Assembly (NCBI GenBank): GCA_905479065.1
Contig: CAJQLB010000002.1
Location: 62,001-126,000, forward strand
Length of the DNA stretch: 64,000 nucleotides
Direction of reading: 5' to 3'
Origin: an uncultured Flavobacteriaceae bacterium
Lineage (GTDB): Bacteria; Bacteroidota; Bacteroidia; Flavobacteriales; Flavobacteriaceae
Numbering within the stretch: the stretch's first letter is position 1; each line of letters opens with the position of its first letter. A program made the position numbers and the translations under genes. The notes beneath the pieces are model-generated. The model ran no database searches and was not told the DNA's origin. It saw only the letters and a list, made by a program, of their open reading frames with translations. This document shows, piece after piece, positions 1-64,000 of this stretch.

Positions 1-2076
1 TTTTTAACTGCTGAAAATATTACGATAAACTCACATTACTCCAAAGACGATTTACAAGATGTTAATCATCTAGATTTTGCAGCAGGTCTTCCGCCCTACC
101 TACGTGGTCCCTATTCAACAATGTATGTAAAAAGACCATGGACCATACGACAATATGCTGGCTTTTCAACAGCCAAAGAAAGTAATGCTTTTTACAAAAG
201 AAATCTTGAAAGCGGTCAAAAAGGTCTTTCCGTAGCATTTGACTTGGCAACACACAGAGGTTATGATTCTGATCACCATCGCGTAATCGGTGATATCGGT
301 AAAGCCGGTGTGGCAATTGACACCGTTGAGGACATGAAAACTCTCTTTCATGAAATCCCCTTAGATCAAATGAGTGTATCAATGACAATGAATGGTGCCG
401 TTCTCCCAATTATGGCCTTTTACATCGTTGCCGCAGAAGAACAAGGGATCAATTTGAACCAACTCAAAGGAACTATTCAAAATGATATATTAAAAGAGTT
501 TATGGTGAGGAACACTTACATCTACCCTCCAAAATCTTCGATGAAGATAATTTCAGACATCTTTGAATTCACTAGTATCCATATGCCAAAATACAATAGT
601 ATAAGTATTTCTGGATATCATATGCAAGAAGCGGGAGCTAGCAGTGATTTAGAGTTAGCTTACACATTAGCAAATGGATTAGAGTACATAAAAACGGGTC
701 TCGCAACGGGAATGAATATTGATACATTTGCACCAAGATTATCATTTTTTTGGGGCATTGGTATGAATCATTTCATGGAAATTGCCAAAATGCGTGCAGC
801 AAGAATGTTATGGGCAAAAATCATAAAACAATTTAATCCTAAGAATCCAAAGTCCATGTCTCTAAGAGCTCATTGTCAAACTAGTGGTTGGAGTCTAACA
901 GAACAAGATCCTTTTAATAACGTAGCAAGAACAACAATTGAAGCTTCTGCTGCTATTCTCGGAGGAACTCAAAGTTTACATACCAATGCTCTTGATGAAG
1001 CAATTGCTTTACCTACTGATTTTTCAGCACGAATTGCAAGAAACACACAATTATTCTTGCAGGAAGAAACAAAACTATCAAAAACTGTTGATCCCTGGGC
1101 TGGAAGTTATTTTGTGGAAAAATTAACTGATGACCTTGCCAAGAGAGCGTGGACCTTATTGGAAGAAGTTGAAGCCTTAGGTGGAATGACAAAGGCAATT
1201 GAGGCTGGAATCCCTAAAATTAGAATCGAAGAAGCAGCAGCTAAGAAACAAGCGAGGATAGACTCTGGGCATGATGTCATTGTTGGTGTCAACCAATACA
1301 AATTAGATTTTGAGGATCCAATACAAACACTGGAAGTGGACAATCAAATTGTAAGAAATGAGCAAATTGGACATTTAAAAAACATTAAAAAAAGTAGAAA
1401 TTCAATAAAAGCAAATGAAGCTCTTTTAAAAATAACTGCAGCAGCGAGAACAGGACAAGAAAATTTATTAGCTTTAGCCGTAGAAGCTGCCAGAGAGCGT
1501 GCCACTTTAGGAGAAATTAGTCACGCTTTAGAGGTCGTATTTGGAAGGTATAAAGCCAAAATAAAAACATTTTCAGGCGTGTATAGCAAAGAAGTTAAGA
1601 ACGATATATCATTTCAAAAAGCCAAAGATTTGGCAAATATTTTTGCTGAGCAAGAAGGACGCAGGCCTAGAATTATGATTGCTAAAATGGGACAAGATGG
1701 TCATGATCGTGGAGCGAAGGTTGTAGCTACAGGTTATGCAGATATAGGCTTCGATGTCGATATTGGACCACTATTTCAAACACCTGAGGAAACTGCAAAA
1801 CAAGCTGTCGAAAATGATGTGCACATTCTGGGAATTTCATCATTAGCTGCAGGACATAAAACTCTTGTACCTGAGGTAATCACACAACTCAAAAATTATG
1901 GACGTGATGACATAATCGTTATCGTTGGTGGTGTTATTCCAAAACAAGATTATCAATACCTTTTTGATTCAGGAGTAATTGCTGTTTTTGGTCCTGGATC
2001 TAAAATTAGTGAAGCTGCAATAAGTATTTTAACCATACTCATCGATTCTAATGGACAAAATGATGAGAAAGCATAA
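1..2076 (+). CDS. scpA: Methylmalonyl-CoA mutase, large subunit (5'-partial)
   Basis: Adenosylcobalamin-dependent isomerase that interconverts (R)-methylmalonyl-CoA and succinyl-CoA in propionate, odd-chain and branched-chain acyl catabolism. The frame is open from base 1, so the N-terminus lies outside the window; 691 residues are visible against roughly 710 for the family. The first 530 or so form the substrate-binding TIM barrel ([18 protein letters not shown] is conserved). The C-terminal cobalamin domain carries DGHDRG at visible residues 566-571, with His568 as the lower axial cobalt ligand, followed by the usual GG and GPG loops. The ATG at 121 sits inside conserved sequence and is not the start. 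The small subunit gene normally lies just upstream. An SDR gene follows after 35 bases and may be co-transcribed. Confidence 0.96.
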
Positions 2077-2111
2077 AATCTAGACAATTTAACCTTAAAA
2101 AAAATAGATAA

Positions 2112-2996
2112 ATGAATTATTCAGCTAAAATGCTTAGAGATGACGCCTTAGTAGATAAAACAATTGTTGTGACTGGAGGAGGAAGTGGTCTTGGAAAATC
2201 CATGTCGAGATATTTTTTAGAGCTTGGTGCCAATGTTGTGATTACCTCGAGAAATATTGAAAAACTACGAATAGCAGCACGAGAATTAAGCGAAGCAACC
2301 GGCGCTAATTGCCTAGCTGTTAAGTGTGATGTACGTAATTACAATGAGGTTGAGGACATGCATCAAACTGTTGTAGATAAATTTGGAGCTATTGATGTTC
2401 TTTTAAATAATGCAGCTGGAAATTTCATATCCCCAACAGAGCGTTTATCATCCAATGCTTTCGACACTATTATTGATATTGTTTTAAAAGGCACAAAAAA
2501 TTGCACCTTAGTATTTGGTAAACACTGGATAAAGACAAATCAAAAAATGTCTAAGGTGGTCAATATTGTTACCACCTACGCATGGACAGGATCAGGATAC
2601 GTCGTGCCTAGTGCAACAGCAAAAGCTGGAGTTCTCGCAATGACAAGAAGTTTAGCTGTAGAATGGGCAAAATATGGGATTCAATTTAATGCAATTGCCC
2701 CAGGACCATTTCCAACCAAAGGTGCCTGGGACCGTCTAATGCCTGGTGATTTGAAAGAAAAGTTTGATTTGGCTAAAAAGGTGCCTTTAAAAAGAGTCGG
2801 TGAGCACCAAGAACTTGCTAATTTAGCTGCCTACCTAGTCTCTGATTTCTCATCTTACATTAACGGAGAAGTAATTACCATCGATGGTGGTGAATGGTTA
2901 AAAGGAGCTGGAGAATTTAATATTCTTGACGATATCCCCAAAGAAATGTGGGACCAACTCGAAGAAATGATTAGGAGAAAAAATGATCATAACTAA
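2112..2996 (+). CDS. SDR oxidoreductase, 2,4-dienoyl-CoA reductase-like
   Basis: NADPH-dependent short-chain dehydrogenase/reductase of 294 residues. The Rossmann motif TGGGSGLG lies near residue 20 and NNAAGNF near residue 98. The usual YxxxK is absent; the protein has TTYAWTGSGYVVPSATAK, the arrangement of mitochondrial-type 2,4-dienoyl-CoA reductases, where an earlier Tyr works with a Ser and Lys in SxxxK. The PGPFPTKGA loop and the NGEVITIDGG C-terminal motif also fit that family. It would remove double bonds from unsaturated fatty acyl-CoAs during beta-oxidation, consistent with the acyl-CoA mutase 35 bases upstream. Exact substrate is inferred from family resemblance only. Confidence 0.87.
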   Translation: MNYSAKMLRDDALVDKTIVVTGGGSGLGKSMSRYFLELGANVVITSRNIEKLRIAARELSEATGANCLAVKCDVRNYNEVEDMHQTVVDKFGAIDVLLNNAAGNFISPTERLSSNAFDTIIDIVLKGTKNCTLVFGKHWIKTNQKMSKVVNIVTTYAWTGSGYVVPSATAKAGVLAMTRSLAVEWAKYGIQFNAIAPGPFPTKGAWDRLMPGDLKEKFDLAKKVPLKRVGEHQELANLAAYLVSDFSSYINGEVITIDGGEWLKGAGEFNILDDIPKEMWDQLEEMIRRKNDHN

Positions 2997-3189
2997 GCTA
3001 TTTTATGTTTTTATTTCGTTTTCACTTTGTATGTTAAATCAAAAAATCATCTTTCTTCTCTTAAAGTGAAGTTCACTGAACAATTAACCATTAAAAAACT
3101 AAAAAATAGCTTTAAAAAAGCAACCATTCTATCTCCTTTTTATTTAAGTATTGTTAACAACTTCCATTTCGTAAACCCATAATAAATTG

Positions 3190-3197
3190 TATTTTTG
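3190..3197 (+). promoter_or_regulatory. -7 element upstream of parA
   Basis: TATTTTTG, a perfect match to the Bacteroidota primary-sigma -7 consensus TAnnTTTG, 24 bases before the parA ATG. No TTG was found at the expected -33 distance. It overlaps an in-frame TTG that could otherwise be taken as a longer parA start, which argues for the downstream ATG. Confidence 0.55.
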
Positions 3198-3221
3198 AGA
3201 TTGTTTAAATCACTGAATTTA

Positions 3222-3986
3222 ATGGGTAAAATAATAGCCATTGCTAATCAAAAAGGTGGTGTCGGTAAAACGACCACGTCCGTAAATTTGGCAGCTTCTT
3301 TGGGTGCGCTTGAAAAAAAAGTTCTTCTCATCGATGCAGATCCTCAAGCTAATGCATCTTCAGGTTTAGGTATTGATGTTGATAAAGTAAATATCGGCAC
3401 CTATCAATTACTTGAGCATACGTGTTCGGCTGAAGAATGTATCGTTGAGTCGTCTGCACCAAATGTCGACATGATTCCTGCACATATAGATTTAGTAGCT
3501 ATAGAAATAGAGTTAGTTGATAAAGATAATCGTGAATACATGCTTAAAAATGCCATTACGCATTTGAAAACGTCTTACGATTATATATTAATCGATTGTG
3601 CACCCTCGCTCGGATTGCTGACATTAAATGCTTTGACTACAGCAGATGCAGTAATTATTCCAATTCAATGTGAATATTTTGCTTTAGAGGGATTGGGTAA
3701 ATTACTAAACACCATTAAAAGTGTTCAAAAGATACACAACCCAGAATTAGACATTGAAGGTCTGTTACTCACTATGTATGATTCAAGATTACGCCTTTCA
3801 AATCAGGTTGTTGAGGAGGTTCAAAAACATTTCAACGACATGGTGTTTAAAACAATTATTCAGCGAAATGTTAGACTGGGAGAAGCGCCTAGTTATGGGG
3901 AAAGTATTATTAATTACGATGTGGGCAGCAAGGGTGCATCTAATTATTTAAGTTTGGCTAAAGAAATCATCTCAAAAAATAGATAA
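3222..3986 (+). CDS. parA: Chromosome partitioning ATPase ParA/Soj
   Basis: Deviant Walker-type ATPase that with ParB segregates the replication origin region. The 254-residue product begins MGKIIAIANQKGGVGKTT, with the P-loop KGGVGKTT at residues 11-18, the second signature DADPQANA near 41 and IDCAP near 127. An in-frame TTG nine codons earlier is rejected because a promoter -7 element overlaps it and family members start at the ATG. parB follows after two bases, so the two are clearly one operon. Its small size and lack of an N-terminal DNA-binding domain fit chromosomal rather than plasmid ParA. Confidence 0.97.
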   Translation: MGKIIAIANQKGGVGKTTTSVNLAASLGALEKKVLLIDADPQANASSGLGIDVDKVNIGTYQLLEHTCSAEECIVESSAPNVDMIPAHIDLVAIEIELVDKDNREYMLKNAITHLKTSYDYILIDCAPSLGLLTLNALTTADAVIIPIQCEYFALEGLGKLLNTIKSVQKIHNPELDIEGLLLTMYDSRLRLSNQVVEEVQKHFNDMVFKTIIQRNVRLGEAPSYGESIINYDVGSKGASNYLSLAKEIISKNR

Positions 3987-3988
3987 TC

Positions 3989-4888
3989 ATGGCTAAAGCA
4001 AAAGGTAAACGTGTATTAGGAAGAGGGTTGTCGGCATTGTTGAGTGATTCAAAAGATGATGGGAAATTAACTCTGGATGTCAATTCTAGTAAAATTGCTG
4101 GTCGAATTATTGAAATTTCTTTAGATGAAATCGAAGTTAATCCATTTCAGCCAAGAACAAGTTTTAATGAAGAAACCTTAACTGAACTGGCTTCATCTAT
4201 AAATAAACTAGGAGTTATACAACCCATAACTGTAAGAAAACTAGGATCAAACAAATACCAATTAGTCTCAGGTGAGCGTCGTTACAGAGCATCAAAATTG
4301 ATTAATAAAGCAAGTATCCCTGCCTACATAAGAACCGCAAATGATCAAGAATCCTTGGAAATGGCTCTTGTTGAAAATATCCAAAGACAAGATTTAGACC
4401 CCATAGAAATTGCTTTATCTTATCAACGTTTAATATACGATATCAAGCTAACGCAAGAACAAATGAGTCAACGTGTTGGTAAAAAACGTTCAACAATTTC
4501 AAATTATCTGCGATTACTTAAGCTAGATCCAATCATTCAAACTGGGATTAGAGATGGCTTTATTTCAATGGGACATGGAAAGGCGATGATAAACATAGAA
4601 AATCCATCAGAACAATTAGACATCTATGAAAAAATTATCGCCAATGGTTTATCTGTTAGAGAGACTGAAAAGTTGGTGAAGGATAAAAAGTTACCATCGA
4701 AACATTCAAGAAATCGAAACAAGACATTACCATCCTTTTTAAAACAAGGTGAAAAAGAACTTACAACGTACTTAGGAAGTAAAATAATCGTTAATACATC
4801 GAAGGGAGAAAAAGGAAAAATCATAATTCCATTCAATTCAAAGGAAGATTTTAACCGAATCAAAAAATTATTGCACCGTGCAAAATAG
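3989..4888 (+). CDS. parB: Chromosome partitioning protein ParB
   Basis: DNA-binding CTPase clamp that loads at parS and activates ParA. The 299-residue protein has a basic N-terminus containing LGRGLSALL, the region that in homologues contacts ParA. The CTP-binding domain has GERRYR at residues 95-100 and ENIQRQ at 129-134. A helix-turn-helix follows (about 155-180, MSQRVGKKRSTISNYLRL), then a C-terminal dimerisation segment. It starts two bases after parA. The last 11 bases overlap the next gene, suggesting translational coupling. No parS site was recognised in the window, but I could not search with a matrix. Confidence 0.97.
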   Translation: MAKAKGKRVLGRGLSALLSDSKDDGKLTLDVNSSKIAGRIIEISLDEIEVNPFQPRTSFNEETLTELASSINKLGVIQPITVRKLGSNKYQLVSGERRYRASKLINKASIPAYIRTANDQESLEMALVENIQRQDLDPIEIALSYQRLIYDIKLTQEQMSQRVGKKRSTISNYLRLLKLDPIIQTGIRDGFISMGHGKAMINIENPSEQLDIYEKIIANGLSVRETEKLVKDKKLPSKHSRNRNKTLPSFLKQGEKELTTYLGSKIIVNTSKGEKGKIIIPFNSKEDFNRIKKLLHRAK

Positions 4889-5483
4889 AATTTATGTCCT
4901 ACTATTAATATTTGGAATTTTACCGACTTTATTGTGGTCGCAAAAAGACAAAGCTTCCACAAAAGAAGGTAAGATTGGTAGTAAAAATTCAGTTCTTATG
5001 GATTCTATAAAATCAAAAAAGATAGATCCATTAAGACCTGCAAAAGCTGCTTTTTACTCAGCTGTATTACCCGGTTTAGGACAAGCGTATAATAAAAAAT
5101 ATTGGAAAATTCCAATTGTATATGCCGCACTTGGAACAGGTGTTTATTTTTATTTAGATAATAAAAAAGAATATGACCGTTATCGTAATGCCTACAAAAG
5201 ACGTTTGGCTGGATTTACAGATGATGAATTTTATGGAGATACCACTACCCCACAAATTTCAAATGACGGTTTAATTAGAGCTCAAAAAACATTGAGAAGA
5301 AATAAAGAAATTTCATTACTTGTTACTTTAGGTATTTATGCATTAAATGTAATTGACGCTAATGTTGATGCTCATCTGTTACAGTATAACATTGATGACA
5401 ACTTAGCACTAAAGCCTCACTTTGATTTTAATGAATTTGATGCATCAACCAATCTTGGCCTTTCGTTAGGTTTTAAATTTTAA
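4878..5483 (+). CDS. DUF5683 secreted/membrane protein
   Basis: Protein of 201 residues with an N-terminal signal peptide (hydrophobic residues about 5-20, then WSQKDK). A conserved core follows: AAFYSAVLPGLGQAYNKKYW, a short hydrophobic segment and YRNAYKRRLAG. This is the DUF5683 family, common next to parB in flavobacteria; function unknown. It starts with GTG inside the end of parB (11-base overlap); the only nearby ATG is out of frame. dapB starts two bases after its stop, so it is part of the parAB-dapB-lepB operon. The 'LPGLGQAYNKKYW' motif resembles TM2-like small membrane proteins, but no activity can be assigned. Confidence 0.85.
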   Translation: MQNRIYVLLLIFGILPTLLWSQKDKASTKEGKIGSKNSVLMDSIKSKKIDPLRPAKAAFYSAVLPGLGQAYNKKYWKIPIVYAALGTGVYFYLDNKKEYDRYRNAYKRRLAGFTDDEFYGDTTTPQISNDGLIRAQKTLRRNKEISLLVTLGIYALNVIDANVDAHLLQYNIDDNLALKPHFDFNEFDASTNLGLSLGFKF

Positions 5484-5485
5484 AT

Positions 5486-6187
5486 ATGAATATCGCTTTG
5501 TTTGGATATGGAAGAATGGGTAAGGCTATCGAAAAATTAGCTCAATCGAGAGGTCATGTAATTATAAGAAAAATTGATAATAACAGCGAAAATTTTTCGT
5601 TGTCAGAAGCTGATGTAGCCATTGATTTTAGTATTCCAAATGCCGCAGTAACAAATATTACACGGGCTCTTGAACAAGGTATACCTGTGATTTCAGGGAC
5701 AACAGGGTGGTTAAATGAGTACGATCAAATAGTCAATCTTTGCAACAAAATAAATGGAGCGTTTCTGTACGCATCTAATTTTAGTTTAGGGGTAAACCTC
5801 TTCTTTGAATTAAACAAAAATCTAGCAAAAATAATGTCACAACGAAGCACTTATGATGCATCCATCACAGAAACACATCACAGGCAAAAATTAGATGCGC
5901 CAAGTGGAACCGCAATTTCATTGGCCGAAAGCATTATTAAGAATACAGGTTACAAAGAATGGTGTCTTGACAAAAAGAATTCTGAAACACTCCATATTTC
6001 CTCTGAGCGTTTAGATGATATTACCGGCATTCATTCAGTAACATACAATTCTAAGGAAGATAGTATTGAAATTAAACACACCTCAAAAAACAGAGAGGGC
6101 TTTGCATTAGGAGCTATCGTGGCAGCAGAGTGGATAATTAGAAGAAAAGGAGTTTTTACGATGAAGGATGTACTAACTATTACTTAA
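5486..6187 (+). CDS. dapB: 4-hydroxy-tetrahydrodipicolinate reductase
   Basis: Reduces 4-hydroxy-tetrahydrodipicolinate with NAD(P)H in the lysine/diaminopimelate pathway, supplying peptidoglycan precursor. The 233-residue protein has the nucleotide-binding GYGRMGKAIE near residue 7, SGTTGW at 70-75 and the family signature ETHHRQKLDAPSGTA, with His131/His132 and Lys135 as the catalytic residues. Slightly short compared with E. coli DapB (about 270), as usual in Bacteroidota. Start ATG two bases after the previous stop; lepB follows after about 40 bases. Confidence 0.96.
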   Translation: MNIALFGYGRMGKAIEKLAQSRGHVIIRKIDNNSENFSLSEADVAIDFSIPNAAVTNITRALEQGIPVISGTTGWLNEYDQIVNLCNKINGAFLYASNFSLGVNLFFELNKNLAKIMSQRSTYDASITETHHRQKLDAPSGTAISLAESIIKNTGYKEWCLDKKNSETLHISSERLDDITGIHSVTYNSKEDSIEIKHTSKNREGFALGAIVAAEWIIRRKGVFTMKDVLTIT

Positions 6188-6226
6188 TCTCTTTTCTTCA
6201 TAAATAAATAAATAAAAAGAAAAATT

Positions 6227-7810
6227 ATGACTTGGACTGAATGGGCAATCGTTTTTTTTGTGATTCAAATAATTCACGGATTAGGAACTTGGAAACTTTA
6301 TAAAAAAGCAGGATACGACAGTTGGTATGCATTTGTACCAATTTACAATGCAGTTACATTAATGAAGATTATCAATCGTTCTCCTTACTGGACTATTTTA
6401 CTATTTCTTCCCATGATTAATGTGATAATGTTCCCTATAATTTGGGTTGAAACTTCAAGGAGTTTTGGGAAAAACAGTTATTTAGATACTTTTTTAGCAG
6501 TAATAAGTCTTGGTTTTTATAATTATTACCTAAACTACTTTGCTGAAATTAACCATATTAAAAACAAAGATAGAATTCCAAAATCTTCTTCAGGTGAATG
6601 GGTAAACTCAATTTTGTTTGCCATTGTTGCTGCTACATTAGTTCACACCTATTTCATTCAGCCTTATGTGATACCATCTTCGTCTTTAGAAAAATCATTG
6701 TTAGTTGGAGATTTTCTACTTGTAAGTAAGTATAATTTTGGCGCTAGAGCTCCAATGACTGCAGTAGCTGCACCGATGGTTCATGATACTATTCCAATCA
6801 TTAAAAAGAAATCATATTTATTTAATGATGAAGATGCTCATCAAAAAACCTCATGGCTTAATAAATTACAATTTCCTTATTTTCGATTACCTGGCTTTGA
6901 TACTATAGATCGTAATGAGATTGTTGTATTCAACAGTCCTGCCGATTCAACCGATAACATTAATATTTTTTCATCTGACAGAAACTATAACAAGCCCATA
7001 GATAAAAAAATAAATTTAGTCAAACGCTGTGTTGGTACCCCGGGTGACACCCTAGAAATTAAAAATGGTTTTGTTTATATCAATGGAGAAAAGAATATAT
7101 TACCTGACCGAGCCGCACTTCAGTTTAGTTATTTTGTTCAACCTAAAACAAACCAATTTAATGCAAAATTAATAAAAGAGCGATACGATATTACCGATCC
7201 CTTTCAAATTATAAACAATCAAAATACTTATTATTTTTCAGCAATATCAGACGAGGCATTGAATAAGTTTCAAAATCACCCTAATGTTTCAAGTATCACG
7301 CCAAACAAAGAAGAAGATGGTGCAAGAAACCCAAATATTTTCCCACATCATCCTGACTACCAATGGAATAATGACTTTTTCGGACCTTTATATATTCCGA
7401 AAAAAGGACAAACCATTGACTTAAATTTAAAAGTATTACCTCTTTACAAGCGGCTCATATCCGTTTATGAAAAAAATGATTTAGAAATAATTGGTGATGA
7501 TATTTATATTAACGGGAACCTTGTTACCACTTATACTTTTAAGCAAAACTATTATTGGATGATGGGAGATAATCGTCATAATTCTTTGGATGCACGTGCT
7601 TGGGGCTTTGTACCCTTTGATCACGTTGTTGGAAAACCTATTTTTATATGGATGAGTTGGGATGGCATAAAAAATCCTCGTTGGAAAAGATTCTTTACCA
7701 CTGTCCATGGCTCAGGAGAACCAATTTCATTCCTTATTCCATTCCTAATTGTTTTATCAATTTGGTATGGTTTTAACAAATGGCGTCGTAGGAATAAAAA
7801 AATAAATTAA
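6227..7810 (+). CDS. lepB: Signal peptidase I with N-terminal membrane extension
   Basis: Membrane serine protease that removes signal peptides from exported proteins, using a Ser/Lys dyad. At 527 residues it is much longer than E. coli LepB (324). Residues 1-110 hold three or four extra hydrophobic segments (MTWTEWAIVFFVIQ onwards, a DUF5684-like region), then a further transmembrane segment precedes the protease. Catalytic Ser153 is in VIPSSSLEKSLLVGD (Leu replaces the Met that usually follows it) and Lys266 in LVKRCVGTPGD. The conserved GDNRHNSLDAR box comes near the C-terminus, then a final membrane helix and a basic tail. The long insert between the dyad residues is usual in Bacteroidota. 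Confidence 0.95.
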   Translation: MTWTEWAIVFFVIQIIHGLGTWKLYKKAGYDSWYAFVPIYNAVTLMKIINRSPYWTILLFLPMINVIMFPIIWVETSRSFGKNSYLDTFLAVISLGFYNYYLNYFAEINHIKNKDRIPKSSSGEWVNSILFAIVAATLVHTYFIQPYVIPSSSLEKSLLVGDFLLVSKYNFGARAPMTAVAAPMVHDTIPIIKKKSYLFNDEDAHQKTSWLNKLQFPYFRLPGFDTIDRNEIVVFNSPADSTDNINIFSSDRNYNKPIDKKINLVKRCVGTPGDTLEIKNGFVYINGEKNILPDRAALQFSYFVQPKTNQFNAKLIKERYDITDPFQIINNQNTYYFSAISDEALNKFQNHPNVSSITPNKEEDGARNPNIFPHHPDYQWNNDFFGPLYIPKKGQTIDLNLKVLPLYKRLISVYEKNDLEIIGDDIYINGNLVTTYTFKQNYYWMMGDNRHNSLDARAWGFVPFDHVVGKPIFIWMSWDGIKNPRWKRFFTTVHGSGEPISFLIPFLIVLSIWYGFNKWRRRNKKIN

Positions 7811-7869
7811 TATGTTGAGATACGGTGATATTCAATTGACGAAAACCTGTATCCAATTACCAATAATTG

Positions 7870-8487
7870 ATGAATATCTTACTCAATCCCACATATTTTG
7901 CTAATATTTTGCACTGGTGTGCCCTCGTAAAAAGCAATCAGGTAAGCTTTGAGGTATGTGATTCTTACCAAAAACAAACCTATCGAAATAGAACTCATAT
8001 TTACAGTGCAAACGGCACCTTGGCCTTGTCAATCCCTGTTGTTTATTCTCAAAATAATCGTCAAATGTACAGAGATATTGAAATCTACAACAATGATAAG
8101 TGGCAAAACGTGCACTGGAAGTCATTAATTAGTGCATACGGTGCATCACCTTTTTTTGAATTTTATAAAGATGACCTCGCACCACTCTTTCACACAAAAC
8201 AAAAGTTTTTGATGGATTTTAATTTTAAATGTTTTGAAACTCTACTACATTGTTTAGACATAGAAATTGATTATCTCAAGACCACAAGCTTTGAGAGAGA
8301 AATAACGCAAAATAAAGATATGCGTGATTGCACTAATGTTCGAAAAGAAAAACAATACAATTTTGTGAATTACACACAAGTATTCGAAAAGAAACATGGT
8401 TTTATTAGTAATTTAAGTATTCTTGATTTACTTTTTAATGAAGGCCCAAACACAGTCATGTATCTCAATAATCAATCAATTTCTTGA
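7870..8487 (+). CDS. WbqC family protein
   Basis: Protein of 205 residues of the WbqC-like family, found in polysaccharide and housekeeping loci and sometimes proposed to act in surface-glycan synthesis. It begins MNILLNPTYFANILHW and continues with the family core QTYRNRTHIYSANGTL and WKSLISAYGASPFFEFY. The ATG at 7870 is preferred over an adjacent in-frame TTG at 7867. It sits in the parAB-dapB-lepB gene cluster, a common flavobacterial arrangement; the biochemical role is not established. Its stop overlaps the TTG start of the next gene. Confidence 0.85.
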   Translation: MNILLNPTYFANILHWCALVKSNQVSFEVCDSYQKQTYRNRTHIYSANGTLALSIPVVYSQNNRQMYRDIEIYNNDKWQNVHWKSLISAYGASPFFEFYKDDLAPLFHTKQKFLMDFNFKCFETLLHCLDIEIDYLKTTSFEREITQNKDMRDCTNVRKEKQYNFVNYTQVFEKKHGFISNLSILDLLFNEGPNTVMYLNNQSIS

Positions 8488-8795
8488 CGCTTCAAACAAC
8501 CATACATTACGGGATTCATTGCTTAGTGCCTTTGTTGGTAGCGCTCCTTTTTTTTAAGTCAAAATGGCCATTAGCCTACGTCATAATGATCGGGGCATTT
8601 ATCATAGACCTAGATCATTTATTGGCAGATCCTATTTTTGACCTAATGAGGTGTAGCATTAATTTTCATCCACTCCATACCTATTTTGCCATACTAATTT
8701 ATATTGTACTTGTATTGATAAGAAGAACAAGGATTATCGGTCTTGGCCTTTGTATTCATATAATTGCAGACTTTGCTGATTGTTTATTGTCCTAA
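8484..8795 (+). CDS. DUF6122 small membrane protein
   Basis: Integral membrane protein of 103 residues with three or four hydrophobic segments. A conserved set of His and Asp residues (HYGIH near the N-terminus, IDLDHLLADPIFD, FHPLHTY, IHIIADFADC) recalls membrane-bound metal-dependent hydrolases of the YdjM type. I assign it to DUF6122 by recall of the pattern; catalytic activity is inference. The start is a TTG inside the TGA of the WbqC gene, so translation is probably coupled. Its 3' end overlaps by 12 bases the 3' end of the opposing EEP gene. Confidence 0.75.
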   Translation: MTLQTTIHYGIHCLVPLLVALLFFKSKWPLAYVIMIGAFIIDLDHLLADPIFDLMRCSINFHPLHTYFAILIYIVLVLIRRTRIIGLGLCIHIIADFADCLLS

Positions 8796-9809
8796 GCTCA
8801 TTTTTGAAATAATAGGAAAATGATCCGAATAATTCTGATTAAATACCTCAAAAGTATTTACTTTAAAAGAATTATCAACTAATATGAAATCTATTCTAAT
8901 AGGAAAATATTTAAAATTCCAAGTTCGACCAAAACCGTGACCAGCTTCATTAAAGCTATCTTTTAGGTTTTCTGTTATTTTTTTATACACATAAGAATAA
9001 GCGGTATTATTGAAATCTCCACAAACGACTAGTTTGTAAGGGGATAATTTTTTATGATTTAAAAACAATTCAGTTTGTGTTTCTTGCATTTTAAATGTTT
9101 CTCCAAATCTTTTTAGTAAACGACTAGAATTATCTTTTGTAAACTCCTCCTTTTCGGTGTCCAAGCGCAGTGATTGTAAATGTATGTTATAAACCCTGAT
9201 GGTGTCAAAAGATGTAACAATATCAGCATAGATAGCATTATTTGCCGTATTGGTAAACTCAACAGAACCTGAATTGATTATTGGATATTTTGAGAAAATA
9301 GCTTGTCCATATTTAACACGATTTCCAGATAATTTTTCATATTTAAATTTGTAAAAGGATAAATCTACGTTCAGATGAGGATGATATTCTTGAAAACTGA
9401 TAACATCAGGAGCTTGGCTTTCAATGAATTTCATGATGTCAACTTCGATATTATGGTCATCGATCCAACTGTAAAGGTTAAACAAACGGACATTGTAATT
9501 CATCACTGAAAATTGATTTTGGTCATTTAATGTCGTTGTATCAGGAAATTTAAATAATGAATTAACATGATTAAATCCGATAAGAAGAACCAAAAATGAG
9601 AGCAATAATTGCCTTTTCATTTTAAGAAACCAAAACAAAAAAAACAAAAGATTACTCAAAATTAAAAAAGGCACTGCTAAACTTAAAACAGCAAGCAAAG
9701 GTGATATATGTGGCGGAATAAATGGTAAGAAATAAGACAATATTAATAGAGCTGCAAATATAGAATTTACAACAAAAAGTAATTTGTCAACGAAATTTAA
9801 TTTCTTCAA
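8784..9809 (-). CDS. Membrane-anchored endonuclease/exonuclease/phosphatase family protein
   Basis: EEP-fold metal-dependent phosphodiesterase of 341 residues. Three hydrophobic helices (residues about 10-30, 35-60 and 68-85) anchor it in the inner membrane. The catalytic domain then follows, with MNYNVRLFNLYSW, VISFQEYH (metal-binding Glu), VVCGDFNNTAY, RIDFILVDN and YSDHFPII (Asp-His pair), so the active site looks complete. The substrate could be nucleic acid, phosphoinositide or another phosphodiester and cannot be read from the sequence. Two rhomboid genes and mutL lie upstream on the same strand, the likely transcription unit. Confidence 0.9.
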   Translation of the reverse strand: MKKLNFVDKLLFVVNSIFAALLILSYFLPFIPPHISPLLAVLSLAVPFLILSNLLFFLFWFLKMKRQLLLSFLVLLIGFNHVNSLFKFPDTTTLNDQNQFSVMNYNVRLFNLYSWIDDHNIEVDIMKFIESQAPDVISFQEYHPHLNVDLSFYKFKYEKLSGNRVKYGQAIFSKYPIINSGSVEFTNTANNAIYADIVTSFDTIRVYNIHLQSLRLDTEKEEFTKDNSSRLLKRFGETFKMQETQTELFLNHKKLSPYKLVVCGDFNNTAYSYVYKKITENLKDSFNEAGHGFGRTWNFKYFPIRIDFILVDNSFKVNTFEVFNQNYSDHFPIISKMSLGQ

Positions 9810-9837
9810 TATGGTATCAATTATTTAACAAAAATTG

Positions 9838-10710
9838 CTACTTCCCTGCTCTAAAGAGAAATTCCTTCTCGTCCTTGGTTAAACTTTCATAACCGCTCTT
9901 ACTAATCTTATCTAAAATAATATCAATTTTTTTTTGATTATTAAATTGATTAAACTCACCTCTTTCATAACCTCCTACTTTAGACTTGTCTTTGTACACA
10001 GTCTTTAGTTTAGCTTTTTTAGTAAATGAAAATAGACTAAAGAAAGCATCCATTAATTTTTCAAATCTTTTTCCAATATCAATCCCTTGACGTAAACGAA
10101 TAGCATAAAAATAACCCAATAAATCTCCCCCAAGATGTGCTACATTACCCCCAGAATTAGCTCCAAAAAGACCAAATAAATCTAGAGCTACCATTATGAA
10201 GCCAACATACATTAGCTTAAAACGTAGTGAACCCAAGCGCACCTCATGATTTGGCATGTATGCGCACAAAAAGATCAGTGTTGCTCTTACTCCTGCTGAT
10301 GCTCCCACTAATGAACCTCCGTAGTTGAAAAAAGAAGGAAATAATGCATAACTTACTATGTAAAGTAGACCCCCTGAAATAATACCCAAGAAATATATAT
10401 TTAATGAAATTTTAATATTGAATAAATTAGAAAAGGAACGTCCAACAAAGTACAGCACGAACATATTCATGAACAAGTGCCAAAACTCAATATGTGTAAA
10501 ACCATATGTAACAAGACTCCAGGGCTTCAAGAGGAATGATGAAAACTCATTTGGTAATTCGAGCCAATTTAAACTTGAGCTTCTCGAAATATCAAAAACA
10601 ACGGTAATACACCAACCAATAAAAAAAACAACAATATTTATCGCTATTATTTTTTCATAAGCTGTTAGTTGCTTTAACTTATCTTGTATATCTTGAGTTA
10701 GCGATGTCAT
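9838..10710 (-). CDS. Rhomboid family intramembrane serine protease with C-terminal DUF6576-like tail
   Basis: Polytopic intramembrane protease of 290 residues from the ATG chosen here. The Ser nucleophile (residue 138) lies in VGASAGV, a GxSx variant of the usual GASG, and the His partner (residue 192) in NVAHLGGDLLGY, so the dyad is present. The soluble tail ends in GYESLTKDEKEFLFRAGK, which resembles the DUF6576 helix attached to many Bacteroidota rhomboids. The ATG overlaps the stop of the upstream rhomboid gene as TAATG; an in-frame GTG three codons earlier is an alternative. Substrate unknown. Confidence 0.9.
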   Translation of the reverse strand: MTSLTQDIQDKLKQLTAYEKIIAINIVVFFIGWCITVVFDISRSSSLNWLELPNEFSSFLLKPWSLVTYGFTHIEFWHLFMNMFVLYFVGRSFSNLFNIKISLNIYFLGIISGGLLYIVSYALFPSFFNYGGSLVGASAGVRATLIFLCAYMPNHEVRLGSLRFKLMYVGFIMVALDLFGLFGANSGGNVAHLGGDLLGYFYAIRLRQGIDIGKRFEKLMDAFFSLFSFTKKAKLKTVYKDKSKVGGYERGEFNQFNNQKKIDIILDKISKSGYESLTKDEKEFLFRAGK

Positions 10711-11462
10711 TAGTCCCACCTATTTTTATTAAACTGAGTCTTTTTCCAATACCACATAATTAAAAAACCAGTTAAAGCCCCTCCAACGTGTGCCATATAT
10801 GCTGTGTTACTTGGACTAAAAAATGATTGACCTGTCAAAGCTGAAATAACATCTAAAACAATTATTCCTGGAATGAAATATTTTGCCTTTATGGGAATTG
10901 GAAGAAATATGAGCATTAACTTCGCTTCCGGATTCATCATTCCAAAAGCCGCTAATATTCCCATGATACATCCTGAGGCACCGACCATTGATGCATTGTA
11001 AATAGGAAATATGTTTTTGAGCTTTGTAAATTGATTTTCATCAATGCTATTAATAGCCTCATTAGAGGTAAGCATTTGTATTATTTCTGAACTTGTAAGT
11101 CCAGAACCAATGAGTTCTGCATATAATGGTAAATAATTTATGTAATAATAACCTAATTGAAACAAAACAGCGCCCAAACCTGCCGAAATATAAATAAACA
11201 AGAAGTTTTTATTTCCTAATTGTTGCTCTACAGCCGTCCCGAACATCCAAAGAGCAAACATGTTAAATAAAAGATGGGTAAAACCTCCGTGCATAAACAT
11301 ATGGGTCACTATTTGCCATGGTTGAAACAACTCATTCTTTGGGAAATAAAGAGCAAACCATTTGTAAAACAACTCTCCGTTACCTATGGCCATAGTACCA
11401 ATAAACATTAGCACATTAATTATCAGTAAATGTTTTACCGATTCTGTAAGTCCTCTCATCAT
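10710..11462 (-). CDS. Rhomboid family intramembrane serine protease
   Basis: Second rhomboid protease, 250 residues, with six or seven membrane segments. The first-loop motif HGGFTHLLFNMFALW (residues 58-72), the nucleophile Ser163 in VGASGCIMG and His225 in YMAHVGGALTGF are all present. Unlike its downstream neighbour it has the canonical GASG and no long soluble tail. The segment between the second and fourth helices is enlarged (about residues 108-152). It follows mutL by three bases and overlaps the next rhomboid gene at the stop codon, indicating one operon. Confidence 0.93.
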   Translation of the reverse strand: MMRGLTESVKHLLIINVLMFIGTMAIGNGELFYKWFALYFPKNELFQPWQIVTHMFMHGGFTHLLFNMFALWMFGTAVEQQLGNKNFLFIYISAGLGAVLFQLGYYYINYLPLYAELIGSGLTSSEIIQMLTSNEAINSIDENQFTKLKNIFPIYNASMVGASGCIMGILAAFGMMNPEAKLMLIFLPIPIKAKYFIPGIIVLDVISALTGQSFFSPSNTAYMAHVGGALTGFLIMWYWKKTQFNKNRWD

Positions 11463-11465
11463 AGT

Positions 11466-13310
11466 TTACATAAATTTTTTATCCAAATCTTCCACATTAA
11501 TTGTAATAAAGGTTGGTTGATTGGTTGGTGTAGTTGTAGGATCTTTGCAAGCAAATAACTTGTTTACTAAATGATCTCTCTCATCACTGCTCAAATACTG
11601 CCCAGACTTTATTGCTAATGATTTTGCCAATGATTTTGATAACATGTCTGTTTGACTAAAATGCGTGTCAGGTAACTCATTTTGAGCATCATATACGACT
11701 TGTTCCAAAACCAACAGAGCTTGCTCATTATTCACAGTTGCCGGAATACCACATAATTCCATAGACTCCTTAGCAACCATTGAAAACATGAATCCCGTTT
11801 GTTCAAGTTGGGGTCTTAGTGTTTCTAGAATATTTATTTCATCCATTCCAAACTCTAACTTTAAGGGGAACAACAATTGCTGACTAATCGCTTCTTTAAT
11901 AGTGATTTGTTCTAAAAACTCCTCATATAAGACTCTCTGGTGAGCCCGATGTTGATCAATTACTAACATTCCAGACTTAATTGTGTGAATAATGTATTTA
12001 TTTTTGAGCTGAAATGTCTTTTGTATTTCTTTTATTTCATCAGTAAACATGGAATTTTGATTCTCATCACTTTCAAAATACACTTCTTTAAAATTATCTG
12101 ATGTGACATTGCTTTTTGATTCCAAACCTACATATAAGCTTTCCCATTCATTAATATGGTTTCCTCGTGAAGACTGTTTGGAACCAATAAGAGATGATTG
12201 CCCTTTAAATGGATTGAAAGCTTTATCAAAATCGACCATTGGGTTTTGAACTATTTTTTCATCGAAACCGTAAGGTGTGTCTAAATTTTTATCTCGATTA
12301 AAGTCTAAAATTGGAGCAATATTAAATTGTCCCAAAGCATGTTTCACAGAGGCTCTAAGAATGGCATAAAGCGTCTGTTCATCATCAAATTTTATCTCAG
12401 TTTTTGTCGGATGAATATTGATATCAATACTTTGAGGATCTACAACAAGAAAAAGTAAATAAGAAGCGTGAGTTTTTGGTCTTAATAATCCTTCAAAAGC
12501 AGTATTCACTGCATGATTTAAGTAAGAACTCCTAATAAATCTATTGTTTACGAAAAAAAACTGTTCTCCTCGGGTCTTTTTGGCAAACTCAGGTTTAAAA
12601 ACAAATCCTGAAATTTTCAACACCTCTGTTTCCTCTTGAACTGGAACTAGTTTTTCATTTGTTTTTGATCCAAAGATATTTACAATTCTCTGTCGAACAT
12701 TACTCACAGGCAAATTAAATAATTCTGCGCCATTGTTATAAAATGAAAATGTAATATCGGGATGCGTCAATGCGACTCTGTGAAATTCATCGATAATATG
12801 TCGTGTTTCTACGATATTTGATTTTAGAAAATTTCGTCTAGCTGGAACATTAAAAAATAAATTTTTTACTAAAACTGTGGTCCCTTTTGGAGACGCAATA
12901 TCTTTTTGAAAATTAACATAGCTTCCTTCAATTTTGATATGTGTTCCAACTTCATCGATGGGGCGTTTTGTTTTCAAATCAACATGGGAAATGGCGGCAA
13001 TACTTGCGAGTGCCTCACCTCTAAAACCTTTCGTGCTTAATTTAAATAAGTCATCCGCATTCTTAATTTTTGACGTTGCATGGCGTTCAAAACTTAAACG
13101 GGCGTCTGAAACACTCATACCAGTCCCATTATCGCTAACTTGTATTAAAGTTTTACCTGCATCTTTAACAATGAGTTTTATTAGGGTAGCTTTTGCATCA
13201 ATGGCATTTTCAAGTAACTCTTTGACAACAGAGGCCGGACGCTGAACAACTTCTCCAGCAGCAATCTGATTGGCTACATGATCAGGTAATAATTGAATAA
13301 CGTCTTCCAT
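11466..13310 (-). CDS. mutL: DNA mismatch repair protein MutL
   Basis: GHKL-ATPase that couples MutS mismatch recognition to strand incision. The 614-residue protein has an intact N-terminal ATPase: ELLENAIDA, SDNGTGM, KGFRGEALASI. The C-terminal dimerisation domain is present, but the endonuclease motifs are degenerate: residues 452-463 read DQHRAHQRVLYE where the family motif is DQHAxxExxxxE. The final metal-binding CPHGRPT region reads TPTNQPT just before the C-terminus. Nicking activity is therefore doubtful, although related Bacteroidota sequences may share this form. Followed by two rhomboid genes. Confidence 0.96.
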   Translation of the reverse strand: MEDVIQLLPDHVANQIAAGEVVQRPASVVKELLENAIDAKATLIKLIVKDAGKTLIQVSDNGTGMSVSDARLSFERHATSKIKNADDLFKLSTKGFRGEALASIAAISHVDLKTKRPIDEVGTHIKIEGSYVNFQKDIASPKGTTVLVKNLFFNVPARRNFLKSNIVETRHIIDEFHRVALTHPDITFSFYNNGAELFNLPVSNVRQRIVNIFGSKTNEKLVPVQEETEVLKISGFVFKPEFAKKTRGEQFFFVNNRFIRSSYLNHAVNTAFEGLLRPKTHASYLLFLVVDPQSIDINIHPTKTEIKFDDEQTLYAILRASVKHALGQFNIAPILDFNRDKNLDTPYGFDEKIVQNPMVDFDKAFNPFKGQSSLIGSKQSSRGNHINEWESLYVGLESKSNVTSDNFKEVYFESDENQNSMFTDEIKEIQKTFQLKNKYIIHTIKSGMLVIDQHRAHQRVLYEEFLEQITIKEAISQQLLFPLKLEFGMDEINILETLRPQLEQTGFMFSMVAKESMELCGIPATVNNEQALLVLEQVVYDAQNELPDTHFSQTDMLSKSLAKSLAIKSGQYLSSDERDHLVNKLFACKDPTTTPTNQPTFITINVEDLDKKFM

Positions 13311-13317
13311 CTAAAGT

Positions 13318-13602
13318 TTAAGAAAAGAAAATTGATAAATCAAAATCAATAAAAAACAAAAATAAAACAACCAAAATAATCAGAATAACCAAAATTCTTT
13401 TATTAACTTCTTGATCTGGTTCGTTTTTTAACTCATCAAATGCATTTGTAAATTTAGATTTTAAATTTGTAGAATTTATTGTTTTTCTGTAATCATCAAA
13501 CTTATGTTTAATTTCAAATGGACTTTGACCGTCTTCATTAGATTTGTAATATCTCGGCGTATAGCTAAACTTTTTATTTTTACGTAATTTAAACATCCCC
13601 AT
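13318..13602 (-). CDS. Small membrane protein often mislabelled riboflavin synthase beta
   Basis: Ninety-four residues: a basic, aromatic N-terminus (FKLRKNKKFSYTPRYYK), a helical middle (FEIKHKFDDYRKT) and one C-terminal hydrophobic segment (ILVILIILVVLFLFFIDF). Flavobacterial homologues are widely labelled riboflavin synthase subunit beta in databases, to my recollection; nothing here resembles that enzyme and the true ribH lies 350 bases upstream. It starts just upstream of mutL and follows a related small gene. A tail-anchored inner-membrane protein is the most that can be said. Confidence 0.75.
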   Translation of the reverse strand: MGMFKLRKNKKFSYTPRYYKSNEDGQSPFEIKHKFDDYRKTINSTNLKSKFTNAFDELKNEPDQEVNKRILVILIILVVLFLFFIDFDLSIFFS

Positions 13603-13618
13603 GATATTTGATTTTATT

Positions 13619-13855
13619 TTACAAGAATTTTACCTCTAAAAAATACATACCACTCAATAGTAATGCCAAAATTAAAATTAAGATGGGCAGCGAAGTTTTT
13701 AGAAAATATTTTCGTTTTGATGTCTTACGAAACTGATTCCACTTGAACTTATATCCTGTAAACTGACCATTCTCATGTCCATTTGACACACTTTTGGGCT
13801 TTTTTGAATGATTAGGTTTATAATTAAATCGTTTATGCTTTCGCTGACTAAACAA
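13619..13855 (-). CDS. Small basic membrane protein, related to its downstream neighbour
   Basis: Seventy-eight residues with the same plan as the next gene: FSQRKHKRFNYKPNHSK at the N-terminus, a GYKFKWNQFRKT middle, and a C-terminal hydrophobic helix (LPILILILALLLSGMYFL). Aligning RKHKRFNYKP with RKNKKFSYTP suggests an old tandem duplication. The only usable start in frame is TTG, as the nearby ATG is out of frame. A perfect -7 element lies 22 bases upstream, supporting transcription from here. Function unknown. Confidence 0.6.
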   Translation of the reverse strand: MFSQRKHKRFNYKPNHSKKPKSVSNGHENGQFTGYKFKWNQFRKTSKRKYFLKTSLPILILILALLLSGMYFLEVKFL

Positions 13856-13877
13856 AATACATTTTTTCGTTACAAAT

Positions 13878-13885
13878 CAAATGTA
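13878..13885 (-). promoter_or_regulatory. -7 element for the small membrane protein/mutL unit
   Basis: On the minus strand this reads TACATTTG, a perfect TAnnTTTG. It lies 22 bases ahead of the TTG start of the 78-residue protein and could drive the two small genes, mutL and the rhomboids. No -33 TTG at the usual distance. Confidence 0.5.
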
Positions 13886-13952
13886 CTACAAATAGGAGAA
13901 ATCTATAGATTGTTAAAGACAAAAATTATTAACAAAAAAAGAAATGATTGGT

Positions 13953-14441
13953 CTATAAGTTATTTCGACGAAGTGTTGCCATTTTAATGGCAGTAATTGC
14001 AGCTTCTATTCCCTTGTTACCATGTTTCCCGCCAGATCGTGCTATTGATTGTTCGATATTATTATCAGTAAGAACACAAAAGACAACAGGCGTATCATTT
14101 AAAACATTTAGATCTTTAATTCCTTGAGTCACTCCCTCACATACAAAATCAAAGTGCTTAGTTTCACCTTGAATAACACAGCCAATTGCAATAACAACAT
14201 CAACGTCACAATTTTGCATTTTTTTACTTCCATAGATTAACTCAAAACTACCTGGCACATTGCATCGAACAATATCTGACAATGCTACACCACAATCAAT
14301 TAAAGTGTCATGAGCGCCTTGAAACAATCCTTCTGTGATAACGGCGTTCCATTCAGAAACAACAATCCCAAATCGAATATTTTTCACACTTGGGATTGTT
14401 GCTTTATCGTAATTTGATAAATTTTTATTTTTGGTTATCAT
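13953..14441 (-). CDS. ribH: 6,7-dimethyl-8-ribityllumazine synthase
   Basis: Penultimate riboflavin-pathway enzyme; condenses 5-amino-6-ribitylaminouracil with 3,4-dihydroxy-2-butanone 4-phosphate. The 162-residue protein shows the family blocks: IVVSEWNAVITEGL (substrate-binding aromatic), VPGSFELIYG, IAIGCVIQGETKHFDFV with the catalytic His, and PVVFCVLTDNN. A C-terminal GGKHGNKGIEAA block binds phosphate. It starts three bases after the TPR gene, so it is co-transcribed with it. Length is normal for the icosahedral lumazine synthase family. Confidence 0.97.
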   Translation of the reverse strand: MITKNKNLSNYDKATIPSVKNIRFGIVVSEWNAVITEGLFQGAHDTLIDCGVALSDIVRCNVPGSFELIYGSKKMQNCDVDVVIAIGCVIQGETKHFDFVCEGVTQGIKDLNVLNDTPVVFCVLTDNNIEQSIARSGGKHGNKGIEAAITAIKMATLRRNNL

Positions 14442-14444
14442 GTA

Positions 14445-15212
14445 TTAGTTAAGAACGGCCTCAGCTCTTCCTATAAAAACATCAATATTAGAAGCTTCTG
14501 TGGACGATGTAAATTCGTCTTTAATTCTTTTGAAGTATTTTAGAGCGTCAGCATTTTTTCCAATTTGAAGTGCAACTGTTCCGGCCTTATATAAATAAGT
14601 TGGTGTTGTAAAATCATTTACTTTCATCGCTGCTGCATCAACATAATAGTCAAGAGCATCTTCTAATTGGTTTAACTGTACAAAGGCATCTCCAATGCCG
14701 CCTTTTGCAATGGGACCAAGTATTTCGTCAGCACCCTCAAAATTTCCAAGATAGGCAATCGCATTTTGATAGTCTTTTAGATTAAGGTAGGCCATTCCCG
14801 CATAATAATTGGCTAAATTCCCCGCATCAGTACCACTATATTTTTCAGCCACATCAATCATCCCATACTTACCGTTACCTCCATTTAAAGACATGGTATA
14901 CAAAGAATCCTTGTCAGCTCCCTTTGTAGCTTCGTCAAAATACATTTGAGCTTGGAACATTTCGTTCATTGCTTCACTTTGTCTTGGTGATAGAATTAAC
15001 TTCGTATATCCTAAATAACCAAGAACAAGAAACGCTGCAAGACCAACAATAACGAATATATATTTTTGTTTCGCTATTACCCATTCTTCTGTTTTGGAAG
15101 CACCTTCATCAAGGGTATTAAACACACCAGCAGTAGTTGATTGGTCTTCAATCTTGTTTGCTTTGTCGTCCTTCGTTTTCGGTTTATATCCTCTTTTTTT
15201 ATAAGTTGCCAT
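14445..15212 (-). CDS. Membrane-anchored tetratricopeptide protein (YfgM/Tol-Pal-like)
   Basis: Protein of 255 residues. A Lys-rich cytoplasmic start (YKKRGYKPKTKDDK) precedes one membrane helix at about residues 50-70 (YIFVIVGLAAFLVLGYLGY). TPR-like repeats then run to the end, for example NLANYYAGMAYLNLKDYQNAIAYL and KGGIGDAFVQLNQLEDALDYY. The layout resembles YfgM-type ancillary proteins that face the periplasm near the translocon, but the role here is inferred. Its -7 element lies 20 bases upstream and is divergent from the recF promoter. ribH follows after three bases. Confidence 0.85.
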   Translation of the reverse strand: MATYKKRGYKPKTKDDKANKIEDQSTTAGVFNTLDEGASKTEEWVIAKQKYIFVIVGLAAFLVLGYLGYTKLILSPRQSEAMNEMFQAQMYFDEATKGADKDSLYTMSLNGGNGKYGMIDVAEKYSGTDAGNLANYYAGMAYLNLKDYQNAIAYLGNFEGADEILGPIAKGGIGDAFVQLNQLEDALDYYVDAAAMKVNDFTTPTYLYKAGTVALQIGKNADALKYFKRIKDEFTSSTEASNIDVFIGRAEAVLN

Positions 15213-15232
15213 ATGTCATCAAATTGTGCCCG

Positions 15233-15240
15233 CAAAAATA
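15233..15240 (-). promoter_or_regulatory. -7 element for the TPR-ribH unit
   Basis: Minus-strand TATTTTTG, perfect TAnnTTTG, 20 bases before the TPR gene start. It forms a divergent pair with the recF element 36 bases away. Confidence 0.55.
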
Positions 15241-15276
15241 AAATTTTTATTGGTAAAAAAAAGGTAAATTATTTGT

Positions 15277-15284
15277 TATTTTTG
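15277..15284 (+). promoter_or_regulatory. -7 element for recF
   Basis: TATTTTTG, perfect TAnnTTTG. A TTG at 15250-15252 precedes it with a 24-base spacer, slightly long for a -33 element. The recF ATG is 64 bases downstream. Confidence 0.45.
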
Positions 15285-15348
15285 AATATTCTGTAGCAGC
15301 GAACAGCAAAGCAGTCCCTTTTCAGAAACATTCAACTTGCATTTATTT

Positions 15349-16428
15349 ATGATATTGAATTCTTTATCTCTTATTAATTACAAGAACTTTGACAACAAAA
15401 CATTTGACTTTGACTCAAAGATTAATTGTTTAGTTGGACAAAATGGTGTTGGAAAAACTAATATTCTTGATGCTATTTATCATTTATCATTCGGCAAAAG
15501 TTATTTTAATCCAATCGCATCACAAAATATCAAGCACAATTCAGATTTTTTTGTTCTCAATGGACTTTACGAAAAGCTACACAAAACCGAAAAAATAATC
15601 ATATCACTTAAAAAGGGTCAAAAAAAAATCATTAAACGCAATGGTAAAGCCTACGAAAAATTTAGTGATCATATAGGATTCTTACCACTTGTTATTATTT
15701 CACCTGCTGATCGTAATTTAATTGCTGAGGGTAGTGACATAAGACGAAAATTTATTGATAGTGTAATTTCACAGAGCGATAAAATTTATCTGACAGATTT
15801 AATTAAATATCAAAAATTAATATCACAAAGAAATGCTCTTTTAAAATACTTTGCACTTAACAGTACATTCAATAAGGATTCTTTGGAGGTATATGACGAT
15901 CAACTAATCAGCTTATCAAATAACATTTATAAAAAACGTTCAGATTTCCTAAAAGTTTTCATACCAATTTTTAAGTCCCGATATGAATGGATAAGTAACA
16001 ACAACGAAACTGTCAGTATCGCATATAAAAGTCAACTCTGTGACAGTAATTTAAAAGAACTGCTAAAACGTAACATAAAAAAAGATAGATTACTGCAATA
16101 CACAAGCGTTGGTGTTCATAAAGATGATTTAAATTTTGATATTAATGGACACACTATTAAAAAATATGGTAGTCAAGGACAACAGAAATCTTTTTTAATA
16201 GCGTTAAAACTAGCACAATTTGATTTTATTAAAGAACAAAGCTGCGATGACCCGATTTTATTGCTTGATGATATTTTTGATAAACTAGATGATTCTCGTG
16301 TGTCACAGATAATTAGCTTGGTTGATGAAGAAAGTTTTGGACAACTATTTATTAGTGACACACATCCTGAGCGCACCGAGGCAGCAGTGAAACGGGTACA
16401 TCATTCATACAAACTATTTAAATTGTGA
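15349..16428 (+). CDS. recF: DNA replication and repair protein RecF
   Basis: SMC-like ATPase that binds gapped DNA and helps RecO/RecR load RecA. From the ATG chosen here the protein is 359 residues and begins [14 protein letters not shown], the usual RecF start; an in-frame TTG four codons earlier is not needed. Walker A is GQNGVGKT at residues 30-37. The signature [17 protein letters not shown] and Walker [13 protein letters not shown] are near the C-terminus. The stop overlaps the GTG start of a small lipoprotein gene. A DUF721 gene completes this replication-linked cluster, as in many Bacteroidota. Confidence 0.96.
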
Positions 16429-16847
16429 ACAAAAATATTTTATTAAGTGTCATCTTCTTAGTCGGGCTTTCCTGTGAAACATCTCCTGAAAATTTTATTC
16501 CATATCTTGAAGGTTATTGGGAAATAAAAGAAGTTTCAAGAAACAACAAACCTATTAAATCTTACAAAATTAGTGCCTCAGTTGATTATTTTAAAGTTAA
16601 TTCAGATTTTACTGGATTTAGAAAAAAAGTAAAACCGTCATTAGATGGCACATATACGATAACACAGCATGAATCTTCGTTTAGGTTAGTTGTGAAAGAT
16701 AACCAACTTAATATCTCATATGATGTGAATAATGTTATCTTTAATGAAATAATTGAGAAAGCGTCAGAGCGTGAATTAATAATTTCAAACTCAGATGGGT
16801 TTAAATACACTTACAAGCCTTTCGAACCTTTTAATTTTAAAGAATGA
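16425..16847 (+). CDS. Small lipocalin-like lipoprotein
   Basis: Protein of 140 residues with a lipoprotein-type N-terminus ([15 protein letters not shown], Cys17). The body is beta-rich with [11 protein letters not shown] near the start, a pattern seen in lipocalin-like proteins of flavobacteria. It starts at a GTG overlapping the recF stop codon (GTGA) and its own stop overlaps the ATG of the DUF721 gene, so the three genes are translationally coupled. Anchoring in the envelope is predicted from the signal; the ligand or function is unknown. Confidence 0.75.
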
Positions 16848-17137
16848 AACGTCATAACGAACAGTTAAAACTAAGCGACGCCATAAAGGAATTTGTAGAT
16901 GAAAATCGACTGCAAGATGGTCTTGACAAAGTAGATGTCAAAAAGGCTTGGAAAACGTTGATGGGACAAGGTGTAAATCATTACACAAAAAATGTCATCC
17001 TAAAAAAAAATACACTCCATGTAGAGTTGAGTTCATCAGTCCTTCGAGAGGAATTAAGTTATGGAAAAAAGAAAATAATAGCAATGCTGAATGAGCATCT
17101 TGAAAAAGAGCTCATTGAAAATATAATTTTAAGATAA
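16844..17137 (+). CDS. DUF721 (DciA-like) protein
   Basis: Protein of 97 residues of the DUF721 family. The central KKAWKTLMGQGVNHYTKNV and the following LHVELSSSVLREELSYGKKKIIAML match the KH-like fold of DciA. In bacteria without DnaC/DnaI, DciA acts as the replicative-helicase (DnaB) loader, so the location beside recF is suggestive. Whether this short form does so is inference. It begins with ATG overlapping the upstream TGA. About 190 bases without recognisable signals follow before the acylase gene. Confidence 0.85.
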   Translation: MKRHNEQLKLSDAIKEFVDENRLQDGLDKVDVKKAWKTLMGQGVNHYTKNVILKKNTLHVELSSSVLREELSYGKKKIIAMLNEHLEKELIENIILR

Positions 17138-17324
17138 AATTCATTCAAAGAGTCATTGTTAAAACGCTGTTTTCCAAATTGCAGGAATAACTAGCTAATA
17201 AGTCACATACTGCTTGTCCACATTCATTACAGAAAAATGCTATTTATCAAGCAACTTCTATGAATTTTAATGAGCTAATTTTGATAAATTATTAGTATTT
17301 TTCCTGTATAAATTAACGGTTAGC

Positions 17325-19748
17325 ATGAAGTACATAAAATTTACGATAACCTTAGTTATCACATTGACAATCTTTTACTCGTTAAATAATAAACTAGGAA
17401 GCCTTCCTCCTTTGGGTAAATTTTTAAATCCCAGTCATGGCGTGTGGCAAAATGAGCTAACCGAATCTCAAAATAATCGCAATGTTTCTCTCCAGTATTT
17501 ATCTGATAAGGTCATTGTTAAATATGACGACAACTTAATCCCACACATTTTTGCAAACAATGATTTGGATTTGTATCGAGCTCAGGGCTTTGTGACTGCA
17601 CAACACCGATTATGGCAAATGGAATTTCAAACACATGCAGCTGCAGGAAGATTAAGTGAAATTATTGGAGAACCTGCATTAAGTTATGATCGTAGTGAAA
17701 GACGTCGTGGTATGGTTTATGGTGCAGAACAACAATTAAAAAGTTGGGAAAATGACACTGTAAATTTAGCATTTATTGATGCCTACACGGATGGTATAAA
17801 TCAATACATTCATGGATTAACCTCGCAGAACTATCCTGTCGAATACAAATTATTGGACTATGCCCCTGAAAAATGGTCGAGAAAAAAAACTGCTTTATTA
17901 ATGATGTATATGACAAAAATGCTTGCAGGTGGTGACAGTGATTTAGAGTATACGAATTTTTTAAAAAAATATGGTAAAGAACGATTTGATTTACTGTATC
18001 CTGACTTTTTTGACATCAATGATCCTGTAATCCCAAAAGAAACTGATTGGAGCAATTTTTTAAATGTAGAACAAACTTCTGCGCCAAATACTAAAACGGT
18101 GTTGGACTACACAAAAGAAACCATCTCTAAACCACATCCAGATAACGGGAGTAATAATTGGGCCATTAGCCCTAATAAATCTTATTCTGGGAATGCTATT
18201 TTAGCGAATGATCCGCATCTTGGATTAAATTTACCTTCCATATGGTTTGCTATTCAACTTTCCAGTCCAAATCAAAATACTTATGGCGTTTCACTACCAG
18301 GTTCTCCCGGGGTCGTAATTGGATTTAATGAGAAAATTGCCTGGGGTATGACTAATGCCACAAGAGACGTCATTGATTGGTACAAAATTAAATTTGAAGA
18401 CAGTACACAGTCAAGATATCAGTATGACAATGATTTCAAAATGGCCACTAAAAGAATTGAAAAAATAGCAATTAGAGATAAAAAAACATTTATTGATACG
18501 GTCACATACACACATCATGGTCCCGTAACTTATGATTCAAATTTTAAAGGAAATAGTGATAAAATTGGCTATGCCATGGGTTGGACAGGACATCTCGGAG
18601 GTCAAAATTTACGAACTCTTCTTGAGTTAAACACATCTCAAAATTACGAGGACTACAAAAATGCTATTAAACATTATGTTGCTCCTGCTCAGAATGTTAT
18701 TTTCGCTTCAAATGAAGGAGACATTGCCTTATGGATTCAAGGAAAATTCCCAAATAAATGGGAAGGGCAGGGTAAATTTCTATTAGACGGCAGCAATCCA
18801 AAACATGATTGGCAAGGATATATACCTCAGCATCACAATGCACATACAAAAAACCCTAATCGGGGGTTTGTTAGCTCTGCGAACCAACATCCTGTAGATT
18901 CGACCTATCCCTATTATGTTTTCAATGATGGCTATGAGACTTACAGAAATAGAGTTATCAATGATTTTTTTCGTTCGAAAGACACCTTTAATATTCAAGA
19001 TTTTAAAAATCTTCATAATAATAATTTTAACCTACAAGCCTCAGAGTTGTTGCCAATAATGATCCCCGTAATCGAAGAATCAAATTTATTAAGTGACGAA
19101 AAAGACATTTTATCAAAAATCAAATCTTGGAAATACAACAATGATATCAATGAAGTTGGTCCAACCATATGGCAAACATGGTTTGATAAACTTACTGAAA
19201 TCACTTGGGATGAAATATCTCAAGACACAATTGCATTGGAATATCCGTTTAAATATCAAACAATTTACATGATGAAAGAGTATCCAAATGATAAGTTTAT
19301 GGATATCATGGCTACACCTGAAATTGAAACTGCTCATGATTTATTTATAAAATCATTCAAATACACTGTCACCATAATGAAAGATATAGAAAATAACAAT
19401 GGAAATCTAAATTGGGGTGATAGAAAAGCGACTTATGTTGGACACCTGTTACAAGGTTTACCAGCTTTTTCAAAATTTAATATACCAATAGGTGGTTATT
19501 CAGGTATCGTAAATGCAACGAGTCAAAACCACGGTCCCTCATGGCGAATGATTGTTGAAATGTCCTCACCTCCGAAAGCTCTTGGTATATATCCTGGTGG
19601 CCAATCAGGCAACCCTGGTAGTAAATATTACGACAACTTGATTAGTGACTGGGCCTCTGGAAATTATTTAGAACTTAATTTTATGAAGGATCAAAAAGAT
19701 GACGCTGACATTATTTTTTCACAAATTTTAAATCCTCAAAATGACTAG
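17325..19748 (+). CDS. Penicillin acylase family protein (Ntn hydrolase)
   Basis: Exported N-terminal-nucleophile amidohydrolase of 807 residues. An N-terminal hydrophobic segment (residues 4-21) acts as signal or anchor. An alpha-type domain follows, then the autoprocessing site DNGSNNWAISP: Ser276 becomes the N-terminal nucleophile of the beta chain, and NDPHLGLNLPSIWF is the usual block after it. Substrates could be penicillins, acyl-homoserine lactones or other N-acyl amides; the sequence does not tell which. The last eight bases overlap a small membrane protein gene. Confidence 0.94.
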   Translation: MKYIKFTITLVITLTIFYSLNNKLGSLPPLGKFLNPSHGVWQNELTESQNNRNVSLQYLSDKVIVKYDDNLIPHIFANNDLDLYRAQGFVTAQHRLWQMEFQTHAAAGRLSEIIGEPALSYDRSERRRGMVYGAEQQLKSWENDTVNLAFIDAYTDGINQYIHGLTSQNYPVEYKLLDYAPEKWSRKKTALLMMYMTKMLAGGDSDLEYTNFLKKYGKERFDLLYPDFFDINDPVIPKETDWSNFLNVEQTSAPNTKTVLDYTKETISKPHPDNGSNNWAISPNKSYSGNAILANDPHLGLNLPSIWFAIQLSSPNQNTYGVSLPGSPGVVIGFNEKIAWGMTNATRDVIDWYKIKFEDSTQSRYQYDNDFKMATKRIEKIAIRDKKTFIDTVTYTHHGPVTYDSNFKGNSDKIGYAMGWTGHLGGQNLRTLLELNTSQNYEDYKNAIKHYVAPAQNVIFASNEGDIALWIQGKFPNKWEGQGKFLLDGSNPKHDWQGYIPQHHNAHTKNPNRGFVSSANQHPVDSTYPYYVFNDGYETYRNRVINDFFRSKDTFNIQDFKNLHNNNFNLQASELLPIMIPVIEESNLLSDEKDILSKIKSWKYNNDINEVGPTIWQTWFDKLTEITWDEISQDTIALEYPFKYQTIYMMKEYPNDKFMDIMATPEIETAHDLFIKSFKYTVTIMKDIENNNGNLNWGDRKATYVGHLLQGLPAFSKFNIPIGGYSGIVNATSQNHGPSWRMIVEMSSPPKALGIYPGGQSGNPGSKYYDNLISDWASGNYLELNFMKDQKDDADIIFSQILNPQND

Positions 19749-20097
19749 ACTTGTTTCAAACTTCGCGATTACTTTAATTCTTGTATATGTCCTATCATTT
19801 TTTTTACCTTGGTGGTCATTAATGTTGGTGGCTTTTACAACAGGATGGTTGATACCTTTGGGTAAATTCACTCAATTTTTTATACCTTTTTTGAGTGTCA
19901 CTTTATTGTGGATGCTCCAAGCGTATGCTTTAAGCAGTGCAAATGATTTTATTTTATCAAAAAAAATAGCGACACTTTTAATGTTGGACGGTCAAATTAG
20001 TTTATTAATTTTTATAACAGGTCTTATTGGAGGTTTAAGTGCAGGAATTTCAGGAACATTGGGTTATCAATGTCGTACTCTTTTTCATAAAAAATGA
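19741..20097 (+). CDS. Small polytopic membrane protein
   Basis: Protein of 118 residues with four predicted membrane helices (for example LILVYVLSFFLPWWSLMLVAF and LLIFITGLIGGLSAGISG). It starts at an ATG inside the last codons of the penicillin acylase gene, so it is probably translated with it. I recognise no named family and no catalytic motif. The arrangement acylase plus small membrane protein seems to recur in flavobacteria, but this is from memory. Confidence 0.7.
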   Translation: MTRLVSNFAITLILVYVLSFFLPWWSLMLVAFTTGWLIPLGKFTQFFIPFLSVTLLWMLQAYALSSANDFILSKKIATLLMLDGQISLLIFITGLIGGLSAGISGTLGYQCRTLFHKK

Positions 20098-20127
20098 CTA
20101 AAAGTTACAATATTAGTTTTTTAGCAC

Positions 20128-20135
20128 TATCTTTG
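20128..20135 (+). promoter_or_regulatory. -7 element for the cold-shock gene
   Basis: TATCTTTG, perfect TAnnTTTG, 27 bases before the cold-shock ATG. It lies inside an in-frame extension of that reading frame that begins at 20094, which argues that the extension is not translated. The predicted leader is only about 20 bases, unlike the long structured leader of E. coli cspA. Confidence 0.6.
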
Positions 20136-20162
20136 CGCTTTATTAATAAACAAATTAAAACA

Positions 20163-20354
20163 ATGAGTAACGGAACAGTAAAGTTCTTCAACGAACAAAA
20201 AGGATTCGGCTTCATAATTGAAGAAGGAAACAACAACGAACACTTTGTACACTACACTGGATTAGTCGACGAAATTAGAGAAGGAGATAATGTAGAATTC
20301 GATTTAACAGAAGGTAAAAAAGGAATGAATGCAGTAAATGTAAAAGTAGTATAG
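20163..20354 (+). CDS. Cold-shock domain protein
   Basis: Single OB-fold RNA chaperone of 63 residues. It has the RNP1-type motif KGFGFI at residues 13-18 and a slightly altered RNP2 (HFVHYTGL, usually VFVHxS). GTVKFFNEQKGFGFI is the classic start of the fold. The ATG at 20163 matches the family start; the open frame extends upstream to 20094 but has a promoter within it. A strong rho-independent terminator follows 26 bases after the stop, so it is transcribed alone. Confidence 0.95.
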   Translation: MSNGTVKFFNEQKGFGFIIEEGNNNEHFVHYTGLVDEIREGDNVEFDLTEGKKGMNAVNVKVV

Positions 20355-20379
20355 TAATATATTGTGAACAACGTTTATG

Positions 20380-20408
20380 AAAAAGCCTATCTGTTGATAG
20401 GCTTTTTT
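20380..20408 (+). terminator. Rho-independent terminator of the cold-shock gene
   Basis: Perfect 12-bp stem AAAAAGCCTATC/GATAGGCTTTTT with a TGTT loop, running into a T tract. It sits 26 bases after the cold-shock stop codon. Confidence 0.9.
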
Positions 20409-20513
20409 GGTTTTATAATTATTGCGTATTCCTAATGAATTTTAACGTTTCTAAGCTCGATATTAAAAACACAGAGATTTCCCTTAAAAAACTTCGAATG
20501 TATCAACGAAACA

Positions 20514-20545
20514 TAAAAAAACCTGAAAGATATTTCAGGTTTTAG
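20514..20545 (-). terminator. Terminator of ndk
   Basis: Stem ACCTGAAA/TTTCAGGT with a GATA loop, flanked by an A run on the left that becomes the T tract for leftward transcription. It lies 23 bases beyond the ndk stop. The right side TTTTAG gives weaker rightward termination. Confidence 0.8.
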
Positions 20546-20567
20546 TTTTCTTAAAGAGCTACTTCAA

Positions 20568-20987
20568 TTAAAACATCTCTCTACCTGAAAAATGAAAAGC
20601 TCCCTCTATGCTAGCATTATCATCACTGTCACTTCCATGAACCGCATTTTCACCAATAGAAGCAGCGTATAGTTTTCTAATAGTCCCTTCAGCAGCTTCA
20701 GCTGGATTAGTTGCACCAATTAAAGTTCTAAAATCTTCAACTGCGTTGTCTTTTTCTAAGATAGCAGCAACGATTGGACCACGAGTCATATATTCCACCA
20801 ACTCCACGAAAAATGGACGCTCACTATGCACAGCATAAAATTCTTGTGCATCTGCTTTAGTCATTTGAGTTAATTTCATCGCTACAATTCTAAATCCTGA
20901 AGCTGTAATTTTTTCTAATATTGCACCCACATTCCCTTTTTCAACAGAATCTGGCTTAAGCATTGTAAATGTTCTATTTGTTGCCAT
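20568..20987 (-). CDS. ndk: Nucleoside diphosphate kinase
   Basis: Transfers the gamma phosphate between nucleoside tri- and diphosphates through a phosphohistidine. The 139-residue protein has [13 protein letters not shown] at the start, the active-site histidine His117 in [13 protein letters not shown], and ends with [10 protein letters not shown]. It is complete and of normal length. It has its own promoter (a -33/-7 pair at 21008-21037) and its own terminator, so it is probably monocistronic. Confidence 0.98.
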
Positions 20988-21007
20988 TGTGTTTTTTAAA
21001 TTTTTGG

Positions 21008-21037
21008 CAAAAATAATGTTTTTGAATCAATTAACAA
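21008..21037 (-). promoter_or_regulatory. ndk promoter (-33 and -7)
   Basis: On the minus strand TTG (21035-21037), a 19-base spacer, then TATTTTTG (21008-21015). This is the only place in the window where both Bacteroidota sigma elements were found at ideal spacing. The -7 element ends 20 bases before the ndk ATG. Confidence 0.65.
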
Positions 21038-21040
21038 CTA

Positions 21041-22069
21041 TTAATAAGTTTGAATTAATTCTTGCTGTAAATTATCGTGATCCCCTCTCATTTGCATGGT
21101 AATGGTATTTTTCTTAAAATCAAACTTCATCAATCCAAAACTTAATGATGACACGACGTAACCAACCCTATTGACATTCAATTCGCTGTCAAAGTCACTG
21201 TATGAATGTGTGAGACCTGATGAAGTAAAATCGATTATTGGATATGCCAATTCCTCAAGATGGACTTTGGAGAATTCTGATATATGTCTATCTCCAGACA
21301 GAAAAACCACCCCTTTCGGTCTTGTTTTGATAATTATTTTATGAAGTTTTTTCACTTCATGAGGCATATTTGCCCATTTTTCATATCCGTGGCTTTTTGA
21401 TACAACTTGTATGCTACTGACAATAACATTAAAATTTGCATTTGATGTTGCCAATTCATTTTCTAACCAATCCCATTGTTCATTTCCCAACAAAGTTCCT
21501 TCTCCTTCTTTATTGGGTTGATATCTCATATTAGGCACATTGGACGGCGATAATGCAGATCTAAAAAATCGTGTGTCTAATATTATAATCTTGATTTTAC
21601 CTTTCATTGTTTCGATCATTTCAGTATGATAAATCCCATCTCTTGATCGTCTGATATCCCTATCAGGAACATTTAAAAAATCTAAAAAAAGTTGTTGGCT
21701 CTCTTGCTTTGCTTCAAATTCTACTCCACCGTCATTTAATCCATAATCATGATCATCCCAAGTTCCAAGAATTTTCAAATCACGTCTTAAATTTTGATAT
21801 AAAGGATCATTTAGTAACTCATCATAGTGAGACCTCATTAAATCCATATCGTCAGTGTCTGAGTAAATGTTATCTCCACCCCAAATCCAATAGGATGGTT
21901 TATTGGCTAAAATATCATCCCACAGAGGGTTGGCAAGATTTTGATCATTACAAGAACCAAAAGCAATGATAACATCATCAATTTTACTTTTTTTAAAATC
22001 TGTTACTTTTTGATGTTTACAGCACACTAATGATGCGAATAGTATAATGACTAATAATAATTTTTTCAT
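21041..22069 (-). CDS. PhoD-like alkaline phosphatase family protein
   Basis: Exported metallophosphatase of 342 residues. A signal peptide ends in VCCKH and may make it a lipoprotein. Metal-binding blocks of the PhoD fold are present: FGSCNDQN near residue 38, WGGDNIYSD, TWDDHDYG, ILDTRFFR, and FLSGDRHISEF. It is shorter than Bacillus PhoD and lacks its N-terminal domain, as do many related Bacteroidota proteins. It should release phosphate from phosphodiesters or monoesters in the periplasm. The start faces nrnA across 81 bases; no clear promoter was seen. Confidence 0.9.
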   Translation of the reverse strand: MKKLLLVIILFASLVCCKHQKVTDFKKSKIDDVIIAFGSCNDQNLANPLWDDILANKPSYWIWGGDNIYSDTDDMDLMRSHYDELLNDPLYQNLRRDLKILGTWDDHDYGLNDGGVEFEAKQESQQLFLDFLNVPDRDIRRSRDGIYHTEMIETMKGKIKIIILDTRFFRSALSPSNVPNMRYQPNKEGEGTLLGNEQWDWLENELATSNANFNVIVSSIQVVSKSHGYEKWANMPHEVKKLHKIIIKTRPKGVVFLSGDRHISEFSKVHLEELAYPIIDFTSSGLTHSYSDFDSELNVNRVGYVVSSLSFGLMKFDFKKNTITMQMRGDHDNLQQELIQTY

Positions 22070-22150
22070 GAAATATTTTTGCGTTTAATTTGTTTAAAAG
22101 TAACACAATCAATTTAACCTTTTTGTGATTAAATTGTATCTTCGCAACTT

Positions 22151-23167
22151 ATGACAAAAAGTGATGTATCTAAAATAAAACATTTGCTTTCGAAACCAAA
22201 GCAAATCGTCATCATACCGCATAAAAACCCGGATGGTGATGCCTTAGGGTCAACTCTGGCTCTTTATCATTATTTAAATCTCAGCAATCATAATGTTATC
22301 GTGATTTCACCAAATGACTATCCAGTGTTTTTAAAATGGTTACCTGGAGAAAATAAAATCATCAATCATGAAATCGAAACCGTCAGAGCAAACGATCTCA
22401 TTACCAGTGCTGATATTGTTTTCACCTTAGATTTCAATGCTTTACACAGGGCCGGGGATATAGGACCAATTATCAGAAAAGCGAACGGTTTAAAAATTTT
22501 AATTGATCATCATCAGCAACCTGATGATTTTGCTCATTATTTATATTCAGATGTTACAATGAGTTCAACCTGTGAAATGGTTTATAATTTCATAGAAATG
22601 TTGGAGGATATATCGTTAATAACAGCACATATAGCCACCTGTTTATACACAGGAATCATGACAGATACAGGTTCATTTCGTTTCGCATCAACCACATCAA
22701 CAACTCATAGAATTATTGCCAACTTAATTGATAAAGGCGCGTCAAATGCCTTCATTCATAATAACGTCTATGACAACAATTCATTTGACAAGCTGCAATT
22801 ACTTGGAGTTTCATTAAAAAACTTGAAGGTCATAAGCATTTTAAATACAGCCTATATAAGCCTATCTCAAAAAGAATTAAATGCCTCAAATTTCAGAAAA
22901 GGTGATACTGAAGGTATTGTAAATTATGCGTTATCAATCAAAGGAGTGAAATTTGCTGCCATATTTATTGAGCATAAATCAGAAGGTATTATAAAAATAT
23001 CATTTCGATCTAAAGGAAACTTTGATGTTAATGACTTTGCTCGAAAAAACTTTAATGGAGGTGGTCATGTTAATGCGGCAGGTGGAAGAAGTGATTTGAA
23101 TTTATCAGAGACTATTGATAAATTTCTCCAATTAACACAGGACAACTCAACGCTGTTAAAAGAATGA
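22151..23167 (+). CDS. nrnA: DHH/DHHA1 phosphoesterase, NrnA-type oligoribonuclease/pAp phosphatase
   Basis: Degrades short RNA oligonucleotides and 3'-phosphoadenosine 5'-phosphate. The 338-residue protein has HKNPDGDALGS at residues 24-34, TLDFNALHR near 92-100, LIDHH with the DHH triad at 119-121, and the DHHA1 signature FNGGGHVNAAGG near the C-terminus, so both domains are intact. An imperfect -7 element TATCTTCG precedes the ATG by six bases. Its stop overlaps the start of gldI by four bases. Confidence 0.93.
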   Translation: MTKSDVSKIKHLLSKPKQIVIIPHKNPDGDALGSTLALYHYLNLSNHNVIVISPNDYPVFLKWLPGENKIINHEIETVRANDLITSADIVFTLDFNALHRAGDIGPIIRKANGLKILIDHHQQPDDFAHYLYSDVTMSSTCEMVYNFIEMLEDISLITAHIATCLYTGIMTDTGSFRFASTTSTTHRIIANLIDKGASNAFIHNNVYDNNSFDKLQLLGVSLKNLKVISILNTAYISLSQKELNASNFRKGDTEGIVNYALSIKGVKFAAIFIEHKSEGIIKISFRSKGNFDVNDFARKNFNGGGHVNAAGGRSDLNLSETIDKFLQLTQDNSTLLKE

Positions 23168-23703
23168 AAGGGTTACACTATTTTATGGTTATAATTTTTG
23201 TATTAACTTCCTGTAAATCACCTGAAGCAAGGCGTCCAATCTCACAAACAACAAGTTCTTTTATCAGCAAATCTGTGAGTAAAAATAAAAACTTAATAAA
23301 ATTTGAAGAAAAACTTATTCAGGGTTACATGATAAATAATCCTGAAAATAATTACATCGCCTCTGAATATGGCTTTTGGTATTATTACGTGACAAAATCT
23401 TCATTGGAAGGTGAGCGTCCAATATTTGGTGATATTCTAAATTTCAAATATGCGATTTCTGATTTTAACAACCAAAACATCTACACAGAAGAAGAGCTTG
23501 GAAACCGCAAATACAACATGGACAAACAAGAACTTTTTACTGGTTTAAGAGAAGGTTTAAAACTGTTAAAAGCTGGTGAAACAATAGTATGTTTGTTTCC
23601 ATCCCAAAAAGCTTTTGGCTTTTATGGTGATGATAATAAAATTGGTCCGAACACACCATTAATTTGTTCAATAACATTAAATTTAATCACAAAGAATAAA
23701 TAG
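23164..23703 (+). CDS. gldI: Gliding motility lipoprotein GldI (FKBP-type PPIase)
   Basis: Flavobacterial lipoprotein of 179 residues needed for gliding in Flavobacterium johnsoniae and resembling FKBP prolyl isomerases. The lipobox is LTSCKSPEARRP (Cys17); SPEARRP is characteristic of GldI. The C-terminal FKBP-like domain includes LFTGLREGLKLLKAGET, FPSQKAFGFYGDD and GPNTPLICSITL. It overlaps nrnA by four bases and precedes another PPIase by six. Its presence implies that the host has the gliding/type IX secretion apparatus, consistent with the sorted subtilase elsewhere in the window. Confidence 0.93.
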   Translation: MKGLHYFMVIIFVLTSCKSPEARRPISQTTSSFISKSVSKNKNLIKFEEKLIQGYMINNPENNYIASEYGFWYYYVTKSSLEGERPIFGDILNFKYAISDFNNQNIYTEEELGNRKYNMDKQELFTGLREGLKLLKAGETIVCLFPSQKAFGFYGDDNKIGPNTPLICSITLNLITKNK

Positions 23704-23709
23704 ATAAAC

Positions 23710-24942
23710 ATGAAAATTATTAAAAGTTTTATAGCGTTTTTTGCACTGACCTTGATGTTTAGTGCAACATCTTGTAATGACAATGGCAAATACTCACATT
23801 TAGATAATGGCTTATACGCTGAGATTATCACAAGCAAAGATACCATGGTTGCGAAATTATTTTTCGATAAAGTTCCATTGACGGTCGCTAATTTTGTTGC
23901 TTTAGCTGAAGGCACCCATCCTATGGTCAGTGATCAGTATAAAGGAAAAAAGTTTTACAACGGATTAATTTTTCATCGCGTCATGGATAACTTCATGATT
24001 CAAGGAGGTGATCCAGACGGAAATGGTCGTGGTGGTCCAGGGTACAAATTTGGAAGTGAATTCGATAATACCTTGAAGCATGATAAACCCGGTGTCTTAT
24101 CAATGGCTAATTCTGGGGGTCTAAATACTAATGGAAGTCAGTTTTTTATCACTGATGCCCCTACACCTTGGTTAGATGGGTTTGATGCCAACGGTAATTT
24201 AAAAAACTGTGGAACCTCAGGAGTAAGCTGTCATAGTGTATTTGGAGAAGTAATTGAAGGGTTAGATGTTGCTGAAACTATTTCAAGTGTTCCTGTCGCG
24301 CAGAGAAGTAACAAACCAAATGAAGATGTTATTATTGAAGAAATCAATATTATTCGTATCGGTTATGATGCAAGAAATTTTGATGCTGTAAAAACATGGG
24401 AAACTGAATTACCTTTACTAGAAGAAAAACGTAAACAGCAGGAAGAAAAGGCAAAAAAGGAAGCTGAGGAAGCTGAAAAAATTGCTGAAATAAAATTTAA
24501 TGAGGCAGCTAAGAGTATTCTGCCAACCCTTAATGAATACAAGGACAAAGCTAACACCTCAGCGACAGGATTAATGACCTTTGTTATTAACGAAGGTAAT
24601 GGTGAAAAAGTAAAACAAGGAGATAACGTCACAGTCTGGTATGAGGGTTATTTTGCTGATGGGAAGTTATTTGATTCAAACAGAAAAGAAGTTGAAGAAA
24701 AGTTTGGAAGATTGAATCCTCAAAAAGAGCAAAGAAACATGTACAGTCCAATGCCCATGGCAGTCAGTCCAGATGCCCCTATCGTCGCTGGTTTTAAAGA
24801 GGGAATCGCAAATTTAAGTGTGGGAGAAAAAGCGTACATCTACCTACCTTCTCATCTTGCTTATGGAGAAACAGGTCGAGGTAGTATTCAACCAAATACT
24901 GACCTATGTTTCATTATTGAATTAGTTGAAATAAAAGATTAA
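23710..24942 (+). CDS. Lipoprotein with fused cyclophilin and FKBP prolyl isomerase domains
   Basis: Periplasmic or surface folding factor of 410 residues. Lipobox ATSCNDNG; cyclophilin domain at about residues 35-215 with FHRVMDNFMIQGGDP and the active-site block GSQFFITDAPTPWLDG; a charged helical linker at about 225-265 (LLEEKRKQQEEKAKK onwards); and an FKBP domain at about 300-408 with VWYEGYFADGKLFDS, GFKEGIANLSVGEK and YGETGRGSIQPNTDL. Following gldI directly, it gives three PPIase domains in one operon. A bidirectional terminator follows its stop. Confidence 0.93.
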   Translation: MKIIKSFIAFFALTLMFSATSCNDNGKYSHLDNGLYAEIITSKDTMVAKLFFDKVPLTVANFVALAEGTHPMVSDQYKGKKFYNGLIFHRVMDNFMIQGGDPDGNGRGGPGYKFGSEFDNTLKHDKPGVLSMANSGGLNTNGSQFFITDAPTPWLDGFDANGNLKNCGTSGVSCHSVFGEVIEGLDVAETISSVPVAQRSNKPNEDVIIEEINIIRIGYDARNFDAVKTWETELPLLEEKRKQQEEKAKKEAEEAEKIAEIKFNEAAKSILPTLNEYKDKANTSATGLMTFVINEGNGEKVKQGDNVTVWYEGYFADGKLFDSNRKEVEEKFGRLNPQKEQRNMYSPMPMAVSPDAPIVAGFKEGIANLSVGEKAYIYLPSHLAYGETGRGSIQPNTDLCFIIELVEIKD

Positions 24943-24958
24943 ATAATTTGTAGTCTAT

Positions 24959-24988
24959 AAAAAAAGCAGCCAGAAGGCTGCTTTTTTT
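24959..24988. terminator. Bidirectional rho-independent terminator
   Basis: Stem AAAAAGCAGCC/GGCTGCTTTTT with an AGAA loop, with A and T tracts on both sides. It lies between the convergent PPIase and pepD genes and can serve both. Confidence 0.88.
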
Positions 24989-24990
24989 AT

Positions 24991-26445
24991 TTATGATTTC
25001 GGAATTGTTTTCAGAATTTCTAGAACAAATTTCCAATATTTTTCGACTGATGAAATTTGTGCACGTTCATCGGGTGAATGAGCTCCCTTAATGTTAGGGC
25101 CAAAACTAATCATTTCCATATTTGGATAATTAGTTCCCAAAATTCCACACTCTAATCCAGCATGACACGCGGCCACATGTGGCTCTTCACTATGTAATTT
25201 AATGTATAACGATCGCATCACTTTTAATATGGATGACTCCATATTTGGAGTCCAACCAGGATAATTTCCGGAAAACTCTACATCACCGCCTATCAATTCA
25301 AAAGTTGCTTTGAGCTTGTTGGCTAAATCCATTTTTGAGGACTCAACAGAGGATCTCGTTAAACATAATATTTTGATAACTTTATCTTTCACTGATACTC
25401 TTGCAACATTATTTGAGGTTTCCACCAGACCAATGATATCAGGACTCATTCTAAAAACCCCATTATGTGTGGCATAAATTGCTTTAATTAAGTTAATACT
25501 TAGATCTTTTCCAAGCATGGTATTTGGACAATCTGCAGAGCCAATCGTTATGTCTAAATTTGGCTCTGTTGTTTTTAATTCTGATTTAATATTCTTGACT
25601 TCTTCAAGAATATTAGCCCTGATAAGCCTGTCGTTAGCGCAATTACTTACAATCAAGGCAACACTTTCTCTTGGTATCGCATTTCGTAAACCTCCCCCAT
25701 CAATTTCACTTAAGTGGATTTCATTAATCACTGAGTAAAGCAGCCTGTTAATTATTTTATTTGCATTGCCCAAGCCTTCATGTATTTGCATTCCTGAGTG
25801 ACCTCCATTCAAACCTTTAACCTCAATCCTAAACGCAGAAAATTCTTCGGGAACTTTTTCCTCATCATACGACAATGTACATGTAACGTCGATTCCTCCT
25901 GCACATCCAACACCAATTTCGTTATCTTCTTCAGTATCGAGGTTTAGCATGATCTCTCCTTTTAACACACCTCCCTTTAAGCCCATAGCACCGGTCATTC
26001 CTGTCTCTTCATCTATTGTGAATAAAGCCTCAAGAGGAGGATGAATAATGGTTTTACTTTCTAAAATAGCCATGATTGTGGCGACTCCTATACCGTTGTC
26101 TGCACCCAGAGTTGTCCCATTTGCTTTAACCCAATCTCCTTCTACAAACATCGTAATACCCTGTTTATCAAAATCAAAATCTGTATCGTTGTTTTTTTGA
26201 TGCACCATATCGAGATGAGACTGCATAACGATAGCTTTCCTGTCCTCCATGCCTGGTGATGCTGGTTTTGTTATAATGACATTACCAATATCATCAACCA
26301 ATGTCTTTAAGCCTAAATTTTCACCAAAATTGCGCATGAAATCTATTACTTTTTCTTCTTTTTTTGATGGTCTTGGTACCGCGTTGAGATCTGCGAATTT
26401 ATTCCAAAGTTCTTTGGGTTCTATATTTCTTATTGCTTCATTCAT
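24991..26445 (-). CDS. pepD: Aminoacyl-histidine dipeptidase (M20C)
   Basis: Zinc metallopeptidase of 484 residues that cleaves carnosine and other Xaa-His dipeptides in the cytoplasm. Metal and catalytic blocks: VMQSHLDMVHQK, LGADNGIGVATIMA, TIDEETGMTGA (Glu-Glu pair), LNLDTEEDNEIGVGCAGG, and a late CHAGLECGI with GPNIKGAHSPDE. The N-terminus starts INEPKELW-like, as in PepD. A perfect -7 element lies 21 bases upstream. It is transcribed convergently with the PPIase gene and divergently from the DUF3810 gene. Confidence 0.95.
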   Translation of the reverse strand: MNEAIRNIEPKELWNKFADLNAVPRPSKKEEKVIDFMRNFGENLGLKTLVDDIGNVIITKPASPGMEDRKAIVMQSHLDMVHQKNNDTDFDFDKQGITMFVEGDWVKANGTTLGADNGIGVATIMAILESKTIIHPPLEALFTIDEETGMTGAMGLKGGVLKGEIMLNLDTEEDNEIGVGCAGGIDVTCTLSYDEEKVPEEFSAFRIEVKGLNGGHSGMQIHEGLGNANKIINRLLYSVINEIHLSEIDGGGLRNAIPRESVALIVSNCANDRLIRANILEEVKNIKSELKTTEPNLDITIGSADCPNTMLGKDLSINLIKAIYATHNGVFRMSPDIIGLVETSNNVARVSVKDKVIKILCLTRSSVESSKMDLANKLKATFELIGGDVEFSGNYPGWTPNMESSILKVMRSLYIKLHSEEPHVAACHAGLECGILGTNYPNMEMISFGPNIKGAHSPDERAQISSVEKYWKFVLEILKTIPKS

Positions 26446-26465
26446 TTTTTTGATAATATGTCATG

Positions 26466-26473
26466 CAAAGGTA
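26466..26473 (-). promoter_or_regulatory. -7 element for pepD
   Basis: Minus-strand TACCTTTG, perfect TAnnTTTG, 20 bases ahead of the pepD ATG. No -33 TTG at the usual spacing. Confidence 0.55.
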
Positions 26474-26507
26474 ATTATTAACACTATAATTATATGAAAC
26501 TATTCGC

Positions 26508-26515
26508 TATTTTTG
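26508..26515 (+). promoter_or_regulatory. -7 element adjoining the DUF3810 start codon
   Basis: TATTTTTG, perfect TAnnTTTG, only four bases before the ATG at 26520. If used, the transcript would begin at or very near the start codon, that is, a leaderless mRNA. Confidence 0.5.
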
Positions 26516-26519
26516 AAAA

Positions 26520-27587
26520 ATGACGATAAATCAAAAACGTGTCTTCGCTTTTAGTATCATTCCTCAGTATATCATTGTAAAATGGCTAGCAAATTATCCT
26601 GAATTCATTGAATCCTATTACACAGGGTATCTTTACCAATGGATATCTCAATTATTGCATTTTATATTTGGTTTTGTGCCCTTTTCTTTTGGAGATGTAT
26701 TGTATACTATTGCAGGTGTCTACCTTGTAAGATGGATTTATTTAAATAGAAAAAAAATGATTCACAGCACCATGGATTGGGTGTTAGATGTGCTAATCTT
26801 CATCTCACTACTCTACTTCACATTTCACTTATTCTGGGGTTTGAATTACTACCGGATGCCATTACATGACACGTTACAAATAGAGCATACTTATTCAACA
26901 AAATCTTTAGAAAATTTAACTAAAAGATTAATCAAAAAAGCAAATAATATTCACAATACTATATCGGTCAGTGATACTTCAAAAATTGTAATTCCATACT
27001 CAAAATCAACACTATTAACAATCTCTGAGGATGAGTTTAAAAATTTAAAAAAAATAAATAACCAATTTACTTTAACGTATCCAAGTGTAAAACTATCTTT
27101 ATTCAGTCTTCCATTAACCTACATGGGATTTAGCGGTTATTTAAATCCTTTTACAAATGAAGCTCAAATTGATCACCTGATACCATTACATAAATATCCA
27201 ACTACAATATTTCATGAAAAGGCACATCAACTGGGGTATGCAGCAGAAAACGAAGCTAATTTTATAGGAAGTTTAGCTGCAATTAACAGTGATGATATCT
27301 ATTTTAAATATTCCGGATACTTATTTGCTTTGCGTCATTGCTTAAATGAAATGTTTAAACGAGATAAAGATGTTTACCAAGCGTTATTAAAAAAAATCAA
27401 TTTGGGAATTTTAAAAAATTTTCAAGAATCTCATGATTTCTGGAAATCATATCAAAATATTCTAGAACCACTATTCAAAGCATCATACAACAGTTATCTT
27501 AAAGTAAATAATCAAGAAAAAGGAATAGAAAGTTATAGTTATGCTGTTGCTCTGTTTGTTAACTATTTCGATAAAAAGTCATTGTAA
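26520..27587 (+). CDS. DUF3810 membrane-bound putative zinc metalloprotease
   Basis: Protein of 355 residues. The N-terminal third has three hydrophobic helices (around 40-55, 60-75, 85-110). The soluble part carries HEKAH at residues 232-236 followed by GYAAENEANFIG, which fits a zincin active site with a downstream Glu. This matches the DUF3810 family. Proteolysis is inferred from the motif; no substrate is known. It is transcribed away from pepD. About 75 bases separate it from the amidohydrolase pair. Confidence 0.82.
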   Translation: MTINQKRVFAFSIIPQYIIVKWLANYPEFIESYYTGYLYQWISQLLHFIFGFVPFSFGDVLYTIAGVYLVRWIYLNRKKMIHSTMDWVLDVLIFISLLYFTFHLFWGLNYYRMPLHDTLQIEHTYSTKSLENLTKRLIKKANNIHNTISVSDTSKIVIPYSKSTLLTISEDEFKNLKKINNQFTLTYPSVKLSLFSLPLTYMGFSGYLNPFTNEAQIDHLIPLHKYPTTIFHEKAHQLGYAAENEANFIGSLAAINSDDIYFKYSGYLFALRHCLNEMFKRDKDVYQALLKKINLGILKNFQESHDFWKSYQNILEPLFKASYNSYLKVNNQEKGIESYSYAVALFVNYFDKKSL

Positions 27588-27664
27588 AAGTTAAATAAAA
27601 CTTAATTAAAGGGTATAAAATTTAATTTTTCTAACTTACATTTTTAATTTTTTACAAATAAATT

Positions 27665-30640
27665 ATGATCAAAAGGTATCTATTTTTCGTGATGCTTGGC
27701 TACGCACTTAATTCGACAGCTCAAGAACATTTTCCAAAAAATGATGGAGTAAAATCAGAGAACACTAACTATACAGCATTTATAAATGCTAAGATATTTG
27801 TAACACCAACACAAGTAATTGACAACGGCACTTTACTGATCCACAAAGGAAAAGTAGTTGCCACAGGAACCTCAGTAAATATTCCTACGAATGCAGTCAT
27901 CATTGATGTTTCAGATAAACATATTTATCCCTCGTTTATAGATGTATATTCAGGTTTTGGTGTTGAAAAACCCAAGCGTCAAGGATTTGGTGGATTTGGC
28001 CGAGGCCAGTACGACCCCACTCGGGAAGGATTTTATTGGAATGACCATATTAGGCCAGAGCAAAATGCGGTAGACAATTTTAAATATGATGAAAAATCAG
28101 CCTCTGCATTACGAAAAGCAGGATTTGGTGTAGTGAACACACATTTGCAAGACGGTATCATGCGTGGATCAGGAGCATTAATTGCTCTCTCCAATAGTGG
28201 TAGTAATGCTGATCGTATTTTAGATAATAAATCAGCCGCTTACTTGTCCTTTACCAAAAGCGCAACATCATCTCAATCCTATCCAAGTTCCATAATGGGG
28301 ACTTTAGCCTTAATTAGACAGGTAAACCATGATGCGTCTTGGTACGCTCAAGGTGGAATAAACATTAATGATCGTTCATTAGAAGCTTTCAATAAAAATA
28401 AAAACTTAGTTCAAATTTTTATTGCGGGCAATAAGGCAAATGCTTTTAGAGCTGACCGTGTTGGTGATGAATTTGGAGTTCAGTATGTAATTGTAGGTGG
28501 TGGCGATGAATACGAGCGAATTCAGGATATTAAGGCGACGAATGCTACATATATTTTACCACTTAATTTCCCTAAAGCCTATGACGTCGAAGATACTTTC
28601 GCGGCAAGTGTATTAGAACTCTCTGTGATGCGCGAGTGGAATCAAAGACCATCAAATCCAAAAGTATTAGCTGATAATGATATAAAATTTGTTTTTACTA
28701 CAGAAGGTTTAAAATCACCAAGTATGTTAAAAATGAATGTGATTAAAGCGATTGAGTATGGCCTTGATAAGACGATAGCATTACAAGCTCTTACAACAAT
28801 TCCAGCACAAGTTTTAGGACAATCAAACACCATAGGTTCTTTAAAAAATGGAACGTATGCTAATTTTTTAATTACCTCAGGAGATATCTTCAATAAAACT
28901 ACAAAAATTCACGAAAATTGGGTGAAAGGAAATCAAGATATTATTCAGGACATGAGTATCAAAACTATCAATGGGGATTATTCGTTTGTAATGGCAGGAA
29001 AAACATATAATGTTTCTATTTCAGGACCCTCCATGAAACTCAAATCTGATGTTAAAAGTGACGGTAAGCAATTAGCTTCGAAAATCTCCTACAAAAATAA
29101 TTGGGTGAATTTAACTTTTACAAGCACCGACACAACGCAACAAGCATTTATGCGATTTACCTCGAGAGTAAATCAAAATGATAATTTAAGTGGTAAAGTT
29201 GTTGATCCCAATGGTAATACTGCTTATGTCAGTATGGTGAAATCAATCAATGATGGTAATTCTAAGTCAGGACAGACACCCAAACGTAGTGGTCAAAGTG
29301 AAAAAGTTAAATTAATGCCAATTACTTATCCTAATGGTGCTTATGGAGTAAATGAACTTCCAAGTCAAGAAACCATTTTATTCAAAAACGCCACAGTATG
29401 GACAAATGAGGTCGATGGTATACTTCAAAATACAGATGTACTAATTAAAAACGGTTTAATTTCGAAGATTGGGTCTAATCTTGTTGAAAAAAATGCCAAA
29501 ATTATTGATGCTTCAGGAAAACATCTAACTGCAGGTATTATTGATGAACATTCACACATAGCAGCTGCCAGTATCAATGAAGGTGGTCAAAACTCATCTG
29601 CTGAGGTAACTATTGAGGATGTCATTGATGCAGAGGATATCGATATATACAGAAACCTAGCAGGTGGGGTAACGTCCATTCAAATATTACATGGATCGGC
29701 AAATCCAATTGGAGGACGCTCTGCTATTATCAAATTAAAATGGGGTGAAACTGCAAAAAATCTAATCAATAAAAATGCTCCTAAATTTATCAAATTTGCA
29801 CTAGGTGAAAATGTCAAGCAATCACGATCTCAAAGTGGAACGCGGTTCCCAAGAACACGAATGGGAGTCGAACAATTATTTTTAGATTATTTCTCTCGGG
29901 CCAAAGAATATGAAACAAGAAAAAAAAGTGGACAACCATACCGTTATGACATAGAAATGGAAACCCTTGTTGAAATTATGAATGGTGAGCGTTTTATCAG
30001 CTGTCATTCTTATGTGCAATCAGAGATCAACATGATGATGAAAGTTGCTGAAAAATTTAATTTTAAAATGAACACCTTTACGCACATACTAGAAGGTTAT
30101 AAAGTAGCCGATATCATGAAAGAACACGGCGTTGGCGCTTCCACTTTTAGCGATTGGTGGGCTTACAAATTTGAGGTAAATGATGCCATCCCCTACAATG
30201 CTGCCATTATGCACAACGTCGGTATTACTACAGCAATTAACAGTGATGATGGTGAAATGTCGAGACGTCTCAATCAAGAAGCTGCAAAAGCAATGAAGTA
30301 TGGCGATATCAATGAAGAAGACGCTTGGAAAATGGTGACTCTCAATCCAGCAAAGTTACTACACATTGATAATCGTGTAGGAAGTATCAAAGAGGGTAAA
30401 GATGCAGATGTCGTTCTATGGAATGGCCATCCCCTCTCTGTCTATTCAAAAGCTGAAAGAACAATGATTGAAGGTGCAACCTATTTTAATCATGTTAAAG
30501 ACAAGCAGATGCGCTTAAAAATCAAGAAAGAGCGCCAAGAATTAATGACAATGATGTTACAAGAGAAAAATAGAGGGATGAAAACTCAACCAATAAAAGT
30601 AACAGATAAGCAACAACTTCATTGTGATTCAATGGACTAA
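27665..30640 (+). CDS. Exported double-module amidohydrolase
   Basis: Secreted protein of 991 residues with signal peptide (ending NSTAQ) and two amidohydrolase-like modules. The second module (about 575-985) has a complete metal site: His629 and His631 (IIDEHSHIAAA), His781 (FISCHSY), His807 (FTHILEG) and Asp861 (NSDDGEMSRR). The first (about 35-430) has the fold's flanking motifs (IYPSFIDVYSGFG, LQALTTIPAQVLG), but the HxH position reads VYS, so it looks non-catalytic. The family includes imidazolonepropionase-like and dipeptidase-like enzymes; substrate unknown. A single-module relative follows after 12 bases. Confidence 0.88.
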   Translation: MIKRYLFFVMLGYALNSTAQEHFPKNDGVKSENTNYTAFINAKIFVTPTQVIDNGTLLIHKGKVVATGTSVNIPTNAVIIDVSDKHIYPSFIDVYSGFGVEKPKRQGFGGFGRGQYDPTREGFYWNDHIRPEQNAVDNFKYDEKSASALRKAGFGVVNTHLQDGIMRGSGALIALSNSGSNADRILDNKSAAYLSFTKSATSSQSYPSSIMGTLALIRQVNHDASWYAQGGININDRSLEAFNKNKNLVQIFIAGNKANAFRADRVGDEFGVQYVIVGGGDEYERIQDIKATNATYILPLNFPKAYDVEDTFAASVLELSVMREWNQRPSNPKVLADNDIKFVFTTEGLKSPSMLKMNVIKAIEYGLDKTIALQALTTIPAQVLGQSNTIGSLKNGTYANFLITSGDIFNKTTKIHENWVKGNQDIIQDMSIKTINGDYSFVMAGKTYNVSISGPSMKLKSDVKSDGKQLASKISYKNNWVNLTFTSTDTTQQAFMRFTSRVNQNDNLSGKVVDPNGNTAYVSMVKSINDGNSKSGQTPKRSGQSEKVKLMPITYPNGAYGVNELPSQETILFKNATVWTNEVDGILQNTDVLIKNGLISKIGSNLVEKNAKIIDASGKHLTAGIIDEHSHIAAASINEGGQNSSAEVTIEDVIDAEDIDIYRNLAGGVTSIQILHGSANPIGGRSAIIKLKWGETAKNLINKNAPKFIKFALGENVKQSRSQSGTRFPRTRMGVEQLFLDYFSRAKEYETRKKSGQPYRYDIEMETLVEIMNGERFISCHSYVQSEINMMMKVAEKFNFKMNTFTHILEGYKVADIMKEHGVGASTFSDWWAYKFEVNDAIPYNAAIMHNVGITTAINSDDGEMSRRLNQEAAKAMKYGDINEEDAWKMVTLNPAKLLHIDNRVGSIKEGKDADVVLWNGHPLSVYSKAERTMIEGATYFNHVKDKQMRLKIKKERQELMTMMLQEKNRGMKTQPIKVTDKQQLHCDSMD

Positions 30641-30652
30641 AAACAAAATAAT

Positions 30653-31948
30653 ATGAGAAAAATAAATTTTATAACTTCAGCTTTATTGCTTTGTTGTCTT
30701 TGTTCATTTTCGCAGCAAACACCTGCAAAAAAGCAATCGGAGAGTATTACGATTACGGGAGCTACAATTCATATAGGTGACGGAACTATCATTGATAATG
30801 GCATTGTTATTTTTGAGAATGGAAAGATTCAAGCTGTAGCCGATGCAACAACTTCAAAAATAGCTTTAAAAGGTAAAATTATTGATGCCTCAGGAAAACA
30901 TATTTATCCTGGTTTTATTGGTGCGAATACGAATTTAGGACTCGTTGAAGTCGATGCTGTTAACGCTAGTAACGATCAACGCGAAATGGGGAGTATGATT
31001 CCTCACGTACGCAGTTTAGTCGCTTACAATGCAGAATCTAAAGTAGTCGAATCCATGCGACCAAATGGAATTTTAATAGCACAAGTCTCACCTAATGGTG
31101 GAAGGTTTTCAGGAACCTCATCAATTATGCAGCTAGATGCTTGGAATTGGCAAGATGCAGCCATCAAAAAAGATGATGGAATTTATCTAAATTGGCCAAA
31201 TAGTTTTTCCAGAGGTCGCTGGTGGTTGGGTGAGCCAAGAGGTTTAAAACCTAACCGGAATTATTCAAAACAAGTTAATGATATCATGACTTTTGTAATT
31301 GAAAGTAAGGCATATCTCAACGGAAGCAGAACTAACCTAAATATTCCTTTTGAAGCTCTTGAAGGTCTTTTTGATGGCTCTCAAAAGTTATATGTTAATG
31401 TTAATGATGAAAAAGGCATAACAGATGCTGTAAACTTTGCGATACAAAACGGAATAAAAATGGTCGTAGTTGGTGGATATCAGGCTCATACTGTAAGTGG
31501 TCTACTTAAAAGCAATAATATACCTGTTTTGATTGATCACACACACAGTTTACCGGCAACGTCAGACCACGACTATGATTTACCTTATAAAAATCCAAAA
31601 TTGTTGGCTGATGCCGGAGTCTTAGTTGGCATTCATACAGGCAATAATTCTAACTTTCAAACACGAAATTTACCTTTTTATGCAGGGCAAGTAGTTGGTC
31701 AAGGAATGAGTAAAGAAGATGCCTTAAAATTAATTACGTTAAATGTGGCACAGATTCTGGGTGTGGATACCATGTTGGGATCTATTGAAGTGGGGAAATC
31801 TGCAACTTTATTTGTCAGTAAAGGTGACGCATTAGATATGCGAGGTAATCAATTAACGCATGCCTTTATTGACGGCCGAGAAATCAGTTTAGAAACTCAC
31901 CAAACTGAGCTATGGCGGCGGTACAGTCAAAAATATCAACAAGATTAG
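30653..31948 (+). CDS. Exported amidohydrolase-fold protein lacking metal ligands
   Basis: Signal-peptide protein of 431 residues (cleavage near CSFSQQ). It has the amidohydrolase framework: N-terminal beta-sandwich IHIGDGTIIDNG, IYPGFIGANTNLG at the HxH position, and a C-terminal LITLNVAQILGVD and LGSIEVGKSATLFV. The ligands are missing: ANTN replaces HxH and HTGNNSNF stands where an Asp is expected. It aligns in plan with the first module of the upstream 991-residue protein. The two are co-transcribed (12-base gap). It may be a partner or scaffold rather than an enzyme. Confidence 0.85.
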   Translation: MRKINFITSALLLCCLCSFSQQTPAKKQSESITITGATIHIGDGTIIDNGIVIFENGKIQAVADATTSKIALKGKIIDASGKHIYPGFIGANTNLGLVEVDAVNASNDQREMGSMIPHVRSLVAYNAESKVVESMRPNGILIAQVSPNGGRFSGTSSIMQLDAWNWQDAAIKKDDGIYLNWPNSFSRGRWWLGEPRGLKPNRNYSKQVNDIMTFVIESKAYLNGSRTNLNIPFEALEGLFDGSQKLYVNVNDEKGITDAVNFAIQNGIKMVVVGGYQAHTVSGLLKSNNIPVLIDHTHSLPATSDHDYDLPYKNPKLLADAGVLVGIHTGNNSNFQTRNLPFYAGQVVGQGMSKEDALKLITLNVAQILGVDTMLGSIEVGKSATLFVSKGDALDMRGNQLTHAFIDGREISLETHQTELWRRYSQKYQQD

Positions 31949-32058
31949 GTGATTATATGTTTTTACAAAAGTAACTTGTAATCCTCGATTTTTAAGAGGC
32001 CAAATAAAAGTATCAAGTGACATAACAAAAGATACAATTGTTAATTAATTTCACCTTC

Positions 32059-32856
32059 ATGACAAAGAAGATTTCAAGTGTTCAAAATCAATTGATAAAA
32101 AATCTTTATCAATTAAAAGAAAAGTCAAAACATCGAAAAAACTTTAAGAAGTTTTTAATTGAAGGACAACGCGAAATTGAGTTAGCTACAAAAGGTGGTT
32201 ATGAATTAGAAACTCTTCTTTTTTCTCGAGATTTATTAAGTAAATCACAAATTGACACTCCAGAAACCACATGTAAAGAGATAATTGAAATATCAAAAGA
32301 TGTTTATCAAAAATTAGCGTACCGTGATACGACGGAGGGAGTTCTCGCAGTCGCCAAAACAAAATCTCACAAATTAGATGATCTTCGTGTAACATCAAAA
32401 AACCCTTTAATTCTTGTTGCTGAAGCTCCAGAAAAACCAGGTAATATTGGTGCACTATTGAGAACAGCAGATGCGGCGAGTGTCGATGCTGTAATTATTG
32501 CAAATCCAAAAACTGATTTATATAATCCAAACATTATTCGTTCAAGTGTTGGATGTGTGTTTACAAACCAAATTGCAACAGGCTCAACGGAAGATATCAT
32601 CGATTATTTAAAAGCTCAAAATATAAATATTTATTGTGCATCTTTAGATGGATCAGTGAATTATCACACCCAAGATTATTCTCAATCTACTGCTATTATT
32701 GTTGGTACAGAAGCCTCTGGTTTAAGCATTGATTGGCTGAAAAACTCAAGTCAAAACATCATTATTCCAATGGAAGGCGAGATTGACTCAATGAACGTTT
32801 CAGTAGCCGCTGGAATACTTATTTTTGAAGTAAAACGACAAAGACAATTTAACTAA
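32059..32856 (+). CDS. SpoU-family (TrmH-like) RNA 2'-O-ribose methyltransferase
   Basis: SAM-dependent methyltransferase of 265 residues acting on rRNA or tRNA. The N-terminal substrate-binding part (KFLIEGQREIELA) precedes the SPOUT knot with the three family motifs: EKPGNIGALLRTADA, VGTEASGLS and IPMEGEIDSMNVSVAAGI. The ATG at 32059 gives the usual start MTKKISSVQNQLIK; an in-frame TTG seven codons earlier is not favoured. The stop overlaps the ATG of the M48 gene by one base. The exact nucleotide target cannot be told. Confidence 0.92.
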   Translation: MTKKISSVQNQLIKNLYQLKEKSKHRKNFKKFLIEGQREIELATKGGYELETLLFSRDLLSKSQIDTPETTCKEIIEISKDVYQKLAYRDTTEGVLAVAKTKSHKLDDLRVTSKNPLILVAEAPEKPGNIGALLRTADAASVDAVIIANPKTDLYNPNIIRSSVGCVFTNQIATGSTEDIIDYLKAQNINIYCASLDGSVNYHTQDYSQSTAIIVGTEASGLSIDWLKNSSQNIIIPMEGEIDSMNVSVAAGILIFEVKRQRQFN

Positions 32857-34088
32857 TGACAAGTACGATACTCTTTTATATTATCATCGGAATTATTTTT
32901 ATTAATTTTATTAGTGATAAAGTTTTAGGCGCATTAAATGCAAAACACTTTAATGACACCCTACCTACAGAATTAGAGGATGTCTACGACAAGAAAGAGT
33001 ATGAAAAATCTCAATCATATAAAGCCACTAATTATAAATTTTCAAATATTACGTCAATCTTTTCTTTAATATTGACATTAGCGTTCTTCTATTTTGATGG
33101 TTTTGAATATGTTGATAATATCGCAAGAAGTTACAGTTCAAATAATACAATTATTGCACTTATTTTTTTCGGAATAATTATGTTAGGTAGCGATCTTCTG
33201 ACCACCCCTTTTTCTTATTACAAAACTTTTGTGATTGAGGAAAATTTCGGATTTAACAAAACAAGCATGAACACTTTTATTCTGGATAAAATTAAAGGGT
33301 GGCTGATGCTTATTATTGTAGGAGCTGGAATCTTGTCTCTAATACTTTGGTTTTATGAAGTAACTGGAACTAACTTTTGGCTCTACACTTGGGCATTGGT
33401 AACCATATTTTCTGTGTTCATGAATATGTTTTACTCAAAACTTGTCGTGCCTCTTTTTAATAAACAAGTTCCACTAGAGTGTGGTGATTTACGAGATAAA
33501 ATTGCCGCTTACGCAGCAACCGTTGGTTTTAAACTCAATAAAATATTTGTTATTGATGGCTCCAAGAGGAGCACTAAGGCAAATGCATATTTTTCAGGGT
33601 TTGGAAGTGAAAAACGCGTAACGCTTTACGACACTTTGATTAAAGATTTGGATGAAGAGGAAATCGTGGCAGTCTTAGCCCATGAAATTGGTCATTACAA
33701 GCGCAAACATATTATATTTAATCTGTTAGCATCTATTTCCCTCACTGGATTTACACTTTACATTCTATCAATTCTAGTGTCAAATCCACTGTTATCAAAT
33801 GCTTTAGGTGTTGAAATTGCTAGTTTTCATATTGGTTTAATTGCCTTTGGTTTGCTCTATAGTCCGATCAGTGAAATAACTAGTTTAATAATGAATATTC
33901 TCTCTCGAAAATTTGAGTACCAAGCAGATAACTACGCAAAAAATACGTACGCTAGTGAACCTCTTATTAGCTCACTTAAAAAACTCTCAAAAAATAGTTT
34001 AAGTAATTTGACACCTCACCCTGCGTACGTTTTTATGCATTACTCACACCCAACTTTACAAGAAAGAATTAAGAATTTGAGGTCGTAA
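32856..34088 (+). CDS. M48 family metalloprotease (Ste24/CAAX protease type)
   Basis: Membrane zinc protease of 410 residues. Five or more hydrophobic segments surround the active-site HEIGH at residues 276-280 (VLAHEIGHYKRKH); the third ligand lies in SRKFEYQADNYA. The upstream SKRSTKANAYFSGFG block and the N-terminal TPFSYYKTFVIEENFGFN segment are characteristic of the Ste24 (CAAX prenyl protease 1) branch rather than HtpX. In bacteria this group is thought to take part in membrane protein quality control; no prenylated substrate is implied. It overlaps the methyltransferase gene by one base. Confidence 0.93.
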   Translation: MTSTILFYIIIGIIFINFISDKVLGALNAKHFNDTLPTELEDVYDKKEYEKSQSYKATNYKFSNITSIFSLILTLAFFYFDGFEYVDNIARSYSSNNTIIALIFFGIIMLGSDLLTTPFSYYKTFVIEENFGFNKTSMNTFILDKIKGWLMLIIVGAGILSLILWFYEVTGTNFWLYTWALVTIFSVFMNMFYSKLVVPLFNKQVPLECGDLRDKIAAYAATVGFKLNKIFVIDGSKRSTKANAYFSGFGSEKRVTLYDTLIKDLDEEEIVAVLAHEIGHYKRKHIIFNLLASISLTGFTLYILSILVSNPLLSNALGVEIASFHIGLIAFGLLYSPISEITSLIMNILSRKFEYQADNYAKNTYASEPLISSLKKLSKNSLSNLTPHPAYVFMHYSHPTLQERIKNLRS

Positions 34089-34122
34089 AAGAAAAGACTA
34101 TCTTAGACTCTTTATTTTTTAA

Positions 34123-35526
34123 ATGAGCAACATACACATTGAAAGAAAACCATGGTACAAACGCATTCCACATGCAGTCACCATGCTATTTGGAATTATC
34201 ATATTAGTTACCGTTCTAACTCACATACTCCCTGCTGGAACGTATGAACGTATTTTAATTGATGGTAGAAAAATTGTAGTTCCAAATTCCTACACTACCA
34301 TTGAGTCTACACCGATAGGAATATTAAATATGTTCAGGGCTATTCCTTTGGGATTTAAATCTGCTGCCGAAATTATTTTTATTGTACTCGCAGGAGCTAT
34401 CATGTTTGGCTTTATGGAACAATCAAAAGCAGTAGAAAATTCTGTAGGAACACTCGTTAACAAATTAGGTCTCAAAAATAAAAATGCAATCATTATAATA
34501 ATGACTTTTATTTATGGTTTGTTAGGTGTCGCTGTAGGCTATGAAAACAACATCGCCATGGTGCCAATTGCCGCAGTATTAAGCTTGGCTCTGGGAGGAG
34601 ATTTAATTCTAGCTGCAGGAATTTCAGTGGGTGCTATGACCATCGGTTTTGGTCTCTCTCCTATTAACCCTTACACTGTAGGCACTGGTCATAAAATTGC
34701 TGAATTACCAATGTTCTCTGGTGCATTCCTGAGGAGTATTCTCTGTTTAATTTCACTAAGCATTATGGCCTATTATAATGTTAGATATTTTAATAAAATA
34801 GTAAAACACCCTGAAAAAAGTTTAGGTAAAGGTTTAGACATCAGTAATTTATCACTGTCAAGGCCTATAGAAAATTACAAGATATCAATTAATAATTGGA
34901 TGATTATCTCCATTTTTATTATCGGATTACTCGTTATTCTGTACGGCGTTTTTAATTTAGGTTGGTACCTCAATGAGTTATCTGCAGTATTCTTAATGAT
35001 AGCAGTTTTGTGTGGTATCGTATCTAGAATGGACGCGACAACCATGAGTGAAACTGTTTTAAAAGCAGTCGCAATTGCAGCTCCGGGTGCTTTTATGGTT
35101 GGCTACGCAACCTCGATAAAAGTCCTTATGGAAATGGGCAATATTGGGGATACTATATCATATAACTTATCATTAATGTTAAAAGATTTACCATTATATG
35201 CCTCAGCAATTAGCATGTCTGTTTCACAAACAGTTATCAACTTTTTTATTCCATCCGGAAGTGGTCAAGCCTTAGCTACTTTGCCTGTAATGCTTCCTCT
35301 AGGGGAATCCCTAGGATTAACGCGACAAATAACAATATTAGCTTTTCAAATTGGTGATGGTTTATCAAATTTGATAAATCCTACCCTTGGAGGCTTGATT
35401 GCCATGTTGAGTATGTGTCGGGTTCCAATTGATAGATGGATTCGATTTATATTCCCAATATTAATATCATTATTTATCATTGCCGCAGCAACACTCATAA
35501 TTGCAGTAGCAATAAATTATAATTAG
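34123..35526 (+). CDS. YfcC-family inner-membrane transporter
   Basis: Polytopic carrier of 467 residues with about a dozen hydrophobic helices. The N-terminus KRIPHAVTMLFGIIIL and the conserved GYENNIAMVPIAAVLSL, GFGLSPINPYTVGTGHKIA and FFIPSGSGQALATLPVM blocks match the YfcC group (DcuC/ion-transporter superfamily), annotated as putative basic amino acid or dicarboxylate transporters. The substrate is not known from sequence. An ArgE-like deacylase begins one base after its stop, which suggests uptake or exchange of an acylated amino acid or related compound that the deacylase processes. Confidence 0.88.
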   Translation: MSNIHIERKPWYKRIPHAVTMLFGIIILVTVLTHILPAGTYERILIDGRKIVVPNSYTTIESTPIGILNMFRAIPLGFKSAAEIIFIVLAGAIMFGFMEQSKAVENSVGTLVNKLGLKNKNAIIIIMTFIYGLLGVAVGYENNIAMVPIAAVLSLALGGDLILAAGISVGAMTIGFGLSPINPYTVGTGHKIAELPMFSGAFLRSILCLISLSIMAYYNVRYFNKIVKHPEKSLGKGLDISNLSLSRPIENYKISINNWMIISIFIIGLLVILYGVFNLGWYLNELSAVFLMIAVLCGIVSRMDATTMSETVLKAVAIAAPGAFMVGYATSIKVLMEMGNIGDTISYNLSLMLKDLPLYASAISMSVSQTVINFFIPSGSGQALATLPVMLPLGESLGLTRQITILAFQIGDGLSNLINPTLGGLIAMLSMCRVPIDRWIRFIFPILISLFIIAAATLIIAVAINYN

Positions 35527-35527
35527 T

Positions 35528-36694
35528 ATGACAGCAGAGAGTATTTTAGCAAAACTTGTGTCCTTTCCGGTGTTAGGGGGTCAAAGTAACCTGAGTATTA
35601 TTAATTATATCAAAGACTATATTGAATCATTTAATATTGTGACAACTCTTGTTTCAAATAAACAGGGCAACAAAGCATCATTGCATTGCAGAATTGGTCC
35701 AGCAATTGATGGTGGTGTTATTTTATCAGGACATACAGATGTAGTTCCGGTAAAAGGTCAGGAATGGTCAACGAATCCATTTGAGTTAATAGACAAAGGA
35801 GATGGTAAACTATATGGTAGAGGATCTTGCGATATGAAAGGTTTTATAGCTTGTTGCTTAGCATCCTTACCTGATATGGTGCAAGCAGACTTAAAAAAAC
35901 CTGTTTATTTTGCCTTTTCCTACGATGAAGAAATAGGGTGTTTAGCTGGTCATGAATTAGCACGGTCTATAAAAATTCATTATCGTGAAACCCCCAAATA
36001 TGCCATTATTGGTGAACCTTCTCTTATGCAACCAATCGTTGGTCAAAAAGGAATTTATATCCTAGAAACCTATGTAAATGGTTCTGCAGGCCATAGTAGT
36101 AGAATTAAAGAGGAAGTCAGTGCTATTCATGAGGCCATGAGGCTCATGCTATGGCTTGAAGAAAAAATGAATCGACTTATCGAAGAAGGACGAATTGACA
36201 ATCGTTTTCATCCAGCACATTCGTCAATTCACATTGGTTTGGTAAACGGAGGAATTGCTCCCAATGTCATTGCTGATAAAGCTCATTTTTTTTGGGACTT
36301 AAGGACTATTCCTATGGATAGGACAGAAACTATTCTTGAGGAATTTGAAACTTTTTGTAGACAACGTGAACAAGAGCTAAAAAGTAAATTTGAACATTTT
36401 AAAATTAAAACTGTTGAAAATCATCCTCCTGTTGTTCATCTTGACACAAAAGAAACAGATGACATTGTCGGTTTAATAAAACGAATTTCAGGAAATAGTT
36501 CGCTAAGCACAGTGGCCTATGGTGCTGAAGCAGGACAATTTGCAGCAGAAGGATTTCAAAGTGTTATTTGTGGACCGGGCTCTATCAAACAAGCTCACAG
36601 GGCGGATGAGTTCATTGATAAGAAAGAACTTCATAAGGGAGTACAAATGATACATAAATTAATCGCCGAATTAAGTTCTAATAATTTTAGGTAG
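35528..36694 (+). CDS. argE: Acetylornithine deacetylase (M20 family)
   Basis: Zinc-dependent amidohydrolase of 388 residues, classically removing acetate from N-acetylornithine. Metal and catalytic blocks are intact: LSGHTDVVPV, YGRGSCDMKG, SYDEEIGCLAG (Glu-Glu), IIGEPSLMQP, and GPGSIKQAHRADEFI near the end. The length suits ArgE. It is paired with a YfcC transporter (one-base gap) rather than other arginine genes, so a catabolic role on another N-acyl amino acid is possible. Confidence 0.88.
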   Translation: MTAESILAKLVSFPVLGGQSNLSIINYIKDYIESFNIVTTLVSNKQGNKASLHCRIGPAIDGGVILSGHTDVVPVKGQEWSTNPFELIDKGDGKLYGRGSCDMKGFIACCLASLPDMVQADLKKPVYFAFSYDEEIGCLAGHELARSIKIHYRETPKYAIIGEPSLMQPIVGQKGIYILETYVNGSAGHSSRIKEEVSAIHEAMRLMLWLEEKMNRLIEEGRIDNRFHPAHSSIHIGLVNGGIAPNVIADKAHFFWDLRTIPMDRTETILEEFETFCRQREQELKSKFEHFKIKTVENHPPVVHLDTKETDDIVGLIKRISGNSSLSTVAYGAEAGQFAAEGFQSVICGPGSIKQAHRADEFIDKKELHKGVQMIHKLIAELSSNNFR

Positions 36695-36791
36695 AGAGTC
36701 CTTTTATGACACCAAATAAGAGCGCTTAAACTACCAAAATTAAAAGCATAAATACATTGCTCATTTCTATTCTTTATGGTATTTTTAGTCT

Positions 36792-38999
36792 ATGACAAGT
36801 ACCGAGATGGAACAAGAAAATGCAGCGATTGCAAAGGAGTATAAAAAACTTCTTCAAATAAGTTATCGTTTACTGACTAATGATGACAAAAAACTCATTA
36901 GGAAAGCATTTGATATTGCCGTTGACGCTCACAAAAATCAAAGAAGAAAATCCGGGGAGGCTTATATTTTTCATCCTATTGCAGTCTCAAAAATTGTAGC
37001 ATCTGAGATTGGACTTGATGCTACTTCGATAGCAGCTGCCTTACTTCACGATGTGGTCGAAGATAGTGCTGATTACACCATCAATGATATCGAGCAACTA
37101 TTCGGAGAAACTGTGGCAAGAATTGTTGATGGATTGACAAAAATATCATCGTTAAAAAAAGACATGGATGTGTCTGTTCAGGCAGAAAATTTTCGGAAAA
37201 TGCTTCTCACTTTAAATGACGATGTCAGAGTAATAATTATAAAAATTGCAGATCGACTACACAATATGCAAACGATGGATTCGATGCGTCCTGATAAGCA
37301 GGTGAAAATTGCGTCTGAAACATTGTATATCTATGCTCCCCTTGCACACAGAATTGGATTATATAATATTAAAACTGAACTCGAAGATTTAGGGCTAAAA
37401 TATACTGAACCTGAAGTGTACAATGACATTCTTACAAAAATGCAAGAAAGTAAGGAGGAACAAGATAAATATCTTTATGAAATTAGTGACATATTAAAAA
37501 CTTCTTTAAATAAAGAAAAACTCAAATACATCATAAAAGGCCGTCCTAAATCAATTTTTTCTATTCGTAGGAAAATGATTAAACAAGGAGTTTCTTTTGA
37601 TGAGGTTTACGATAAGTTCGCTGTTCGTATAATTTATAAATCAGACCTTGAAAATGAAAAATTTCTAGCATGGAAAATTTACTCGATTGTAACAGATCAC
37701 TTTAGGCCAAATCCAATACGCTTGAGAGATTGGATATCATCACCGAAATCTACTGGTTATGAAGCACTTCATATAACAGTGATGGGTCCAAAAGGTCGCT
37801 GGGTTGAAGTTCAAATTAGAAGCGAACGCATGAATGAACTTGCAGAAAAAGGTTATGCAGCTCATTACAAGTACAAAGAAGGTCATAACAAAGAAGATAG
37901 TTTGGATTTATGGATTTCAAAATTACAAGAGGCATTAGAAAACCCAATTGGTAATGCTGTTGATTTTGTTGAACAGTTCAAACTCAATCTTTATTCAAAA
38001 GAAATCTATGTGTTTTCACCGAAAGGGGACCTAAAATCCCTTCCAAAAGGAGCAACACCATTAGATTTTGCTTTTAGTATTCACACTGAAGTTGGTATGA
38101 AAACTCGTGGTGCTAAGGTAAATGGTAAATTAGTTCCGCTGAGTCATGAACTTAAAAGTGGAGATCAAGTTGATATTTTAACCTCAGAAAACGCTAAGCC
38201 TAATTCTAATTGGTTAGACTATGCTACAACAGCGAGGGCAAGAAGTAAAATAAAATCTTCCTTAAAAGAAGAAAAAAAACGTATTGCTGAGGACGGTAAA
38301 GAAATATTGAGAAGAAAACTGAAGCAATTAAAAATCACCCTTGGTGAAAAAAGTATCAACGACTTAGTAACTCATTTTAAATTAAAAACAAGTCTGGACT
38401 TATTTTACCGCATTGGTATTGGATCCATTGATAACAAAATGTTGAAAGAATTTGCAAATTCTAGAAGTAATGCCTTTGTCAGTTACTTAAAAAATAAAAT
38501 TCGAAAACCGAGTACTCATCCTGATATCGATAAAGATGAAATCACTGCAAAATATGATATGCTCGTCTTCGGGAAAGAGGAGGAAAAATTAGATTATAAA
38601 TTATCAAATTGTTGCAACCCTATACCGGGAGATAGCGTATTTGGGTTTTTAACGATTAATGAAGGAATAAAAGTTCATAAAAAAAACTGTCCTAATGCCT
38701 TGAGCTTGCAATCTAATTATGCCTACCGTATTATGTCAGCAAAGTGGATTGATTCGACTCAACAAGAATACACCGCTGTGATAAAATTAACTGGCATAGA
38801 TAACCTAGGATTAGTTAATGAAATAACAAAACTTATCTCGAATAGTATGAATGTAAATATGAAAAATATAAGTTTTGAATCTGAAGATGGTATTTTTTCA
38901 GGTAAAATTGCTGTCGTTGTTAAAAATAATAACTTGGTCAAGACTTTGATGAACAGAATTAAAAAAATTAATGGTATTGAAAAAGTTAATAGAGTCTAA
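36792..38999 (+). CDS. Bifunctional (p)ppGpp synthetase/hydrolase (RelA/SpoT family)
   Basis: Stringent-response enzyme of 735 residues with all domains. The HD hydrolase (about 35-190) contains FHPIAVSKI, the HD pair at residues 86-87 in LLHDVVEDS and KIADRLHNM. The synthetase (about 245-365) has GRPKSIFSIRRKM and STGYEALHITVMGPKG. TGS follows at about 405-465 (VFSPKGDLKSLPKGATPLDF). A Cys-containing RIS region reads NCCNPIPGDSVFGF and an ACT domain ends the protein. Intact HD residues indicate hydrolase activity is kept, so it is a SpoT/Rel type. A separate Fur-family gene follows. Confidence 0.96.
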   Translation: MTSTEMEQENAAIAKEYKKLLQISYRLLTNDDKKLIRKAFDIAVDAHKNQRRKSGEAYIFHPIAVSKIVASEIGLDATSIAAALLHDVVEDSADYTINDIEQLFGETVARIVDGLTKISSLKKDMDVSVQAENFRKMLLTLNDDVRVIIIKIADRLHNMQTMDSMRPDKQVKIASETLYIYAPLAHRIGLYNIKTELEDLGLKYTEPEVYNDILTKMQESKEEQDKYLYEISDILKTSLNKEKLKYIIKGRPKSIFSIRRKMIKQGVSFDEVYDKFAVRIIYKSDLENEKFLAWKIYSIVTDHFRPNPIRLRDWISSPKSTGYEALHITVMGPKGRWVEVQIRSERMNELAEKGYAAHYKYKEGHNKEDSLDLWISKLQEALENPIGNAVDFVEQFKLNLYSKEIYVFSPKGDLKSLPKGATPLDFAFSIHTEVGMKTRGAKVNGKLVPLSHELKSGDQVDILTSENAKPNSNWLDYATTARARSKIKSSLKEEKKRIAEDGKEILRRKLKQLKITLGEKSINDLVTHFKLKTSLDLFYRIGIGSIDNKMLKEFANSRSNAFVSYLKNKIRKPSTHPDIDKDEITAKYDMLVFGKEEEKLDYKLSNCCNPIPGDSVFGFLTINEGIKVHKKNCPNALSLQSNYAYRIMSAKWIDSTQQEYTAVIKLTGIDNLGLVNEITKLISNSMNVNMKNISFESEDGIFSGKIAVVVKNNNLVKTLMNRIKKINGIEKVNRV

Positions 39000-39007
39000 A
39001 ATTTAAT

Positions 39008-39015
39008 TAAATTTG
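39008..39015 (+). promoter_or_regulatory. -7 element for the Fur-family gene
   Basis: TAAATTTG, perfect TAnnTTTG, 11 bases before the ATG at 39027. It would start a very short-leader transcript reading into purA and the genes after it. Confidence 0.5.
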
Positions 39016-39026
39016 TCGGGAAATTA

Positions 39027-39482
39027 ATGAGTGTACAAAAAGAACATACCAATCAAGAAATAGTAAAAAATGTCTTTACTAAGTTTTTAGAGGACAACGG
39101 ACATAGAAAAACACCAGAACGTTACGCTATCTTACAAGAAATTTACGACAGTGAAGAGCACTTTGATATTGAGTCTTTGTACATAGGCATGAAAAATAAA
39201 AAATATAGGGTGTCTCGTGCAACACTCTACAATACCATTGAATTACTTTTGGAGTGTGGTTTAGTAAGAAAGCATCAGTTTGGTAAAAATCAAGCACATT
39301 ATGAAAAGTCTTACTTCGATAAACAACATGATCATGTTATTTTGACAGATACAGGAGAAGTTGTTGAATTTTGTGATCCTAGAATACAAACCATAAAAAA
39401 AACGTTAGAAGAAATTTTTGATATTGACATTCATAACCACTCATTATATTTTTATGCGACTAAAAAACAATCAAATAAATAA
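39027..39482 (+). CDS. Fur-family transcriptional regulator
   Basis: Metal-responsive winged-helix repressor of 151 residues. The DNA-binding half has [16 protein letters not shown] and the recognition segment [19 protein letters not shown]. The dimerisation half has [19 protein letters not shown] and [10 protein letters not shown], holding the regulatory metal His and Glu ligands. The CxxC pair that follows HDH in many Fur proteins is replaced by ILTD, so structural zinc is probably absent. Whether it senses iron, zinc or peroxide cannot be decided. It precedes purA by three bases. Confidence 0.9.
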
Positions 39483-39485
39483 AGA

Positions 39486-40757
39486 ATGGCAGTAGATTTA
39501 CTACTTGGGTTACAATGGGGAGATGAAGGAAAAGGAAAAATTGTTGATGTCCTTACTACAAACTACAATATTATTGCGCGATTTCAGGGTGGCCCTAATG
39601 CTGGTCATACTTTAGTTTTTAATGACACAAAACACGTCTTACACACCATTCCGTCGGGTATTTTTCATGACAATGCTAAAAATTTAGTGGGTAATGGCGT
39701 CGTTATTGATCCAGTAATTTTTAAAAAAGAATTAGATAAGCTTGAGCTGCACGATATTGATTATCGCAAATCATTATTAATCTCAAAAAAAGCTCATTTA
39801 ATTTTACCGACACATCGCTTGTTGGATGCTGCGAGCGAAACAGCTAAAGGCAAAGCCAAAATTGGGTCAACTCTAAAAGGAATTGGACCAACTTATATGG
39901 ATAAAACAGGTAGAAATGGAATTAGGGTTGGTGATTTAGAGATGGAAAATTGGAAAGACAAATATCGAGCCCTAGCCAATAAGCATGAGGCCATGATTGA
40001 CTTTTACAACGTTAAAATACAGTACGATTTAGATGAATTGGAGAATGAATTCTTTGAGGCGATTGAAGTTTTAAAATCACTAACATTTATTGATTCAGAA
40101 GAATATATTTATCAAGCACAAAAAAATGGTCAATCCATTTTAGCAGAAGGTGCTCAAGGATCATTATTGGACATCGATTTTGGCACTTATCCGTTTGTAA
40201 CCTCGTCAAACACTACTGCAGCCGGAGCTTGTACTGGATTAGGAGTTGCACCTAATCAAATTGGTGAAGTATTTGGGATATTTAAAGCGTATACCACCCG
40301 TGTTGGTTCAGGCCCTTTCCCAACAGAATTATTTGATAAAGTAGGTGAAACCATGGGCCGTGTTGGTCACGAGTTTGGAGCTACAACAGGAAGAAGTAGA
40401 CGGTGTGGATGGTTAGATCTGGTCGCTCTCAAATATGCCTGTCAAGTAAATGGAGTCACACAATTAATGATGATGAAGGCGGATGTTCTTTCTGGTTTTA
40501 ATCAACTTAAAGTATGTACTGCTTACAAATATAAGGGTGAATTAATTAAACACTTACCATTCAACATAGAATCTGAAAATGTGTCGCCTGTTTACTCAAA
40601 TTTTGATTGTTGGAAAGAAGATCTTACGAAAATGGATAATGCAAATCAATTGCCTAAAGAACTAAATGATTACATTAGTTTTCTTGAAAGCCAATTAGAC
40701 ATTCCAATTAAAATTGTCTCTGTTGGACCTGACAGAAAACAAACAATTTTCAGATAA
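39486..40757 (+). CDS. purA: Adenylosuccinate synthase
   Basis: GTP-dependent enzyme joining IMP and aspartate in AMP synthesis. The 423-residue protein begins with the P-loop-like LQWGDEGKGK containing catalytic Asp13, and has GGPNAGHTLVF, KGIGPTYMDKTGR, LAEGAQGSLLDID and the GATTGRSRRCGWLD aspartate-loop block. It is complete. It begins three bases after the Fur-family stop and is followed after about 60 bases by the OstA-like gene, a conserved flavobacterial order. Confidence 0.98.
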   Translation: MAVDLLLGLQWGDEGKGKIVDVLTTNYNIIARFQGGPNAGHTLVFNDTKHVLHTIPSGIFHDNAKNLVGNGVVIDPVIFKKELDKLELHDIDYRKSLLISKKAHLILPTHRLLDAASETAKGKAKIGSTLKGIGPTYMDKTGRNGIRVGDLEMENWKDKYRALANKHEAMIDFYNVKIQYDLDELENEFFEAIEVLKSLTFIDSEEYIYQAQKNGQSILAEGAQGSLLDIDFGTYPFVTSSNTTAAGACTGLGVAPNQIGEVFGIFKAYTTRVGSGPFPTELFDKVGETMGRVGHEFGATTGRSRRCGWLDLVALKYACQVNGVTQLMMMKADVLSGFNQLKVCTAYKYKGELIKHLPFNIESENVSPVYSNFDCWKEDLTKMDNANQLPKELNDYISFLESQLDIPIKIVSVGPDRKQTIFR

Positions 40758-40815
40758 AACAGGAACTTCTTAAGTATAGGTTCTTAAAAAAGGGCATGAG
40801 TTCGAAGATATTATT

Positions 40816-42672
40816 ATGGGTAGTCTTACATATAAAACAGAACCTTTGAAAATTAATACATCTACGTATTTAATTCTTTTTTTCATCTTCTTATGTTCTT
40901 TAACGTCGTATGGACAAGAACGTCGTAAAATACAAATTGATACTTCAGGTTTTATTACCAAAAATGAAAAAAACTATCCCGGCGCAACAATATTAACACG
41001 AGACAACATGAATCAAGTGAAAATATCTCATGAAGGTATCATTATGTGGTGCGATGAAGCAATACATTACGGTTCACAGGATTTTATTGAAGCCTATGGC
41101 AATGTGAAAATAAACCAAGGAGATACCATTATCATGACTTCTAAATATGTGGAATACAGTGGAAAAACACAATTAGCCATTGCGAGTGGTGATGTCCTTT
41201 TAACAGACCCTACTTCCACAATCACCTCCGACACCCTCTATTTTGATCGTATTAAGCAACAAGCATTTTATCAAAATAATGGTCAAGTTGTTAGAGATTC
41301 ATCAGGAACAATTACGAGTAAAAATGGACGTTATTACATGGATATTCAAAAGTATCAATTTGTGGATAATGTTAAATTAGTCAATCCTGAATATGTGATT
41401 GATTCGGATCGATTAGATTTTTATTCAGAACGAGGATATGCCTATCTTTTTGGACCAACAACGATAACGAGCAACACAAGTGTCATTTATTGTGAGAGAG
41501 GATTTTATGACACCAACAGGGATTTGGGCTATTTTTTAAAGAATTCAAAAATTAATTACGATGAGCGCCTGATTGAGGGTGACAGTCTTTATTTTAACAG
41601 AAATAAAAACTTTGCTTCAGCAACAAACAATATAAAAATAACAGATACCATCAACAAGGCTATCGTAAAAGGTCACTATGCAGAGATTTTTAGAGACAAA
41701 GACTCTATTTTTATAACCAAACGGGCTTTAGCAATCACTGTTCAAGAAAAAGACTCCATTTACATGCATAGTGATACGATTATGGTCACAGGTACACCCG
41801 AAAATCGCATAACACGTGCCTATTACAATGCTAAAATTTTTAAATCAAATTTAAGTGGTAAAGCAGATTCCATTCATGTAAATCACAAAAAGGGCTTAAC
41901 ACAGCTAATTAACTTGAATAAATTCACTTCAACTGATGCCTTTTCCAGTGCACGCCATCCTATTTTATGGAATTTAGGAAATCAAATGACTGGTGACTCT
42001 ATTCATCTTCAAACCAACTTAAAAACTGAACAATTAGACTCATTAAAGGTGTTTGATAATGCATTTCTAATTAGTAAAGACACCATTGGAGAAGCAAATG
42101 GTTTTGATCAAATTAAAGGGCAAAAATTATTTGGCCTGTTCAGAGAAAATGAATTATACCATGTTGATATTATAAAAAATGCAGAAAAAATATATTATTC
42201 TTACAATGAGAATCAAGAGTTGGTAGGTATAGATAAATCTAAATCTGGAAAAATTAGTATTGAACTTAACAACAATGCAATTAATGAAATGCGTCTACTT
42301 CAACAGGTAGATGGCTCCATTTACCCTGAGGATGAATTTCCAAAAAACGCGAGCAAATTAAGAGGTTTTGTATGGCGCGATGACGAACGACCAAAAAGTG
42401 TTGAAGATTTATTTAAAGATGATCCTCCACTTAATCTTCCTAACATAAAAGGCTTAAAAGCTTATATTCCTCAAGAAGAATTCTTTGATGAAAATTTGAT
42501 GAAAAGAATTAATGCGTCCGGAGAAAGTGTGAAAAATAAAAAGGAAAAAAATAAAGCTGCTCGAAGAGTTCCCAAAACACGTCAAGGTCGTCAAAATATA
42601 CAAAAACTAAATGAGCCCCTAAAAAAAGGACAAAAGCTTGGCGATTTTTTAAATAAACAAAAAAATAATTAA
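40816..42672 (+). CDS. OstA-like exported protein (LPS-transport fold)
   Basis: Protein of 618 residues with a signal peptide (hydrophobic about 19-32, ending SYGQE). Tandem beta-jelly-roll repeats of the OstA/LptA type follow, with recurrent patterns like KINQGDTIIMTSKYVEYSG, LLTDPTSTITSDTLYFD and SGKADSIHVNHKKG. The C-terminal 100 residues are basic and low in complexity. In other bacteria this fold carries lipopolysaccharide across the periplasm; an equivalent role in Bacteroidota is inferred. Its stop codon overlaps the putative ATT start of the aminotransferase. Confidence 0.87.
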   Translation: MGSLTYKTEPLKINTSTYLILFFIFLCSLTSYGQERRKIQIDTSGFITKNEKNYPGATILTRDNMNQVKISHEGIIMWCDEAIHYGSQDFIEAYGNVKINQGDTIIMTSKYVEYSGKTQLAIASGDVLLTDPTSTITSDTLYFDRIKQQAFYQNNGQVVRDSSGTITSKNGRYYMDIQKYQFVDNVKLVNPEYVIDSDRLDFYSERGYAYLFGPTTITSNTSVIYCERGFYDTNRDLGYFLKNSKINYDERLIEGDSLYFNRNKNFASATNNIKITDTINKAIVKGHYAEIFRDKDSIFITKRALAITVQEKDSIYMHSDTIMVTGTPENRITRAYYNAKIFKSNLSGKADSIHVNHKKGLTQLINLNKFTSTDAFSSARHPILWNLGNQMTGDSIHLQTNLKTEQLDSLKVFDNAFLISKDTIGEANGFDQIKGQKLFGLFRENELYHVDIIKNAEKIYYSYNENQELVGIDKSKSGKISIELNNNAINEMRLLQQVDGSIYPEDEFPKNASKLRGFVWRDDERPKSVEDLFKDDPPLNLPNIKGLKAYIPQEEFFDENLMKRINASGESVKNKKEKNKAARRVPKTRQGRQNIQKLNEPLKKGQKLGDFLNKQKNN

Positions 42673-43858
42673 GACAGAATTTTTTACATACCAAGCTCAA
42701 ACCACACCTCATCCTCTGGCATTAGAGATTTCTCACGCGAAGGGTAGCTATATCTTTGATAAAAAAAATAACGCTTATTTAGATTTTGTGGCTGGTGTGT
42801 CAGCTTGCAGTCTGGGCCACAGACATCCCAAGGTCATAACTGCGATTAAAACACAGTTAGATCAATATCTTCATGTAATGGTTTACGGAGAATATGTTCA
42901 GGAAAAACCACTTAAGCTTACAAAACTTTTAGCATCTTTACTTCCTGACCCCTTGGAAACCACCTACCTTACTAATTCAGGAACTGAAGCTATTGATGGC
43001 GCAATAAAACTTGCAAAACGAGTAACCGGACGTTCCCAAATTATTTCTGCACATAACGCTTATCATGGGAATACGATGGGCGCCTTAAGTGTTATGGGAT
43101 ATCAAGAGCGCAAACAACCATTCCTACCGCTTTTACCTGATGTAAAATTCATTGAATTTAACAATGACAAACATTTATCAAAAATAACCTCCAAAACAGC
43201 AGCTGTCATTTTAGAAACTATTCAAGGAGGTGCTGGATTCATTGAACCAACGAACAATTATCTTCAGAAAGTAAAGGCTATTTGTAAAAAAAATGGCACA
43301 CTGTTAATTTTAGATGAAATTCAACCTGGTCTTGGGAGAACTGGAAAATTATTTGGTTTTGAGCATTACGATTGTATTCCGGATATCTTGGTTACAGGAA
43401 AAGGTCTTGGCGGTGGCCTACCTATTGGCGCATTTACAGCTTCAAAGGTAATGATGGATACTTTGAAGGATAACCCTAAATTAGGTCATATTACTACCTT
43501 TGGAGGTCATCCTGTCATTGCAGCGGCTGCCTTAGCTACACTTGAAGAGATATCAACTAGTAATTTAATGTCTGACGCTTTAGAGAAAGAGAAGCTCATT
43601 CGTGAGCATTTAAAACACCCTCTCATCCTTGAAATTAGAGGAAGAGGTTTAATGCTGGCGCTACTTACACTATCTGCTGATATTGCAAATACGGTTGTTT
43701 TAAAAGCACAAGAAAAAGGCCTTATTCTTTTTTGGTTACTTTTTGAACCAAGAGCAATAAGAATAACACCACCACTTACAATCTCACATAAAGATATCAT
43801 CATTGGATGTAAAATAATTATCAATCTATTAGACGATATAGAAAAGAATCAAGATTAG
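42668..43858 (+). CDS. Class III aminotransferase (acetylornithine/ornithine type), probable ATT start
   Basis: PLP enzyme of 396 residues if begun at ATT 42668. Conserved coding continues upstream of the first GTG (42788): the same frame gives TEFFTYQAQTTPHPLALEIS and then KGSYIFDKKNNAYLDF, the usual N-terminus of this family. Upstream of it there is no ATG, GTG or TTG before an in-frame stop at 42650. The ATT overlaps the TAA of the OstA-like gene (ATTAA). Active-site blocks are TNSGTEA, LILDEIQPGLGRTG and VTGKGLGGGLPIGA with the PLP Lys. Substrate specificity is uncertain. Confidence 0.85.
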   Translation: MKTEFFTYQAQTTPHPLALEISHAKGSYIFDKKNNAYLDFVAGVSACSLGHRHPKVITAIKTQLDQYLHVMVYGEYVQEKPLKLTKLLASLLPDPLETTYLTNSGTEAIDGAIKLAKRVTGRSQIISAHNAYHGNTMGALSVMGYQERKQPFLPLLPDVKFIEFNNDKHLSKITSKTAAVILETIQGGAGFIEPTNNYLQKVKAICKKNGTLLILDEIQPGLGRTGKLFGFEHYDCIPDILVTGKGLGGGLPIGAFTASKVMMDTLKDNPKLGHITTFGGHPVIAAAALATLEEISTSNLMSDALEKEKLIREHLKHPLILEIRGRGLMLALLTLSADIANTVVLKAQEKGLILFWLLFEPRAIRITPPLTISHKDIIIGCKIIINLLDDIEKNQD

Positions 43859-43930
43859 TTTTTATTACCAGTGTTAATTAATTTGTTGAAAACATTGAAC
43901 GAATTTTCCTCATTGCAAACTATAGAACAT

Positions 43931-43948
43931 TACTTTTAATTAAAAGTA
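43931..43948. promoter_or_regulatory. 18-bp perfect palindrome before the TPR gene
   Basis: TACTTTTAATTAAAAGTA is a perfect 18-base palindrome ending 14 bases before the TPR ATG. It could be a repressor site; in AT-rich DNA it could also be chance. Confidence 0.3.
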
Positions 43949-43962
43949 TAGCAATACTGCCT

Positions 43963-45366
43963 ATGGAGTTTAGTCAATTTGACGACAACAGAGAATTCTC
44001 TTTATCGAAATTTGAATCGATGCTTAAAACAAATAGTATTTTGTTTTTTGATTCAAACGAATTTGAAAACATCATTCATCATTATCTTGAAAATGGCAAA
44101 ATTGCACTTGCCAAAAAGGCTATAAAATTAAGCTTAGAACAACATCCTGATTCTACAAACCTAAAATTGTTTAAAATTGAGGTCTATATTTTTGAGAATA
44201 AATTACAAAAGGCCAATCAATTATTAGATTCCTTGTATGCTTTGGAACCCCAAAATGAAGAAATCTTTATTCAGAAAGCAAATATTTTATCAAAACAAGA
44301 CCAGCATCAAGAAGCCATTAATATACTTTTAAAAGCCATTGAGTTTTCTAAAGAAACTCCAGACCTCTATTCATTAATTGGAATGGAATATTTATTTCTA
44401 GACAAATTTGAAGAAGCCAAAATAAATTTTATGAAATGTCTTGAAATTGATTTAGAAGATTATTCCGCGTTGTATAATGTAGTTTATTGTTTTGATTTTC
44501 TCGAGCAAACAACTGAAGCTATTGAATATTTAACTGTCTATTTGGATAAAAACCCTTATTGTGAAGTTGCTTGGCACCAACTGGGGAAACAATACGTTGC
44601 ACAGAATGATTATCAAAAAGCTCTTGCTGCGTTTGATTTTGCAATTATCTCTGATGACACTTTCATAGGTGCTTATTTAGAAAAAGGAAAAGTTCTAGAA
44701 AAAATTTCTCATCACGACAAAGCAGTTGAATGTTATAAAATCACTTTAGCACTTGAAGATCCAACCTCATTTGCACTGCTTCGAATTGGTCATTGTTATG
44801 AAAAATTAGAAAAAAATGACATGGCTCTTCAATATTTTTATAAAACTGTCGAGGAGGACCCATTGTTGGATAAGGCTTGGATTGCAATTACTAAATTTTA
44901 CAATAAGATTCATGATTATCAAAACGCTTTACACTATATTAATAAAGCTATAAATATTGATGGAGATAATGTTGTTTATTGGAAATTATTTGCTCAAATA
45001 AATCAAAGGCTCAATTTTCTGGAAGAAGCAGAGAGAGGATATAAAAAAACCCTTGAACTTGGGAATTATGAATTAAATACGTGGATTTCAAGAGGTGATA
45101 TTTTAATTCAACTCGGTGAGTATGAAGCCGCCATGTTCAACTTTGAACAGTGTCATGAATTCTATCCTGAAAGTGAAGAAGTTGAATTTAGATTGGCAGG
45201 TATCCATTTAAAAACTCATAATACTAAAAAAGGTCTAGCGCATTTACAGAAAGCTTTAGATTTAAATTATGACCACTACTTTATTATTGAGGAGCTATTT
45301 CCGAGCATCTACCAACGTCCATCTATCACAAAAATAATATCTGAATTTAAAAAGGCTTCAGGTTAA
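43963..45366 (+). CDS. Tetratricopeptide repeat protein
   Basis: Soluble protein of 467 residues built of about ten TPR units from residue 40 to 440, for example AWHQLGKQYVAQNDYQKALAAF, ALLRIGHCYEKLEKNDMALQYF and TWISRGDILIQLGEYEAAMFNF. There is no signal peptide, so it is probably a cytoplasmic scaffold. It sits between the aminotransferase and the two DUF368 genes in what looks like a conserved flavobacterial cluster. Partners unknown. Confidence 0.9.
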   Translation: MEFSQFDDNREFSLSKFESMLKTNSILFFDSNEFENIIHHYLENGKIALAKKAIKLSLEQHPDSTNLKLFKIEVYIFENKLQKANQLLDSLYALEPQNEEIFIQKANILSKQDQHQEAINILLKAIEFSKETPDLYSLIGMEYLFLDKFEEAKINFMKCLEIDLEDYSALYNVVYCFDFLEQTTEAIEYLTVYLDKNPYCEVAWHQLGKQYVAQNDYQKALAAFDFAIISDDTFIGAYLEKGKVLEKISHHDKAVECYKITLALEDPTSFALLRIGHCYEKLEKNDMALQYFYKTVEEDPLLDKAWIAITKFYNKIHDYQNALHYINKAINIDGDNVVYWKLFAQINQRLNFLEEAERGYKKTLELGNYELNTWISRGDILIQLGEYEAAMFNFEQCHEFYPESEEVEFRLAGIHLKTHNTKKGLAHLQKALDLNYDHYFIIEELFPSIYQRPSITKIISEFKKASG

Positions 45367-45402
45367 AATTCCCTACCTTTAATTTTATTGAATTTTCAAT
45401 TA

Positions 45403-46374
45403 ATGCAAAGACGTCTTACCGATTATATCATAGTTTTATTTAAGGGAATAGCCATGGGAGCTGCCGATGTCGTACCAGGAGTTTCTGGTGGTACAATTGC
45501 CTTCATATCTGGAATCTATGAGGAACTTTTAGAAAGTATCGATAATGTCAATTTAAGTTTTATAAGAAACCTAAAAAACTTTGGATTCAAAAAAGCGTGG
45601 TTTGAAGTTAATGGTAATTTTCTTCTGGCTTTAATGTTGGGCATTTTATTTAGTATCCTTTCCTTGGCAAAAGGTATTAAATGGCTTTTGTTAAACGAGG
45701 CGATATTATTGTGGGCATTCTTCTTTGGTTTAGTCCTAGCAAGTATTGTGTTTATTGGAAAGCAAATTAAGCAATGGAATTTTTTGACTTTCGTGATTAT
45801 CACAACGACCACTGTGATATCTTATGCCATAACAACTGCTGAACCTTTTGCTTCACCTGATAGCAATATTTATCTGTTCTTTTGTGGAGCAATTGCCATC
45901 ATCGCAATGATTTTACCAGGAATTTCTGGGGCCTTTATATTATTACTTCTCGGTGCCTATCAAACTGCAATTATGACAGTTGATAATCTTTTAGATGGTA
46001 TAATCAATCTCAATTTTGATTTATTAAAAGAAGCGCTTACGAATTTTTTAATGTTATCACTTGGCGCCTTATTTGGGATTAAAGCATTCTCAAGGATTTT
46101 AAATTGGATGTTTAAAACATACAAAAGCTTAACACTAGCAATGCTAGTTGGATTTATGATAGGTTCATTAAATAAAATTTGGCCTTGGAAAACAGTCTTG
46201 AGTACCCGAATAAATTCCCATGGTGAAGAGGTGCCGCTACTTGAAAAAAGTATATCTCCAATGACTTTTATTGGAGACAACCAATTACTGTTGGCACTAT
46301 GTTTAATGATTTTGGGTTTTGTAATCATTCTTTTTTTAGAAAAATTTAATCCTCAAAAGAATACTCAATTATAA
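45403..46374 (+). CDS. DUF368 (PopT-type) undecaprenyl-phosphate translocase, copy 1
   Basis: Polytopic membrane protein of 323 residues. DUF368 members have been shown to flip undecaprenyl phosphate back across the cytoplasmic membrane for reuse in cell-wall synthesis. Two PG(V/I)SG re-entrant motifs are present: MGAADVVPGVSGGTIAF near residue 20 and AMILPGISGAFILLLLG near the middle. The ATG at 45403 (MQRRLTDYI) is preferred over an in-frame TTG five codons upstream. The second copy starts at the very next base after its stop. Confidence 0.92.
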   Translation: MQRRLTDYIIVLFKGIAMGAADVVPGVSGGTIAFISGIYEELLESIDNVNLSFIRNLKNFGFKKAWFEVNGNFLLALMLGILFSILSLAKGIKWLLLNEAILLWAFFFGLVLASIVFIGKQIKQWNFLTFVIITTTTVISYAITTAEPFASPDSNIYLFFCGAIAIIAMILPGISGAFILLLLGAYQTAIMTVDNLLDGIINLNFDLLKEALTNFLMLSLGALFGIKAFSRILNWMFKTYKSLTLAMLVGFMIGSLNKIWPWKTVLSTRINSHGEEVPLLEKSISPMTFIGDNQLLLALCLMILGFVIILFLEKFNPQKNTQL

Positions 46375-47388
46375 ATGCAAAGTACGCGATCTTTTACTGA
46401 TAAATTATTTTTAATTATAAAAGGTCTAGGAATGGGAGCTGCAAATAAAGTGCCAGGTGTCTCAGGTGGAGTTGTTGCATTTGTTGCAGGATTCTATGAG
46501 GAATTTATATATTCTCTTCAAAAAATCAATGTAAAGGCCTTAAAGTTTTTAATAAATGGTCGTTTCAAAAGTTTTTTCCAATACATAAACGGTCGTTTCT
46601 TATCCCTTCTATTTTTGGGAATGATTGTTAGTTATTTCAGTATTTCAAAATTATTAGATTTTCTCATTGTAAATTATGAACTTTTTGTTTGGAGTGTTTT
46701 TTTTGGAATGATAATAGGTTCAATTTATTATTTGAATAAGGATTTTAAAGAATGGAATACGCCCACACTATTTTCATTAATATTAGGAATAAGTATTGGT
46801 GTGGGTATTAGTTTTTTAGATCCAGCAAAAGAAAACGACAATCTATGGTTTGTTTTTTTTTGTGGTATTATTAGTGTCTCTGGAATGACACTTCCAGGGC
46901 TTTCTGGCTCATTCATTTTAATACTATTAGGGAATTATGTATTGTTATTAGTCGACTCAGTGAACGCTTTATATGATAGCATGATTGATATTTTATCTGG
47001 AAATTTTAACGCGGTCGTAGAACCATTTAGATTAAAAATGATTAAAGTGTTAGCTGTTTTCACACTAGGCTCAGTCACCGGATTAGTGAGTTTTTCACAT
47101 ATTTTAAATTTTGTTTTGAAACGATATAAGGCAATCACTATTTCTATGTTAATGGGTTTTATCGTCGGGTCACTCGGAGTGGTATGGCCATGGAAAAAAA
47201 CAATTTATAAGCTATCTGAATCCGGAGACCTATTATTTGATGGAAACAGTAAAAAAATAGTTGAAAATTACGAACGTTTTCTTCCTGAATTAAATTTAGA
47301 AACTTTCGTTGCTGCATTCTTTATTATAGTCGGTATCTGCTTGGTATTATTTTTAGAGTGGTATGGACACAAAACAAGAAAAAAATAA
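46375..47388 (+). CDS. DUF368 (PopT-type) undecaprenyl-phosphate translocase, copy 2
   Basis: Paralogue of the preceding gene, 337 residues. It keeps both motifs but with changes: MGAANKVPGVSGGVVAF and GMTLPGLSGSFILILLG, so Ala-Asn-Lys replaces Ala-Asp-Val before the first PGVSG. It has about eight membrane helices. The loss of the acidic residue before the motif may alter proton or sodium coupling or the substrate; this is inference. Its stop overlaps the ATG of aroE by one base. Confidence 0.91.
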   Translation: MQSTRSFTDKLFLIIKGLGMGAANKVPGVSGGVVAFVAGFYEEFIYSLQKINVKALKFLINGRFKSFFQYINGRFLSLLFLGMIVSYFSISKLLDFLIVNYELFVWSVFFGMIIGSIYYLNKDFKEWNTPTLFSLILGISIGVGISFLDPAKENDNLWFVFFCGIISVSGMTLPGLSGSFILILLGNYVLLLVDSVNALYDSMIDILSGNFNAVVEPFRLKMIKVLAVFTLGSVTGLVSFSHILNFVLKRYKAITISMLMGFIVGSLGVVWPWKKTIYKLSESGDLLFDGNSKKIVENYERFLPELNLETFVAAFFIIVGICLVLFLEWYGHKTRKK

Positions 47389-48125
47389 TGAAACATACAT
47401 TTGGCCTAATCGGTAGAAACATTAGCTACTCCTTTTCACAAACTTATTTTCAGCATAAATTTGAACGAGAAAATCTTCCACATACATATAAAAATTTTGA
47501 TTTACAGAACCTAAATCAATTTCAACATATGCGTAAAAACAACACTAATTTAAAAGGTCTAAATGTCACGATACCGTACAAAGAAAGTATCATTCCTTTT
47601 CTCGATCAAATTGATGAAAAAGCAACGCTAATAGGCGCGGTAAACACAATTAAAATTTGTGATGATGGCTCCTTAAAGGGCTTTAATACAGATCATGTTG
47701 GTTTTACCGAGTCGATAAAACCTTACTTAATGACGCATCACACACATGCATTAATTTTGGGTACAGGCGGCGCTTCCAAAGCCATAGCATTTGCTCTAAA
47801 AAAATTAAATATTAGCTATTGCTTTGTGTCAAGGAACCCTTCGAACAGTGATATGTTATTATATTCAGAACTTAATGAGAAATTATTAACTAAATACAGT
47901 ATTATCATTAATTGTACCCCATTAGGCACCTACCCAAATATTCAAAATTATCCAGATATTCCTTTTGAAAATATTAATAATAAACATTTACTATTTGATC
48001 TTATTTACAACCCAAAAGAAACTAAATTTATGAACCTAGGAAAATTAAATGGTGCATCAGTGTGTAATGGTATGAAAATGTTAGAAGTACAAGCAGAGGA
48101 GGCTTGGCATATTTGGAATCTCTGA
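47388..48125 (+). CDS. aroE: Shikimate dehydrogenase
   Basis: NADPH-dependent reduction of 3-dehydroshikimate to shikimate for aromatic amino acid synthesis. The 245-residue protein from ATG 47388 starts MKHTFGLIGRNISYSFS, the shikimate-binding start of AroE. The catalytic Lys65 is in NVTIPYKE; GAVNTI and FNTDHVGF follow, and the NADP motif is LGTGGASKAIAF. The C-terminus NGMKMLEVQAEEAWHIW is typical. An in-frame GTG ten codons earlier lies inside the upstream gene and is not favoured. Confidence 0.95.
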   Translation: MKHTFGLIGRNISYSFSQTYFQHKFERENLPHTYKNFDLQNLNQFQHMRKNNTNLKGLNVTIPYKESIIPFLDQIDEKATLIGAVNTIKICDDGSLKGFNTDHVGFTESIKPYLMTHHTHALILGTGGASKAIAFALKKLNISYCFVSRNPSNSDMLLYSELNEKLLTKYSIIINCTPLGTYPNIQNYPDIPFENINNKHLLFDLIYNPKETKFMNLGKLNGASVCNGMKMLEVQAEEAWHIWNL

Positions 48126-48222
48126 TAATCAGAATGTAAAAAGGTTCATTCCTTTTGAAATGAATGTTCTTAGTACTATATTTAAACTTTAATTACAATT
48201 TAGAACCCTAACATTGAAATAA

Positions 48223-50244
48223 ATGTCCGAGAAAGATAACCTGCTCAAAGCAGATGGAAAAAAAGACACAAAAAATACAGCAAGCAGTATAACAGAACCT
48301 CACTCAAGCACTGATTTAGATTCTGTAAATACAGCAGCATCAAATGACCTAACTACCCTTGAAACTTCAGAAACAGAAACGATTTCAGAAGTGAGTGTTC
48401 TGAAAAAAGACATGGCAAAAACAACTGAAAGTGCTGGAGAAACTCTTTCAAAAGTTGAAACTGTAATCGAAGAAATCGAGAACGCTAATGCAAAAGATTC
48501 TGAAAATAGCGAGAGTGTAATACAAGATAAGATTGCAGAAAAAGACTACCACACCATGTCAATGGAAGAACTTGTTGAGGAGTTTGAAAAATTAATGACC
48601 ACAGACAAGATTCGATCTATTCGACGACATGTTGATAACATTCGCAAAGAATTTGACTTAAAGTTCACTGCCCATGTTGACTCAAAAAAAGAAGCATTCC
48701 TAGCTGATGGCGGTAATATTATTGACTTTGAATTCAACAGCCCTTTGAAAACTAATTATAATGTATTACACAAAACATACCGAAACAAACTAAGAGATTT
48801 CTACAAAACTCTTGAATCTTCATTAAAAGTCAATCATTCTAAAAGGCTGGAAATTATTGAAGAAATCAAAGGCCTTTTGAATGTAGAAGAAAACATTAAT
48901 ACCACCTACAAGCATTTCAAACAGCTTCAAGAAGATTGGAAAAATGCAGGACCAATTCCAAGAGACAAGTACAATAATGTTTGGAATAATTACCACCACC
49001 ATGTAGAAAGATTTTATGATTTTTTACATTTAAATCGCGACTTAAGAGACTTAGATTTCAAGCATAATTTAGATCAAAAATTAAAGTTAATTGATCGCGC
49101 CGAAGAATTATCTAAAGATGATAACAGCAACCGAGCGTTTCGAGAATTACAGGCGTTACATAAAATTTGGAAAGAAGAGTTAGGGCCGGTAGAAAGGGAG
49201 CGACGAGAAGAAATATGGGAACGTTTTAGTGCAGCAACCAAATTAATCCATGAAAAACGTCAACTTTATTTCAAAGAAGTAGACAAAGTTTATGAAAAAA
49301 ATCTTGAATTAAAATGCGACATCATAAATCAAATAGATGCTATAACATCCAATGATTCAAATAATCATTCTGCGTGGCAGAAAAAAATAAAACAAATTGA
49401 AAACCTAAGGTCGTCTTTTTTTAACGCCGGGAAAGTCCCCATAAAAGTCAATGAAGAGACTTGGGCAAAATTTAAAGAATCTGTTAGAGCTTTCAATCGA
49501 AAGAAAAATTCATTTTACAAAAGCTTAAAAAAAGATCAATACCAAAATCTTCAAAAGAAATTAGAGCTGATTAAAATTGCTGAAGAGAATAAAAGTAATT
49601 CAGACTTTTCAGTAACCACACCATTAATGAAAAAAATACAAAACGATTGGAAAAAAATTGGCCATGTTCCACGTCGTGAAAGTGATAAAATATGGAATCA
49701 ATTTAAAACAGCTTGTAACTTCTACTTTGATAAGCTTAATGAATCAAAAAACACCGTTAATAAAGAAGAATTAGAAGCATTAGAAAAGAAGATTGAGCTC
49801 TTAGAAAAGACTAAAAAAATCAAAATTACAGATGACAAGACAGCTAATATTCAGCAAATAAATGATCATATCAACACTTGGAAAGCCATAGGTCATGTCC
49901 CTTACAATAAAAGAGCAATTAACAAAAAATTCAATACTGTAATTGAAAGTATATTTAATAAACTTGATATAAGTAAAAATGAATCTGAATTACTCAAGTA
50001 TAACCACAAAATAGCAAACTTATCGAGTGATAAGCGGTCTCTTGACAATGAGCATAATTTTATTAGAAAGAAAATTGATGAAGTCAAGGGAGAAATCAAT
50101 CAGTTAGAAAATAATTTACAATTTTTCTCAAATGTAAAGGATGATAACCCTCTTGTTAAGGACGTTCACAAGAATATTAAAAAACATAAAGACGCGTTAG
50201 AACTTTGGAAGGAAAAATTAAAACAAATAAAGCAATTTTATTAA
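48223..50244 (+). CDS. DUF349 repeat protein
   Basis: Protein of 673 residues. Residues 1-110 are Ser/Thr/Glu-rich and probably disordered. Five DUF349 helical units follow, each with a conserved Trp and a GxVPR-like turn: QEDWKNAGPIPRDKYNNVW, HKIWKEELGPVERERREEIW, FNAGKVPIKVNEETW, NDWKKIGHVPRRESDKIW and INTWKAIGHVPYNKRAINK. A coiled-coil tail ends the protein. DUF349 proteins are common in Bacteroidota and have no settled function. It is transcribed towards mazG with 45 bases between stops. Confidence 0.88.
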   Translation: MSEKDNLLKADGKKDTKNTASSITEPHSSTDLDSVNTAASNDLTTLETSETETISEVSVLKKDMAKTTESAGETLSKVETVIEEIENANAKDSENSESVIQDKIAEKDYHTMSMEELVEEFEKLMTTDKIRSIRRHVDNIRKEFDLKFTAHVDSKKEAFLADGGNIIDFEFNSPLKTNYNVLHKTYRNKLRDFYKTLESSLKVNHSKRLEIIEEIKGLLNVEENINTTYKHFKQLQEDWKNAGPIPRDKYNNVWNNYHHHVERFYDFLHLNRDLRDLDFKHNLDQKLKLIDRAEELSKDDNSNRAFRELQALHKIWKEELGPVERERREEIWERFSAATKLIHEKRQLYFKEVDKVYEKNLELKCDIINQIDAITSNDSNNHSAWQKKIKQIENLRSSFFNAGKVPIKVNEETWAKFKESVRAFNRKKNSFYKSLKKDQYQNLQKKLELIKIAEENKSNSDFSVTTPLMKKIQNDWKKIGHVPRRESDKIWNQFKTACNFYFDKLNESKNTVNKEELEALEKKIELLEKTKKIKITDDKTANIQQINDHINTWKAIGHVPYNKRAINKKFNTVIESIFNKLDISKNESELLKYNHKIANLSSDKRSLDNEHNFIRKKIDEVKGEINQLENNLQFFSNVKDDNPLVKDVHKNIKKHKDALELWKEKLKQIKQFY

Positions 50245-50289
50245 TTTTAGACATTAGTTGACTTAGGGTATAACAGAGTTTTATCTTTA

Positions 50290-51066
50290 CTAAATCCCTT
50301 TGGCTTCCTCCCAAAAAACATCCATTTCGTTCAAGGTCATATCGTTTAAGGATCTTTTCATCTCTTTTGCTTTATCCTCAAGAAACTGAAATCTTCTTAT
50401 GAATTTTTTATTAGTTAGCTCGAGTGCATTTTCGGGATTTATACCTATGGAACGCGCATAATTAATTAATGAAAACAGGACATCACCAAATTCCTTTTCC
50501 ATAGAAACTTTATTACTAGCATCAAGCTCTATTTTAAACTCTTCAAGTTCCTCTTGAACCTTTTCCCAAACTTGGTTTGAGTTTTCCCAATCAAACCCAA
50601 CACCAGCTACTTTTTCTTGAATTCTACTAGCTTTAACCAAAGCAGGTAAACTTCTTGGCACACCCTCTAGTACACTAGCTTTGCCTTCTTTCAGCTTCAA
50701 TTGTTCCCAATTCTCCTTTACTTCTGCCTCATTTGAGACTTTTAAATCACCATAAACATGAGGATGCCTATGGATTAATTTTTCACAGATAGAGTTTGCT
50801 ACATCAGCGATATCAAAAGTTTTTGTTTCACTTGCAATTTTAGAATAGAATACAATATGTAATAATAAATCTCCTAATTCATTTTTTACTTGTTCTAAAT
50901 TATCGTCTAAAATCGCATCACCAAGTTCGTAAGTTTCTTCTATGGTGAGGTGACGAAGTGATTGCATGGTTTGTTTCTTGTCCCAAGGGCATTCCTCCCT
51001 TAGCTCATCCATAATTGTAAGAAGTCTATCAAATGCCTTTAACTGTTTTGCTCTTCTTTGATTCAT
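50290..51066 (-). CDS. mazG: Nucleoside triphosphate pyrophosphohydrolase MazG
   Basis: Hydrolyses (d)NTPs to monophosphates and pyrophosphate, cleaning aberrant nucleotides. The 258-residue protein has the duplicated MazG fold: the first half with CPWDKKQTMQSLRHLTIEETYEL cut here as CPWDKKQ and EETYELGDAI then NELGDLLLHI, the second half with EELEEFKIEL and EKEFGDVLFSLIN. Both EExxE/ExxD metal sites are visible. It has its own -7 element 18 bases upstream. Confidence 0.95.
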   Translation of the reverse strand: MNQRRAKQLKAFDRLLTIMDELREECPWDKKQTMQSLRHLTIEETYELGDAILDDNLEQVKNELGDLLLHIVFYSKIASETKTFDIADVANSICEKLIHRHPHVYGDLKVSNEAEVKENWEQLKLKEGKASVLEGVPRSLPALVKASRIQEKVAGVGFDWENSNQVWEKVQEELEEFKIELDASNKVSMEKEFGDVLFSLINYARSIGINPENALELTNKKFIRRFQFLEDKAKEMKRSLNDMTLNEMDVFWEEAKGI

Positions 51067-51083
51067 AAGGATTACTTTTTGTA

Positions 51084-51091
51084 CAAAAGTA
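51084..51091 (-). promoter_or_regulatory. -7 element for mazG
   Basis: Minus-strand TACTTTTG, perfect TAnnTTTG, 17 bases ahead of the mazG ATG. No -33 TTG at the usual spacing. Confidence 0.55.
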
Positions 51092-51135
51092 ACTGAATAT
51101 TACGAAGTTTAATGACTTTTTATTAAGACTAAATT

Positions 51136-52221
51136 TCACTTCAATTTTCTAAGAAACCATTTTTTAAAGCGATAGAGGGTTGGTAATGGATCTTGACAAA
51201 TTTCACAGAGATCTGTATTATTTCTAATAAAATTAAAATTAATTAATTTTAAAGGCTTTTTTAACAACCCCTTGTGCTTAATGAAAATTAAGTTTTTGTA
51301 TTTGTTTTTAGACAGTGAAAACCCTAATGATCTATTGATTAATTCTAGTGGAAAATTGACCCCTGCTGCCTTTGAAGCTTCAGTAGAGCCCCAAAATCGC
51401 CCATTGATTTCAAGAATTTTGTACTCATTTTGAATACTATCGAATCTGAGGTCTATGTGTGCAATACCATTCCAATTTAAAGACTTTAAGACTCTAGAAA
51501 CCACACATAAAACATCGCTGTTGTCAACAAAAGAAACTCCTAATTGAGGTGCGTACGGAACGTCTGAGCTCAGGTATTCCTCCTGAATCGTATAGGTTAA
51601 AATCTCTCCATTTTCACAGAGAACACTACAATCTATATCAAAACCATCAATATATTCCTGAATCAACAATTCCTCATTGTGGGTTGAAGACGAGATATAA
51701 CTCAACAACTCTCTTTCAAAATTAAATCTTAAAATTCCTTCCCCTCCTTTTGAATCTAAAGGTTTAACTAACACAGGATACTTCATATCATTCATTACTT
51801 GATTAATTGATATTGAGAGAACTTGTGATTTTGGTGTAGGAAAATTATTTAAAATTAAATAATTGTAAAGATGCTTTTTATTTATTGCTGTTAAATACGG
51901 TTTTAAATCAGGTAGTAATATCATTTTCACAGAGCTGTCCAGGTAATTTTTATTAGTAATTAAAAATTTTGACATTTCCTCAGCAATTGGCAATACCAAA
52001 TCAATTTTTAGTAATCTAATCATCTTGTTAATTTCTAACAATTGATCAGTACCTCTGATGGTGCTAAAAGATTTTATGTGCCTAGAATATCTTGCAGCAG
52101 TTTGTGTAGTTTTTGAAAGGAGGTGCAAATGATAATTTTTGTGATCCTTAAGACATCGTATAACATTGATTGTCCAAGTACTTTCCCCGTCTGGGATTAA
52201 TATGTTTATGTCTTGGCTCAT
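51136..52221 (-). CDS. ATP-grasp protein of unknown substrate
   Basis: Carboxylate-amine/thiol ligase fold of 361 residues. A Rossmann-like pre-ATP-grasp domain occupies about residues 1-110. The ATP-grasp follows: YPVLVKPLDSKGGEGI (nucleotide-binding Lys and glycine loop), LLIQEYIDGFDIDCSVL and the metal-binding IAHIDLRFD with ILEINGRFWGS. It resembles PylC/CarB-like ligases often found in surface-glycan or peptide biosynthetic loci, yet here it stands alone among housekeeping genes. The C-terminus has LCEICQDPLPTLYRFKKW, with a CxxC pair. The product is unknown. Confidence 0.82.
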   Translation of the reverse strand: MSQDINILIPDGESTWTINVIRCLKDHKNYHLHLLSKTTQTAARYSRHIKSFSTIRGTDQLLEINKMIRLLKIDLVLPIAEEMSKFLITNKNYLDSSVKMILLPDLKPYLTAINKKHLYNYLILNNFPTPKSQVLSISINQVMNDMKYPVLVKPLDSKGGEGILRFNFERELLSYISSSTHNEELLIQEYIDGFDIDCSVLCENGEILTYTIQEEYLSSDVPYAPQLGVSFVDNSDVLCVVSRVLKSLNWNGIAHIDLRFDSIQNEYKILEINGRFWGSTEASKAAGVNFPLELINRSLGFSLSKNKYKNLIFIKHKGLLKKPLKLINFNFIRNNTDLCEICQDPLPTLYRFKKWFLRKLK

Positions 52222-52294
52222 TGTAGTTTTAGAATACGGGGGTCACAAATTTCTAAATTATATCTCAATTAAAATTACGAAAATGTAAGGATTG

Positions 52295-53236
52295 TTAAAG
52301 ATTACCTATATCGAGTTTAGAATGATTAAATTCTGAAACAATCTCAAAAACAATTTCTTTAACTGATTTGACATCGTTAATCATTCCAACGATTTGTCCA
52401 ATCTCTAGCTCACCATCTTCTATATTACCCTCAAACATCCCCTTTTTTGCCCTAGCTCTACCCAAGAAAGCCTTTAATTCTTCACTATTTGGAGCTAACT
52501 TGTAAAGGGCTTGTAAGTCGTGATAAAATTTATTTTTTAATAGTCTTACAGGAGTTAATTCTTTTAAGGTTAATTCAGTATCTCCCTCCCCTGCATTGAC
52601 AACCGCCTCTTTAAAAGCAGGATGTGCAGAACTTTCGTGACTCGCAACGAACCTACTTCCTATTTGAACTCCATCGGCGCCCAAAATCATGGAAGCCAAC
52701 ATAGCTTTACCACTGGCAATTCCACCGGCTGCTATTATTGGAATATGTATTTTTTCTTTTATCATTGGGATTAAGGTAAACGTTGTTGTCTCTTCCCTTC
52801 CATTATGCCCTCCTGCTTCAAATCCTTCAGCAACGATGGCATTTACTCCAGCCTCTTTAGACTTTAAAGCAAATTTTAAACTACTTACTACATGCACAAC
52901 TATGATCCCTTTGTCCTGTAACCATTTTGTCCATGTGTTTGGATTTCCAGCAGAAGTGAAAACAATCCTGACACCCTCTTCAACAATAATGTTCATGATT
53001 TCGTCTATGTTCGGATACAACAAGGGAACATTTACACCAAACGGTTTAAGCGTCGCTTGTTTACATTTTCTAATGTGCTCTCTCAATATATCGGGATACA
53101 TACTACCAGCTCCAATTAAGCCTAATATTCCTGCATTACTAGACGCAGAGGCTAATTTCCAACCACTATTCCAAACCATTCCAGCTTGAATAATAGGATA
53201 TTTTATATTAAAAAGTTCTGTGATTTTATTATTCAT
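52295..53236 (-). CDS. FMN-dependent nitronate monooxygenase/FabK-like oxidoreductase
   Basis: TIM-barrel flavoprotein of 313 residues. It begins ITELFNIKYPIIQAGMVWN, the family start, and has VNAIVAEGFEAGGHNG (catalytic-His region), IPIIAAGGIASGKAML and GADGVQIGSRF (phosphate-binding end of the barrel). The family includes nitronate monooxygenases and enoyl-ACP reductase FabK. HNGRE and the lack of other FabK landmarks favour the former, but this is not certain. It starts immediately after the subtilase stop with no gap, suggesting co-transcription with mnmA and the protease. Confidence 0.88.
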   Translation of the reverse strand: MNNKITELFNIKYPIIQAGMVWNSGWKLASASSNAGILGLIGAGSMYPDILREHIRKCKQATLKPFGVNVPLLYPNIDEIMNIIVEEGVRIVFTSAGNPNTWTKWLQDKGIIVVHVVSSLKFALKSKEAGVNAIVAEGFEAGGHNGREETTTFTLIPMIKEKIHIPIIAAGGIASGKAMLASMILGADGVQIGSRFVASHESSAHPAFKEAVVNAGEGDTELTLKELTPVRLLKNKFYHDLQALYKLAPNSEELKAFLGRARAKKGMFEGNIEDGELEIGQIVGMINDVKSVKEIVFEIVSEFNHSKLDIGNL

Positions 53237-54844
53237 TTACTCTTTTAAAATTTTAAAAGAAGTAGTGTTCAAATCTTCAGTTTGTATAATTAAAAAATAA
53301 ATACCACTCGCGAGATCTTGAAGATTGATACGATTAAATTGGCTAACTGATTTTTCAATTATCATTTTACCCATCACATCAACTACATACATTTGAGCTG
53401 TTTCAAGATTATTTGGTAACCTTACATCTAAAAACACTTTAACGGGGTTCGAGGAAACAACAATGTTATCTTGATTATTATTTTGATTGCTGAGTGCAGT
53501 CACCAATGAGGCACCAAAATCTGGAATTCCATAACCCAACAAATAATCCGGAAGTGTAAATTGATTACTAGATTCCCGAACGAGTTGCATTATTTGTGCA
53601 TTCGTAAAGTCCGGAAGTGCTTGCATAAGGCATGCCAATGCCCCTGCCATAATCGGAGAGCTAAACGAAGTCCCACTATTTTGAATAATAAGATCATTAG
53701 GACCAATCACAAACGTTGACTTACCCCTAGCTACCACATCTGGTTTTTGAGTTGGCTGTATAGCACTTCCAACTGAACTAAAAGAGGCATAAATTCCATT
53801 TTCATCAACAGCGCCAATACTAAAAACTCCGGCAGCATCTGCGGGTGCATTTACACCAGAAGCTCCTGAATTACCTGCAGAATTCACTAATAAAAGACCT
53901 TTTTCAAAAGCTATATTAGCCCCTCTTGTTATGAAGGCTGAATTCCCGTCTAAATCCGAACTTGAATGACTGTAATTGGGATTATCGTAACCTTTATAGC
54001 CTAGCGATGTATTGATGATATCTACACCTAGGCTGTCGGCTCGCTCAGCTGCTTCAACCCAATAACTTTCTTCAACAGGAGTTTCTTGTTCAGCCTCTTC
54101 AGTTCTAAAAACATAATACGAGGCATCAGGTGCTGTACCCACAAATTGATTGTCAACATATCCTGCCATGGTACTCAATACTTTCGTGCCATGATTATTG
54201 CCGGTGTAATCATAAATATTTGCAGTTCTGTTGATAAAATCATAACCACCAAATAAACGGCCTGCATCTCTTATTCGTTCAAAAGCATTCATCGTATTGA
54301 CATTGGGAAAGCCTGAATCTAAAACTGCAATGATGATGCCATCTCCTGTGTAATCCAGGACATGTAGGTCATCAACATTAATCATGTCTATTTGATTTTG
54401 CGTATTACCATAATCGAAATTTACGAACGTCTCTTCAATTTCAAACTTATTATTTGAATGATTAATTTGATTTGAAATCATATTCATACTGTCATCAGCA
54501 AAATCAATTGAAGCTACGAAGTCAAAATTTAAAAGTTCATTGATATCAGATTGACTTCCTATAACATGAACAGCATTGAACCATTTCGACTTAGCTTTTA
54601 CCTCAATCCCTGATGATAATTCAATCTGCGACTTGTAAGATTCATTTAAAGGAACGTCGCGCTCATCTATGCTTATATTATGTTTTGTTTTTCGGTCAAT
54701 AGCTCTAGACGTAAGAATTGTCAGTGGATTATTTATAGATGCAGTAACATTTTCCTTATCCGTGAAATAAATCCAAGCATGTTCCTGGGCGAGCAAAACA
54801 CTCGGGACTTTTAAAAGAATTAATACTATTAATATCTTTTTCAT
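53237..54844 (-). CDS. Subtilase (S8) with type IX secretion sorting domain
   Basis: Secreted serine protease of 535 residues. It has a signal peptide (1-20, ending LLAQE), an N-terminal inhibitor-like region, and the catalytic domain with Asp176 (IIAVLDSG), His218 (GNNHGTKV) and Ser393 (GTSFSSPIMAG), plus oxyanion Asn325 in SAGNSG. The last 80 residues (PVKVFLDVRLP through GIYFLII) form a C-terminal sorting domain of the T9SS type A kind, ending SFKILKE. It should be carried across the outer membrane and attached or released. It lies between mnmA and the nitronate monooxygenase-like gene. Confidence 0.95.
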   Translation of the reverse strand: MKKILIVLILLKVPSVLLAQEHAWIYFTDKENVTASINNPLTILTSRAIDRKTKHNISIDERDVPLNESYKSQIELSSGIEVKAKSKWFNAVHVIGSQSDINELLNFDFVASIDFADDSMNMISNQINHSNNKFEIEETFVNFDYGNTQNQIDMINVDDLHVLDYTGDGIIIAVLDSGFPNVNTMNAFERIRDAGRLFGGYDFINRTANIYDYTGNNHGTKVLSTMAGYVDNQFVGTAPDASYYVFRTEEAEQETPVEESYWVEAAERADSLGVDIINTSLGYKGYDNPNYSHSSSDLDGNSAFITRGANIAFEKGLLLVNSAGNSGASGVNAPADAAGVFSIGAVDENGIYASFSSVGSAIQPTQKPDVVARGKSTFVIGPNDLIIQNSGTSFSSPIMAGALACLMQALPDFTNAQIMQLVRESSNQFTLPDYLLGYGIPDFGASLVTALSNQNNNQDNIVVSSNPVKVFLDVRLPNNLETAQMYVVDVMGKMIIEKSVSQFNRINLQDLASGIYFLIIQTEDLNTTSFKILKE

Positions 54845-54868
54845 TTTTTTTGCTTTAGTTACTGCAAT

Positions 54869-56056
54869 TTAAGCAATTACACCTGAACCAACTAATTCAT
54901 TGTGAAGGTACCACGCTACAAATTGGCCCTCTGTAATCGCAGATTGCTCTGTTTCAAATGAAACATATAAACCATGGTCAACCTTGAAAATTTGAGCTTT
55001 TTGTAACGGTTGTCTGTATCTAATGCGTGCCATGACGTGCAAATGATCTCCTTTATTTAATCGAAGATCTTCTCGGACCCAATGCAATTCCTTGTTCTCA
55101 ACAAATAGTGTTGATTTGAACAAGCCAGGATGATTATTTCCGCGACCAACATAGATAATATTGTCGTTTACATCTGTTTCTATAACATATAAAGGTTGTG
55201 TGGTTCCTCCAACACCGAGACCTTTACGTTGACCTTTGGTAAAATAGTGAGCACCTTGATGTTTACCAACAATTATTCCATCAGACTGAGAATATATAAT
55301 CTTGCGTGATTTAGAAATAAGCGCTTTCTCTATTGATTGCCAGCCTTTCTTTTGATTTTGATAGCCTTTGTAATTAGTTGGGATTTCTACGATAACCCCT
55401 TCCTTTGGTTTTAATTTTTGCTGTAAAAATTCTGGAAGTTTTACTTTTCCTATGAAACACAATCCTTGAGAATCTCTCTTTTCTGCTGTGATTAAATTTT
55501 CTTTTTGAGCGATACGTCGAACTTCAGATTTTAAAAGACTTCCTAGTGGAAATAATGTTTTAGACAATTGGATTTGTGACAGTTGACACAAAAAGTAAGA
55601 TTGATCTTTAGTGTCGTCCTGACCAGCAAACAGTTGATATATTTGTACGCCGTTTTTTTTAAAAGATTTTTTTCTACAATAATGACCAGTTGCAACATAA
55701 TCAGCACCAAGATTTAAAGCAATATTCATAAAAACGTCAAATTTTATTTCTCGATTACAAAGAATATCCGGATTTGGAGTTCGACCAAGTGCATATTCGT
55801 TAAACATATAATCGACAATGCGTTTCTTATATTCTTTGCTTAGGTCAACTGTCTGAAAAGGTATGCCTAATTTTTCGGCCACAAGCATGGCATCATTACT
55901 ATCTTCTAACCAAGGACATTCATTTGAAATGGTGACAGAATCATCATGCCAATTTTTCATAAACAATCCGATAACATGATAACCTTGCTCCTTTAACAAA
56001 AAGGCTGCAACACTTGAATCTACACCGCCAGATAAACCTACGACAACCGTTTTCAT
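54869..56056 (-). CDS. mnmA: tRNA 2-thiouridylase MnmA
   Basis: Adds sulfur to U34 of tRNA Lys, Glu and Gln. The 395-residue protein has the P-loop SGGVDSS at residues 9-15, the two catalytic cysteines Cys100 ([12 protein letters not shown]) and Cys200 ([11 protein letters not shown]), [11 protein letters not shown] and the late [13 protein letters not shown]. It is of normal length. The -7 element TATCTTTG lies 17 bases before the ATG. The subtilase gene follows after 24 bases. Confidence 0.97.
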
Positions 56057-56073
56057 TGCTTTTTTATAAGTTA

Positions 56074-56081
56074 CAAAGATA
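56074..56081 (-). promoter_or_regulatory. -7 element for mnmA
   Basis: Minus-strand TATCTTTG, perfect TAnnTTTG, 17 bases before the mnmA ATG. No -33 TTG at the usual spacing. Confidence 0.55.
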
Positions 56082-56143
56082 CATGTTTAACTCTTTAAGA
56101 AAGGCTAATTTTCATGTTCATGTCAAAAATTTTAAGATTTATT

Positions 56144-56216
56144 TTGTTTAAGTTTAACATAACATTATTAAACAATAATGAGATTTGTTTAATCTTTGTA
56201 TCAATAATTTAAACAA
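56144..56216. promoter_or_regulatory. Two tandem inverted-repeat units upstream of the fasciclin gene
   Basis: Two 32-bp units, 56144-56175 and 56185-56216, each consist of TTGTTTAA, a 16-base spacer and TTAAACAA. They are nine bases apart, so the period is 41 bp. All four arms are exact. The second unit ends eight bases before the fasciclin ATG, and its spacer contains TAATCTTTG, a near match (one base longer) to the -7 element. This looks like a pair of operator sites covering the promoter, though AT-rich composition lowers the certainty. Confidence 0.5.
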
Positions 56217-56224
56217 AAATAAAA

Positions 56225-57601
56225 ATGAAAACAACACACTATTTTAAACAATTAGCCCTCGTAGTAACCATATCATGTTTTGCATTTTCTTGTAATAATG
56301 ACGATGATGGATACAGCGCACCTGAAGAGCCTCAATCAACAACTATTACGGCTCTTGCAAGCGAATCAAATGACTTAAGTATTTTAGTTTCAGCGCTACA
56401 AGCAGCTGGTTTAGACTCAACACTTGATTCTGAAGGGTCGTTTACCGTTTTTGCTCCTACAAACGCTGCTTTTGAAAACTTTTTAGCTGATAACAATTTC
56501 AGTGGTTTATCAGACATTCCAGTAGACGTTTTGACACAGGTTTTATTAAACCACGTGATAGCTGGTGAGGTGTTTTCAACGTCGTTAACCACGAGCTATG
56601 GTAACACTTTAGCAACAAAAAACGGTAGTGGAGAAAACTTGAGTATATATATAGATACGTCAAACGGAGTTACGTTAAATGGTGTAAGTAATGTTTCAGT
56701 TGCAGATGTCGATGCCTCAAATGGAGTAATCCATATAGTAGATGCTGTAATTGGTTTACCTAATATTGTTGATCACGCGGTTGCAAATCCAAATTTAACA
56801 AGTTTAGTAGGAGCATTGACCGCTGATGGTAATACAACATTCACGGGATTATTATCAACTCCAGGAGATTTCACCGTTTTTGCCCCAACAAATGATGCTT
56901 TTGCTTCATTCACAACTACTAATGATGTTAATAATGTCTTAGCAAACCATGTTATTCCCGGTGCTACAGCGATTTCAACGTCCTTAACAAATGCATATGT
57001 TAACACCGCAGCTACATTAAATGGAACAGATACGCCTTTGAGCATGTACATAAACGTTGATAGTGGTGTAACATTAAATGGAGGATCTGCTGTCATAGCT
57101 GCAGATATTATTGCAACTAATGGTGTCATTCATGTTGTGGACGCGGTCATCGATTTACCGACAATCGCTACTTTCGCAACTACCAACAGTGCCTTATCCA
57201 TTTTAGTGGATGCATTAGCTTACGCTGATACAGGAAATCCAACCGTGCCTTATATCGATACAGTGTCTAATCCAACAGCAGGACCATTTACAGTATTTGC
57301 ACCAACAAATGATGCTTTTGTTGACTTGTTAGGTGAATTAGAAATAAGCGCATTGACAGATTTAACACCAGCACAAATTGATACAGTTTTACTTTACCAC
57401 ATAGTGGGTGCAAATGTACAATCAAGCCAATTACAAACTGGAGTAGTTTCTACCTTAGGTGGTGACATAACAGCAGATGCAACAGCATTTACGTTAACAG
57501 ATCCAAACGACCGTGTAAGTAATATAATTACAGCACTAGTAGATATACAAGCAGCTAATGGTGTGGTACACGTTATAGATAAAGTTATTTTAAATAATTA
57601 A
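56225..57601 (+). CDS. Surface lipoprotein with three fasciclin (FAS1) domains
   Basis: Protein of 458 residues with lipobox FAFSCNNDDDG (Cys22). The acid-rich residues after Cys resemble the signal that sends Bacteroidota lipoproteins to the cell surface. Three FAS1 domains follow at about 38-172, 178-312 and 316-455, each with FTVFAPTNxAF and NGVIH/NGVVHV(V/I)D. The first two are especially alike (GVTLNG, NGVIH(I/V)VDAVI), pointing to an internal duplication. FAS1 domains mediate adhesion, so an adhesive or matrix role is likely. An unusual pair of inverted repeats lies upstream. Confidence 0.93.
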   Translation: MKTTHYFKQLALVVTISCFAFSCNNDDDGYSAPEEPQSTTITALASESNDLSILVSALQAAGLDSTLDSEGSFTVFAPTNAAFENFLADNNFSGLSDIPVDVLTQVLLNHVIAGEVFSTSLTTSYGNTLATKNGSGENLSIYIDTSNGVTLNGVSNVSVADVDASNGVIHIVDAVIGLPNIVDHAVANPNLTSLVGALTADGNTTFTGLLSTPGDFTVFAPTNDAFASFTTTNDVNNVLANHVIPGATAISTSLTNAYVNTAATLNGTDTPLSMYINVDSGVTLNGGSAVIAADIIATNGVIHVVDAVIDLPTIATFATTNSALSILVDALAYADTGNPTVPYIDTVSNPTAGPFTVFAPTNDAFVDLLGELEISALTDLTPAQIDTVLLYHIVGANVQSSQLQTGVVSTLGGDITADATAFTLTDPNDRVSNIITALVDIQAANGVVHVIDKVILNN

Positions 57602-57654
57602 GATTTTTCGAGTAAATATTGGTTAGTAATAACTCGAATAGATTGGTTGTTAGG

Positions 57655-57708
57655 TATAGGCTTGAAGAAGCCTATATTAAAAAGCTCCTTAGGAAACTAA
57701 GGAGCTTT
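57655..57708. terminator. Convergent terminator region between fasciclin and MORN-type genes
   Basis: Two hairpins lie in series: TATAGGCTT/AAGCCTATA with a GAAG loop (57655-57676), without a T tract, and a 12-bp perfect stem AAAGCTCCTTAG/CTAAGGAGCTTT with a GAAA loop (57681-57708) bounded by A- and T-rich DNA on both sides. The second is the functional candidate and could stop transcription from either direction. Confidence 0.75.
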
Positions 57709-57715
57709 ATTTATA

Positions 57716-58423
57716 TTATTTCTTGGGTTTTTGAAATTTCGAATAATAGGTAAAATCTTTCTTATTTATTAATTTGTTGTTGTTGTAATATAACCAAACA
57801 CCTGTTTTTTTACCTTTTTTAAACTGTCCCTCAGACAGTAATTCTCCCTTTCCATTATAAGATTTCGAAAGGCCGTGTAATGTATCATTGGCATAATTTA
57901 AATGTTTTAAAACAACTCCCTTTAAAGAAAAAATTTCTGAAACACCTTCTTTTTTACCATTTAGAAAATAAGTTTTCTCTGCTAACACCCCATTATCATA
58001 ATAAACTAGTTGGTCTCCTTGTAAAAGTCCCCTATTGTCATATGTCTCTGAAGTCATGATTTTAGAAGAGTTTTTATGATAGTAAATCCACTTCCCAATG
58101 TGAATTTTACCAATCATAGACCCTTCACTAATTAATTTTCCTCTTGAAGTATAAAATTTCACTGCAACTTGGCTCGTCTTATCGTGAAAAAGCTTAGTTG
58201 CTGAGAGAACACTTTTATTATTGTAAAGTTTATAAAATTTAAACTCTCCAGTCTCTCTGCCATGCTCAAATTGACCTTCATAGCGTACTTGATTAGTCCC
58301 TTTGAATGTTTTTCTCCAAACACCGTGACGCTTATTATCGTTGTCAAATTGATTAATTTCTTGGGAATTAACAGTGATGCTCATAAAGCATATTACACCT
58401 ATAACAAATCGGAAGGATAACAT
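57716..58423 (-). CDS. Exported MORN-like repeat protein (YwqK type)
   Basis: Secreted protein of 235 residues with signal peptide (ending VNSQE). At least six MORN_2-type repeats follow, each near YYxNGxLxxE...GxKxGxW, for example HGVWRKTFKGTNQVRYEGQF, IGKWIYYHKN and KTGVWLYYNNNKL. Database names call such proteins YwqK family antitoxins, but no toxin gene is adjacent and the protein is exported, so that label should not be read as function. Role unknown; it may be a surface or periplasmic repeat protein. Confidence 0.85.
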   Translation of the reverse strand: MLSFRFVIGVICFMSITVNSQEINQFDNDNKRHGVWRKTFKGTNQVRYEGQFEHGRETGEFKFYKLYNNKSVLSATKLFHDKTSQVAVKFYTSRGKLISEGSMIGKIHIGKWIYYHKNSSKIMTSETYDNRGLLQGDQLVYYDNGVLAEKTYFLNGKKEGVSEIFSLKGVVLKHLNYANDTLHGLSKSYNGKGELLSEGQFKKGKKTGVWLYYNNNKLINKKDFTYYSKFQKPKK

Positions 58424-58549
58424 TTAAATCAAGGTTTAATCAAACGTTTAACACTTTTACACACGTAAATATATTAATAAATATATCTACTAACATCTAT
58501 TACTTCAAACATTCAACAAAAGCTGTGATAAGCAAAAAATATGTATTAT

Positions 58550-58566
58550 GACCCCTATGAGGGGTC
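58550..58566 (-). terminator. Hairpin after yidC, possible weak terminator
   Basis: Stem GACCCC/GGGGTC with a TATGA loop starts eight bases past the yidC stop. On the minus strand a run of six T follows ten bases after the stem, too far for a standard rho-independent terminator. It may act in mRNA 3' end stabilisation instead. Confidence 0.35.
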
Positions 58567-58573
58567 TGTGGTA

Positions 58574-60478
58574 CTATTTTTTTCTGTTTTGTACGCGCTT
58601 TTGTTCCTCAGCTTTTTCCATCATCTCAGCCATTTTTTTTGCGAATTTTCCCTGTTTTTTTGGCTTCTTTTTATTTTCTTGCATTTGAGCATGAATTTTA
58701 TCTTCGTCAAGGATATAGTTTTTTATAACCAACATAATACCAATTGTGATAAGATTGGAAATAAAATAATACAAACTCAAACCGGAAGCATAATTATTAA
58801 AGAAAACTAACATCATCAATGGTGAAAAATAAATCATATATTTCATCATTTTACCCATATCTGGCATACCCTCTTGTGTTGGTTGAGAGGCAACCTGCTG
58901 TCCTGTTGTCATTTTCATATAAAAGAAAATAGCAACAGCAGCCAAAATTGGAAATAAACTAACATGATCACCATAAAATGGAATATGAAACGGTAATTCC
59001 GCAACAACGTCATATGATGACAAGTCATCGGCCCACAAAAAGCTTTTTTGGCGAAGTTCAAAAGCAGTAGGGAAAAACATGAACAGTGCGTAAAATACTG
59101 GTAATTGAACAAACGCAGGCAAGCACCCACTCATAGGGTTCGCACCAGCTTTGTTATATAATGCCATGGTTTCTTTCTGTTTTTTCATGGCATTATCCTT
59201 ATACTTTTCAGATATTTCGGCAATTTCTGGCTTCAAAATTTTCATTTTTGCCTGAGATAAATAAGACTTGTAAAGCACCGGAGATAATACTAACCTCACT
59301 AGTATAGTCATAATTATAATAGCAATCCCATAAGGAAAAAACCCACTAAGAAGACTAAATAATGGAATAAACAAGGACTTATTAATCCAACCAAAAATAC
59401 CCCAACCAAAAGGTATACTTTCCTCTAAATTTTTATCATACTCTTTTAAGGTGGTACTATCTGTAGGCCCAAAATATAAATTCATTGATTCATTAAACTC
59501 CCCTCCATCTAAATCTAAAGGAATGGCGACTGCAAAGCTTTTTGTGAACAAGGTATCAATCTCCTCGTCATTCATTAAGTTTTCTGTATTTAATTTTGTT
59601 GTTTTGAACGGTTTGTCTGTTAACAAAATAGAACTAAAAAAATGTTGTCTAAATGACAGCCAAGAGATGTCCTTTTCTAATTCTTCATCATCACCCATTT
59701 GAGCTAGTTTATCAACCTTATCACCCTCATACTGATAAGTTAAACGGGTATATCTGTTTTCGTATGAGATGCTCTTGGCTTGACGCCTTCCTTTGAGCTT
59801 CCAGTCAAGAGTAATGTCTTGTTGGCTATTCAATGTACTGCTCAAACCTTGTGATTTTACTGTAAAATCAAGCATGTAATTATTTGGCTCTATCTCATAT
59901 CTGTATTCTAGAAAACGTGAATCAGAAACTTTTAACTTCATTGAAACTATCTGATTCCCATTCTTACTTGACACTGTTGGTTGGAAATAAAGATCCTTTG
60001 TATTCAGTGTTCTATTATCTGAAGTTCCGAAATTAATATTAAAAATGGAGTTTTGATCTTTAATTAAAAATACGGGCAACGAATCATACTTTACGTATTT
60101 TTTTAACTTAACTTCTGAGATATACCCTCCCTTGTTGTTAATTTTCAAATAAAGTACTTCGTTTTCTAATATAGTTTCTGCAGAATTACTCATTGCATTC
60201 GCTGAATACGCGAAGGCACCAACTTTATTCTTCAGATTTGCCATTTGTAACGAATCTTCAGGATTATTGATGTCAAAATCAGCAGAGGCAACTTCTGAAA
60301 TATCTATATCTGAATCACTAGATACCTTATTTTCAGATTCAATTTGTTCTTGTTTTGCTTTCTCCTGGACTTGTAATTCCTCCGGTGTAGGCTGATTGTT
60401 GTATAACATCCAAAGTAAAATTCCAAAAATGAGTATGAAACCTATAATGGAGTTAATGTCAAGTTTTTTTTCTTCCAT
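58574..60478 (-). CDS. yidC: Membrane protein insertase YidC
   Basis: Inner-membrane insertase/chaperone of 634 residues. The first membrane helix is at residues 8-25 (SIIGFILIFGILLWMLY), followed by a large periplasmic beta domain (about 90-340). The conserved core has IIIMTILVRLVLSPVLYKS, where the Arg lies in the hydrophilic groove, then PMSGCLPAFVQLPVFYALF and further helices. A Lys-rich cytoplasmic tail (KKPKKQGKFAKKM onwards) can contact ribosomes. It follows pyrG with 55 bases between, a flavobacterial pairing. Confidence 0.97.
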   Translation of the reverse strand: MEEKKLDINSIIGFILIFGILLWMLYNNQPTPEELQVQEKAKQEQIESENKVSSDSDIDISEVASADFDINNPEDSLQMANLKNKVGAFAYSANAMSNSAETILENEVLYLKINNKGGYISEVKLKKYVKYDSLPVFLIKDQNSIFNINFGTSDNRTLNTKDLYFQPTVSSKNGNQIVSMKLKVSDSRFLEYRYEIEPNNYMLDFTVKSQGLSSTLNSQQDITLDWKLKGRRQAKSISYENRYTRLTYQYEGDKVDKLAQMGDDEELEKDISWLSFRQHFFSSILLTDKPFKTTKLNTENLMNDEEIDTLFTKSFAVAIPLDLDGGEFNESMNLYFGPTDSTTLKEYDKNLEESIPFGWGIFGWINKSLFIPLFSLLSGFFPYGIAIIIMTILVRLVLSPVLYKSYLSQAKMKILKPEIAEISEKYKDNAMKKQKETMALYNKAGANPMSGCLPAFVQLPVFYALFMFFPTAFELRQKSFLWADDLSSYDVVAELPFHIPFYGDHVSLFPILAAVAIFFYMKMTTGQQVASQPTQEGMPDMGKMMKYMIYFSPLMMLVFFNNYASGLSLYYFISNLITIGIMLVIKNYILDEDKIHAQMQENKKKPKKQGKFAKKMAEMMEKAEEQKRVQNRKK

Positions 60479-60533
60479 AAGTAATGACTGGTCTTGTTTG
60501 TAAATTTATCAAAAAAGAATCCGAAATGAACTT

Positions 60534-62187
<1,654 letters not shown>

Positions 62188-62348
62188 GCGAATTTACAAA
62201 ATATATATAGTTATTTGATAATAGATTTTGGTTATTTATGAGCCATTGTTAATAACGCATTAATGTGGCTACAAATCAGTCACTAATAAACGTCAATTAA
62301 AAGAGCAGCAACCATATTTATCTTGCAATTTAACGCACAATGAGCATA
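62188..62348 (-). other. Leader/intergenic region between DUF3820 and pyrG genes
   Basis: About 160 bases without a gene. It includes an imperfect inverted repeat at 62241-62270 (AGCCA...TGGCT outer arms, TTAAT/ATTAA inner arms, AACGC loop) but no T tract, so it is not a clear terminator. No perfect TAnnTTTG was found for pyrG here; TATATTTTG at the minus-strand position near 62195 is a near match. Confidence 0.4.
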
Positions 62349-62576
62349 TCAATAGCGTCTTATTCTTTGTAATAAATATTCTAATCCATTTAATTTTAAT
62401 TCATAAACAGTAGCCATCATTTCACCTATTTGACCTTTGGGAAAACCTTTATTTTTATACCAAATCATATAATATTCAGGCAAATCACTTAGGTAAGTAT
62501 CTTTGTATTTCCCAAAAGGCATTTTAGCTTTGGAGAGCTTGATTAAAAATTGTTTATCTCCAAATAATTCTTGCAT
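62349..62576 (-). CDS. DUF3820 small protein
   Basis: Cytoplasmic protein of 75 residues with the DUF3820 pattern: MPFGKYKDTYLSDLPEYYMIW followed by KGQIGEMMATVYELKLNGL, quoted here in parts. Many members are annotated as putative quorum-sensing regulators or exonuclease-associated domains without proof. The gene lies between the LysM protein gene (42 bases upstream) and pyrG. It is a short but well-formed conserved family. Confidence 0.82.
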   Translation of the reverse strand: MQELFGDKQFLIKLSKAKMPFGKYKDTYLSDLPEYYMIWYKNKGFPKGQIGEMMATVYELKLNGLEYLLQRIRRY

Positions 62577-62618
62577 TTAAAATATATATTTGTCTGGATA
62601 GCTTTCAAGGCTCGTCTA

Positions 62619-64000
62619 TCATTGCCTTATTTCAATGATATTTAAATCCTCGTATTTGGCGATAAATGCAGCATCATTATAATATCCACCAAACAACTTT
62701 TTTGAGTATCTAAATTTATTCTCTATATATCGCGTCTCAATGGCATCATTGGTCGCTTCATATAAATTTTTCGCAGATGCTAGTCGAAGTAATACATCCA
62801 TAGTTAAGTCATAACCACGTATAGCGTATTTACTAGGCAGCCCTCCGTAAATCCTTTCATAATTATTTACGAATGTCTTTGAGTTCTCTAAATTATATTT
62901 CATATTGTAGGAGGCATAATGAAATTGAAGATTTGACAAATCAAAATTTGAAACATTTCCTCCTTCATAGGCTCTTGAGTTTCTATTTGATGTAACCATG
63001 ATAATTTCTCTCTCTATCTCCTCATCTTCCTCTTCCTCGCTTTCAGCTTTGACAATATTTATTCCATTAAATCCATTTAACATACTAGAAACGTTGGATA
63101 CAAAACCTTCATTCTCAGTCTCTAAAAACACGTAGCTTTTCCCCTCAGGTAATAACTCCTCAATATCTTCTTTAAGAATATAAAACGATTCTTTACCTTC
63201 TTCATTTTTTCGTGAAAAAATTTGATTTGCCTGACTAAACTGTGATTTTATACTATTACTCGTCGCTCTGTGCCCATCATCAGCAATAACAATCATTGCG
63301 TATTTAGATGTATCTTGCTTAATAAAATTCACCATTTTGTTTATTAAATATGTGTCTGATGGAATTGTTTGAAATACATTTTCATATAAATTTTTGGGAA
63401 TCGTTAACGGGGACACTATTGGAACATTGTCGCGTTTCAAAAGTGTTGCTGCACGCTCAAAATTATTTGATATAAATGGTCCAATAACAGCATCATATTT
63501 CGAAAAATCATTTTTATTAATAATTTCAGAAATTTTACTTAACTGAGCCTCTGTATCATAAACATCTACATTTGTTGTTAGCCCTAATTGTTTTAAAGAA
63601 TCTAAAGCCATTAACACTCCTGAGTAAAAGTCAATCGATATATTTAGTAATCGATCATTTTGAATTTGCTTCTTCACTATATGAATTGAGTCAAAATCAA
63701 TACGATTCAATTGAAATGGAATCATGACTGCCATTCGCTTTTCTTTTAAATTGACTATTTTATCAGCCAATGCAGTGTAGTTAGGGTTACTCAATCCGTG
63801 TTTGTACAAAATATTTCTTGGTACTTTCAAAATCATTCCCTCTCGAAGATTAGTACCCTTTAATTCTGGATTTAACACTATTATCTGATTTTTGTCAAGC
63901 CCTAGTTTTATTTTTAGTCTATAAAACCCTTCTTTCGCTAACACTGTGTAATAATCATAATTATCTTCAATGATGCGTTCTTTATTGGCTCCTATATTAG
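62619..64000 (-). CDS. LysM domain plus periplasmic-binding-fold protein (5'-partial)
   Basis: The frame stays open to the right edge, so the start lies outside the window; an in-frame GTG at 63944 is inside conserved sequence. The visible N-terminal part is a LysM domain (YYTVLAKEGFYRLKIKLGL with LREGMILKVP), which binds peptidoglycan. A type 1 periplasmic-binding fold of the amino acid receptor kind follows (AVMIPFQLNRI, DFYSGVLMALDSLKQLG, YDAVIGPFISNN, VPIVSPLT). An acidic tract, ESEEEEDEEIERE, interrupts it. This combination is recurrent in flavobacteria; the ligand is unknown. Confidence 0.88.
   Translation of the reverse strand, partial: NIGANKERIIEDNYDYYTVLAKEGFYRLKIKLGLDKNQIIVLNPELKGTNLREGMILKVPRNILYKHGLSNPNYTALADKIVNLKEKRMAVMIPFQLNRIDFDSIHIVKKQIQNDRLLNISIDFYSGVLMALDSLKQLGLTTNVDVYDTEAQLSKISEIINKNDFSKYDAVIGPFISNNFERAATLLKRDNVPIVSPLTIPKNLYENVFQTIPSDTYLINKMVNFIKQDTSKYAMIVIADDGHRATSNSIKSQFSQANQIFSRKNEEGKESFYILKEDIEELLPEGKSYVFLETENEGFVSNVSSMLNGFNGINIVKAESEEEEDEEIEREIIMVTSNRNSRAYEGGNVSNFDLSNLQFHYASYNMKYNLENSKTFVNNYERIYGGLPSKYAIRGYDLTMDVLLRLASAKNLYEATNDAIETRYIENKFRYSKKLFGGYYNDAAFIAKYEDLNIIEIRQ

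Follow-up and report, generated by a model that had tools for sequence, protein, structure and literature searches.

Architecture of the locus

The region described here lies within the window, the term used for the whole 64,000-nucleotide stretch of DNA that was analysed. It comprises a gene for a protein with fasciclin domains, a divergent neighbour and two candidate operator units between them (Table 1). Pfam places the target gene in the fasciclin family, and its product was judged by eye to be secreted or lipoprotein-like. The divergent neighbour probably lies outside the regulon presented below.

Table 1. Features of the fasciclin promoter region, in window coordinates.
Feature	Position	Strand	Description
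Operator unit 1 (candidate)	56144..56175	+	TTGTTTAA-N16-TTAAACAA, inverted repeat; kept in congeners G002 and G003
Operator unit 2 (candidate)	56185..56216	+	TTGTTTAA-N16-TTAAACAA; 41 bp downstream of unit 1; 8 bases between its end and the ATG; exact in G003, one mismatch in G002
Near -7 promoter element	56191..56198	+	AATCTTTG; lies within unit 2 and differs from TAnnTTTG at one base
Target gene, protein with three fasciclin domains	56225..57601	+	458 aa; Pfam PF02469 in three stretches, E 1.1e-67
Divergent neighbour ORF, tRNA 2-thiouridylase (MnmA/TrmU)-like	54869..56056	-	Named from its sequence
-7-like element	56074-56081	-	TATCTTTG; outside the operator, on the strand of the divergent neighbour

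Each unit consists of two exact octamers, TTGTTTAA (56144-56151 and 56185-56192) and TTAAACAA (56168-56175 and 56209-56216), held apart by 16 bases in both cases; a single site spans 32 bp and the double unit 73 bp, and the ATG of the fasciclin gene is at 56225. The preliminary description had reported four octamers with a 16-base spacer in each pair, a period of 41 bp, eight bases up to the ATG and a near -7 element inside the second unit, and every one of these was recovered exactly. The -7 element was recognised by its likeness to TAnnTTTG, which we take to be the Bacteroidota -7 consensus here and in the analysis of site positions. The octamer alone was not enriched, with 11 copies seen in the whole window against 12.7 expected; as its frequency is ordinary, the arrangement is the special feature. 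A fifth copy, located within the coding region (56244-56251), was not conserved in the two congeners. Both units were found in these two genomes with the same 41-bp period, one of the G002 units carrying one mismatch, and the conservation looked for upstream of orthologous fasciclin genes is therefore present.

Occurrence of the motif across genomes

The window's own genome (2.4 Mb in 48 contigs, 98% complete) contained three exact TTGTTTAA-N16-TTAAACAA units and no match to the reversed control, in agreement with the earlier remark that equal spacers in both units are not easily explained by composition alone. The third unit was located on another contig, 13 bp before another fasciclin gene. 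Fasciclin domains were detected in just two genes of this genome (four domain matches in a Pfam search, E up to 1e-5); all three exact units are directly upstream of fasciclin genes, and both fasciclin genes have one.

A wider search was performed on a set of 60 genomes, namely the window's own genome and 59 relatives. By hand tally, 52 exact N16 units were present in 25 genomes, and the reversed control in 0 genomes. A scan of spacer lengths from 6 to 26 in the same genomes gave 73 units (hand tally), of which 52 had a spacer of 16 and 21 were distributed over the other 20 lengths; reversed controls over all of these spacers numbered 19, also tallied by hand. In a sample of the class, 159 genomes evenly drawn, exact units occurred in 56 genomes and a control match in 3. 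Units with a 17-base spacer were seen at plausible places, before the second fasciclin gene of G012 (L077 6131-6163) and before an ECF sigma gene in G104 (L197 3034-3066), and a 17-bp spacer may be tolerated.

The pattern with two mismatches was close to background in the own genome (18 sites versus 14 reversed controls), and the analysis was therefore based on exact and one-mismatch sites; the sole exception is a single two-mismatch site before a folE operon, which was counted as plausible only. The chance rate for one-mismatch sites was approximately 0.7 per genome (23 controls in 35 genomes).

The surroundings were examined for 117 exact sites, comprising the 52 sites of the 60-genome set and 65 sites in 60 stretches chosen among the sites listed for the class sample. 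Copies at random positions would have spoken against a regulatory element, and a single site among the 117 was inside a gene (L212 of genome G139, which is without the MerR gene discussed below). Chance occurrence in AT-rich intergenic DNA, with which the ordinary octamer frequency in the window and the two-mismatch counts in the own genome would agree, has a negligible probability in our judgement and was rejected on the exact-copy counts (3 vs 0 in the own genome and 52 vs 0 in the 60 genomes) and the spacer scan, and the location of 116 of the 117 sites outside any ORF longer than 120 aa likewise speaks against it.

Genes next to the sites

The nearest labelled gene was assigned to each of the 117 sites by BLAST to one reference per gene. 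ECF sigma and fasciclin genes were the most frequent (25 sites each), followed by crtI (13), SRPBCC (6), TetR_C_23 (5) and folE (3). The 141-aa family, merR, crtZ, TspO, photolyase, DUF2805 and NAD/DUF2867 accounted for one or two sites each, while 28 sites were without a match to the reference set and 2 without a near gene. In both loci that were read in detail (L040 and L083), the ECF sigma gene was followed by crtI. Among the 28 unmatched sites, seven genes resembled DUF4397 secreted proteins by eye (two confirmed with Pfam) and three resembled 6-pyruvoyl-tetrahydropterin synthase by eye (one confirmed with Pfam). The DUF4397-like loci belong to other families of the class (L154, L157, L193, L204, L206, L207 and L208), with the operator preceding the gene; perhaps these secreted proteins have there the role that fasciclin proteins have here.

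The one-mismatch sites of the own genome were located before crtI-crtB-crtZ-crtY, before a TetR-ABC1 kinase operon, and before an operon of DUF2452, DUF2805 and two photolyase/cryptochrome-type genes. Three more had less obvious targets (C8:53839, C13:29790 and C27:177534). The two-mismatch site mentioned above precedes an operon of folE, glutathione peroxidase, TspO and the start of a photolyase gene, the last assigned by eye. A unit with at most one mismatch was present within 250 bp upstream of 12 of 19 fasciclin genes, and the other seven had 4-6 mismatches; these 19 upstream regions represent part of the fasciclin genes of eight genomes picked for having the motif, one wrong ORF having been dropped.

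The site-bearing genes look like a regulon for light and photo-oxidative stress. There is good support for a coherent regulon, marked by the element in numerous genomes of Bacteroidota, whose targets comprise fasciclin genes as well as those for carotenoids, photorepair and, in other genomes, proteorhodopsin.

Position of the sites relative to promoters and start codons

For this analysis, 109 of the 117 sites were oriented to their nearest gene; the other eight were dropped, namely the in-gene site and sites that had a cut flank or lacked a gene within 120 bp. TAnnTTTG was present in or at the edge of 55 of the oriented sites, compared to 30.3 (sd 1.5) with shuffled spacers. The main registers of the -7 box were position 17 and position -4 (20 sites each) and position 6 (7 sites), the -4 register being partly a product of the octamer itself and unaffected by the spacer shuffle. 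In the position-17 register the right octamer directly follows the box. The -7 box and the start region are thus often covered by the element, a placement in keeping with a repressor.

Of the 13 crtI sites, eleven were within one base of the ATG or overlapped the start region, and two were at distances of 4 and 9 bp; in the own genome the site directly adjoins the crtI ATG. Sites at the crtI start were observed at L042, L047, L051, L055, L059, L061, L084, L086, L173, L174 and L191, and in the own genome at L088 4001-4035. Where the right half-site has TAnnTTTG just within it, the crtI transcript would have no leader or a very short one.

Tandem pairs and proteorhodopsin loci

Partners with up to two mismatches were found within 250 bp in 25 pairs, and 13 of these were at 40-44 bp. 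The GTDB genome collection was scanned for two exact units separated by 1-31 bp, a pattern that limits the distances to 33-63, and 80 of the 112 stretches obtained were listed. The 80 distances fell at 33-35 (12 pairs), 41-46 (42), 53-57 (18) and 62-63 (6), with 2 elsewhere. This phasing gave a Rayleigh nR2 of 27 at a period of 10-10.5 bp, over the 80 listed pairs with related genomes included. Helically phased distances would fit cooperative binding on one face of the DNA, as such binding would need. The preliminary description had proposed a double operator for a regulator, possibly cooperative at about four helical turns; the comparative evidence (the coherent regulon and the phased pairs) favours this proposal, with binding itself a prediction, and the 41 bp of the window falls within the main distance cluster and fits the general rule.

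The targets of the 80 listed tandem loci were 44 ECF sigma genes, 8 fasciclin genes and 6 others, and 22 were without a reference match. The titles of the stretches are, as we read them, Bacteroidota names except one. The exception, L242, is a tandem-operator contig titled as a Verrucomicrobia MAG, which could be due to misbinning or transfer.

A gene with a proteorhodopsin motif adjoined 17 of the 80 listed tandem loci (L217, L219, L225, L227, L229, L241, L251, L255, L260, L263, L264, L267, L269, L277, L282, L287 and L292), and the proteorhodopsin link is based mainly on these 17, themselves found by the tandem-site search. In 14 of the 17, a blh-like (beta-carotene dioxygenase) start was seen by eye on the other side. 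Pfam analysis of six proteins from these loci identified Bac_rhodopsin in three and beta-carotene dioxygenase in three. This suggests that light-driven proton pumping belongs to the same regulon in the genomes of these 17 loci.

The own genome has proteorhodopsin and blh as divergent genes (L090 4944-6674, on contig C8), the blh product being a beta-carotene dioxygenase by Pfam. The gap between them held only a three-mismatch unit, with a shuffle fraction of 0.03. A rhodopsin gene was present in 10 of the 60 genomes, and in this set a site with up to two mismatches upstream of it was found only in G055 (one mismatch, 165 bp upstream) and G013 (two sites with two mismatches).

The candidate regulator

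The own crtI site lies between crtI and the gene of P0001, a 300-aa MerR protein, which ends 22 bp before the site. P0001 has an N-terminal MerR winged-helix domain (PF13411, E 4e-13) and a C-terminal CarH-type B12-binding domain (B12-binding_2, PF02607, E 6.8e-8); a separate Rossmann B12-binding domain was not reported by Pfam. Its best matches among sequences of solved structure were 3whp and the CarH of Thermus thermophilus (5c8d). The AlphaFold model had a pLDDT of 90, and in a Foldseek comparison with the PDB, CarH chains filled the top 12 places (best E 4.6e-14), with about 18% identity to T. thermophilus CarH in the fold alignment.

The conservation of the light-sensing pocket was assessed in 30 proteins, namely P0001 itself and, from its 41 matches in the 60-genome set, the best ones. 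The Wx9EH capping motif, WQTNTISPAHEH in P0001, was kept in 29 of the 30 proteins, P0001 counted, and ExHxxG in 26. In an alignment of 29 sequences, again including P0001, GxxW and the E of EH were present in 29, and the H of EH, the axial-type His and the P of GxxxP in 28 each. The G of GxxH was found in 5 of the 29 sequences and replaced by N in 19, among them P0001. The published light-response signature of SignatureFinder consists of GxxW, EH, GxxH and GxxxP in the portion of the source available (PMC11796333), and P0001 has three of the four motifs complete, with N for G in GxxH. It scored 64.5 bits against a cut-off of 400 for the NCBIfam CarH equivalog NF052513. P0001 is a divergent CarH relative below the equivalog cut-off. 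A CarH-like protein with Asn for the axial His was observed in G049 (L122), a genome with two exact operators; this homologue may be a B12-independent member, and part of the P0001-like family may make no use of light through B12.

The distribution of this protein follows that of the motif. In the 60-genome set, a P0001-like MerR protein was encoded by 24 of the 25 genomes with the motif and by 16 of the remaining 35 (Fisher 2.7e-5); in the class sample the figures were 54 of 56 motif genomes and 39 of 103 without the exact motif (Fisher 2.1e-14), both values being descriptive as species are not independent. The motif genome of the 60-genome set in which the MerR gene went undetected is the congener G002 (93% complete). 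The two are also physically linked, as 34 of the 117 sites were within 700 bp of a P0001-like MerR gene. Of the 35 relatives that have no exact unit, 16 carry the protein and had 31 one-mismatch units versus 13 controls, and the 19 lacking it had 10 versus 10; this group difference was not significant (p 0.16, 35 genomes). Taken as a whole, a MerR protein with a CarH-like B12 domain is strongly indicated as the regulator of the sites.

Proposed mechanism and alternative explanations

We consider it probable that the units are operators of a Bacteroidota branch of CarH/LitR-type MerR repressors, repressing in the dark and released by light. From the comparative evidence we infer binding by a P0001-type protein, repression and relief by light through B12. 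Each TTGTTTAA-N16-TTAAACAA unit would be an operator for such a repressor, which in the own genome would be P0001. In the dark, the AdoCbl-bound protein would occupy the inverted half-sites covering the -7 box and the start, and RNA polymerase would be blocked. Light would break the cobalt-carbon bond and release the protein, and the carotenoid, photorepair, antioxidant and surface (fasciclin) genes would be switched on. In a 41-bp pair, two protein units on the same face of the DNA might give tighter or more switch-like repression.

It is also conceivable that the CarH-like MerR protein binds the site in response to a signal other than light, such as B12 supply or oxidative stress, or that it acts as an activator. 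The replacement of the GxxH glycine in most homologues and the loss of the axial His in G049 are in line with this, and so is a one-mismatch site of the own genome that has a cobalamin riboswitch and transport genes as neighbours. At that locus (L092 3807-4032, own C13:29596-29821), the operator is 6 bases upstream of the riboswitch, which is followed by the ORF of a TonB receptor; ABC importer genes run in the divergent direction. Among 30 riboswitch loci (30 of the matches), however, 2 had a site with at most two mismatches and 1 a site with three, the best in far stretches of the same loci having four mismatches. Besides the own site, a similar one, with two mismatches, was seen only in G014 among these loci. 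In 17 other site loci and in window positions 54000-58500 no riboswitch was detected at the gathering score, and a general link between riboswitch and site was rejected on the 2 of 30 loci. Light-protection genes and proteorhodopsin are among the targets, and most homologues retain the Trp, Glu, His and axial His of the light pocket, both of which argue for light as the signal. Many MerR proteins are activators, and activating members sit in the promoter spacer; the operators here, over the -7 box and start, have a different placement. A signal other than light, or an activator role, is therefore unlikely in our estimation.

A second explanation assigns the site to the TetR_C_23 protein P0002, whose own operon has a site, and makes the MerR gene merely another target. 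TetR-family proteins bind inverted repeats, a TetR_C_23 gene is the nearest labelled one at 5 of the 117 sites, and the protein co-occurs with the motif (19 of 25 versus 9 of 35 genomes, Fisher 1.9e-4). It is not present wherever the motif is, being absent from 6 of the 25 motif genomes, including G022 with four sites, whereas the MerR protein is absent from 1 of the 25; the closeness of 34 of the 117 sites to the MerR gene also speaks against P0002. As its co-occurrence is weaker than that of the MerR protein, P0002 was rejected as the binder, and we regard this explanation as quite improbable.

The frequency of ECF sigma genes beside the sites (25 of 117, and 44 of the 80 tandem loci) might suggest recognition by an ECF sigma factor, or a promoter element instead of an operator. 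The symmetric element occupies at least three registers with respect to the -7 box, merR and crtI have no sigma gene between them in the own crt locus, and a fixed 16-bp symmetric spacing with phased tandems is not a promoter feature. This reading was rejected on geometry and is very improbable.

Significance of the proposed regulon

A broader reading is that a B12-based light regulon is widespread in Bacteroidota, has its own operator architecture (inverted with N16, phased tandems) and also switches on proteorhodopsin and blh; we judge the chances of this to be about even. Many light-harvesting flavobacteria would then time the building of their pump by a B12 photoreceptor that senses light on its own. 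Flavobacterial phototrophy would depend on vitamin supply from other organisms, coupling ocean phototrophy to B12. The proposal gives a specific and testable answer to how light protection and proteorhodopsin are induced in flavobacteria, in which the protein is named, the 32-bp site exact and the genes listed. It would further extend CarH-type control to a large Bacteroidota group, add a second operator geometry (inverted, N16, tandem-phased) to this photoreceptor family, and provide the fasciclin surface proteins with a regulatory context, the light response.

In the literature searched, which for the most part comprised papers other than subscription ones, no description of the motif or of a CarH-type Bacteroidota regulon was found. 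The octamer does appear in the available part of PMC6692529 as a stretch of a listed metagenomic gene sequence, a chance match.

Comparison with known systems

Several light-related systems were compared with the one proposed here. In Chryseobacterium lacus, also a member of the Bacteroidota, light raises the expression of crt genes and of a lipocalin-family gene, and the authors detected neither a car nor a lit operon and did not name the regulator (PMC7064467); light-induced crt genes in a Bacteroidota species are the point of likeness. The accessible text on Nonlabens spongiae places a MerR gene in the carotenoid cluster and gives no functional comment (PMC11855829). MliR of Bizionia is a different MerR-like protein, one that has no effector domain (PMC9478572), and it was rejected as the regulator acting here.

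A close parallel is CarH of Thermus thermophilus and Bacillus megaterium, which belongs to the LitR/CarH group of AdoCbl photoreceptor repressors. As set out in the part of the review at hand, AdoCbl-loaded CarH tetramers bind over the promoter in the dark, and light destroys both chromophore and tetramer (PMC8156234). P0001 shares with CarH the MerR domain and CarH-like B12 domain, Trp-x9-Glu-His and the axial-type His, and the candidate system shares carotenoid targets and an operator over the promoter. The half-site TTAAACAA contains the TnnACA core of the CarH consensus, nAnnTnnACAn in the same portion of PMC8156234. The operators described there are 11-bp direct repeats, whereas the candidate operator has inverted half-sites with a 16-bp spacer and TnnACA in each; tandem 11-bp direct repeats were not found in it. 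By analogy, the site would be CarH-operator-like in its presumed logic and not a member in architecture. P0001 also differs in having Asn for Gly in GxxH and in its low identity to CarH noted above, and the targets here include fasciclin, TetR-ABC1 and SRPBCC genes and, in other genomes, proteorhodopsin and blh.

A comparison can also be made with the PB promoter of Myxococcus xanthus, where, in the passages available from PMC8156234, an operator of ∼55 bp is bound cooperatively by two CarA dimers and overlaps the promoter. The CarA/CarH operator at PB and the 73-bp double unit described here are alike in being large and overlapping the promoter. The PB operator differs in that it overlaps the -35 region, and proteorhodopsin and fasciclin targets are not named in that part of PMC8156234.
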